Shown here: positions 1 through 32,504 of the stretch, piece after piece
How positions within the stretch are numbered: position 1 is the stretch's first letter
Layout: each line of letters opens with the position of its first letter
DNA from: Limisphaerales bacterium
GTDB taxonomy: Bacteria; Verrucomicrobiota; Verrucomicrobiia; Limisphaerales; UBA11358
NCBI GenBank assembly: GCA_003133815.1
Contig: PKZR01000270.1
Span: 2,569-35,072 of the forward strand
Direction: 5' to 3'
DNA length: 32,504 bases
The notes under the pieces: model-generated
Databases searched by the model: none
Told to the model about the DNA's origin: nothing
The model's input: only the letters and a program-made list of their open reading frames with translations
Program-made: the position numbers and the translations under genes

Positions 1-497
1 TAAAGTGGACGCAGCCGCCCGCGCAATTTGTCTAGCGCGTAGCGATAGCGGCTTGCCGCCGTGTTCGGCGGAATATCCAGTGCGGCGGCAATTTCCTCAA
101 ACGTCATTTCGCCCCACAGTTTCAAATGGACGACGGCGCGCTGTTCTTCCGGCAATTCGCCGAGCGCAATTGCCAATTCTTCGCGGAAAACTTTTTCATC
201 GGGGTCATTTGCAGGCGCAAAAATTGAGATCGCTTCGGCGGCGAAATTTTCCTTCGTCCGCTCGCGCGTGCCGCGCCGCCGGATCAGATCAATCGCCGCA
301 TTGTGCGCGAGCCGGATGAGAAACGCGCGCTCCTCGCGGACGCCGTCGAGCAGTTTCGGTTCGCGCGCGAGCTTGACGAAAATTTCCTGGAGCAAATCGC
401 GCGTGTCGGCCTCGTCGCGTGTGAAATTCAGGAGAAAGGCAAAAAGCGGCTGCGCGTGCTTGTCGTAGAGCCGCTCGATTTCCGTTGCGCGGGGCAT
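1..497 (-). CDS. ECF-type RNA polymerase sigma factor, 3' end cut by window edge
   Basis: This gene is absent from the ORF track because its stop lies outside the window. On the minus strand it reads from an ATG at 497, beginning MPRATEIERLYDKHAQPLFA. The first half matches sigma-70 region 2 (acidic DTRDLLQEIFVKLAR, then RAFLIRLAHNAAIDLIRRR). After a short linker comes region 4: LGELPEEQRAVVHLKLWGEM followed by a helix-turn-helix (TFEEIAAALDIPPNTAASRY). About 165 codons are visible, which is nearly a whole ECF factor, so only a few residues are probably missing. ECF factors direct RNA polymerase to a small set of promoters and are usually held by an anti-sigma factor encoded just downstream, here off the window. 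It follows the membrane-protein run with a 35-bp gap and may be its last gene. The family is certain; the ECF group is not. Confidence 0.9.
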   Translation of the reverse strand, partial: MPRATEIERLYDKHAQPLFAFLLNFTRDEADTRDLLQEIFVKLAREPKLLDGVREERAFLIRLAHNAAIDLIRRRGTRERTKENFAAEAISIFAPANDPDEKVFREELAIALGELPEEQRAVVHLKLWGEMTFEEIAAALDIPPNTAASRYRYALDKLRGRLRPL

Positions 498-532
498 TTC
501 GTCTTAATGACGCGCCCGGCGTCGGGATTTGT

Positions 533-1030
533 CTAGCTTTTACGTGAGCAAAGTTTCTCCAATTCAGTTGTCCATTTTCGGCAGAACCAAAGCGGAATAA
601 AACCAAATATGCCAAATGAACAATCTATCAGTCGCCACCAAATCGGGATTCCGCGCAGACCGCCGAACACAAACGCATACGGCATCACCAGAACACAGGC
701 GATCAAACCGAAGTCAAAAAGCCAGCGGTTGCGGACTGGGTCGCGCAATGCACCGATGAAGACAATCGCGATGACAAAATGCCCGAACGCCAGCCAGTCC
801 GTGCCGTAGAAAAGAAACGAATGTTCCGCCTGCGTCTGCGCCAGCGCATCGCGAATCCGCAAAAACCAGCGCGCCATTTCGGATGATCCGCCATTTGACC
901 CGGAAAATTTCACTAGCAGATTCAATTCGCCTTGCAGCGGAATCGCCGTCACACCGCTGATAAACAAGCCTATGATGAACAGCCATGTCAGCAGTTTGAT
1001 CCGATGTCGCAAGCTTTGTTCACGCTTCAT
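533..1030 (-). CDS. uncharacterised small membrane protein
   Basis: A 165-residue protein with a basic N-terminus (MKREQSLRHRIK) followed by about four hydrophobic segments near residues 12-32, 78-95, 105-122 and 130-150. A polar stretch with FSGSNGGSS lies between the first two. It ends in a charged tail. I do not recognise a named family or any catalytic motif. It lies 43 bp downstream of another membrane protein gene and 35 bp upstream of the sigma-factor gene, all in one direction, so co-transcription is plausible. The coding call rests on the clear membrane topology in this frame, the close spacing with neighbours, and the lack of a competing credible ORF. No Shine-Dalgarno site is evident. 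A role in sensing for the adjacent sigma factor would be speculation. Confidence 0.75.
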   Translation of the reverse strand: MKREQSLRHRIKLLTWLFIIGLFISGVTAIPLQGELNLLVKFSGSNGGSSEMARWFLRIRDALAQTQAEHSFLFYGTDWLAFGHFVIAIVFIGALRDPVRNRWLFDFGLIACVLVMPYAFVFGGLRGIPIWWRLIDCSFGIFGFIPLWFCRKWTTELEKLCSRKS

Positions 1031-1073
1031 GTGCGAATTATTCTAGGCTTGGTTTTTCAAATTTTGCACGGTT

Positions 1074-1847
1074 CTATTCACGCGATTTCAATTTTGTTTC
1101 GCTGTCATGCAAATTCAAACAATCACCCCAGTGCGCGAGAAAGAATTTTTTCTCCGTCGGGAAAAACGTGTCCGCCGTCCCGAGAATCGGCCTCAGCGCC
1201 GTCGTCATCTGTACCGCGACGAGCAGAAAAATGACGACCCATGTGTGGAAACCCGCGTGCGACCGGGCGTTCGATTGCGAAAATCCGGCCTCCAAAAATC
1301 GCAGTCCGAAAATTGTCGCGATAAACCAGAAAATCAGATGCAGCGCGCCCATCCACGCGAGCGATTCCGTGGATTGCGAAAAAATCCACGCGACCGGCGC
1401 GAAGCCGATGAGCAGCATCGTCGTCAACATCAGCATCCCGGCGAGCAATCCAAAAATTTCGGAGAGCCGTGCGTGCGAACCGCTCAAACATGTGAAAATG
1501 TAAAGGCTAGGAAGACAGATGAGCGCGGATATCATCAGGCCTGCGGCGATTTTTACGGGCGCGATCCATAGCTGCTGCCCGCCGGAAAATGTTCCGACAA
1601 CCACTCCATAAATTAGGCTGCACACGATTGAAATGAACAGCATCGCCGCAATCAATTTTCCCGCGCCCGGCTGCCGCAGTTGAAACATCATCCGTCGCGG
1701 ATGACGCAGAAGGGCTTCAATCACGGCGATGATGTTCGGAATCGCGACGCGCTCCAGCGGGTCGTCGCCAAGCTGGCGCACGCCACTTGAAAGAATCGAC
1801 GGAATTACCGGCGGGATTTGCGGTGGGACTGGATTTTGTTCGTTCAT
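1074..1847 (-). CDS. multi-pass membrane protein, paralogue of the next gene upstream (Yip1-like topology)
   Basis: A 257-residue protein with a proline-rich cytosolic N-terminus of about 60 residues (NEQNPVPPQIPPVIPSI) and then about six membrane segments. The layout resembles Yip1-type bacterial membrane proteins, although I see no diagnostic signature. Landmarks are IYGVVVGTFSGGQQ near residue 90 and ALRPILGTADTFF near 225. The neighbour encoded at 1866-2588 shows matching landmarks at matching places (LYGAAMG plus QQ, and ILRPFIGSPD plus FF), so the two look like old tandem duplicates. The gap between them is 18 bp. Function is unknown. The start is the ATG at 1847; the long polar leader is retained because no better internal start is seen. 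Confidence 0.8.
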   Translation of the reverse strand: MNEQNPVPPQIPPVIPSILSSGVRQLGDDPLERVAIPNIIAVIEALLRHPRRMMFQLRQPGAGKLIAAMLFISIVCSLIYGVVVGTFSGGQQLWIAPVKIAAGLMISALICLPSLYIFTCLSGSHARLSEIFGLLAGMLMLTTMLLIGFAPVAWIFSQSTESLAWMGALHLIFWFIATIFGLRFLEAGFSQSNARSHAGFHTWVVIFLLVAVQMTTALRPILGTADTFFPTEKKFFLAHWGDCLNLHDSETKLKSRE

Positions 1848-1865
1848 AGGTCAATGAGTTTTGGT

Positions 1866-2588
1866 TTAGTTGTTGAAAATTTGTTGAAGCGATTGAAAGA
1901 CATTTTCATAAAAATTTCCTTGTAGCGCGGACGCGCGGAAAAATTCCACCGGAAGGTCAGGCGAACCGATGAATGGCCGCAGAATCCACGAAAGCTGGCT
2001 GCCCAGAAATAAATTTCCCGCCAGCCACGCAAACAGGACGCGAAGCGCAACCGCCCTGCTTCCGCCGAGCCGCGCGAGCAGTTGAAACAGCCGGACATTT
2101 CCAGTCATACCTGCGAACGCAATGACAACGACGTTGATGAGTTTGATAAGATTGTAAGTTGAGCCGGAAATGGTTTGCGGCGAAATCGGCGGCGCGTTCC
2201 AAATCATAAAAGCGAGCAGCGGGCTGAACGCGCCCAGAATCGCCGCCGCAATGGTGAAGCTCATCACGATCGCGGAGAACGACTGGCGGAACGGGATGTT
2301 TAGGCCGAGCAGCGGTGCGAACATGGCATTAATGAGCGAGTTGCCGATGGTCGTCAATAAAATGATGAGCGGAAATTTGATCGCGACATAAAGCGCCTGC
2401 TGCGGATCGCGCCACCAACCCATCGCCGCGCCGTAAAGTCCCGCGCCAAAAATGATGACGGTGACGTGCAGCAGAAATCTGCGCGCGTTCCAGGATTCGC
2501 TCCACATGGAAATCGTTCCCGTTTCACCGCGCAGGAGCGTGGCTATTTCAGCCGGATGGGTCTTTAATTTTGCGGATGGTGCGGGCAT
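1866..2588 (-). CDS. multi-pass membrane protein, paralogue of the next gene downstream
   Basis: A 240-residue protein with a soluble N-terminal stretch of about 35 residues and about six hydrophobic segments. It contains LYGAAMGWWRDPQQ near residue 50 and WILRPFIGSP near residue 205, both echoed in the downstream gene product. A segment rich in small residues (FTIAAAILGAFSPLLAF) sits mid-protein. Its ATG shares one base with the stop codon of the gene upstream (TAATG), an arrangement typical of translational coupling. The family is not one I can name and no enzyme motif is visible. It belongs to the same minus-strand run as ispH. Confidence 0.8.
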   Translation of the reverse strand: MPAPSAKLKTHPAEIATLLRGETGTISMWSESWNARRFLLHVTVIIFGAGLYGAAMGWWRDPQQALYVAIKFPLIILLTTIGNSLINAMFAPLLGLNIPFRQSFSAIVMSFTIAAAILGAFSPLLAFMIWNAPPISPQTISGSTYNLIKLINVVVIAFAGMTGNVRLFQLLARLGGSRAVALRVLFAWLAGNLFLGSQLSWILRPFIGSPDLPVEFFRASALQGNFYENVFQSLQQIFNN

Positions 2589-3304
2589 TAAAATTCTGCA
2601 GATTGTTTGGTGATTTCAGATTTTACGCGAGATCGCAGCAAAAATTCCCGTCCGATTTGCAGCACCGGCGCGGACATCAACGCCAATGCCGCGCAAAACA
2701 GCGGCCAGTTAAATCGGGCGGGCAGCATGGACCGAATCGCATCCAAATTGTGATGCGCGGCGGCAATGGAATCCGCCATGAAAACATAAAGCGCAAGCGC
2801 GACGCCGGTGAAATTTAATATCCACGCCCGCCAGCTTGACAGCATCGGGGTGTGTTTCCGTTCAAACTGGCAGGCGAACGTGCCCCATAAAATCAACAGC
2901 AGCGAAATCAAACCCGGTGCGAGCACCGGCCCCCACCACGGCAACGGCAGCAAAAATAGAACGTCCCAATCCAGCAACGAGTGCGGCCAGCCGCAAATGA
3001 TTTTCAGAAAGACATAATAAAAAACATCCCACACGCCAAACGCAATGACGGCGTAGCCGATTCGCGCCCGCCACGTCCGTCCCGCGAGAAAACCTACGGC
3101 AAACAGCATGACCAGCGTGGCCAGCTCGCGCGGCAGTTCCACCGAGGCAAATCCGCCGATGATGGGCAGCGGATCGGGTTGATATGGTTCGATGCGGTCA
3201 ATCATCGAGCGCAGATAAAACACCACCGCCGATTCCACCCATGCCATGGCGGCGGCGTAGATCACGACCATCCACCAGCGATGCCATTTAGATTTGAGTT
3301 TCAT
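2588..3304 (-). CDS. uncharacterised multi-pass membrane protein
   Basis: A 238-residue protein with about six membrane segments. Conserved-looking polar residues lie inside or beside membrane spans: AWVESAVVFYLRSM near residue 21 and ELPRELATLVMLFAVGF near 56. A tryptophan- and proline-rich loop (LLPLPWWGPVLAPG) lies near 122. Acidic and arginine residues within hydrophobic segments suggest a functional pocket, but I cannot assign one. The start overlaps the upstream stop by four bases (ATGA), and the stop overlaps the next start by one base, so it is in the middle of a translationally coupled chain. I recognise it only as a conserved hypothetical type. Confidence 0.8.
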   Translation of the reverse strand: MKLKSKWHRWWMVVIYAAAMAWVESAVVFYLRSMIDRIEPYQPDPLPIIGGFASVELPRELATLVMLFAVGFLAGRTWRARIGYAVIAFGVWDVFYYVFLKIICGWPHSLLDWDVLFLLPLPWWGPVLAPGLISLLLILWGTFACQFERKHTPMLSSWRAWILNFTGVALALYVFMADSIAAAHHNLDAIRSMLPARFNWPLFCAALALMSAPVLQIGREFLLRSRVKSEITKQSAEF

Positions 3305-4218
3305 GTTTTTTGTTTGGTGGAGCTTTCAGTTTTACCTGCCGTTACGTTGATGAGCTTTGCCATGAGTTCCACGGGCTTGATGGCGAGGTAAGTGAAATCC
3401 GCCAGCCACGCCGACTTGATCTGGGTGGCGATCACCGGGCCAAGGCGGTTGTAGCCGCAGCGGAATATCCGGTGGCTGCGCGGCGCGCGATTTCGCCACA
3501 GATTTTCTAACTGCCAGAACGTGAGGAGCTGTTGATTTGCCATCCGCCTGCGACCTTTGTGTTCAATTTCAAAATGCGGGCCGACAATTTTCGCATGGCC
3601 GCGACCTGCCGCCGTGACTATGAAACAATCGGATGGGGGCTTGTCCGGCAGCGACGCATACAGGCTGCGCGACCACAGCCAGCTCACCAGCCAGAACGGC
3701 AGGGAACCAACCAGCGAAATGAAATTTGGCCAGAAGCTGAAACGGGAGGCCTTGATCAGTTGCGCGGCGCGAATCGAATACCATGCCGCAACATAAAATG
3801 GCACCAGCAGCCATAATTTGGGGACGTCTGCCTCGGATCCGAGGCACACCATGCCAAACAAGAAACAAATTGTGGCAACGATTGCTCCCAGAAAAAATCC
3901 GACGACAATCCAACGCGAGGTGCGATTTTCGACACGAAGGATTTCCAGCGCATACAAGGCTGCTGTCGCCAGCAGCACCAGCGGTGTCAGCGCCAGCTTC
4001 CCTGCGATAAAGCAGTCCAGCCAGCCGTAAGCGCACGCGCCCTTCCATTCCGGCTCCATGAAAGAACTCAATAAAAAAACGACCAATGGCACCACGACTC
4101 CTACAAACGACAGGATCAACGCGATGAACAAGCGGCGCCACGATTTTTCTTTCAACACCGGCGGCAAGGCCAGCGCTGATAAAATTCCGATGAGGAGAAT
4201 CCAAGGTGCAAGAATCAT
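3301..4218 (-). CDS. membrane protein with CFI-box-like C-terminal domain
   Basis: A 305-residue protein. About five hydrophobic segments fill residues 1-190. A soluble tail follows that begins CFIVTAAGRGHAKIVG near residue 198. That start, a later QLLTFWQLENLWRN, and a closing pattern like GYNRLGPVIATQIKS resemble the CFI-box C-terminal domain (CFIATAAYGS, then L..FRD..L, then YY..SP..A). The domain's function is not established. Here the box is variant: GRGH replaces the usual YGS. The gene overlaps the stop of ispH by four bases (ATGA) and also overlaps the next gene by four bases. The membrane layout is clear; the CFI-box relation is my recognition of a pattern and needs a profile search. 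Confidence 0.8.
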   Translation of the reverse strand: MILAPWILLIGILSALALPPVLKEKSWRRLFIALILSFVGVVVPLVVFLLSSFMEPEWKGACAYGWLDCFIAGKLALTPLVLLATAALYALEILRVENRTSRWIVVGFFLGAIVATICFLFGMVCLGSEADVPKLWLLVPFYVAAWYSIRAAQLIKASRFSFWPNFISLVGSLPFWLVSWLWSRSLYASLPDKPPSDCFIVTAAGRGHAKIVGPHFEIEHKGRRRMANQQLLTFWQLENLWRNRAPRSHRIFRCGYNRLGPVIATQIKSAWLADFTYLAIKPVELMAKLINVTAGKTESSTKQKT

Positions 4219-5084
4219 GCGAGAATTTGTTCAGGTCGCATCAAAGGCTTGTTTTGCAGGTTATTCAACCATTCGTTGACTTTTTGAATGACTTCGTCCG
4301 GCGTCGAAGTTCCCGCCGTTATGCCGACAACGTCATCGTCGCAAAACCATTCCACGCGTAGATCGTCCGCCATCTGGACGTGATGAACGCGCTGACAAAA
4401 TTGCGAACAGGTTTGCACCAATTCATGCGTGTTGTTGCTGTGCGCGCCACCAATGACAACCACCACATCGCACTTTTGCGCCAGTTCGACCGCTGCGCTT
4501 TGACGCTGCTTAGTCGGCTGGCAGACGGTGTCAATGAAGCACACCTCCGATTTCGGATAGCCCTCGCGGATCAATTGCACCAGCCGTCTGACTTTTTCAA
4601 TGGGTTGCGTGGTTTGTGAAATAATTCCAAAGCGCGAACGCTCCTGAAGTTTTGAAATATCTTCCTCGACCAGCACCACATCGAACTCAGCCAAATCTTC
4701 CGTCATGCCACGAACTTCAACATGATCGCGCTTGCCGATCACAACCGGGTGAAAACCTTCCTCCACAAGCTTCTTCAAACTGCGATGCGCAACGTGAACA
4801 AGTGGACACGTAGCCTCCAGCACGTTCAATCCGCGCCGACGCGTTTCTTTCAAAACGCGTTCGGACGCGCCGTGCGCCGTGACCATCACCGTTTGCGTTC
4901 CGACATTGGCAGATTGCCGCTCAAAGCGAATTCCCTTCGCACGCAATTCCGCCAGCACGGCTTCGTTGTGGACCAAATCGCCCAGAACCGTAAGCGGCTC
5001 GCGTTCCACCGACTCCAAAGCCAGGGCAATGGCATCCTTTACCCCAAAACACATTCCCAGATGTTCGGCGCGTATGATTTTCAT
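4215..5084 (-). CDS. ispH: 4-hydroxy-3-methylbut-2-enyl diphosphate reductase
   Basis: This is the last enzyme of the MEP pathway. It reductively dehydroxylates HMBPP to isopentenyl and dimethylallyl diphosphate using a [4Fe-4S] cluster in the cytosol. The three cluster cysteines are visible: GMCFGV (Cys12), EATCPLV (Cys93) and DTVCQPT (about 195). The substrate-binding residues His39 (GDLVHNE) and His71 (AHGAS) are also present, as is the GGAHSNNTHEL segment and the closing AGTSTPDEVI. At 289 residues it is slightly short for the family but complete. It heads a minus-strand run of membrane-protein genes, with a four-base overlap to the next. A perfect palindrome lies only four bases before the ATG, so transcription is probably repressible there; no Shine-Dalgarno site is visible in that space. 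Confidence 0.97.
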   Translation of the reverse strand: MKIIRAEHLGMCFGVKDAIALALESVEREPLTVLGDLVHNEAVLAELRAKGIRFERQSANVGTQTVMVTAHGASERVLKETRRRGLNVLEATCPLVHVAHRSLKKLVEEGFHPVVIGKRDHVEVRGMTEDLAEFDVVLVEEDISKLQERSRFGIISQTTQPIEKVRRLVQLIREGYPKSEVCFIDTVCQPTKQRQSAAVELAQKCDVVVVIGGAHSNNTHELVQTCSQFCQRVHHVQMADDLRVEWFCDDDVVGITAGTSTPDEVIQKVNEWLNNLQNKPLMRPEQILA

Positions 5085-5088
5085 ATTA

Positions 5089-5105
5089 ACTTTGTATCAC
5101 AAAGT
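5089..5105. promoter_or_regulatory. palindromic operator candidate upstream of ispH
   Basis: ACTTTGT-ATC-ACAAAGT is a perfect 7-bp inverted repeat around a 3-base centre, ending four bases before the ispH ATG. A near-identical palindrome, CTTTGC-GTT-GCAAAG, sits just before the membrane-protein/winged-helix regulator pair at 6083-6097. Repetition before two nearby transcription units suggests one regulator binds both, most simply the winged-helix protein encoded between them. Binding is inference. Confidence 0.55.
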
Positions 5106-5140
5106 AAAAGACCGCAGGCTTCCATTTCCGTTCAAAATAA

Positions 5141-5449
5141 TTATTTGGGTCTGTTCTGCCGGACTATTTTTTCCAGCAGGTTGATGTATTCAGCAAAGGC
5201 TTTGCGGCCCGGAGCCGTGAGCGAGCAGGTTGTGAGCGGGCGGTTGTTTTGGAATGATTTTGCGACGGCGATGTAACCCTCCTGCTGCAATGCTTTTATA
5301 TGCGTTGTGAGATTGCCGTCGGTCATTTCAAGCGCGTCGCGCAGCTCGGTAAACGACAGTTCCGGCGTGGCCGCGAGCATGGACATGATCGCCAGCCGGC
5401 CCTTTTCGTGGATCACACGGTCGATCTGTAAAAATGGTTCCGGGTTCAC
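5141..5449 (-). CDS. winged-helix transcriptional regulator (ArsR/MarR-like, HTH_34 type)
   Basis: A 102-residue protein starting at GTG 5449 with VNPEPFLQIDRVIHEKGRLA. The ORF-track start at 5533 lies inside the upstream gene and is rejected. The GTG overlaps the upstream TGA as GTGA, indicating coupled translation. The body is a classic winged helix: helices at IHEKGRLAIMSML and SFTELRDALEMTDGNLTTHIKALQQ (recognition helix), then the wing EGYIAVAKSFQNNRPLTTC and the helix TAPGRKAFAEYI. No metal or ligand cysteine pattern is evident. Single-domain proteins of this kind paired with a small membrane protein are common, and such pairs are usually autoregulated. Palindromes before this operon and before ispH are candidate binding sites. 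Confidence 0.9.
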   Translation of the reverse strand: MNPEPFLQIDRVIHEKGRLAIMSMLAATPELSFTELRDALEMTDGNLTTHIKALQQEGYIAVAKSFQNNRPLTTCSLTAPGRKAFAEYINLLEKIVRQNRPK

Positions 5450-6075
5450 GCGACGGGATTTTTCTTCTCGGTCAGATACAAATACGCGCCGTAAGCAAGA
5501 TGCAGCACACCGAAGAAAAAGCCCATGAGCCACTGTGAGTTTATCTCAATCTTCGGTTGGACAACCGCCAAGAAAAAAAGGAAAGCGCAAGCAAAGCCAA
5601 TAAAAATCCACCCAATCCATTTCATGCCGCGTGGCATGAAAAATCCAGCTGCGTGCAATGCGCATCCATAAAAGAGCAGCCAGACCAATGTCAACAGCAG
5701 GTTGAATCCGCCACCAGCGTCGCCGCTCATGAGATACACGACCACCAAGCTAACGCACATTCCCGAAGTCAATGGCGGCAATAAGGCCTGCGCCACGCGC
5801 CGGGTCGGAGGCGACCAGAAGCTTTCGTTGTCTTTCAACGCCTGTCGTCGGGCAATGAAAAATGCGCCTGCGATTACAAAAATGGACGCGCTGAGCCAAA
5901 GGACACCAAACTCCCGTGTCGAATCTAGATGAAAGATCAAACCCAGCGTGGCGGCAATGACGCCCAAAACTCCTGCAAATAGCATTATCGGTGCGAGCGC
6001 ACGGCGATAAAGCGCGGAGCGTTCCATTAAGGTGCGGATGGTTTGCAGGTTTTCTTCGGCCCAGTTCGGATGCAT
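5446..6075 (-). CDS. membrane protein partner of winged-helix regulator
   Basis: A 209-residue protein from the ATG at 6075 (MHPNWAEENLQTIRTLMERS). The ORF-track start at 6159 would add 28 unlikely residues and place the palindrome at 6083-6097 within coding sequence. The motif LQTIRTLMERSALYRRALAP precedes six membrane segments in three hairpins: about residues 28-48 and 54-73, 95-140 (two), and 150-195 (two). I recall the same N-terminal motif in other bacterial membrane proteins encoded beside winged-helix regulators, but their role is not established. The stop overlaps the regulator's GTG by four bases. A membrane partner that responds to stress and works with the regulator is conceivable but not shown. 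Confidence 0.85.
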   Translation of the reverse strand: MHPNWAEENLQTIRTLMERSALYRRALAPIMLFAGVLGVIAATLGLIFHLDSTREFGVLWLSASIFVIAGAFFIARRQALKDNESFWSPPTRRVAQALLPPLTSGMCVSLVVVYLMSGDAGGGFNLLLTLVWLLFYGCALHAAGFFMPRGMKWIGWIFIGFACAFLFFLAVVQPKIEINSQWLMGFFFGVLHLAYGAYLYLTEKKNPVA

Positions 6076-6082
6076 GAGTTCA

Positions 6083-6097
6083 CTTTGCGTTGCAAAG
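6083..6097. promoter_or_regulatory. palindromic operator candidate upstream of membrane protein/regulator pair
   Basis: CTTTGC-GTT-GCAAAG is a perfect 6-bp inverted repeat with a 3-base centre, ending seven bases before the chosen ATG at 6075. It matches the ispH-proximal palindrome in half-site sequence, spacing and position relative to the start codon. This fits an autoregulatory site for the coupled winged-helix regulator, and also supports the downstream start choice. Confidence 0.5.
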
Positions 6098-6205
6098 CAG
6101 GCATTGACAAGCACAAAATCTGCTTGAAGAAACTGAAAAATCTGCATGGAATAAAGCAAATTATATTCTTCATGCCATGGTGTCTTTATGGTTATTTATT
6201 TGCAG

Positions 6206-6586
6206 ATGCCGCCGCCGAAAAAAGTTTCCGCCCGCCAAAAAGTTCTCGCACAATGGCGTGGCGTGGACCTTGCGCCGATTGAGACAGCCAAGGCAATCCG
6301 TGCACGCGACGCAGGCAAAGTCGTCGCAAAAGTCCTGTCAGACTTGAAAATGGATTCACGCCGCGCCGATATTGAAATTGTGAAAGTCTGGAATGAGTTG
6401 CTAGACCCGAACATCACCGCACACGCGCAGCCGCACAATCTGCACAAGGGAACTTTGTTTGTGAACGTGGACAGCAGCTCGTGGCTATCGGAAATCGTCC
6501 GTTACCGCCGCAAGGAAATCCTGGATCGCCTCCAGCACAGCTTCGGGAAAAACCTCATCCAGAAAATCTCCTTCCGCGTCGGCTGA
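6206..6586 (+). CDS. DUF721 / DciA-like protein
   Basis: A 126-residue protein from ATG 6206 (MPPPKKVSARQKVLAQWRG). The track start at 6188 adds six residues that do not fit the basic N-terminus. The core has the DUF721 pattern: KVWNELLDPNITAHAQPHNLHKGTLFVNVDSSSWLSEIVRYRRKEILDRL, here quoted only as landmarks VWNELLD, GTLFVNVDSSSW and EIL. This family includes DciA, which helps load the replicative helicase DnaB in bacteria lacking DnaC/DnaI-type loaders. The size fits. It is divergent from the membrane-protein/regulator operon across about 130 bp. Assignment to the family is firm; the loader role in this organism is inferred from the family. Confidence 0.85.
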   Translation: MPPPKKVSARQKVLAQWRGVDLAPIETAKAIRARDAGKVVAKVLSDLKMDSRRADIEIVKVWNELLDPNITAHAQPHNLHKGTLFVNVDSSSWLSEIVRYRRKEILDRLQHSFGKNLIQKISFRVG

Positions 6587-6647
6587 AGTTGGAGCTCAAG
6601 CTTCACTTGTTTGGTTTCGAGGACACACTAAGGCGCAAACTCTCACT

Positions 6648-7151
6648 TCACGCCATCAATTCCATCTGCCTCGGCGTAAGCAGCCACGCGAGCGTCGCGC
6701 AATGGCCGTATTCCAACTCCTCCGTTTCCAATTTACACAGGCTGCCTTTCTTCAGGTCAATTGTCGCTCCCGTGCCACCAGATGCCAGCAACGCTATGAA
6801 CCGGCTTAAAAATGGTTCGTGGCCAACAATTAAAATATTTTCCGGCGCGGGTTTCAAGCCGTTCAATTGCCGGATCAAAGCCTGCGGGTTTCCACCGGGA
6901 ATTAAATCGTCCGAGAACATGAGCTTCTTTTGGAGCTTGAAATGTTTGGCGACAATCTCAGCCGTTTGCCTCGCACGCAAATAAGGGCTGGAAATGATCG
7001 CATCAAAGGACAAACCCATTTTCTCCATCGCGTCTGCAGCTTCGCGAAGGCGCTGCTCGCCTTTCGGAATCAGCGGGCGCTCGGCGTCGGTATTGATTCC
7101 CGGCGAGCCGGGTTCCATCGCGATTCCATGGCGCAAAATGTATACGTTCAT
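6648..7151 (-). CDS. sixA: phosphohistidine phosphatase SixA-type histidine phosphatase
   Basis: A 167-residue member of the histidine phosphatase superfamily, starting at ATG 7151 (MNVYILRHGIA); the track start at 7196 extends into the promoter region and is rejected. The catalytic RHG is at residues 7-9, a second conserved segment ISSPYLRARQTAEI lies near 54, and the second catalytic histidine is in VGHEPFLSRF near residue 109. SixA removes phosphate from phosphohistidine, for instance on histidine phosphotransfer proteins, but many small members act on other substrates. It is divergent from the ppx/gppA-like gene across about 100 bp. The two often occur together, which suggests a link to polyphosphate or phosphate metabolism. 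Confidence 0.9.
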   Translation of the reverse strand: MNVYILRHGIAMEPGSPGINTDAERPLIPKGEQRLREAADAMEKMGLSFDAIISSPYLRARQTAEIVAKHFKLQKKLMFSDDLIPGGNPQALIRQLNGLKPAPENILIVGHEPFLSRFIALLASGGTGATIDLKKGSLCKLETEELEYGHCATLAWLLTPRQMELMA

Positions 7152-7252
7152 GAATGAAAATCTAATCCGTCGCGCGCTGAATGCAATGCCGCGCAAAATG
7201 TAACAATTTTCATTTTGGTTTTGGCGGCGGCGTTTCCTATTTTGTCAGCCCG

Positions 7253-8185
7253 ATGCAAACCATCCGCCGCGCCGTCATTGATGTCGGCACCAACTCGATC
7301 AAATTGCTAGTGGCCGATGTCGCCGGGCGCGACGTGAAGCCGGTGCTTGAAGAAAGCAAGCAAACCCGGCTCGGCAAGGATTTTTATGAAACGCACCGGT
7401 TGCAGCCCGAAAGCGTTGCGCATACGGCGGCCGCAGTCTGGGAATTTGCGGAAATCGCGCGCGAAAAAAATTCCTCGTCCATCCGCGTCATAGCCACGAG
7501 CGCGGCACGGGATGCAAAAAACCCGACGGACCTGACCTCGGCAATCGAACGTGCGTCCGGACTGAAAACCGAAATCATTTCCGGCGTGCGCGAAGCCGAA
7601 TGGGTGTTTCAAGGCGTCACGACAGATTTGGAACTGGCGAAAACCCCGCTGCTTTTGCTCGACGTTGGCGGCGGCAGCACGGAATTTATCCTGGGCCACG
7701 GCGCGAAAAAAAATTTCGCCCACAGCTTTCCGCTTGGCACAGTGCGGCTGCTGGAAAAATTTCCTCACGGCGATCCGCCTTCGAAATCAGAATTTGCCTC
7801 GTGCCGCGATTGGTTGAGAAAATTCCTGCACGGTGAAGTCCGTCCGCAGCTCGAACCGGCGCTGAAAAATGAGACTGGTGAAATCCGGCTAGTCGGCACC
7901 GGCGGCACGACAAGCATCCTCGCGCGCATGTTGAAAAAACTGGACCGCTTTGACCGCGAAAAAATCGAACGGACGATATTGAGCTTCGAACAAATCGTCG
8001 CCAACAGGAATAATCTCTGGAAACTGCCGTTGGTCGAGCGCAAGGAAATTCCCGGTCTGCCGAAACTGCGCGCGGACGTGATTTTGACCGGCGCGCTGAT
8101 TTACGAAACCGTCATGGAAGAATTCGGCTTCAACGAACTCCGTGTCAGCACGCGAGGACTGCGCTTCGCGGCGGTGATGGACTGA
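7253..8185 (+). CDS. Ppx/GppA family exopolyphosphatase
   Basis: A 310-residue protein from ATG 7253 (MQTIRRAVIDVGTNSIKLLV); the track start at 7181 is in the intergenic region. It has the ASKHA phosphate-binding loops of the Ppx/GppA family: DVGTNSIKLLV near residue 9, LDVGGGSTEFILG near 137 and GTGGTTSILARML near 220. The EREAEWVFQGV-like segment (GVREAEWVFQG) carries the conserved catalytic glutamate region. It covers only the two ASKHA domains and lacks the C-terminal HD-like domain of the roughly 500-residue enterobacterial forms. Such short forms are exopolyphosphatases or guanosine pentaphosphate phosphohydrolases; sequence alone does not separate them. Confidence 0.92.
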   Translation: MQTIRRAVIDVGTNSIKLLVADVAGRDVKPVLEESKQTRLGKDFYETHRLQPESVAHTAAAVWEFAEIAREKNSSSIRVIATSAARDAKNPTDLTSAIERASGLKTEIISGVREAEWVFQGVTTDLELAKTPLLLLDVGGGSTEFILGHGAKKNFAHSFPLGTVRLLEKFPHGDPPSKSEFASCRDWLRKFLHGEVRPQLEPALKNETGEIRLVGTGGTTSILARMLKKLDRFDREKIERTILSFEQIVANRNNLWKLPLVERKEIPGLPKLRADVILTGALIYETVMEEFGFNELRVSTRGLRFAAVMD

Positions 8186-8254
8186 AGATTTAAGACGACT
8201 GGCGGCTGTAAATTTGAAGCAGCGCGGCAATTGTAAATAGCATATCGTGAATAT

Positions 8255-10886
<2,632 letters not shown>

Positions 10887-10986
10887 GGATGTGAGGTTCA
10901 ACCATTTTTCACATTGTTGTCAATGCATGTATTGCTCAAAACTTGTTCGATTTTGTCCGCATTCGCGATTAGCCTGCCCGTCGCAA

Positions 10987-13644
10987 ATGTCCGCCGAAAC
11001 CCAACTCACGCCCATGATGGCGCAGTATCGCCGCATCAAAGGCGAACTGCCCAAGGATGCGCTGCTGCTCTTCCGCCTCGGCGATTTTTACGAGATGTTC
11101 TTCGAGGATGCGCAGGCCGGCGCGCAGCTCCTCAATCTTTCCCTCACCGCCCGCAACGGGATCCCGATGTGCGGCCTGCCGCATCACGCCGCCAATAGCT
11201 ACATCGCGCGCATTTTGAAAAGCGGACGCAAGGTCGCCATTTGCGATCAAACGGAGGAAGCACGTCCTGGAAAATTGGTGAACCGCGAGGTCACGCAAAT
11301 CCTCTCGCCCGGCACACATTTTGACGAACGGATGCTCGTCGCGGAACGAAATAATTTTTTGGCGTCAGTTTATCCGTCGGGAAAAATCTTCGGCCTCGCG
11401 CTGGTGGATTTGACCACCGGCGATTTTCTGACGACCGAACTGGAAAACGAATCCGCTTTGCTCGCCGAACTGGAACGCTTGCGGCCGGCGGAAATTATTT
11501 TCCCGACCGAAGCGGTGGCGCTGCGTGATTTGCTGCGCGGCGCATTCCGGATTTTGAGCGGCTACGACGACTGGACGTTCGCGCCGGAAACCGCGTTTTA
11601 CACGGTGAAGGAACAGTTCAAAGTCGCCTCGCTCGATGGCTTCGGCCTTAAAGACAAAACCGCCGCCATCGGCGCGGCGGGCGGCGCGCTGCATTATCTC
11701 ACACAAAACCTGCGGCGCGACGTAAAGCACCTCACGCGCATTTCTTTTTACCAGCGCAGCGATTTTCTCACACTCGATTACACGACGCTGCGGCACCTGG
11801 AAATTCTCGAACCGCAGCATCACGATGCCCCGCGCAACGCCAGTCTTTATGGCGCGCTGAATAAAACCGTCACGCCGATGGGCGCGCGGCTCCTGCGCAA
11901 CTGGCTCTCGCAGCCGCTCGCCAAAGTGGACCCCATTCACCAGCGGCAAGACGCAGTGGAAACGTTCATCAACAATTCATTCGGCCTCGATGCCTTTCGT
12001 CAGCAGTTAGCGCAGGTGCGCGATTTGGAACGGACGCTCGGCCGTTTGAGTTCCGGCAGCGGCAATGCTCGCGATTTGGTCGCATTGCGTTTGGCACTTG
12101 ATCAAATCCCCGCGCTGAAACAAATTCTCCAAAACCTCGTGGCCGCCGACGTGAAGAGGCTCAATTTAAAAGAAGAAAGTCAGAGCCTCCTGACGTCGGC
12201 TGTTACAAACGAATTAAAAGACGCGCCGTCGAAGAATTCCTGCCTGCTGGCGGCCTTAAATTCGCAAATCTCCGAATCACCCGACCTCGTCGAATTAATT
12301 TCCCGCGCCATCGTGGACGAGCCGCCGCTGCCCATCAAGGAAGGCGGCATGATCCGCGACGGCTTCGACGCGGCACTCGACGAGCTCCGCACCGCCCAGC
12401 GCGGCGGCAAAGATTGGATCGCCAAGTTGCAAGCCGATGAGATCACCGCCACCGGAATTTCGTCGCTCAAAGTCCGTTTCAATTCGGTTTTTGGATATTA
12501 CATCGAAGTCACCAAGTCCAATCTCGACAAGGTGCCGCCGCATTATCATCGCAAACAGACCGTCGCGAATGGCGAGCGTTTCATCACGCCGGAACTGAAA
12601 GCGATGGAGGGAAAAATTCTCGGCGCGGAAGAGCGCAGCGTGAAGCTGGAATACGAAATTTTCCAGCGCGTGCGCGAGGAAGTTTTGGGCCAGTTGCCAA
12701 AAATCCAGCAAACCGCTTCCGCGCTGGCACAACTAGACGTGCTCGCGTCGTTCGCCGTAATCGCACGGCTGCATAATTATTGCCGTCCGCAAATTTCCGA
12801 CGAAGGCGTTTTGCAAATCCGCGACGGCCGGCATCCGGTGTTGGAACAGCAGCTGGTCGAGGAACGCTTTGTGCCGAATGACACGGGGCTGGCTTCTTTG
12901 GAGCGCGGGCTTCAGCCCGCTTCATTATCTGCAGACGAAAGTGCGTTGAAGCGGCCTGAAGGCCGCGCTCCACAAATCGCTTTGATCACCGGGCCGAACA
13001 TGGCGGGCAAATCCACTTACATCCGGCAGGTCGCGCTGCTCACGCTGCTCGCGCACACGGGCTGTTTTGTGCCGGCGGCGGAAGCGCGAATCGACCTCGT
13101 GGACCGTATTTTTACGCGCATCGGCGCTAGCGACGATTTGTCGCGCGGGCAATCCACGTTCATGGTGGAGATGACCGAGACGGCGAACATTTTGAACAAC
13201 GCCACGCCGCGCAGCCTTATCGTGCTGGACGAAATCGGGCGCGGCACCAGCACGTTCGACGGACTTTCGCTCGCATGGAGCATCGTGGAATTCCTGCACA
13301 ATCAGGTCGGCGCCAAAACGCTGTTCGCCACGCACTATCACGAGTTAACCGAGCTTTCAGCCCGCCTGCCGCGCATCAAGAATTTCAACGTCGCCGTGCG
13401 CGAATGGCATGATCAGATCGTGTTCCTCCGTAAAATCGTCGAGGGCGGCACGGACAAAAGCTATGGCATCCAGGTCGCGCGGCTCGCGGGCGTGCCGAAA
13501 GAGGTTTTGGAACGCGCCAAACAAATTCTTGGCAACTTGGAAGAATCCGAGCTGACGCCGGAAGGCAACGTGCGCCCGCAAGCGCGTCAGCGCAGCAAAC
13601 TGCAGAATCTTCCCACGCCGCCGCAGATGGATTTGTTCGGGTAA
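10987..13644 (+). CDS. mutS: DNA mismatch repair protein MutS
   Basis: An 885-residue MutS, starting at ATG 10987 (MSAETQLTPMMAQYRRIKGE); the track start at 10885 adds 34 residues of promoter region. MutS finds mismatches after replication and recruits MutL. The mismatch-reading Phe-x-Glu is in LGDFYEMFFEDA near residue 36. The ATPase has Walker A GPNMAGKST near 669-677, Walker B LIVLDEIGRGTSTFDG near 745, and the ATHYHEL switch. The C-terminus ends PPQMDLFG. It is somewhat longer than the E. coli protein (853), largely because about 25 residues (638-662), encoded by a palindromic repeat, sit just before the ATPase core. The reading frame is intact throughout, so the protein is probably functional. 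Confidence 0.97.
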   Translation: MSAETQLTPMMAQYRRIKGELPKDALLLFRLGDFYEMFFEDAQAGAQLLNLSLTARNGIPMCGLPHHAANSYIARILKSGRKVAICDQTEEARPGKLVNREVTQILSPGTHFDERMLVAERNNFLASVYPSGKIFGLALVDLTTGDFLTTELENESALLAELERLRPAEIIFPTEAVALRDLLRGAFRILSGYDDWTFAPETAFYTVKEQFKVASLDGFGLKDKTAAIGAAGGALHYLTQNLRRDVKHLTRISFYQRSDFLTLDYTTLRHLEILEPQHHDAPRNASLYGALNKTVTPMGARLLRNWLSQPLAKVDPIHQRQDAVETFINNSFGLDAFRQQLAQVRDLERTLGRLSSGSGNARDLVALRLALDQIPALKQILQNLVAADVKRLNLKEESQSLLTSAVTNELKDAPSKNSCLLAALNSQISESPDLVELISRAIVDEPPLPIKEGGMIRDGFDAALDELRTAQRGGKDWIAKLQADEITATGISSLKVRFNSVFGYYIEVTKSNLDKVPPHYHRKQTVANGERFITPELKAMEGKILGAEERSVKLEYEIFQRVREEVLGQLPKIQQTASALAQLDVLASFAVIARLHNYCRPQISDEGVLQIRDGRHPVLEQQLVEERFVPNDTGLASLERGLQPASLSADESALKRPEGRAPQIALITGPNMAGKSTYIRQVALLTLLAHTGCFVPAAEARIDLVDRIFTRIGASDDLSRGQSTFMVEMTETANILNNATPRSLIVLDEIGRGTSTFDGLSLAWSIVEFLHNQVGAKTLFATHYHELTELSARLPRIKNFNVAVREWHDQIVFLRKIVEGGTDKSYGIQVARLAGVPKEVLERAKQILGNLEESELTPEGNVRPQARQRSKLQNLPTPPQMDLFG
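12897..12977. repeat. REP/BIME-like double-hairpin element, translated in frame within mutS
   Basis: Two short hairpins, GCGGGC-TTCA-GCCCGC (12905-12920) and GCGGCC-TGAA-GGCCGC (12951-12966), are arranged head to head. The flanks match too (tttggagcg against the reverse complement of cgctccacaaa), so the whole unit of about 80 bp is one large imperfect palindrome. The two stems differ from each other by a paired G/C swap, which preserves each hairpin. It encodes about 25 residues, including LERGLQPAS and LKRPEGRAP, and interrupts the usual short link between the NDT motif and the MutS Walker A strand. It looks like an insertion that kept the frame. Confidence 0.85.
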
Positions 13645-13835
13645 GTTCTGCCGGAAGTTTTCAGTACGCGTCATGGCCGCAGAACGTCGCAGTCAAAAGT
13701 TCTTTGCCACCTTCTTCTCGTCGCCAGCAATTCCATCGGCGAAGATGAAAAATGGCTCAAACTATCGCCTTGATAAGAGGACATCCTAGTCCGCCAAGAG
13801 GATGATTCCACCTGACACGACTCTGTCCTCGCTTT

Positions 13836-13855
13836 AAACGATAATGCTATCGTTT
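13836..13855. promoter_or_regulatory. perfect 8-bp palindrome followed by T-run
   Basis: AAACGATA-ATGC-TATCGTTT is a perfect inverted repeat with a 4-base loop, followed by TTTCT. It could be a weak plus-strand terminator about 190 bp after mutS, or an operator for the HTH gene about 185 bp downstream. The stem is low in GC, which argues against a strong terminator. Confidence 0.35.
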
Positions 13856-13986
13856 TTCTATAAGACAGCAGCTTGGTGCTAGAGGACATACACTTTCGAC
13901 AATTAAAGATAGGCTTTTGACAATAGGAGGTAAGCGTGCTACCAGCCGAAATGCTATTTCTACAAGCGTAACGAGGCGTTCGGCAC

Positions 13987-14019
13987 GGCAATTTTGCCCT
14001 CCGGAACCTCAATTTTGCC
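13987..14019 (+). promoter_or_regulatory. two CAATTTTGCC repeats 21 bp apart upstream of HTH gene
   Basis: CAATTTTGCC occurs at 13989-13998 and again at 14010-14019, a 21-bp phase that puts both on the same face of the helix. The first copy is inside the palindrome GGCAATTTTGCC. The second ends 20 bases before the ATG of the HTH gene. This is the layout expected of an autoregulatory operator, but binding is inferred. Confidence 0.4.
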
Positions 14020-14039
14020 AATAAAAACAGCATTTTATT

Positions 14040-14360
14040 ATGAATCCATACGAAATACCCGCTTCCATTCAACCGTTGCCCAATCGCGCGCTGCTGGCGG
14101 CGGCTTTGGCCGCCGAAAGCCGCTGGATAATTCTCAAGGAATTGACCAAGGGCGAGCCGCGCATGACGATGGAACTGGCGCGGCTCATCGGGACCAGCCC
14201 CGACGCCACGGCCAAGCAGATGATCATGTTGCGCCGCGCCGGCTTGGTAGAGCAGGTTTACGGAAAGCTTTACACGATTCCGAAAAAATATCTGCCGCAA
14301 CCCGGCCAGCCCGTCGTGGATTTCGGCCATTGCCTGCTCCGGCTGGATGCTGCGGGGTAA
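14040..14360 (+). CDS. small winged-helix (ArsR-like) DNA-binding protein
   Basis: A 106-residue protein beginning MNPYEIPASIQPLPNRALLA. The central region is a winged helix: AAESRWIILKELTKGEPRMT, then MELARLIGTSPDATAKQMIMLRRAGLVEQ as helix-turn-helix with recognition helix, then the wing VYGKLYTIPKKYLP, and a conserved-looking tail QPVVDFGHCLLRLDAA. No metal-site cysteines are present apart from one in GHCLL. I recall close relatives in Verrucomicrobiota, sometimes several per genome, of unknown target. The start has no Shine-Dalgarno site but two phased repeats lie just upstream. It stands alone between repeat-rich intervals. Being DNA-binding is well supported; the regulon is unknown. Confidence 0.85.
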   Translation: MNPYEIPASIQPLPNRALLAAALAAESRWIILKELTKGEPRMTMELARLIGTSPDATAKQMIMLRRAGLVEQVYGKLYTIPKKYLPQPGQPVVDFGHCLLRLDAAG

Positions 14361-14365
14361 ATCCA

Positions 14366-14427
14366 GCGCCGTAGGCGCGGCATATTTGTAGAATCCAGAA
14401 TAAAAACGAACCAAGCTCCGCAGGAGC
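14366..14427. repeat. pair of small palindromic repeat units
   Basis: GCGCC-GTA-GGCGC (14366-14378) and GCTCC-GCA-GGAGC (14415-14427) are perfect 5-bp inverted repeats with three-base loops, about 49 bp apart. Each continues with a related tail (GGCATATTTGTAGAA against GAAATCGTCTACCAT). The loop and tail positions match while stem bases vary with compensation. Units of this kind recur in many Verrucomicrobiota genomes as I recall; this window alone shows just the pair. Confidence 0.6.
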
Positions 14428-14550
14428 GAAATCGTCTACCATGAATTTGTTGTTAAAACGATGGCCGACCGTGAAAAGGCCAGCACGACAAACGTAAACC
14501 AACTATTTCTTTCGGAGCCAAATCAAATTGAAAAGCGTTAAAGAATTTTC

Positions 14551-14603
14551 ACCGCGAACCACGCGAAATACGCGAACGGAATTTCTTTCGCGTGGTTCGC
14601 GGT
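14551..14603. repeat. 18-bp perfect inverted repeat
   Basis: ACCGCGAACCACGCGAAA (14551-14568) and TTTCGCGTGGTTCGCGGT (14586-14603) are exact reverse complements separated by 17 bases. The stem is long and GC-rich. It lies just past the relic dinG stop on the minus strand, so it may be the original terminator of dinG, now separated from it by the toxin-antitoxin insert. It could instead be a mobile palindromic repeat. No long T-run follows on either side. Confidence 0.65.
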
Positions 14604-14616
14604 TGCAATTCCCGGC

Positions 14617-14694
14617 TTAAACAATTTCCACCGGACATTTTAGCAGCGCGTCGAGAAAAGCCTGACCGTATTGGTTTGTCAAAATCCGGTTGTC
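14617..14694 (-). pseudogene. stranded 3'-end fragment of dinG
   Basis: Read on the minus strand this fragment encodes DNRILTNQYGQAFLDALLKC followed by PVEIV and a stop. The intact dinG ends DNRILTKQYGQSFLDALPKC, then QVEIV and a stop. Bases 14619-14694 align without gaps to 15191-15266 with 66 of 76 identities by hand count. Identity ends abruptly at the GAC codon: upstream of it in the relic are in-frame stops (gtt tga tga aat). It therefore has no start and is not expressed as a protein. It forms a direct repeat with the true dinG end and the toxin-antitoxin pair lies between the two copies. Confidence 0.9.
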
Positions 14695-14724
14695 ATTTCA
14701 TCAAACATCGGCAACATTGATTAC

Positions 14725-14931
14725 ATGAGCGCAGCGCAAGCCACGGCGGATGTTTTTGTTACGGCCTTCAAAAGCTTGAAGCGCCGCGAGCGCGAAGTCG
14801 TTTTGGAAAAAATGCTCGCCGACGAGGATCTTTCCGAAGATTTTGCCGACACGCTTGCGTTGGAAGCCCGCCGTCATCAGCCGCGCCAGTCTTTTCGCCA
14901 GACGCTGAAGGAACTGAACGTCCGCGCGTGA
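14725..14931 (+). CDS. antitoxin of RelE/ParE-type module (putative)
   Basis: A 68-residue protein from ATG 14725 (MSAAQATADVFVTAFKSLKR). The track start at 14671 lies in the dinG relic and is rejected. The sequence is helical and charged (REREVVLEKMLADEDLSEDF), ending in a basic tail with QSFRQTLKELNVRA. It lacks a clear ribbon-helix-helix or Phd/YefM signature, as is common for the short partners of this toxin type, which often resemble an addiction-module component rather than a full repressor. Its TGA overlaps the toxin GTG (GTGA), the classic coupled order of antitoxin first. Identification as antitoxin rests mainly on that position and size. Confidence 0.75.
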   Translation: MSAAQATADVFVTAFKSLKRREREVVLEKMLADEDLSEDFADTLALEARRHQPRQSFRQTLKELNVRA

Positions 14932-15185
14932 GCTGGCAGATCGAAATCGCGCGCGACGCCCGCAAGGAACTCGAACGGCTTCCGGCACAAATCCAAATCC
15001 GCATCAGCAAAGCCATTCTCGCGCTGGAAGAAAATCCATTTCCGCACGGCTGCAAGAAATTGAAAAACCGCGACGGTTTTCGCATTCGTGTTGGCGATTA
15101 TCGGATTCTTTATTTTGCCGACACGAAGTTGAAACAGATTGCCGTCGGCGTCATCGGCCATCGGCGTGAAGTTTATCGCGATTGA
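14928..15185 (+). CDS. RelE/ParE superfamily toxin
   Basis: An 85-residue protein starting at GTG 14928 (VSWQIEIARDARKELERLPA). It follows the RelE/ParE fold pattern: strand, two helices (RDARKELERLPAQIQIRISKAILAL), then NPFPHGCKKLKNRDGFRIRVGDYRILYFAD and a final VIGHRREVYRD. The segment RIRVGDYRILY and the basic GHRREVYRD tail are typical of RelE-type mRNA interferases that cut mRNA at the ribosomal A site, while ParE relatives poison gyrase. The tail with His, Arg and Tyr favours RelE. It is convergent with dinG, the stops being three bases apart. Its genomic position at the dinG end suggests acquisition rather than long residence. Confidence 0.9.
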   Translation: MSWQIEIARDARKELERLPAQIQIRISKAILALEENPFPHGCKKLKNRDGFRIRVGDYRILYFADTKLKQIAVGVIGHRREVYRD

Positions 15186-15188
15186 TTT

Positions 15189-17267
15189 TCAAACAATCTC
15201 CACCTGACATTTCGGCAGCGCGTCGAGAAACGACTGCCCATATTGCTTCGTCAAAATCCGGTTGTCCAAAACGACGGCGATGCCCGTGTCCGTCTTCGTG
15301 CGTATCAAGCGGCCGACGCCCTGGCGAAATTTCAATATAGCTTCCGGCAAAGAAAATTCGCCGAAGGAATTTCCGCCGCGCGCCTCAATTGCCTCGATGC
15401 GCGCCTCGATGAGCGGATGATCCGGCACCGCGAACGGCAGCCGCGTGATGATGACGTTGCTCAACGCCTCGCCGGGCACGTCCACGCCCTGCCAGAAGCT
15501 GTCCGTGCCGAAGAGCACCGAGTCCACGTCGTCCTTGAACTTTTCCAGCATCGTGGAGCGCGGCGTGCCGGTGCCTTGAACAAATAATTTCAGGCCAAGC
15601 CCGTCGAAAAACGGCTGCATTTTTTCGGCTGTTTCCTGCATCAGCTTGTAGCTCGTGAACAGCACGAACGCCTTGCCGTGGGTTTGCTTTACGAAATGCT
15701 CGACGTGGTGGATCAATGCGTCGGCGTAACCGGCTTCCCGGGGATCCGGCATTTTTTTTGCGACATACAGCTTCATCTGCCGTTCGTAATCGAAGGGGGT
15801 GCCAACCTGCAATTGCGTGGCCGATTCGCAGCCGACGCGGTGGGAGAAATAATTCAACCCGTTCTGCGATTTTGTATTCGTGGCGAGCGTCGCGCTCGTC
15901 ATCACGATGCTCGTGTCGCTTTCAAAAAGACGGCGGCGCAAATAATCGGCGACATCCACCGGCGCGGCGTTCAGGGTAAGATTCCGCTGCGATTTGCCGC
16001 CGCGTTCGACCCAGTAAACGTGGTCGTCCGCCTGCTGGCTTAAAAATTCCGCGACCTCCGCCTTCAATTCGCCCAGCCGACGGTTGCATTCAATCAACTC
16101 CTGGCCGATGTCCTTGTCATCGCTCAACTTCACCAACTCGCTCACCGCTTCTCGTAATCTTTGAATTGGCAATGTGACATTATCTTTTACGAGTTCCGCG
16201 CGACGAATTCTTAATTCTGTCCACGCGCGCTTGCGTCCGCCGCTTTCGCCACCGAATTTTGGTTTTGCCGTCGCCTGAATTTCCTCGCACGCCGTCTCGA
16301 CATTCTCAAAAAATTTGTCCGACTCGTTCAAGATGTCCGCGACAAGTTTCACGGCATTGCCTTTGCGCAACGTGGCCAGCAAACCCTTTTCCGTGCGGGG
16401 ATTCCACAGCCGGTTCAGCGCGTAACGCACCTGCCCGCTTGATACGCTCAGGCCGATGTGCCGGGAGGCGACGCTTTCCATTGTGTGCGCCTCGTCGAAA
16501 ATCACGAAGTCGTTTTTGAAAAGAATTCCGCCCTCCATTTCCTCGTCCACACCGCCGAGCAATGTAAAGAAAAGCGTGTGGTTCAAAACAAGAACATCGG
16601 ATGAAAGAATTCTGTTCCGTGCACGCTGAAAAAAACAGACGTCGTGGTCCTTGCTGAAATCGGACTGGTAACCGCATGTTTTCGGGGAGCAAAGGCCGCG
16701 CTCGGAACAGACCTGCGCCCAGACTTTTGCGTCCGGTTCGATGGAAAAATCCGACAGGCTGCCGTCCTTCGTTTCCTTAGACCATTCGTAGATGCGCTGC
16801 AATTCCTCGGCCTCGGACGATGTGAACAGGTTGCCGCTCTGCTGCATCGCCTTTTGCAACCGGCGTGTGCAGAGATAATTTGCGCGGCCTTTGAGCATCG
16901 TGAAATTAAACTTCACCGGCTCCGGCAACGCGGCCAGAACGCCTGTGAGCATCGGCAAATCCTTTTCGGTGAGCTGCTCCTGCAAATTGATCGTGTGCGT
17001 CGAGACGATTGCCTTCTTTTTCTGCGCAACTGCAAAAAGAATCGCCGGAACGAGATACGCCAGCGACTTGCCGACGCCGGTTCCGGCCTCGACCGCGAGA
17101 TGTTCGCGGTTCTGCAAAGTGCGGGCAACCGCCACGGCCATTTCCTGCTGCTGCGGGCGGAATTCAAAATTGCTCGCCTTGGACAGAATTCCGCTGGGCG
17201 AAAAAATCTGTTCCACTTGTGCGACCAAATCAACGCCGCTGGGCTGGATTTCGGAAAGGGAAATCAT
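15189..17267 (-). CDS. dinG: ATP-dependent DNA helicase DinG
   Basis: A 692-residue XPD-like superfamily 2 helicase from ATG 17267 (MISLSEIQPSGVDLVAQVEQ); the track start at 17429 runs back inside the mutarotase gene. Walker A is EAGTGVGKS at residues 60-68 and the DEAH box is IFDEAHTMESVASR. Iron-sulfur cysteines appear in NYLCTRRL and in CSERGLCSPKTCGYQ plus VCFFQRAR. The helicase C-terminal motifs include SFWQGVDVPGEALSN and FRQGVGRLIRT. DinG unwinds 5'-to-3' and helps resolve R-loops and replication-transcription conflicts. Its ATG overlaps the upstream stop (ATGA). Its last 76 bp are duplicated at 14619-14694, beyond the toxin-antitoxin pair, so this 3' end may be a substituted copy. Confidence 0.95.
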   Translation of the reverse strand: MISLSEIQPSGVDLVAQVEQIFSPSGILSKASNFEFRPQQQEMAVAVARTLQNREHLAVEAGTGVGKSLAYLVPAILFAVAQKKKAIVSTHTINLQEQLTEKDLPMLTGVLAALPEPVKFNFTMLKGRANYLCTRRLQKAMQQSGNLFTSSEAEELQRIYEWSKETKDGSLSDFSIEPDAKVWAQVCSERGLCSPKTCGYQSDFSKDHDVCFFQRARNRILSSDVLVLNHTLFFTLLGGVDEEMEGGILFKNDFVIFDEAHTMESVASRHIGLSVSSGQVRYALNRLWNPRTEKGLLATLRKGNAVKLVADILNESDKFFENVETACEEIQATAKPKFGGESGGRKRAWTELRIRRAELVKDNVTLPIQRLREAVSELVKLSDDKDIGQELIECNRRLGELKAEVAEFLSQQADDHVYWVERGGKSQRNLTLNAAPVDVADYLRRRLFESDTSIVMTSATLATNTKSQNGLNYFSHRVGCESATQLQVGTPFDYERQMKLYVAKKMPDPREAGYADALIHHVEHFVKQTHGKAFVLFTSYKLMQETAEKMQPFFDGLGLKLFVQGTGTPRSTMLEKFKDDVDSVLFGTDSFWQGVDVPGEALSNVIITRLPFAVPDHPLIEARIEAIEARGGNSFGEFSLPEAILKFRQGVGRLIRTKTDTGIAVVLDNRILTKQYGQSFLDALPKCQVEIV
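15191..15266. repeat. right copy of the 76-bp dinG-end direct repeat
   Basis: This segment, the 3' end of intact dinG, aligns without gaps to 14619-14694. The ten differences include several third-position changes and four that alter the peptide. Longest exact blocks are GCAGCGCGTCGAGAAA and GTCAAAATCCGGTTGTC. With the left copy it brackets 496 bp holding the toxin-antitoxin module, the geometry of attachment-site duplication or of recombination between alleles. Confidence 0.85.
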
Positions 17268-18172
17268 TTCAGCGGCGTGCTGCTCAAAACAACCTTCAAC
17301 GCCGAAGTTTTTCCCGGCGCGAGTGAAATCTTGTTCTGCTTCACGTTGCCGGATTCCACGCAGACCATGTGCTTGTGTTCGGCCGGATCGAAATCGTCCG
17401 GCAATTTTTGCGTCGTCCACGGATTCCAAACCACGGTGGACTGGGAATTAAATTTCTCCACGCGGATTATCCGCTTTAGGCTTTCATCGTGGATTTCAAC
17501 GGTCGCGGTGTTATCAGGATAAACGCGGTTGGTTTCCTTCGCGATGCGCAAAACCGGATTATGTTCCACTTTGCGCGTGCCGGTGTTACCGGCTGCGAAA
17601 TCATTGAAGGGCGCATCCCGCAAACCGGTCAAATAAACAGCGCCAATGTCGCCGACTTGAAAATAAGTGTGCAGGCAGTTTTCGATTTCCAGCGTCTCAT
17701 CGCAGCCGTCGTTGGCGGCGACCAGTTCCATCGTGAGCGTGTCGGCGACGGTGACGATGAATTCGTTGCGCAGATTTTCCCACGCCGCGCGCCCGGGCAT
17801 TTTCGGCAGCGCAAAGCGCAGAGTCACGGCGCCTTCTGCGGTGGAAGAAGTTTTCACCAGCTCCCATTCCGTTATGCGCGCGAAACCGTGCGAGGGTTCG
17901 CCTTGACGATTGCCAAACCACGGAACAATGACCGGCACGCCGCCGCGAATCGGCTTGACCGGATCAAACCAGCTTTTAGAACTCATGAACAGCAGCGATG
18001 GTTCGCCTTTTTTCTGGAAGCCCGTAGCGTGCGCGCCGTGCATATAAATTTCGGCCGTGCTGAAATCTGTTTTGACGTTGATTTTCGGCAGTCCGCCGTA
18101 ACCGGTTGAAATGGCGACGCGGCCGGGGATTTCAAGTTTCCGCAGGAGACCGGATATTGTTGAGACGTTCAT
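17264..18172 (-). CDS. D-hexose-6-phosphate mutarotase (aldose 1-epimerase family)
   Basis: A 302-residue protein of the YeaD-like branch of the galactose mutarotase fold. It interconverts alpha and beta anomers of hexose 6-phosphates in the cytosol. Landmarks include GGVPVIVPWFG near residue 78, the active-site PSHGFAR (His near 94), the pair ENCLHTYFQVGD with the second histidine near 166, and the closing HKHMVCVESGNV with the catalytic glutamate. The substrate-site arginine set is consistent with phospho-sugars. Length is usual. Its stop overlaps the dinG start by four bases, so the two are co-transcribed although functionally unrelated. Confidence 0.92.
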   Translation of the reverse strand: MNVSTISGLLRKLEIPGRVAISTGYGGLPKINVKTDFSTAEIYMHGAHATGFQKKGEPSLLFMSSKSWFDPVKPIRGGVPVIVPWFGNRQGEPSHGFARITEWELVKTSSTAEGAVTLRFALPKMPGRAAWENLRNEFIVTVADTLTMELVAANDGCDETLEIENCLHTYFQVGDIGAVYLTGLRDAPFNDFAAGNTGTRKVEHNPVLRIAKETNRVYPDNTATVEIHDESLKRIIRVEKFNSQSTVVWNPWTTQKLPDDFDPAEHKHMVCVESGNVKQNKISLAPGKTSALKVVLSSTPLK

Positions 18173-18294
18173 AGTAGCGCGGAAAATTTATCATGCGCTG
18201 CCTGCAGGCGCATTCATTTTGTTGGATGCAAGGTTGCCGCCGATAGCCTTTGAATTCTCGACAATCGCAGTCGCGGCGATTAGGCTGTCGGCGC

Positions 18295-19422
18295 ATGACG
18301 CGCACGGAAAAGCTACTGGCCGAACTCATCGCGCTGCCCAGCGTGAATCCCGCCTTTATGCCGCCGCGCCACCCGCATGCCGGCGAAAAGAACGTCGCGG
18401 ATTTTCTCGCTTCAGTCGCCGCCCGCGCCGGACTTGAAATCGAACTCCAAAAAGTAATGCCGGGACGCTTCAATCTCCTTGCTCGCCTGAGGCCGCGAAA
18501 CAAAGTGCGCCGGACCATTTTGCTTGCGCCGCATCTCGACACTGTCGGAGCCAACGCGACGAAATTCATACCTCAGCGCAAGAATGGACGGCTTTACGGA
18601 CGCGGCGCTTGCGACACGAAAGGTTCCATCGCTGCCATGCTCACCGCGCTTTGCGAACTGGCGGATTCAAAGTCTCGACCACTCGAAACAGAAATTGTTT
18701 TCGCCGGATTGATTGACGAGGAGCACGCACAAGCCGGCTCGCGCGCACTGGCCGCAAGCGGATTCAAAGCGGATATGGCCATCGTCGGTGAGCCGACGCG
18801 GTTGCAGGTTGTCACCGCTCACAAAGGAAGCCTGTGGCTGGATCTGGAAACGCGCGGCAAGGCCGCGCATGGTGCGACGCCGCAGCTTGGCAAAAATGCC
18901 ATCCACGAAATGGCCCGAATTGTGGATCTGCTCGAAACAGATTACGCGGCGCAATTGCGGAAGCGAAAACATCCGCTGCTCGGCGCGGCGACGGTGAACG
19001 TGGGGAAAATTTCCGGCGGCACGCAGCCGAACATCGTTCCCGATTTTTGCAAAATTTCGGTTGACCGCCGCACATTGCCGGGCGAAACGGATGCGAAAGT
19101 GAAACGCGAAATCGCCGCATTTCTTCGCTTCATGAAATTGTCCGCCAACATTTCCAGCACAAAGCTCGCGCCGGCATTGCCGCTGGAAACAAATTACAAA
19201 TTGCCGCTCATCCAGCAGTACTTGAAATGCGTAGGCCAGACAAAGCCACTGGGCGTTCATTACTTTTGCGACGCCGCCATTTTATCGGCTGGGGGCATTC
19301 CGAGCGTCGTTTTCGGGCCGGGCGACATCGCGCAGGCGCACACTGAGGATGAATGGATTTCCTTGACGGAATTGGAACGTGGTAAAAACCTGCTTTTGCA
19401 GTTTTTGAATTCGCTTCCCTGA
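18295..19422 (+). CDS. M20 family metallopeptidase (ArgE/DapE type)
   Basis: A 375-residue protein from ATG 18295 (MTRTEKLLAELIALPSVNPA); the track start at 18250 adds residues from the divergent promoter region. The two-zinc site is visible: LAPHLDTVGA (His and Asp near 82-84), GRGACDTKG (bridging Asp), IDEEHAQAGS (catalytic and ligand Glu), VGEPT, and the last ligand in QAHTEDEW. A lid/dimerisation domain around HKGSLWLDLETRGKAAHGAT is present, with the conserved histidine. Family members hydrolyse N-acetyl-ornithine, N-succinyl-diaminopimelate or related amides. The sequence alone does not settle the substrate, and no arg or dap neighbour helps. Confidence 0.92.
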   Translation: MTRTEKLLAELIALPSVNPAFMPPRHPHAGEKNVADFLASVAARAGLEIELQKVMPGRFNLLARLRPRNKVRRTILLAPHLDTVGANATKFIPQRKNGRLYGRGACDTKGSIAAMLTALCELADSKSRPLETEIVFAGLIDEEHAQAGSRALAASGFKADMAIVGEPTRLQVVTAHKGSLWLDLETRGKAAHGATPQLGKNAIHEMARIVDLLETDYAAQLRKRKHPLLGAATVNVGKISGGTQPNIVPDFCKISVDRRTLPGETDAKVKREIAAFLRFMKLSANISSTKLAPALPLETNYKLPLIQQYLKCVGQTKPLGVHYFCDAAILSAGGIPSVVFGPGDIAQAHTEDEWISLTELERGKNLLLQFLNSLP

Positions 19423-19452
19423 ACGATTTCAGTTTCGTATTTTTCGACACTC

Positions 19453-20730
19453 ATGGCATCAGAAAATCCAAAAGCAATCCCGACGATTGACCACAAGCCG
19501 CACGCGGCGTTTTTCCGCCAGAGCGGCTGGCTGATGATCGCGACCATCTTCGCCGGGCTGATGGCGTATGGCGTGCATCCGCTCGCCAAAAAAATCTCCG
19601 AGTCCGAATACAGCATTTTTGGGACGATGCTGATGGTGACGGCGTGCATCCCGACGCTGCCGCTGCAAATGGTGTTTGCAAAGCTGACGGCGGACGGACT
19701 GGTGACAAACCGCTTGCGGCAACTTGCCGGGATGATCCGGCTGGGCTGGCTGTGGACGCTGATTGGGTGGGCCGTGTCGTCACTGATCGTTTTATGTTTT
19801 CAAAATCAAATTGCGGAACGATGGCATCTCAACGGCCTTGAGGTTTTGTGGGTGACGCTGGCGGTGGTGCTGATGAATCTGTGGATGCCGATGTTCTCCG
19901 GCGTGCTGCAAGGGCGGCAGGATTTTTTCTGGCTGGGCTGGTCGGCCATCGTCAGCGGATTCGGACGTCTCGCTGTGGCGGCGTTGATCGTGCTGGCGTT
20001 TCACGGCGGCGCGACTGGGATGATCGCGGGCGCATTCGCCGGCATCGGCGCGTGGGCCGGCATCGCCATCTGGCGTTCGCGGGATTTGTGGCGGGTGAAG
20101 CCTGAGCCGTTTGACGGACGCAGCCTGTTCAAACAAGTTGCGCCATTGATGATTGGTTTCGCTGCGTGCCAGGTTTTGTTCACTACGGACACGATGTTTG
20201 CGAAGGCGTATTTTTCCGGCGATGAAATGGCATCCTACGGCGCGGCGGGAACTTTGTCGCGCGGATTGCTGTGGCTGGTGCTGCCGCTGGCGGCGGTGAT
20301 GTTTCCGAAAATTGTCCATGCGAGCGCGAAGTCGGAAAAAAGCAACCTGCTTGGAATTGTTTTGCTCGGCACGGCGGTCCTCACGATTTGTGGCGCGGCA
20401 GGATTGTGCATCGTCGGGCCAATCGTGGTGAAGCTCGTCTACACGCCTGCCTACGTCGCGACGACGACAAAACTTCTGCCATGGTATGCCTTCTCGATGG
20501 TGCCGCTCGCGCTGGCGAATGTGCTGGTGAACGATCTGATGGCCCGGGCGCGTTTCAAAGTCGTGCCGTTGATGGTGCTTCTGGCACTGGCTTATGGATT
20601 CACGCTGCCGTTCATGTTGAACCGGTTTCACCACATGGAAGTGGCGCTGCAAACGCTTGGTGCGTTCAATCTGCTGCTTCTCGTGATTTGCGCGTGGTTC
20701 AGTTTTGGAAGTCCGAAGCCCAAAGCCTAA
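19453..20730 (+). CDS. polysaccharide biosynthesis / lipid flippase-like membrane protein
   Basis: A 425-residue protein with about twelve membrane segments, of the MOP (Wzx/MurJ-like) superfamily. The N-terminal AAFFRQSGWLMIATIFAGLM and the repeated pattern FSGVLQGRQDFFWLGWSAI, then a second half beginning LFKQVAPLMIGFAACQVLFT with TDTMFAKAYFS, follow the two six-span halves of these transporters. They flip lipid-linked glycans or export surface polysaccharides across the inner membrane. It follows the M20 peptidase gene by 30 bp and ends with a four-base convergent overlap with a glycosyltransferase gene, so a shared role in a surface glycan is plausible. The substrate is not known. Confidence 0.85.
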   Translation: MASENPKAIPTIDHKPHAAFFRQSGWLMIATIFAGLMAYGVHPLAKKISESEYSIFGTMLMVTACIPTLPLQMVFAKLTADGLVTNRLRQLAGMIRLGWLWTLIGWAVSSLIVLCFQNQIAERWHLNGLEVLWVTLAVVLMNLWMPMFSGVLQGRQDFFWLGWSAIVSGFGRLAVAALIVLAFHGGATGMIAGAFAGIGAWAGIAIWRSRDLWRVKPEPFDGRSLFKQVAPLMIGFAACQVLFTTDTMFAKAYFSGDEMASYGAAGTLSRGLLWLVLPLAAVMFPKIVHASAKSEKSNLLGIVLLGTAVLTICGAAGLCIVGPIVVKLVYTPAYVATTTKLLPWYAFSMVPLALANVLVNDLMARARFKVVPLMVLLALAYGFTLPFMLNRFHHMEVALQTLGAFNLLLLVICAWFSFGSPKPKA

Positions 20731-21581
20731 TTTCCTGAAGCCGCCGATTCCCCCGGCTTTGGACTTTGGACTTGTGGTGTGGACAATGGCTTTGGTGCGC
20801 GTAATTTTTTGTAAATCCACGCCTCAAGCGGACGCAGCGGGCGCAATAATTTATAGAACGGCGAATAAATCAGCCGCACGCGTACCACGGACAAAAACAT
20901 CGCCGATGATTGACGGAACAACGAAGTCGTCACCTTGGAACCAACCTTGTCGGTCCATTCGATCGGCACTTCGAGCACGCAAAATCCGGCGCGCTTGAGC
21001 GAGACCAGCAAATTCACGTCAAACGCAAGGTCTGCAATACACAGCGTCGAGTGGATTTTCTCCACGGCAGAGCATCGCATCAATTTGCAAGGGCATTGCG
21101 TGTCCTTGATGTTCATCCAGAAAAGCACTTGTACAATCAGGTGAAACGTCCGGCTCGCAACGCGCCGCAACGTGGGCTGTTCCTGATGCATGACCGATTC
21201 CGGCAGCCAGCGCGAGCCGACCACGCAATCCGCCTCGCCGATGTGCTTCGTCAATTCCAGAAACGCCGGCGGCGAGGTCGCGCCATCCGCGTCCGCGTAG
21301 CCGATGTAATCACCGAGCGCGGCGAGCTTGAGTCCTTCTATCAGCGCGCCGCCTTTGCCGATAGGATCCTTGAATTCCATGGAGCGGACGACAGGATATT
21401 CCACCGAGACTTTTTGGACGACGCCGAGTGTGTTATCCCTGCAGCCATTGAGGACGACGATGATCTGGAACTTACCGGAATAGTGTGTCCCGAAAAATTG
21501 CGCGTATTCACGCAGCACCGGTTCGATGCGCGCTTCTTCGTTGTAAGCCGGAATCAGGATGAGCAGGCTTGGGTCGGGCAC
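20727..21581 (-). CDS. family 2 glycosyltransferase (dolichyl-phosphate sugar synthase-like)
   Basis: A 284-residue GT-A protein: ILIPAYNEEARIEPVL for nucleotide binding near the start, VLNGCRDNT near 43, GKGGALIEGLKLA, and the metal-site YADADGATSP near residue 97. The acceptor-side motif DTQCPCKLMR near 165 corresponds to the DTQxGxK motif of the ALG5/DPM1-like group, which transfer glucose or mannose to a polyprenyl phosphate at the inner membrane. There is no strong transmembrane tail; a basic, amphipathic region near 230-255 (RLIYSPFYKLLRPLRP) may sit on the membrane. It converges with and overlaps the flippase gene. Donor and acceptor are inferred from the family. Confidence 0.9.
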   Translation of the reverse strand: MPDPSLLILIPAYNEEARIEPVLREYAQFFGTHYSGKFQIIVVLNGCRDNTLGVVQKVSVEYPVVRSMEFKDPIGKGGALIEGLKLAALGDYIGYADADGATSPPAFLELTKHIGEADCVVGSRWLPESVMHQEQPTLRRVASRTFHLIVQVLFWMNIKDTQCPCKLMRCSAVEKIHSTLCIADLAFDVNLLVSLKRAGFCVLEVPIEWTDKVGSKVTTSLFRQSSAMFLSVVRVRLIYSPFYKLLRPLRPLEAWIYKKLRAPKPLSTPQVQSPKPGESAASGN

Positions 21582-21686
21582 GCGGATTCAGTAACAGAAA
21601 ATGTTCGCGCAGGCAATCCGCGGCTGCTTTTTTAGAAACAATTCTTGCCGCCGCGTCCGCCAATCGTTATCACGTTGTCAAACCGT

Positions 21687-22796
21687 ATGGACTCCCGCGA
21701 AGCATTCATAGCGTTAAACATGATCGATCACGTCGGGCCGGTGCGCGCGCGGCTCCTGCTCGAACATTTCGGCAACGCGCCAAAAATCCTCGCCGCCTCC
21801 AAATCCGATCTGCTCCGCGTCCGCAACATCGGCGAGGAAACCGCCGAGGCAATTTCCAGTTGGGAAAAATCCGTTCACCTCGTCGGCGAATTGAAACGCA
21901 TCGCGGACTTCGGCTGCCACGTTTTGATTTCGTCCGATGAAAATTATCCCGCGCTGCTCCGCGAGATTTACGATCCTCCGCTCGTGCTTTACGTCAAAGG
22001 CGAATTGACTGCGAAGGACAAGAACGCCGTGGCGATGGTCGGCTCGCGGCAGACGACCCATTACGGCATCGAGACCGCGCGCAAGCTGGCGTATCAGCTC
22101 GCCTACGTCGGCGTGACAGTGGTGAGCGGCGGCGCGCGCGGCATTGACACGGCGGCGCATCAGGGCGCGTTGAGCGCAAAAGGACGGACGATATGCGTCC
22201 TGGGAACTGGAATAAATTTAGTCTTCCCCCCGGAGAATGCGGAACTGTATGAACGCATTTCGGCGAATGGCGCGGTCATCACGCAGTTTCCGTTCAACCG
22301 GCCGGCGGACAAGCAAACTTTCCCGATTCGCAATCGCATCGTCGCGGGCATGACACTTGGCACGGTCGTTGTGGAGGCAAATGCAACAAGCGGCGCGCTC
22401 ATCACGGCGAACATGGCGGTTGAAGCAGGCCGGCAGATCTTTGCCGTGCCGGGGCGGATTGATTCGCCGCGCAGCAAGGGCTGCCACGATTTGATTAAAA
22501 AGGGCGCGAAACTGTGCGAAGGCGCCGAAGACATTTTGAGCGAGTTTGAGTATTTGTTCCCAACCAGCAACCGTCCGCCGTCGCCGGGGAAATCGGGGGT
22601 TTTGCCTGCGCTGGAATTGTCCGAGAACGAACAAAAAGTGTTCGATGTGCTTAAGACAGACGATGAGCTGGGAATTGATGAAGTCATCCGCAAAAGCGGA
22701 CTGCCGAGTTCGTCGGTTTCCGTATCGCTTTTGAGCCTTGAAATGAAACGCGCCGTGAAACAATTGCCGGGGAAATTATTTGTGCGGAATAATTAG
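21687..22796 (+). CDS. dprA: DNA processing protein DprA
   Basis: A 369-residue protein from ATG 21687 (MDSREAFIALNMIDHVGPVR); the track start at 21645 lies upstream in the divergent intergenic region. The N-terminus has helix-hairpin-helix features (RNIGEETAEAI). The Rossmann-like core contains VAMVGSRQTTHYGIETA, SGGARGIDTAAHQGAL, GTGINLVFPPEN, and SGALITANMAVEAGRQIFAVPG. The C-terminus (LSENEQKVFDVLKTDDELGI onward) forms the winged-helix DprA_WH domain. DprA protects incoming single-stranded DNA and loads RecA in natural transformation. The gene is alone; the usual topA neighbour is not in view. Confidence 0.96.
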   Translation: MDSREAFIALNMIDHVGPVRARLLLEHFGNAPKILAASKSDLLRVRNIGEETAEAISSWEKSVHLVGELKRIADFGCHVLISSDENYPALLREIYDPPLVLYVKGELTAKDKNAVAMVGSRQTTHYGIETARKLAYQLAYVGVTVVSGGARGIDTAAHQGALSAKGRTICVLGTGINLVFPPENAELYERISANGAVITQFPFNRPADKQTFPIRNRIVAGMTLGTVVVEANATSGALITANMAVEAGRQIFAVPGRIDSPRSKGCHDLIKKGAKLCEGAEDILSEFEYLFPTSNRPPSPGKSGVLPALELSENEQKVFDVLKTDDELGIDEVIRKSGLPSSSVSVSLLSLEMKRAVKQLPGKLFVRNN

Positions 22797-22858
22797 TGAA
22801 ACGAAACTTGCGGGTTCGTGTTTAATGAATTAAAAGTCTCCAAACGCGGGGGAAAATT

Positions 22859-23896
22859 ATGGCGAACTACACCATCATCGGCGGCGACGGCAAGCAATAT
22901 GGCCCGATCACGGGCGACGATTTGCGCAAATGGATTTCCGAGGGACGACTTAACGCGCAATCGCTCGCAAAAGCGGACAGCGACGCGGAGTTTCGACCGC
23001 TCGCGACTTTTCCTGAATTGTCAGACGCGTTTGCGCCACAAGCCGCCGCGCCGGACTCACCGCCATCTCTTGCCATTTCTGCCGACTGGCTGGAACGCGA
23101 TTACGAACTGGACATTGGCGACTGCTTCAGCTGCGGCTGGAAATTGTTCAAGGAAAACATGGGAACATTGTTCGGTGCGTTTATTGTTGCAATACTGCTT
23201 GCAGCGGTTGGAGTTTCAATAATCAATGCCGTTTTGATGGTGTTGGCTCCCAAGATAGTTCTCACCTCGCCAATATTGCGGCAATTCTTCAATATCGCGC
23301 TTCAAGCCGGGGTTGCCGTCGTCATGGGGCCCTTGTTCGGCGGCCTTTATTACATTTTTATTCAAAAGATGCGCGGGCTTCCGGCGGATGTGGGGGACAT
23401 CTTCATCGGTTTCAAAAAATTGTTTTCGCAGCTTTTCCTTGGCAATTTCGCTGTTGGTTTTTTTGTTGGGCTTTGCATGATTCCCTACAATCTGACCCAA
23501 GCCGCAAAAGTTGAGCCGCTGCTGGAACAAATGCGTCACGCGTCCACGCCCGCAGACATGCAAGGCATCCTCCCGGAACTGTGGGCGGCAATTTTCAGCA
23601 CGCTGCCCGTTCTGCTGGTTTGCATGATTCCGGCGACTTATCTGGGAGTGAACTGGATGTTCACTCTGCCGCTCATTATTGACAAGCAGTTGAAATTCTG
23701 GCCGGCGATGAAAGCGAGTTGGAAAAAAGCACACCAGCACTGGTGGCTTCTGCTTGGCTTTGTCGTCGTCGTCGGGTTATTGAACCTGGCGGGATTTTGC
23801 GCGTGTTGCATCGGTCTGCTGTTCACGATTCCCATCGGCACCGCTGCGCTGATGTTTGCGTATGAAACAATTTTCGGTGAATCGCAAACCCGTTAG
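22859..23896 (+). CDS. GYF-domain (GYF_2) multi-pass membrane protein
   Basis: A 345-residue protein. Residues 1-50 match the GYF_2 domain: NYTIIGGDGKQYGPITGDDL then W and GRLNAQSLAKADSDAEFRPL. A linker rich in Ala and Pro leads to about six membrane segments from residue 100 on, including LFGAFIVAILLAAVGVSIIN, a PTM-like GLYYIFIQKMRG hairpin, and a final pair of strongly hydrophobic spans. The membrane part resembles the polytopic domain found in many GYF_2 proteins, whose role is unknown; the GYF fold elsewhere binds proline-rich peptides. A purine-rich run (GGGGGA) precedes the ATG. The 3' end overlaps the start of the next gene by about 35 bp. Confidence 0.88.
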   Translation: MANYTIIGGDGKQYGPITGDDLRKWISEGRLNAQSLAKADSDAEFRPLATFPELSDAFAPQAAAPDSPPSLAISADWLERDYELDIGDCFSCGWKLFKENMGTLFGAFIVAILLAAVGVSIINAVLMVLAPKIVLTSPILRQFFNIALQAGVAVVMGPLFGGLYYIFIQKMRGLPADVGDIFIGFKKLFSQLFLGNFAVGFFVGLCMIPYNLTQAAKVEPLLEQMRHASTPADMQGILPELWAAIFSTLPVLLVCMIPATYLGVNWMFTLPLIIDKQLKFWPAMKASWKKAHQHWWLLLGFVVVVGLLNLAGFCACCIGLLFTIPIGTAALMFAYETIFGESQTR

Positions 23897-24518
23897 CCGC
23901 TCGAAGGCCAAAAATGCCGCGATGCTCAACCTGCTGGCCACGCCAGGTCTCGGCTCGCTTTTGTGCGGTCGTTGGGTTGCTGGAACCGGACAACTTCTCT
24001 TTTCTGTCGCAGGTTTCACGTTCGTCATAGTGTGGTTTTTCAAGGAAATGATTCCGTATTACGGCATGATGTTCGATGAAGATACGCCGCATTTGCCCGG
24101 CATGAAAATGCTTGCGGCGGGCGGAAACTTGTTTGCCGTCTCGTGGCTCTGGTCGGCGGTGACGAGTTTCAGCTTGTTGCGAGAATCCTCGTCGGGCCGG
24201 TTGCGTTCGCTGGAAAATTCCGCCACGCCACCACAGTTGAAAATGGACGAGACAAAAATTTTCCTGGCACTCAGATCCGTTCCGAACTGGCAGAGAAAGG
24301 CCGACGTGATTTCCCGCACGTTTCAATTCAAGGATTTTCCCGCTGCGATGAAATTCGTGGATGCCGCCGCCCAGCTGGCCGAAGAGGAATGGCATCATCC
24401 CGACATAGACATCCGCTGGAACAAGGTGACGCTCGCGCTTACGACGCACGACGCGGACGGACTGACGGACAAAGATTTCGCACTCGCCAAAAAATTTGAC
24501 GAGATGTCATTTCGTTGA
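23862..24518 (+). CDS. membrane-anchored pterin-4a-carbinolamine dehydratase fusion
   Basis: A 218-residue protein with two parts. Residues 1-110 hold a basic leader and two to three membrane segments (LLATPGLGSLLCGRWVAGTG, then a FVIVWFF span and a LFAVSWLWSAVTSF span). Residues 125-218 match pterin-4a-carbinolamine dehydratase (PCD): FQFKDFPAAMKFVDAAAQLA, then WHHPDIDIRW with the catalytic histidine pair, and TTHDADGLTDKDFALAKKFD with the third histidine. PCD recycles tetrahydrobiopterin cofactor and, in bacteria, is also linked to molybdopterin proteins. Soluble PCD proteins are about 100 residues; the membrane half is extra. The start could be 23856, 23862 or 23922; 23862 is chosen as the first ATG giving a basic leader. 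It overlaps the upstream gene. Confidence 0.88.
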   Translation: MKQFSVNRKPVSRSKAKNAAMLNLLATPGLGSLLCGRWVAGTGQLLFSVAGFTFVIVWFFKEMIPYYGMMFDEDTPHLPGMKMLAAGGNLFAVSWLWSAVTSFSLLRESSSGRLRSLENSATPPQLKMDETKIFLALRSVPNWQRKADVISRTFQFKDFPAAMKFVDAAAQLAEEEWHHPDIDIRWNKVTLALTTHDADGLTDKDFALAKKFDEMSFR

Positions 24519-26051
24519 AGCCGGAGAATTTGTCACCGCTGATGCCGCGGGAATTTTCAGCGCAAGCGACGAGTTCGTTTGCGGCACGCGTCCGAGCCAG
24601 ACGCCGCTGACGCCGTAATACCAGTCAAGGCCCGGAATGTCGGGCTGCCCGGTTCCAACACCGCGGACGACAAGACGGTCTTGCGGACGCATTTTTCTAA
24701 CCCATGGCGCGTAAGCTTTCCCGTCTCCGTTATTCCACATCACGCTGTGATAGACATTGAAATCTTCCATGGGCATGAAAGTGGATTCAAAACCGAGAAT
24801 ATAACGCCAGTCACCGTCTGGATTCTTGTAAAAGGTCTGGTAGAAAAGAGTCATGTCCGCCGAATAAAAAATTCCACCCTTGTCCGGCATCCAGCCTTCA
24901 AGTTCGGGATGCTCCGCCACCGAAAGATATTGTGTCTTCAACGTCGAAGACCAGCGGCTGTTCACGTCATTGGTGGTGACAACATACGCCGTCAACGCCA
25001 GGCCGCAAACCAGACCGAAGCGTTTGAGGGAATCGGGAGCGAAACGCATTTCAAAAAACGACTGCAAGTCGCACGCCAACAAAACCATCAGCGCCGGCGC
25101 GCCCCAATCATCCCAAAAACGATCCGTCTCGCAGCCCATCACCCAGCCCAAAACGGCGAGCCACAACGCGGGATTGCGGTGCAACGGCGTTGCTTCAAAC
25201 TTTGCCAACTGCCGCAAGACAATCATTCCGCCGAGCAGAAGGACCATGAAAACGTCACCGCCGGAAGGTCGCAATTCCGTGACCAGCGTAGATTGCGTCT
25301 CATGCATTCCCATGGCGCGCAACGCCACCTGCAATGCCTCACAAATATATTCCACCGGATGGCCGGTAAGCGCCGCACCCAAAACCGTCGCCAGCATCCA
25401 GCTCAACGCAAGCATGAAGCACCAGCGGAATTGTTGCGCGATGAAAAACGCCGCGACCGGCAGCGCCCAAAGATACCAGACCCCGTGAAAAAATACCGCC
25501 AGGGTGATCAACGATGTCATCCACAAAACCGCCCGCCATTTCGGCGGCGACTGGCCGTGGCGTTGCCACATCAAAAGAATGACCATGAGCACCGCCATGC
25601 TCAATAAAAACGGGCGACCCAGACACAGCCGCGACAAGAGACCCGACGCCATTGAAACCAAAGCCAGCATTGCCAGCCACGCTTCCGGGCGTTTCAGGCA
25701 AGCCATTGCCGACCAGCTGATGAGAAGGAACAGTCCCACAACAGAAAACAGAACCAGTTTCTCGGCGTCACAGTTTGTCCATAGATGTATTTTCTCCAAT
25801 AACAGATTCCAGCCGAACTCGTGATCAATTTTGTAGACATCATTGAGCACGAGAATTTGCGACCAGGACTTTCCGCTCACCGCCTTCGCGGCATGGCGCA
25901 ATGCATCGTCAACCGGCAGATAACCATAGCCGATGATTTTAAAAGGAATCGCCAGGGCGACAAGAATGACAACCGCCCAGATGGAGAGCGGCACATAACG
26001 ACGAAGCGACTCCAGACCTGATGAATCGGATTTGTCATTGTCGTCGGCCAT
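24507..26051 (-). CDS. large polytopic membrane protein, GT-C-like layout
   Basis: A 514-residue protein from ATG 26051 (MADDNDKSDSSGLESLRRYV). It has about eleven membrane segments between residues 20 and 360 and a soluble C-terminal domain of about 150 residues. The first external loop carries paired acidic residues and a histidine (LPVDDALRHAAKAVSG, then DVYKIDHEFGWN). The layout, with an acidic first loop, many spans and a C-terminal periplasmic domain, resembles GT-C glycosyltransferases such as those using polyprenyl-linked sugars, but I cannot confirm a family. The C-terminal domain includes GIFYSADMTLFYQTFYKN and GLDWYYGVSGVWLGRV. It lies 11 bp after the metallo-hydrolase gene and overlaps the convergent PCD gene by 12 bp. 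Confidence 0.8.
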   Translation of the reverse strand: MADDNDKSDSSGLESLRRYVPLSIWAVVILVALAIPFKIIGYGYLPVDDALRHAAKAVSGKSWSQILVLNDVYKIDHEFGWNLLLEKIHLWTNCDAEKLVLFSVVGLFLLISWSAMACLKRPEAWLAMLALVSMASGLLSRLCLGRPFLLSMAVLMVILLMWQRHGQSPPKWRAVLWMTSLITLAVFFHGVWYLWALPVAAFFIAQQFRWCFMLALSWMLATVLGAALTGHPVEYICEALQVALRAMGMHETQSTLVTELRPSGGDVFMVLLLGGMIVLRQLAKFEATPLHRNPALWLAVLGWVMGCETDRFWDDWGAPALMVLLACDLQSFFEMRFAPDSLKRFGLVCGLALTAYVVTTNDVNSRWSSTLKTQYLSVAEHPELEGWMPDKGGIFYSADMTLFYQTFYKNPDGDWRYILGFESTFMPMEDFNVYHSVMWNNGDGKAYAPWVRKMRPQDRLVVRGVGTGQPDIPGLDWYYGVSGVWLGRVPQTNSSLALKIPAASAVTNSPASTK

Positions 26052-26062
26052 GCTGCGCGGAA

Positions 26063-26989
26063 TCAAAACACCTTCGGGACGCCCTCGTCGAGGATTTTTA
26101 TTTGCTCCGTAAGGTTTTCCCTCGTCGCGATTTCAGAAAGCCAGCGCGGCGGCTCGTCCATTTCCTCGAACGACAATTTGAAGGTTCCGTAGTGCATTGG
26201 AACAAAAAATTTCGCGCGCAAATCCTTGAACGCCTGCACCGCCTGGTCCGGGCCCATGTGAACTTTGCGAAAGGTCGCCGGATGGTATGCGCCGATGGGC
26301 AGCAGCGCGATCTCCGGTGCCAGCTTCCTGCCGATTTCCTTGAAGCCGTGGAAATATGCGCTGTCGCCGGCGTGATAAATTTTCCGGCCCTGATGTTCCA
26401 GCATGAATCCGCCATAGCCCCGATGACTGTCGCGCAATGTCCGTGCGCCCCAGTGTTTGCTTGGTGTGAACGTCACCTTCCAGTCGCCCTGCGAAAAGCT
26501 TTCCCACCATTCGAGCTCAATGATGCGGGAAAAGCCAAGGTTGCGCGCCAGGTCGCCGACCCCGCGCGGCATCACGCCGATTTTCGGATTCGGCAGTTTT
26601 CTCAAAGTCGGTTTGTGAAAATGATCGAAATGAGCGTGGGTCAGCAGAACGAGGTCAATCGGCGGTAAATCATTTATTTTCAGGCCGGCGCGTTTAAGGC
26701 GTTTCAACAGGAAAAGCCAGTTCGCAAAATTCGGGTCGATCAGCACGTTCAGGTCTGTGAACTGAATGAGAAACGATGCGTGTCCGATCCATGTGATGGC
26801 CACCTCGCCGTATTTCAATTTGGGGAAAACCGGGCGGCGCGGCTGGCCGTGGCGCGGTGTGAACCAGCCCTTCAAGATCAGCTCCTGAAAAAAAGTGCGC
26901 GGGTTGAAATGCTTCGCCGGCGTCAAATCCTTGAAGGAGCGCGGGAGTTTCCGGCGCGGCGCGGGACGGCTGGATTTTTCTTTCGTCAT
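26063..26989 (-). CDS. metallo-beta-lactamase-fold hydrolase, NAPE-PLD/UlaG-like
   Basis: A 308-residue protein from ATG 26989 (MTKEKSSRPAPRRKLPRSFK); the track start at 27067 runs into the divergent promoter region. The fold's zinc site is clear: LTHAHFDHFHKP (HxHxDH) near residue 115, HWGARTL near 182, GDSAYFHGF near 210, and the last histidine in VPMHYGTFKL near 265. The WIGHASFLIQ strand near 67 is typical of the UlaG/NAPE-hydrolysing phospholipase D group, which acts on phosphodiester or lactone substrates. It lacks a signal peptide, and its basic N-terminus could touch the membrane. It is probably co-transcribed with the large membrane protein gene 11 bp downstream; the substrate is unknown. 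Confidence 0.9.
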   Translation of the reverse strand: MTKEKSSRPAPRRKLPRSFKDLTPAKHFNPRTFFQELILKGWFTPRHGQPRRPVFPKLKYGEVAITWIGHASFLIQFTDLNVLIDPNFANWLFLLKRLKRAGLKINDLPPIDLVLLTHAHFDHFHKPTLRKLPNPKIGVMPRGVGDLARNLGFSRIIELEWWESFSQGDWKVTFTPSKHWGARTLRDSHRGYGGFMLEHQGRKIYHAGDSAYFHGFKEIGRKLAPEIALLPIGAYHPATFRKVHMGPDQAVQAFKDLRAKFFVPMHYGTFKLSFEEMDEPPRWLSEIATRENLTEQIKILDEGVPKVF

Positions 26990-27092
26990 CTGCGATTTGA
27001 CTTTAACAGCCGCCGCGCGTTCGACCAATTTGAAAATTAAATCTGTTCTCACGACATTTGCTTTCAATTTATGCCGCTGCTAAATTGCATTC

Positions 27093-27647
27093 GTGAACAA
27101 ACTCGCAAAGCAGCTTGATCGGTTTCTCCGCCAGCCGCCGAAGCTCGGTAAAAATGTTTTCATCGCCAAAACTGCCACTGTCATCGGCGATGTCACACTC
27201 GGCGCGCATTCCAGCGTGTGGTATGGCGCGGTGCTTCGCGGCGACATCAACCGCATCGTCGTCGGCCACCACTCGAATATCCAGGACAATGCCGTGCTGC
27301 ACCTCGCGGACGATTTTCCGTGTCTCCTTGGCAACTGGGTCACCATTGGCCACGGCGCGATCGTCCACGCATGCAAAATCGGTGATGAATGTCTTGTCGG
27401 CATGGGCGCGGTGATTTTGGACGGAGCTGTCATCGGCAAACAATCCATCATCGGCGCGAAGGCGCTGGTAACGCAGGGAGTGAAAATTCCGCCCGGCTCG
27501 CTAGTACTCGGCGCGCCGGCGAAAGTGGTTCGCAAGCTAACCATGAAAGAGCGCGCCGGCCTGAAATGGTGGGCGCAAAAATACGTGGACAATGGAGCTT
27601 ACTGCTTGAAACACAAAATCAGCCACCCTGATTCGTGCAAAGATTGA
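27093..27647 (+). CDS. gamma-carbonic anhydrase-like hexapeptide protein
   Basis: A 184-residue left-handed beta-helix protein of the YrdA/CaiE/PaaY branch of gamma-class carbonic anhydrases. Hexapeptide repeats begin at NVFIAKTATVIGDVTLGAHS and run to VTQGVKIPPGSLVLGAPAKV, followed by a C-terminal helix with WWAQKYVDN. The three zinc histidines are visible in AVLHLAD and TIGHGAIVHAC. The protein forms trimers with the metal at subunit interfaces. Some members hydrate CO2, others have no measured activity, so catalysis is open. It is divergent from the metallo-hydrolase gene and about 40 bp ahead of the fatty-acid-like operon, though not clearly part of it. Confidence 0.92.
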   Translation: MNKLAKQLDRFLRQPPKLGKNVFIAKTATVIGDVTLGAHSSVWYGAVLRGDINRIVVGHHSNIQDNAVLHLADDFPCLLGNWVTIGHGAIVHACKIGDECLVGMGAVILDGAVIGKQSIIGAKALVTQGVKIPPGSLVLGAPAKVVRKLTMKERAGLKWWAQKYVDNGAYCLKHKISHPDSCKD

Positions 27648-27688
27648 TTTTTTGCCCGCTACCGCACAAACTCCACGGAGATTAAAAA

Positions 27689-28447
27689 ATGGCCGGTTCA
27701 CTTTCAGGAAAAATTGCGTTTGTCACGGGCGGTGCGCGTGGCATTGGTCGCGCCGTCGCGTTGAAACTCGCCACCGCGGGCTGTGACGTGGCCATCGCCT
27801 ATCACAACAGCCATGAAGAAGCCGAGGCCGTCTGCAATTCAATCCGCGCGCTGGGCCGACGCGCGCTTGCCACGCAGGCGGACGTAAGCGATCCCGCCAG
27901 CGTAGCCGAGGCGTTCGCCGAATTTCGCAAAGAATTTGATCGCGTTGACATCGTCATCAGCAACGCCGCCATCGGCGTGCTCAAACCGGCGATGGAGCTT
28001 TCGCTCAAACATTTCCGACGCTGCATGGAAACCAACGCGCTTGCGCTGAATTCGCTCGCTCAAAACGCCGTGCCGATGATGCCGGAAGGCGGCTGCCTCA
28101 TTGGGCTTTCGAGCCTGGGCTCGGTGCGCGCCATTCCACACTACGCATTCATCGGCGCATCGAAGGCCGCGCTGGAATCGCTCGCCCGCGGGCTTGCACA
28201 AGAGCTCGGCCACGCAAAAAGAATACGTGTCAACATCGTCAGCGCCGGAATCGTTGACACCGACGCGCTGAAATTTTTCCCGAACCGGGAACAATTGCTC
28301 GCCGAATACGCACGCCGCACGCCAATCGGCCCGACGCTTACGACAGAACAGGTCGCTGACGCGGTCTATTTGCTTTGCCTGCCGGAAGCAGCGATGATTA
28401 CCGGCCATACGCTCGTTGTGGACGGTGGCTACTGCATTTCAGGATGA
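27689..28447 (+). CDS. FabL-type enoyl-ACP reductase (SDR)
   Basis: A 252-residue SDR with TGGARGIGRAVALKL at the NAD(P)-binding loop and the SNAAIG segment. The catalytic Tyr152 and Lys159 are six residues apart (YAFIGASK), the spacing of enoyl-ACP reductases, unlike the three of ordinary SDRs such as FabG. The following VSAGIVDTDALKFFPNREQL closely resembles Bacillus FabL, where Tyr151 and Lys158 are catalytic. It would reduce the enoyl-ACP double bond, the last step of an elongation cycle. A good Shine-Dalgarno (GGAG at 27677) precedes the ATG. The stop overlaps the next start (ATGA). It heads the operon. Function as FabL is inferred from this motif match. Confidence 0.85.
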   Translation: MAGSLSGKIAFVTGGARGIGRAVALKLATAGCDVAIAYHNSHEEAEAVCNSIRALGRRALATQADVSDPASVAEAFAEFRKEFDRVDIVISNAAIGVLKPAMELSLKHFRRCMETNALALNSLAQNAVPMMPEGGCLIGLSSLGSVRAIPHYAFIGASKAALESLARGLAQELGHAKRIRVNIVSAGIVDTDALKFFPNREQLLAEYARRTPIGPTLTTEQVADAVYLLCLPEAAMITGHTLVVDGGYCISG

Positions 28448-29208
28448 ACGAACCCAAAATTATTGACTCCGGTTTGTCCGGCGGAATTGCCATCGTCACC
28501 GGCGGCAGCCGTGGCATCGGCCGCGCCATCGTCGAAATCCTTGCCGCGTCGGGAATGGAAGTCATTTTTACTTTTCGAGACAACTCGGCGGCGGCAAATG
28601 AAGTCATCGCCGCAAATCCAGGCAAAAAAATTTCCGCGGAGCAGGTGGACGCCCGCGATTCCGCCGCATGTGCCGCTTTCGCGGAAAAAATCATCGATCG
28701 TACGGAGAAAATCGACCTTCTCGTCAACAACGCAGGCGTCATCCGTGATAATTTGCTGGCGATGCTCGACGACGACGACATCAAGGCCGTCCTGGACACC
28801 AACGTGACCGGCACTTTCAACATGACGCGCGCCGTCGCGCCGTATATGATTTCCAAACGTCGCGGCAAAATCGTGAACATCAGTTCCGTCTCCGGCGAGA
28901 AGGGCGGACGGGGCCAGACGAATTATGCGGCGAGCAAAGGCGCGATCAACGCCTTAACGAAGGCGCTCGCCGTCGAACTAGCGCCGCGCGGCATCACGGT
29001 CAATGCCGTAGCGCCGGGCGTCATCGAGACCGAAATGTCGCGCACCGTACGCGAGCTGGCGGGTGACCAGATTCAGTCGCGGATTTTGTTGAAGCGAATC
29101 GGCAAACCGGAAGACATCGCAAATGCAGTCTGGTTTTTAAGTTCGAAATTCGCCGATTACATAACGGGCGAAATATTGCATGTGGATGGCGGATTCAAGA
29201 TGGAGTGA
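28444..29208 (+). CDS. fabG: 3-oxoacyl-ACP reductase FabG
   Basis: A 254-residue classical SDR starting at ATG 28444 (MNEPKIIDSGLSGGIAIVTG); the track start at 28375 is inside the upstream gene. It has TGGSRGIGRA, NNAGV, the catalytic triad ISSVSG with Tyr161 and Lys165 (NYAASK), and PGVIETEMS. The end LHVDGGFKME is standard for FabG. It would reduce beta-ketoacyl-ACP to the 3-hydroxy form using NADPH. Overlap with the upstream stop (ATGA) and a four-base gap to the ACP gene show a single transcription unit. It is likely dedicated to this cluster rather than the housekeeping copy, because it is flanked by a non-standard ACP and ketosynthases. Confidence 0.93.
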   Translation: MNEPKIIDSGLSGGIAIVTGGSRGIGRAIVEILAASGMEVIFTFRDNSAAANEVIAANPGKKISAEQVDARDSAACAAFAEKIIDRTEKIDLLVNNAGVIRDNLLAMLDDDDIKAVLDTNVTGTFNMTRAVAPYMISKRRGKIVNISSVSGEKGGRGQTNYAASKGAINALTKALAVELAPRGITVNAVAPGVIETEMSRTVRELAGDQIQSRILLKRIGKPEDIANAVWFLSSKFADYITGEILHVDGGFKME

Positions 29209-29212
29209 AATT

Positions 29213-29656
29213 ATGAGCAACGAAAACATCACAAAAGAAGAGATCGCAACCATTTTTCCAAAAGTGGCGGAGACGATGGCTGACGCGCTCGGCTGCGACA
29301 AAGAAAAGGTGAAGCTCGACGCGTCGCTGATCGGCGACCTCGGCGCGGAATCCATTGACTTCCTCGACATCATCTTCCGCCTCGAACGAGCTTTCAAAGT
29401 GAAAATCCCGCGCGGCAAAATCGTGGAGGAAGCGCGCGGCCAGCTTTCTGAATCCGAATTCGAGAAGGGCGGAGTGGTGACCGACGCGGGCGTGGCGCGG
29501 CTGAAATCCTTTTTGAGCGAAGTTCCGCCGGAACGTTTCAAAACCCCGTTGAAGTCGGCTGAGATTCCCAAGCTGTTCACCACCGAGACATTTTGCAAAA
29601 TGGTGATCCGTCAACAGCGCGCAACGGCGGCGGACGGCGGCGCAAAGCCGGCTTGA
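29213..29656 (+). CDS. acyl carrier protein with C-terminal extension
   Basis: A 147-residue protein from ATG 29213 (MSNENITKEEIATIFPKVAE), preceded by GGAG at about 29202. Residues 1-85 are an ACP fold: the phosphopantetheine serine is Ser47 in LGAESIDFLDIIF (the usual DSL replaced by ESI). About 60 further residues follow, longer than the 75-90 residue standard ACP, with the segment SEIPKLFTTETFCKM-like (actual AEIPKLFTTETFCKM) near 125. Such an extension may dock to the cluster enzymes, but I know no characterised match. The 3' end overlaps a possible TTG start of the dehydratase gene. Confidence 0.9.
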   Translation: MSNENITKEEIATIFPKVAETMADALGCDKEKVKLDASLIGDLGAESIDFLDIIFRLERAFKVKIPRGKIVEEARGQLSESEFEKGGVVTDAGVARLKSFLSEVPPERFKTPLKSAEIPKLFTTETFCKMVIRQQRATAADGGAKPA

Positions 29657-29670
29657 GCGGACTGACCGGC

Positions 29671-30510
29671 ATGGACGGACATTTTAACGCATTCACTTTT
29701 GTGAATCGCATCACCGAGCTCCAGCCGGGCGGCTCGGTTCTCGGAAGCTATCTAATCCCGCCTCACATCGACGCTTTTCCCCAATCGCTGGCGGCGGAAG
29801 CGCTCGGGCAACTTGCCGCGTGGGCGGCAATGTCAATCGTTGATTTCAAATTCAGGCCGCTCGCCGGGATTGCCGGGCTGGTGGAACTTCTCTCGCCTGT
29901 CCGGCCGGGACAAATGCTGAACCTGTCTGTCGAACTCGAAAGCGTGGACAACGAAGCGACTGCCTATCGCGGCATCGCGAGCGCAGACGGAATTCCTGTG
30001 ATTCGCCTGCAAAATTGTGTCGGCCCCATGTTGCCCGTTGAGGAATTCGACGAGCCGCAGACGTTGCGACAGCATTTCGCCGTGCTGCGAAACGGCGGAT
30101 CGACACCCGGCGGTTTTGGCGGAATTCCTCCGCTCGAGTTTGCGCGCACCGGCGGCGAACCGGGACAGTCTGTTCGCGCCACGCTGGAAATCCCCATGTC
30201 CGCCCCTTTTTTCGCCGATCATTTTCCGCGCCGCCCGGTTTTTCCAGGAGCGCTGCTGATGAATCTGAACATCCAGCTTGCCGCCGTGTTCGCCGCTGAA
30301 ATTCCCGCGCCTGGTGGAGGTCGTTGGGATTTGCGGACGATTTCCGATTTGAAACTGCGCGCATTCATTCCACCCGGCGAAAAATTGGACCTTGAAGCAA
30401 GGCTCGCCAGCCGCATGGAAAATTCCGCAACGATTATCGTGGAAACGCGCAAGGAAAAAAAACTTGTCGGCAGCGCGCGTGTAACGCTCAAGACGGAGGG
30501 AAGCCCATGA
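29671..30510 (+). CDS. FabZ/FabA-like double-hotdog 3-hydroxyacyl-ACP dehydratase
   Basis: A 279-residue protein with two hotdog-like halves. The C-terminal half has the FabZ motif FADHFPRRPVFPGALLMNLN with catalytic His184, but the acidic residue normally following PGxL (as in PGVLMVEAMAQ) is replaced by Asn. The N-terminal half has DAFPQSLAAEALGQLAAW with Glu43 aligned to that missing acid, but no clear HFP. Together they could form one active site, as His and Glu come from opposite subunits in FabZ dimers. The start is ATG 29671; a TTG at 29653 overlapping the ACP stop is an alternative. The stop overlaps the next start (ATGA). It likely dehydrates 3-hydroxyacyl-ACP for this cluster. Confidence 0.85.
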   Translation: MDGHFNAFTFVNRITELQPGGSVLGSYLIPPHIDAFPQSLAAEALGQLAAWAAMSIVDFKFRPLAGIAGLVELLSPVRPGQMLNLSVELESVDNEATAYRGIASADGIPVIRLQNCVGPMLPVEEFDEPQTLRQHFAVLRNGGSTPGGFGGIPPLEFARTGGEPGQSVRATLEIPMSAPFFADHFPRRPVFPGALLMNLNIQLAAVFAAEIPAPGGGRWDLRTISDLKLRAFIPPGEKLDLEARLASRMENSATIIVETRKEKKLVGSARVTLKTEGSP

Positions 30511-31805
30511 CGCCGCGCCGGAGAATCGCCATTACGGGCATCGGCATGGTGACGCCGGTCGGGAACGATGCGCGCACGACTTGGGCGAATTTGCAAGCCG
30601 GACGCAGCGGCCTCGACACGATCCGTCATTTTGATGCAAGCGATTTTCCCGTCCGCATCGGCGCGGCAGTGAAAAACTTTGACGCGGCTGCCGTCATCGG
30701 CAACTCAAAACTTCTCAAGCTCGCCACGCGTGCGAACCGGTTTGCCCTCGCTGCGGCGGAAGAAGCGCTTGCAGATGCAGGAATCCGTCCGACATTATCC
30801 GATGCCCACCGCTGGGGGTTTTGCGTCGGCGCTGGAATGATGGGGCAGGATTTTCGAGAACTGGAAGTTGTCCAAAAATTCTGCGCACCGGACGGTGAGT
30901 TTCAACCGGACGGATTTCTAGCGGACAATTTTCCCGCCGACCCCGTTGCATTTTGCCGCAGCCAGACCAATTCCGGCCTCGCGCTGCTCACGCGCCACTT
31001 TGGGATTCGCGGGTACGCCACGGCTGTTCACACCGCCTGCGCTTCCGGGGGACAAGCTCTCGGCACCGCCCTTAAGGTGATGCGGCGCGGGCATGCTGAT
31101 TTCATGCTGGCCGGCGGTTTCGATTCCATGCTCAACCCGATTGGCATCGCCGCATTTTGCCTGTTGGGTGCGTTGTCCACCGACAACAACGCTCCCGAAC
31201 GCGCGAGCCGCCCGTTCGACGCCACGCGCAATGGCTTTGTCATGGGCGAGGGCGCGGGATTTTTGGTCTTGGAAAATTGGGATTCCGCCCGCAAACGCGG
31301 CGCCAACATTTACGCCGAACTGGCCGGCGACGGAAATTCATTGAGCTGCTATCGCATCACCGATTCGCCGCCGGACGGCGACGGCCCGATTCAGGCTATA
31401 AGACAGGCGCTGGCCGACGCGGGGATTTCACCAGAATCTGTGGATTATGTGAACGCCCATGGAACTTCGACTTTAATGAACGACAAAAGTGAATGCGCCG
31501 CGTTGCGCGTCGTCATGGGAAATCACATCGACCGCGTCGCGGTAAGTTCGACCAAGAGCTGCATGGGACATTTGATAGCGGCGGCGGGCGCGGTTGAGGC
31601 CGCCGTGTGTGCGCTCGCCATCCGCGATGGAATCGCTCCGGTTAATGCAAATTATTTGCTACCTGACCCTGACTGCAACGTGAACATCGTGCGCGAAAAA
31701 TCGCAGCCAATGAAAATCCGCGCCGCGCTCTCAAATTCACTCGGCTTCGGCGGCTCGAACAGTTCGCTCGCCTTCCGTCACCCCGACGAGGTTCCGGACG
31801 CATGA
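30507..31805 (+). CDS. beta-ketoacyl-ACP synthase (FabF-like)
   Basis: A 432-residue thiolase-fold condensing enzyme. The Cys-His-His set is complete: Cys178 (HTACASGGQ), His318 (NAHGTSTLMND) and His355 (SSTKSCMGHLIAAAG). The GFVMGEGAGFLVLE and closing ALSNSLGFGGSNSSLAF segments are typical FabF-type. It would extend acyl-ACP with malonyl-ACP by decarboxylative Claisen condensation. A Shine-Dalgarno (GGAGG) lies a few bases before the ATG. The gene overlaps the dehydratase gene and the second ketosynthase gene by four bases each. Having all three catalytic residues it is an active synthase, not a chain-length factor. Confidence 0.95.
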   Translation: MTPRRRIAITGIGMVTPVGNDARTTWANLQAGRSGLDTIRHFDASDFPVRIGAAVKNFDAAAVIGNSKLLKLATRANRFALAAAEEALADAGIRPTLSDAHRWGFCVGAGMMGQDFRELEVVQKFCAPDGEFQPDGFLADNFPADPVAFCRSQTNSGLALLTRHFGIRGYATAVHTACASGGQALGTALKVMRRGHADFMLAGGFDSMLNPIGIAAFCLLGALSTDNNAPERASRPFDATRNGFVMGEGAGFLVLENWDSARKRGANIYAELAGDGNSLSCYRITDSPPDGDGPIQAIRQALADAGISPESVDYVNAHGTSTLMNDKSECAALRVVMGNHIDRVAVSSTKSCMGHLIAAAGAVEAAVCALAIRDGIAPVNANYLLPDPDCNVNIVREKSQPMKIRAALSNSLGFGGSNSSLAFRHPDEVPDA

Positions 31806-32504
31806 ACTCTCCGCGAAAAATTTTAATCACGGGCCTCGGCGCTGTTTGCGGCGCCGGTTTGAAGATTGACACCATCTGGGACGCCATCGTTAATGGCAAA
31901 TCCTCCATCAAGGAAATCAGCGGTTGGGACGCGGGTCGCTGGCCGGTGCGCGTGGCGGCGGAGGTCACGGGTGTGGACAACCGCACGCTTGTCGAGGACC
32001 GCAAGCTGCACAAAATGATTTCCAAGACCGATTTGTTCGGCCTCTACGCGGCGGACACGGCGATCCGTCAATCCGGCCTGCCGGCCCATCGCGAAACGCT
32101 CGACCCGGACGCGACAATTCATTTCAACGACCGCAGCGGCGTTTTCGCCGGCTCCGGCGGCGGAAATTACGGGTGCAATTACGATTTCTTTCCGGCAATG
32201 GCGGCGGCTGGCGGCGACCTGAAAAAATTCGGCGCGGAATTCACCGAATCCGTCAACCCGATGTGGTTGTTGAGAAATCTACCAAACAACGTGCTGTGCC
32301 ACGTTGGCATCCGGCACAATTTCAAAGGCACGAATGCCTGCATCACAAACCATTGCGCAGGCGGCGCGATGGCGGTCGCCGAAGCAGCAGCAGCCGTCCG
32401 TGCGGGCGAGGCCGACCGGGCCGTCGCCGTCGGGCATGATTCTCCATTTGAACCGGAGACGCTGTTTCATTATCACCGCCTTGGACTGTTGTCGCCGGAA
32501 ATCG
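31802..32504 (+). CDS. second beta-ketoacyl synthase, 3' end cut by window edge
   Basis: The gene is missing from the ORF track because it runs off the right edge. From ATG 31802 it reads MNSPRKILITGLGAVCGAGL and stays open for 234 codons to the window end. It shares the ketosynthase start pattern (ITGLG-VxxxG) and a segment NACITNHCAGGAMAVAEAAA with Cys185 at the position of the active-site cysteine (usual TACATG). The surrounding sequence (TNHCAGG) differs from the typical TAC motif, so substrate range may be unusual. The histidines lie beyond the window. Whether it is a full synthase or a chain-length-factor-like partner of the preceding ketosynthase cannot be settled, though the retained cysteine favours a synthase. 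Confidence 0.9.
   Translation, partial: MNSPRKILITGLGAVCGAGLKIDTIWDAIVNGKSSIKEISGWDAGRWPVRVAAEVTGVDNRTLVEDRKLHKMISKTDLFGLYAADTAIRQSGLPAHRETLDPDATIHFNDRSGVFAGSGGGNYGCNYDFFPAMAAAGGDLKKFGAEFTESVNPMWLLRNLPNNVLCHVGIRHNFKGTNACITNHCAGGAMAVAEAAAAVRAGEADRAVAVGHDSPFEPETLFHYHRLGLLSPEI

Follow-up and report, generated by a model that had tools for sequence, protein, structure and literature searches.

Judging from the sequence evidence, two palindromes found in the 32,504-nucleotide stretch of DNA analysed here (the window) are very probably the operator pair of a PF13601 winged-helix regulator that is encoded between them. The window belongs to a draft genome with Limisphaerales/Pedosphaera (Verrucomicrobia subdivision 3) as its closest named relatives. 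Read along the minus strand, site A is followed by a membrane-protein gene, the regulator gene, site B, ispH and five further open reading frames. Operator A (6083..6097, minus strand, CTTTGC-AAC-GCAAAG-TGAACTC-ATG) is located 7 nt before the ATG of the membrane-protein gene at 6075. Operator B (5089..5105, minus strand, ACTTTGT-GAT-ACAAAGT-TAAT-ATG) is found 4 nt before the ispH ATG at 5084 and coincides with the predicted ispH transcript start. Both were present where a previous sequence-only reading had placed them, and on the plus strand they read CTTTGC-GTT-GCAAAG and ACTTTGT-ATC-ACAAAGT, respectively. The complete explanation, in which the palindromes would be PF13601 operators repressing the regulator's own operon and that of an accessory ispH, with the membrane protein involved in signalling, is considered highly likely. 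The predicted operator identity, the proposed binder and the two putative promoter architectures are strongly supported, and repression rather than activation is likely, as read from the geometry only.

The half-site is shared by both palindromes, as the sequence-only reading had it, but the 3-base centre described there proved to be part of a degenerate YRNYR core, resulting in the operator consensus (A)CTTTG-YRNYR-CAAAG(T). The same reading had proposed a whole-genome scan for the motif. When this was carried out on the 3.6-Mb genome, exact matches to CTTTGYNNNRCAAAG were found at these two positions only, and the reversed-pattern control for CTTTGYNNNRCAAAG gave 0 matches. For the extended 17-mer with up to 2 mismatches, 40 matches were obtained versus 58 in the control, showing that near matches are not in excess and that no wider set of sites is hidden in the 82%-complete assembly. 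A genome-wide regulon in the window's genome was rejected on this basis.

A chance origin of the palindromes was rejected, the pair being conserved in 130-odd related genomes. A set of 135 orthologous regulator loci was collected in Limisphaerales. Site A, within one mismatch of CTTTG-N5-CAAAG, was present in 125 of the 129 loci in which the membrane-protein start could be placed, and its distance to the ATG was 7 or 8 nt in 112 of those 125. Site B was found, again within one mismatch, in 123/135 Limisphaerales loci. From base composition, about 0.003 matches are expected per 120-nt window, which amounts to less than one match over all such windows. The conservation extends to the same class outside the order, where exact matches were seen in 43 (site A) and 38 (site B) of 48 loci with regulators 43-75% identical. 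Four membrane-protein homologues without an adjoining regulator had no site; a fifth without an adjoining regulator, cut by the contig end, had site A. As exceptions, site B was missing despite the presence of regulator and ispH in G159 and L171, and site A was lost in G052 and G084. At seven loci, extra small open reading frames, several of them membrane-protein-like, were observed between site B and ispH, and there the palindrome was kept before the first of the extra frames. A divergent DciA-family gene (window 6188-6586) lies upstream of site A and occupies the same place in many genus members.

The regulator gene (5141..5464, minus strand) encodes a protein of 107 aa; its GTG start, inside this stretch, overlaps the membrane-protein stop by GTGA. 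The match to PF13601 (HTH_34) was 1.4e-27, with 96.1 bits against a cut-off of 27. A far weaker match was obtained for MarR (PF01047; 29.1 bits, cut-off 24.6), and ArsR HTH_5 was matched too. The AlphaFold model (pLDDT 92) displayed a winged-helix fold, with 1ub9 as the best PDB match.

In order to relate protein and operator, 96 regulator residues were scanned for covariation with changes at operator positions 5/11. The strongest associations were those of 54V and 53S, and 53C, 54I and 55Q ranked among those that followed; all five belong to the recognition helix (model residues 49-61). With V, I or M as residue 54, the operator was changed in 12/27 loci; with T, S or A, in 0/156. Replacement of H55 by Q, seen in three loci of one family, coincided in 3/3 with changes in both operators (G to A and/or C to T), and both were changed in 0/180 loci with H55. 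The p-values overstate the case since related genomes are not independent; nonetheless, the operator and helix changes fall in several families. This association is the strongest sequence-only evidence that the regulator would read both sites.

The sites also follow the presence of the regulator. Within the genus, a mean of 2.29 pattern matches per genome was found with the regulator (n = 28) and 0.38 without it (n = 21). Most single extra sites matching the bare pattern were discarded, as they fall within reading frames and resemble background. No site was detected within about 2 kb of 13 paralogous HTH_34 loci from the same order (35-44% identical). In five genomes (G144, G059, G091, G084 and G161) the short ispH is unlinked from the regulator, and the palindrome was found before ispH every time; in G160 the palindrome is near ispH, with more than 200 nt separating it from the regulator. 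The unlinked ispH of G161 is preceded by a tandem pair of palindromes at a distance of 62 nt from each other. The sequence-only reading had named the winged-helix protein as the simplest candidate binder. The tracking of presence and absence, the sites travelling with unlinked targets and the covariation of residues 53-55 with the operator all point to this protein as the binder of both palindromes.

The two sites are embedded in different promoters. At site A, a -35 element TTGTCA (6105..6110, minus strand) and a -10 element CAAAGT (6082..6087, minus strand) can be read, the latter made up of operator A's right half and one further, conserved T. In 117/122 loci the TTG precedes the site by 12 or 13 nt, and the CAAAGT was found in 108/122 site-A loci, with a spacer of 17 nt in the window and 16-17 nt across loci. 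The 17-nt spacer would put the transcript start on the A of the ATG (6075), which predicts a leaderless transcript. For the membrane-protein gene, and for it alone, the promoter layout backs the idea of leaderless genes raised earlier. The membrane protein itself (5446..6075, minus strand) has 209 aa and 6 predicted helices, and its model likewise showed six helices (pLDDT 91). Searches of Pfam, NCBIfam and PDB were all without match, and the attempt to derive its function from the fold was abandoned after the PDB comparison. It is probably the natural sensor or antagonist of the regulator.

ECF-sigma promoters have a TGAAAC-N16-CGTC-like sequence, as described for SigM/SigW of Bacillus. In front of site B, a -35-like TTGAAC (5130..5135, minus strand) is followed 16 nt later by a -10-like GGTC (5110..5113, minus strand). 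The pattern TTGAAC (up to one mismatch)-N15..18-GTC was detected in 85/122 site-B loci and 0/122 site-A loci, with 0.4 expected in shuffles, and the TTGAAC to GTC spacing was 17 in 79 of the 85. The layout AAC-N16-GTC is common to promoter B and ECF-sigma promoters, so that the putative ispH promoter resembles the ECF-sigma type, an assignment by resemblance only.

A composite of GTC, 4 nt and the site was searched as a pattern in 195 genomes, matching 87 of them, with 1 match for the reversed control. Leaving aside ispH, bchE and the regulator, ten composite matches remained, and TTGAAC was found upstream in 10/10. Behind these ten are recurring membrane-protein genes as well as genes for CreD, a radical-SAM protein and an Ldi-like protein whose match does not reach the Pfam cut-off. 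Among the proteins behind composite sites, a family weakly resembling linalool dehydratase/isomerase was observed at three loci (the one tested being below the Pfam cut-off), and two unnamed membrane-protein families were observed at three and two loci, in different families. An orphan bchE was found in 7/195 genomes, all in Limisphaerales, with the palindrome upstream in 7/7 and a TTGAAC...GTC-like element readable before most of them. The one member tested exceeded the BchE NCBIfam cut-off. Phototrophy was rejected as the reason for bchE, a photosynthetic reaction-centre gene being absent from all seven genomes.

A mechanism can be proposed in which a regulator dimer would read (A)CTTTG-YRNYR-CAAAG(T) via the recognition-helix residues 53-55. 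Bound to site A, the dimer would lie over both the -10 and the spacer of a sigma-70-type promoter, from which transcription may begin at the ATG, and its own membrane-protein/regulator operon should therefore be blocked by negative autoregulation. At site B, the dimer would sit over the predicted start of the ECF-sigma-like promoter, and the accessory ispH operon should be blocked. The signal by which the regulator would be released or sequestered is probably conveyed by the membrane protein encoded with it. As in autoregulated local repressors, both the promoter of the regulator and that of the target were found to contain a conserved operator.

The sign of control cannot be read directly from sequence, and site A lies within the promoter spacer. 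The regulator could hence be an activator or a dual regulator of both sites, for example with site A used in a MerR-like spacer mode. MerR-type activation typically uses a stretched spacer, however, and here the spacer is normal (16-17 nt) and site B is at the predicted start, which makes activation rather unlikely. Alternatively, both sites could be bound by an unlinked transcription factor, the winged-helix gene being merely one of its targets. The sites at unlinked genes would suit such a factor, as would G093, where the palindrome is present and the regulator was not found in an 82%-complete assembly. On the other hand, sites are scarce where the winged-helix regulator is missing, and G130 has a short ispH with neither regulator nor site; moreover, the operator changes associate with residues 53-55 of the winged-helix protein itself. 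An unlinked factor is consequently very unlikely.

The remaining alternatives concern the palindromes themselves. Stems of 7 bp with 3-nt loops near start codons could form RNA hairpins, masking the ribosome-binding region or, as site B is found 40-60 nt past the regulator gene in most genomes, terminating transcription between this gene and ispH. Pairing was not maintained, though: inner Watson-Crick pairs were found in 51/119 (A) and 54/120 (B) cases (p 0.14 and 0.10), with no pairing covariation, and the unpairable C..A and A..C were common at inner positions. Site A is also upstream of the predicted transcript start, and site B is found before unlinked ispH and bchE as well. There was no Rfam match in the window. 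A hairpin function is thus judged highly improbable. The least probable reading of all, close to negligible, takes the palindromes for core promoter elements instead of operators. In its favour, the -10-like CAAAGT is supplied by the right half of site A, and in L161 and L163 this element and the -35 were both kept after loss of the left half-site. Nevertheless, the left half is equally conserved, for which a promoter has no need, and at site B the same sequence is found downstream of a different promoter element.

The target ispH (4215..5084, minus strand) encodes a short-type protein of 289 aa, an accessory paralogue in which cluster and active-site residues are present. It scored 246.6 bits with TIGR00216 (cut-off 187.85). 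The three cluster cysteines and the active-site His, Glu, Thr, Ser and Asn of IspH (HMBPP reductase) were invariant in 113/113 short IspH proteins of Limisphaerales. A second IspH in the genome is of the long type (415 aa) and has no operator; in other genomes, the long-type ispH examined lacked the operator as well. Genus members without the regulator do not have an intact short type. The notion that they lack IspH altogether turned out to be wrong, as nearly all have the long type. With the long IspH free of the operator and the short type under it, the operator would control the accessory isozyme. The earlier proposal of a link to IspH holds in this form, but the wider claim of control of isoprenoid synthesis is not established. 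Behind ispH, five further open reading frames (533..4218, minus strand; 4218-3301, 3304-2588, 2588-1866, 1847-1074 and 1030-533) are possibly co-transcribed with it. The first matches DUF6688_C, and a DUF6688-like gene was found behind ispH only in some relatives.

In one family, an IspH-like protein is encoded behind site B at six loci; most of its active-site residues are gone, as are all or most of its cluster cysteines. In one genus (four loci), site B is followed by a gene of about 100 aa, and the product of one of these (L374) matches the C-terminal part of IspH/LytB only. An IspH-type protein is hence kept under the operator in much of the class despite cysteine loss or reduction to a C-terminal remnant of about 100 residues. 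This hints that the IspH-family protein could be a working part of the regulatory system and not only a metabolic target, a tentative idea that is on balance doubtful. If true, the short IspH fold would sense a signal, be it an isoprenoid precursor or the Fe-S or redox state, or pass it on to the membrane partner. BchE is an Fe-S enzyme as well, of the radical-SAM type. Given this and the oxygen sensitivity of IspH (PMC8837944), the signal of the circuit could plausibly be redox state or iron. Mycobacterium tuberculosis also holds two IspH homologues, LytB1 and LytB2, only one of which suffices for viability (PMC8837944). The window genome differs in combining a short and a long type with the short one under a dedicated operator, and the sections of that account dealing with LytB1/LytB2 describe nothing comparable (PMC8837944).

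Among known structures, 1ub9 (PH1061 of Pyrococcus horikoshii) shares the PF13601 family and the predicted fold with the regulator (TM-score 0.84/0.90). Its description goes no further than a homologue of transcriptional regulators, and the paralogous HTH_34 proteins of the same order are without such operators. After 1ub9, the best structural matches included the winged-helix fold of the MarR/OhrR-type complexes OhrR-DNA (1z9c) and MftR-DNA (8ylg). The predicted circuit is similar to those of autoregulated MarR/OhrR-type repressors in having a palindromic operator in the own promoter and at a neighbouring target gene. Unlike these, the window regulator is short (about 107 aa), has one Cys, has a gene that overlaps with the one for a polytopic membrane protein, and has IspH-family targets.

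No published description of the palindrome/regulator/ispH circuit was found in the open-access literature; as far as this literature shows, it is new as a regulon, and it is ordinary in kind. With it, a PF13601 subgroup for which the open-access search yielded no paper gains a predicted operator, a target set and specificity residues, in a bacterial group whose gene regulation is little known. The signal can also be approached through the other genes that have this operator in front: the orphan bchE, a further radical-SAM gene and a small number of membrane-protein genes. Throughout an entire class of Verrucomicrobia the pair of sites is found again, and the occurrence of two IspH types, with dedicated control on the short one only, raises the question of which condition calls for a second IspH.

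Follow-up and report, generated by a model that had tools for sequence, protein, structure and literature searches.

Gene content and layout of the operon

The DNA analysed here (the window, 32,504 nucleotides from a Limisphaerales bacterium) comprises bases 2,569–35,072 of contig C78 (35,072 bp) and reaches the contig end. Its last part is occupied by an operon of six tightly coupled plus-strand genes, specifying an enoyl-ACP reductase (ER), a 3-oxoacyl-ACP reductase (KR), an acyl carrier protein (ACP), a dehydratase (DH) and two ketosynthases (KS1 and KS2). All six genes that an earlier note on this DNA had reported as nearly touching are present, here with corrected start positions, and their junctions are either 4-bp overlaps (as between the ER stop and the KR start) or gaps of 4–14 bp; the statement that neither fabD nor fabH is in view likewise holds for the window. 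The features are as follows.

27093..27647, plus strand: gamma-carbonic-anhydrase-like hexapeptide protein (PF00132; NF050158 185 bits, cut-off 250)
27689..28447, plus strand: enoyl-ACP reductase, FabL-type SDR, 252 aa
28444..29208, plus strand: 3-oxoacyl-ACP reductase FabG (KR)
29213..29656, plus strand: dedicated acyl carrier protein, 147 aa (PP-binding E 2.4e-9)
29671..30510, plus strand: double-hotdog 3-hydroxyacyl-ACP dehydratase
30507..31805, plus strand: ketosynthase 1 (FabF type)
31802..32504, plus strand: ketosynthase 2 (divergent), truncated by the contig end (remainder C420:1-600, L028)
32483..32504, no strand: 22-bp exact overlap with the start of C420 (contig junction)
C420 600-1805, outside the window: AcpS–LpxL fusion

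KS2 is cut because the window stops at the contig end. Contig C420, joined to C78 through the 22-bp overlap, supplies the rest of KS2 and adds a seventh gene, in which holo-ACP synthase (AcpS) and an LpxL/HtrB-type acyltransferase form one fusion protein, so that the acyltransferase sought to the right of the window does exist; a convergent PEP-CTERM gene then closes the operon. No fabD, fabH or plsX was found within the operon or on C420.

The gamma-carbonic-anhydrase-like gene lies 41 bp upstream of the operon and is otherwise found only beside the homologous loci L012, L013 and L014; it is missing beside most other operon copies and probably stands outside the pathway. As for a recent foreign origin, composition gives no sign of it, the GC3 of the operon genes (0.62–0.71) matching that of their neighbours (0.64–0.70).

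Distribution and separateness from housekeeping fatty acid synthesis

The operon occurs in 17 of the 320 genomes of the order, i.e. in about one in 20. Ten other loci, nearly all of them from Verrucomicrobiota, show the complete series ER-KR-ACP-DH-KS1-KS2-AcpS-LpxL. The order is kept at the remaining loci wherever they are covered, several being truncated by contig ends, except that a few lack the AcpS domain. Since this gene order recurs in independent loci whose proteins are approximately 46–91% identical, the arrangement is far beyond chance. The KS1 and KS2 sequences fall into one clade each, and the groups inside the two clades largely correspond, as would be the case had the operon been inherited as a unit. 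A tblastn search of plasmids with KS2, the fusion and the DH yielded no close relative (KS2 reached 33% identity at best, and there was no fusion and no full-length DH). In a plasmid search for AcpXL an approximate AcpXL sequence served purely as bait, the S. meliloti proteins used in the comparisons below being those of record CP090106. Our literature searches on Verrucomicrobia with AcpXL, very-long-chain fatty acid (VLCFA) lipid A or such clusters returned nothing on point, and the operon is without description in the literature that could be searched.

The suggestion of a dedicated system rather than housekeeping synthesis is borne out by the rest of the genome, in which a separate housekeeping fab cluster, looked for on the advice of the earlier note, was found on contig C324 (fabD-fabG-acp-fabF). 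The result that the note had named as refuting its reading, a sole fab locus with plsX, fabD and fabH just downstream, was not obtained; what follows instead is the AcpS–LpxL fusion and the PEP-CTERM gene. Every enzyme type encoded is that of type II fatty acid synthesis (FAS II) and KS1 is nearest to ordinary FabF, so a role in housekeeping fatty acid synthesis, or as a spare copy for it, deserves mention, but we regard it as highly improbable given the separate locus on C324 and LpxC-FabZ on C277, the absence of the operon from ~95% of the genomes of the order, and its private ACP and terminal acyltransferase.

Catalytic sites of the encoded proteins

Of all NCBIfam models, the FabL model PRK08063 matches the ER best (318.5 bits, just under the cut-off of 328). 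The protein is 71–91% identical among operon relatives and its Yx6K active site is kept in all eight sequences compared, in keeping with the idea that the reductase speaks for a saturated product. Bacillus-type FabL is likewise an SDR with Yx6K and PRK08063 as the top NCBIfam match; the present ER differs from it in sitting inside a dedicated operon and in scoring below the model's cut-off. The KR matches TIGR01830 (E 8e-79), exceeds the cut-off of PRK12826.1-2 and has a Yx3K active site.

The ACP is unusual, as had been noted: at 147 aa it carries a C-terminal extension that is conserved in 18 homologues, and its attachment serine lies within GAESIDFLDI. Its best PDB match is the specialised ACP of entry 2kw2, and the closest of the reference proteins by family profile is the Sinorhizobium meliloti (Sm) AcpXL (59 bits, against 38 for AcpP); the score with PRK06508, which we take to be the AcpXL model, is 45.3 bits (cut-off 83). 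A structure model of the ACP was poor (pLDDT 61.8) and is left out of the conclusions.

The dehydratase (279 aa) is unusual too, its double-hotdog fold being confirmed by an AlphaFold2 model with a pLDDT of 90.2. It matches FabA-like (E 3.4e-12) and FabZ (PRK00006, E 1.7e-17) profiles, and E43 in the N-terminal hotdog and H184 in the C-terminal one (DHFPR) are invariant in 16 sequences. A fold search returned generic double-hotdog matches only (thioesterases and a FAS DH model, at 9–14 A rmsd) and thus added nothing on function.

KS1 scores 440 bits with TIGR03150 (fabF; cut-off 494), its family profile being nearer to housekeeping FabF (374 bits) than to FabF1XL (280 bits), and its Cys-His-Lys-His tetrad is complete in 17 sequences. 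The same tetrad is complete in all 16 KS2 sequences, where the nucleophile elbow has the unusual form TN[H/Q]C. We considered the two proteins as a pair of KS and chain-length factor (CLF) and rejected this, KS2 retaining all four catalytic residues. With the KS tetrads, Yx3K, Yx6K and the His and Glu of the dehydratase all intact, the operon does encode a complete elongation cycle.

Comparison with known acyl systems

The earlier note likened the operon to aryl polyene and ladderane pathways, and neither likeness survives closer comparison. A KS pair, KR, DH, ACP, phosphopantetheinyl transferase (PPTase) and LpxL-type acyltransferase of its own do recall the aryl polyene cluster of Escherichia coli CFT073, which has its own KS, KR, DH, ACP and a gene of the lysophospholipid acyltransferase family. 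However, the operon includes no CLF, a protein that lacks the active-site Cys: Cys-His-Lys-His is present in KS2 of every homologue. Nor does it have an AMP-ligase (for activating an aromatic primer), thioesterase, glycosyltransferase, LolA or MMPL exporter, the AMP-ligase and MMPL/LolA export genes being absent also from the conserved block in relatives, and the double bonds of such a product would be eliminated by the enoyl reductase that is conserved in the operon. A pigment role in this genome is better fitted by another gene set, which is aryl-polyene-like and lies on C421/C449, and the synthesis of an aryl polyene or related conjugated pigment by the operon is therefore very unlikely.

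A pathway of the ladderane or polyunsaturated hydrocarbon type appears scarcely credible. The FAS II clusters of anammox bacteria and Desulfotalea also contain duplicated, divergent FabF-like genes, but their hallmarks are radical SAM and phytoene-desaturase-like genes, together with KS paralogues whose active sites have been lost (PMC2649909); no such marker genes adjoin the operon, and its KS sites are intact.

In anatomy, the operon comes nearest to the rhizobial acpXL-fabZXL-fabF2XL-fabF1XL-adhXL-lpxXL cluster, which makes the very-long-chain (C26–C28) hydroxyacyl tail of lipid A. Each system combines a private ACP with a dehydratase of its own, a pair of KS-family genes, a reductase and, at the end, an acyltransferase of the LpxL family, and the relative order agrees (ACP-DH-KS-KS-reductase-LpxXL in S. 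meliloti). The operon is nevertheless not a member of that system: both its ketosynthases retain their catalytic residues, whereas Sm FabF2XL is degenerate, with E-S-G-H; an SDR enoyl reductase and FabG stand in place of the zinc dehydrogenase; the dehydratase is a double hotdog of 279 aa; AcpS is fused to LpxL; and the proteins fall short of the NCBIfam equivalog cut-offs.

The terminal acyltransferase and its putative acceptor

The AcpS domain of the fusion protein retains its D and KEA motifs, and is missing at a few loci (L014, L017, L018 and L072). The LpxL domain (PF03279, 131 bits) has the H-x4-E motif in GHFGNWE. Among the reference proteins, Sm LpxXL scores best with the operon LpxL (69 bits); the operon domain forms a lineage separate both from it and from the usual verrucomicrobial LpxL. 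LpxC is present in the genome, and the lipid A pathway is therefore encoded at least in its first part. No ordinary LpxL was detected in this genome, which is weak evidence at a completeness of 82%. In most relatives LpxL-family genes occur without the cassette, which is thus not essential for lipid A.

LpxL-family enzymes also acylate lipids other than lipid A, which counts against a lipid A acceptor, and the best PDB match of the domain is a phosphatidylinositol mannoside acyltransferase. Some loci have further genes beside the operon: one for a condensation-domain protein (PF00668, E 1e-11) lies upstream in L012, L013, L014, L065, L066 and L070, and genes for a lipoprotein hydrolase (lipoABH) and a PEMT-like methyltransferase (E 1.6e-10) occur in L012, L014, L065, L066, L068 and L070. 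PapA5-type enzymes finish or transfer the acyl chains of mycobacterial wax lipids. It is thus conceivable, though unlikely, that the product of the operon is an acyl chain, saturated or hydroxylated, that goes to an envelope lipid other than lipid A or to a wax-like ester, and that these accessory proteins finish or transfer it. Against this, the trio is absent beside the operon in the window and at several other loci, and it is the LpxL domain that is the invariant acyltransferase; as no condensation-domain homologue was found anywhere in this genome either, the trio is not required.

Proposed function and significance

The operon's gene content and gene order, how far it is conserved, its catalytic residues and its independence of the housekeeping FAS are established. 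From its sequence, it may be interpreted as a dedicated, self-contained cassette for the synthesis and transfer of a saturated acyl chain, with LpxL moving the chain to an envelope lipid, probably of the outer membrane and likeliest of the lipid A type; we put the probability of this reading somewhat above one half (about 0.55). The primer, chain length, acceptor and ACP partnership are what we infer in the scheme that follows. The private ACP would be armed by the fused AcpS domain or by a housekeeping PPTase. An acyl primer would be borrowed from the housekeeping FAS and malonyl units added by KS1 and KS2, each new beta-keto unit being converted to saturated chain by FabG, the double-hotdog dehydratase and the FabL-type reductase. 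Once complete, the acyl group would be passed by the LpxL-family domain from the ACP to a hydroxyl of the envelope lipid, for which an acceptor of the lipid A type is the likeliest candidate. The cassette would then work like the rhizobial acpXL/lpxXL very-long-chain-acyl system, without belonging to it.

More tentatively, the operon could represent an undescribed verrucomicrobial lineage of envelope-lipid acylation, with a complete private FAS II cycle, AcpS covalently joined to the acyltransferase and a new type of catalytic KS2 (TN[H/Q]C), which evolved independently of the rhizobial VLCFA system and whose product is a lipid A (or lipid A-like) tail of novel chemistry. If the cassette reading is right, the operon would be a second, independently assembled route to a special envelope acyl tail, in a phylum where literature searches found nothing on such tails, and a compact set of genes suited to expression in other hosts. 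It would also provide a natural AcpS–acyltransferase fusion in which activation of the carrier is tied to transfer of the chain, and a family of ketosynthases whose nucleophile elbow is altered. The operon would further mark verrucomicrobial genomes that are worth lipid analysis.

Gene content and completion of the operon

The six plus-strand genes that an earlier note had described at the right-hand end of the window are all present there; their starts, listed below, were revised against homologues.

27689-28447, plus strand, FabL-type enoyl reductase (ER)
28444-29208, plus strand, FabG-type ketoreductase (KR)
29213-29656, plus strand, acyl carrier protein (ACP)
29671-30510, plus strand, double-hotdog dehydratase (DH; fold predicted)
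30507-31805, plus strand, first ketosynthase (KS1)
31802 to the window end, where it is cut, plus strand, second ketosynthase (KS2)

Adjacent genes overlap by 4 bp or are spaced by 4-14 bp, and KS2 is incomplete because the window ends together with contig C78. Queried with a complete KS2 and with a relative's downstream gene, the genome yielded the continuation on contig C420, the first 22 bases of which are the last 22 bases of the window; its start supplies the absent C-terminal part of KS2 and aligns to the same homologue as the first half. The following gene (ATG at C420:600, sharing one base with the KS2 stop codon) encodes a 401-aa protein in which a holo-ACP synthase (AcpS; PF01648, 35 bits) is fused to an LpxL/HtrB-type acyltransferase (PF03279, 131 bits), so that an acyltransferase does lie to the right, where the earlier note had proposed to look for one. 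The next gene, of the PEP-CTERM type, is convergent, and the operon therefore ends before it. Elsewhere in the window, a membrane-protein-like ORF of 519 aa (24507-26066, minus strand) has no Pfam match at 0.001, and a densely packed minus-strand run (533-5084) comprises four genes without a Pfam match, then those for a DUF6688 protein and LytB/IspH.

The Cys-His-Lys-His tetrad is kept in KS1 and KS2 of every homologue examined. KS2 is placed on a long branch, and at its nucleophile TN[H/Q]C replaces the common TAC. In all eight sequences compared, ER carries Yx6K, a motif characteristic of enoyl reductases, and the active-site motif of KR is Yx3K. A double-hotdog fold is predicted with high confidence for the dehydratase, the invariant residues of which are a FabZ-type His in the C-terminal hotdog and a Glu in the N-terminal one. 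The active site of FabZ is shared between subunits, and by analogy the dehydratase would possess a single composite site. Asp and KEA motifs are retained in the AcpS domain, as is H-x4-E in the acyltransferase domain.

Conservation and genomic neighbourhood

Bacteria and Archaea were scanned with one genome per species, and 16 relatives of KS2 were recovered (53-74% identity over the aligned part), 15 from Verrucomicrobiota MAGs and one from a MAG labelled Methylomirabilota. KS2 is carried by 17 of 320 genomes, in 10 of 118 genera, in an order-level survey (window genome counted), and by the window genome only in an even draw of 388 genomes from the phylum. The order ER-KR-ACP-DH-KS1-KS2-LpxL and the strand are constant wherever a contig spans the block. 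The complete block including AcpS is found end to end at loci L012, L013, L016, L022 and L027 and, from the order-level survey, L065, L066, L067, L068 and L070. The AcpS domain is absent at L014, L017, L018 and L072, where LpxL stands alone downstream of KS2; the lineages concerned have either lost the fusion or not yet acquired it. All KS1 sequences fall into one clade and all KS2 sequences into another, and the subgroups of the two clades largely correspond, the pattern that inheritance of the operon as a unit would produce.

In the KS trees, the copy in the MAG labelled Candidatus Methylomirabilota (L016) is nested within sequences from Verrucomicrobiota, and the GC content of its cluster is 0.71 vs 0.65-0.67 in the flanks; it represents either an inter-phylum transfer or a mis-binned contig. 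KS2 of L025 (about 2552-2561) is ~36 residues shorter than the others (query residues 113-148 skipped), through either a deletion or an assembly fault.

In L012, L014, L065, L066 and L070, a trio of genes lies upstream of the operon; the products are a protein with a condensation domain, a lipoprotein weakly similar to alpha/beta-hydrolases and a PEMT/ICMT-like methyltransferase. Of this trio, only the condensation-domain gene is present in L013, and only the lipoprotein and methyltransferase genes are visible in L068 before its contig ends; the lipoprotein gene is duplicated in L066 and L068. The trio is absent beside the operon in the window genome, where a genome search found no condensation homologue elsewhere. 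An upstream hexapeptide gene is common to the window, L012, L013 and L014, and these copies therefore occupy one chromosomal site; on the simplest reading, the trio was lost in the window lineage.

Other lipid genes and the biological role of the operon

The operon is not the housekeeping fatty acid synthase (FAS): a separate housekeeping-type cluster, the existence of which the earlier note had left to be checked, is present on contig C324 (fabD, fabG, an ordinary ACP and fabF). The genome also contains two more PPTase-family genes beyond the operon's own. Contigs C421 and C449 carry an aryl-polyene/flexirubin-like set, possibly but not necessarily a single locus: a halogenase-like flavoprotein, an MMPL exporter-LpxL-type acyltransferase fusion (1117 aa), DH, a methyltransferase, an AMP-ligase, a glycosyltransferase, KS, a CLF-like protein and a radical SAM gene. 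On C449, the radical SAM gene directly adjoins KS and the CLF-like protein, which is devoid of the active-site Cys.

The rhizobial acpXL/lpxXL cluster, known to make a very-long-chain acyl group and attach it to lipid A (PMC5613085), matches the operon in its anatomy (S. meliloti example). The highest-scoring references are AcpXL for the ACP family (59 vs 38 bits) and LpxXL for the acyltransferase. However, the second rhizobial KS lacks the catalytic residues that KS2 retains, the reductases are not the same, the operon LpxL belongs to a lineage separate from LpxXL, and the operon proteins fall short of the curated cut-offs; the operon is therefore not the rhizobial system. The window genome encodes LpxC (on C277, in a single open frame with FabZ), and an ordinary stand-alone LpxL was not detected in it, but this MAG is only 82% complete; the missing LpxL could lie in the unassembled part, or the LpxL of the operon could have taken its place. 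Most relatives carry LpxL-family genes outside the cassette.

No published description of the operon was found in open-licence papers, the only ones searched. It is a real, conserved and dedicated unit of acyl synthesis and transfer, and it probably works as follows. The ACP would be armed by the fused AcpS and the primer supplied by the housekeeping FAS, from which malonyl transfer would also be taken, since the operon is without fabD. The KSs, KR, DH and ER would extend the primer by saturated two-carbon units, and the LpxL domain would move the chain, the length and acceptor of which we infer, to an envelope lipid.
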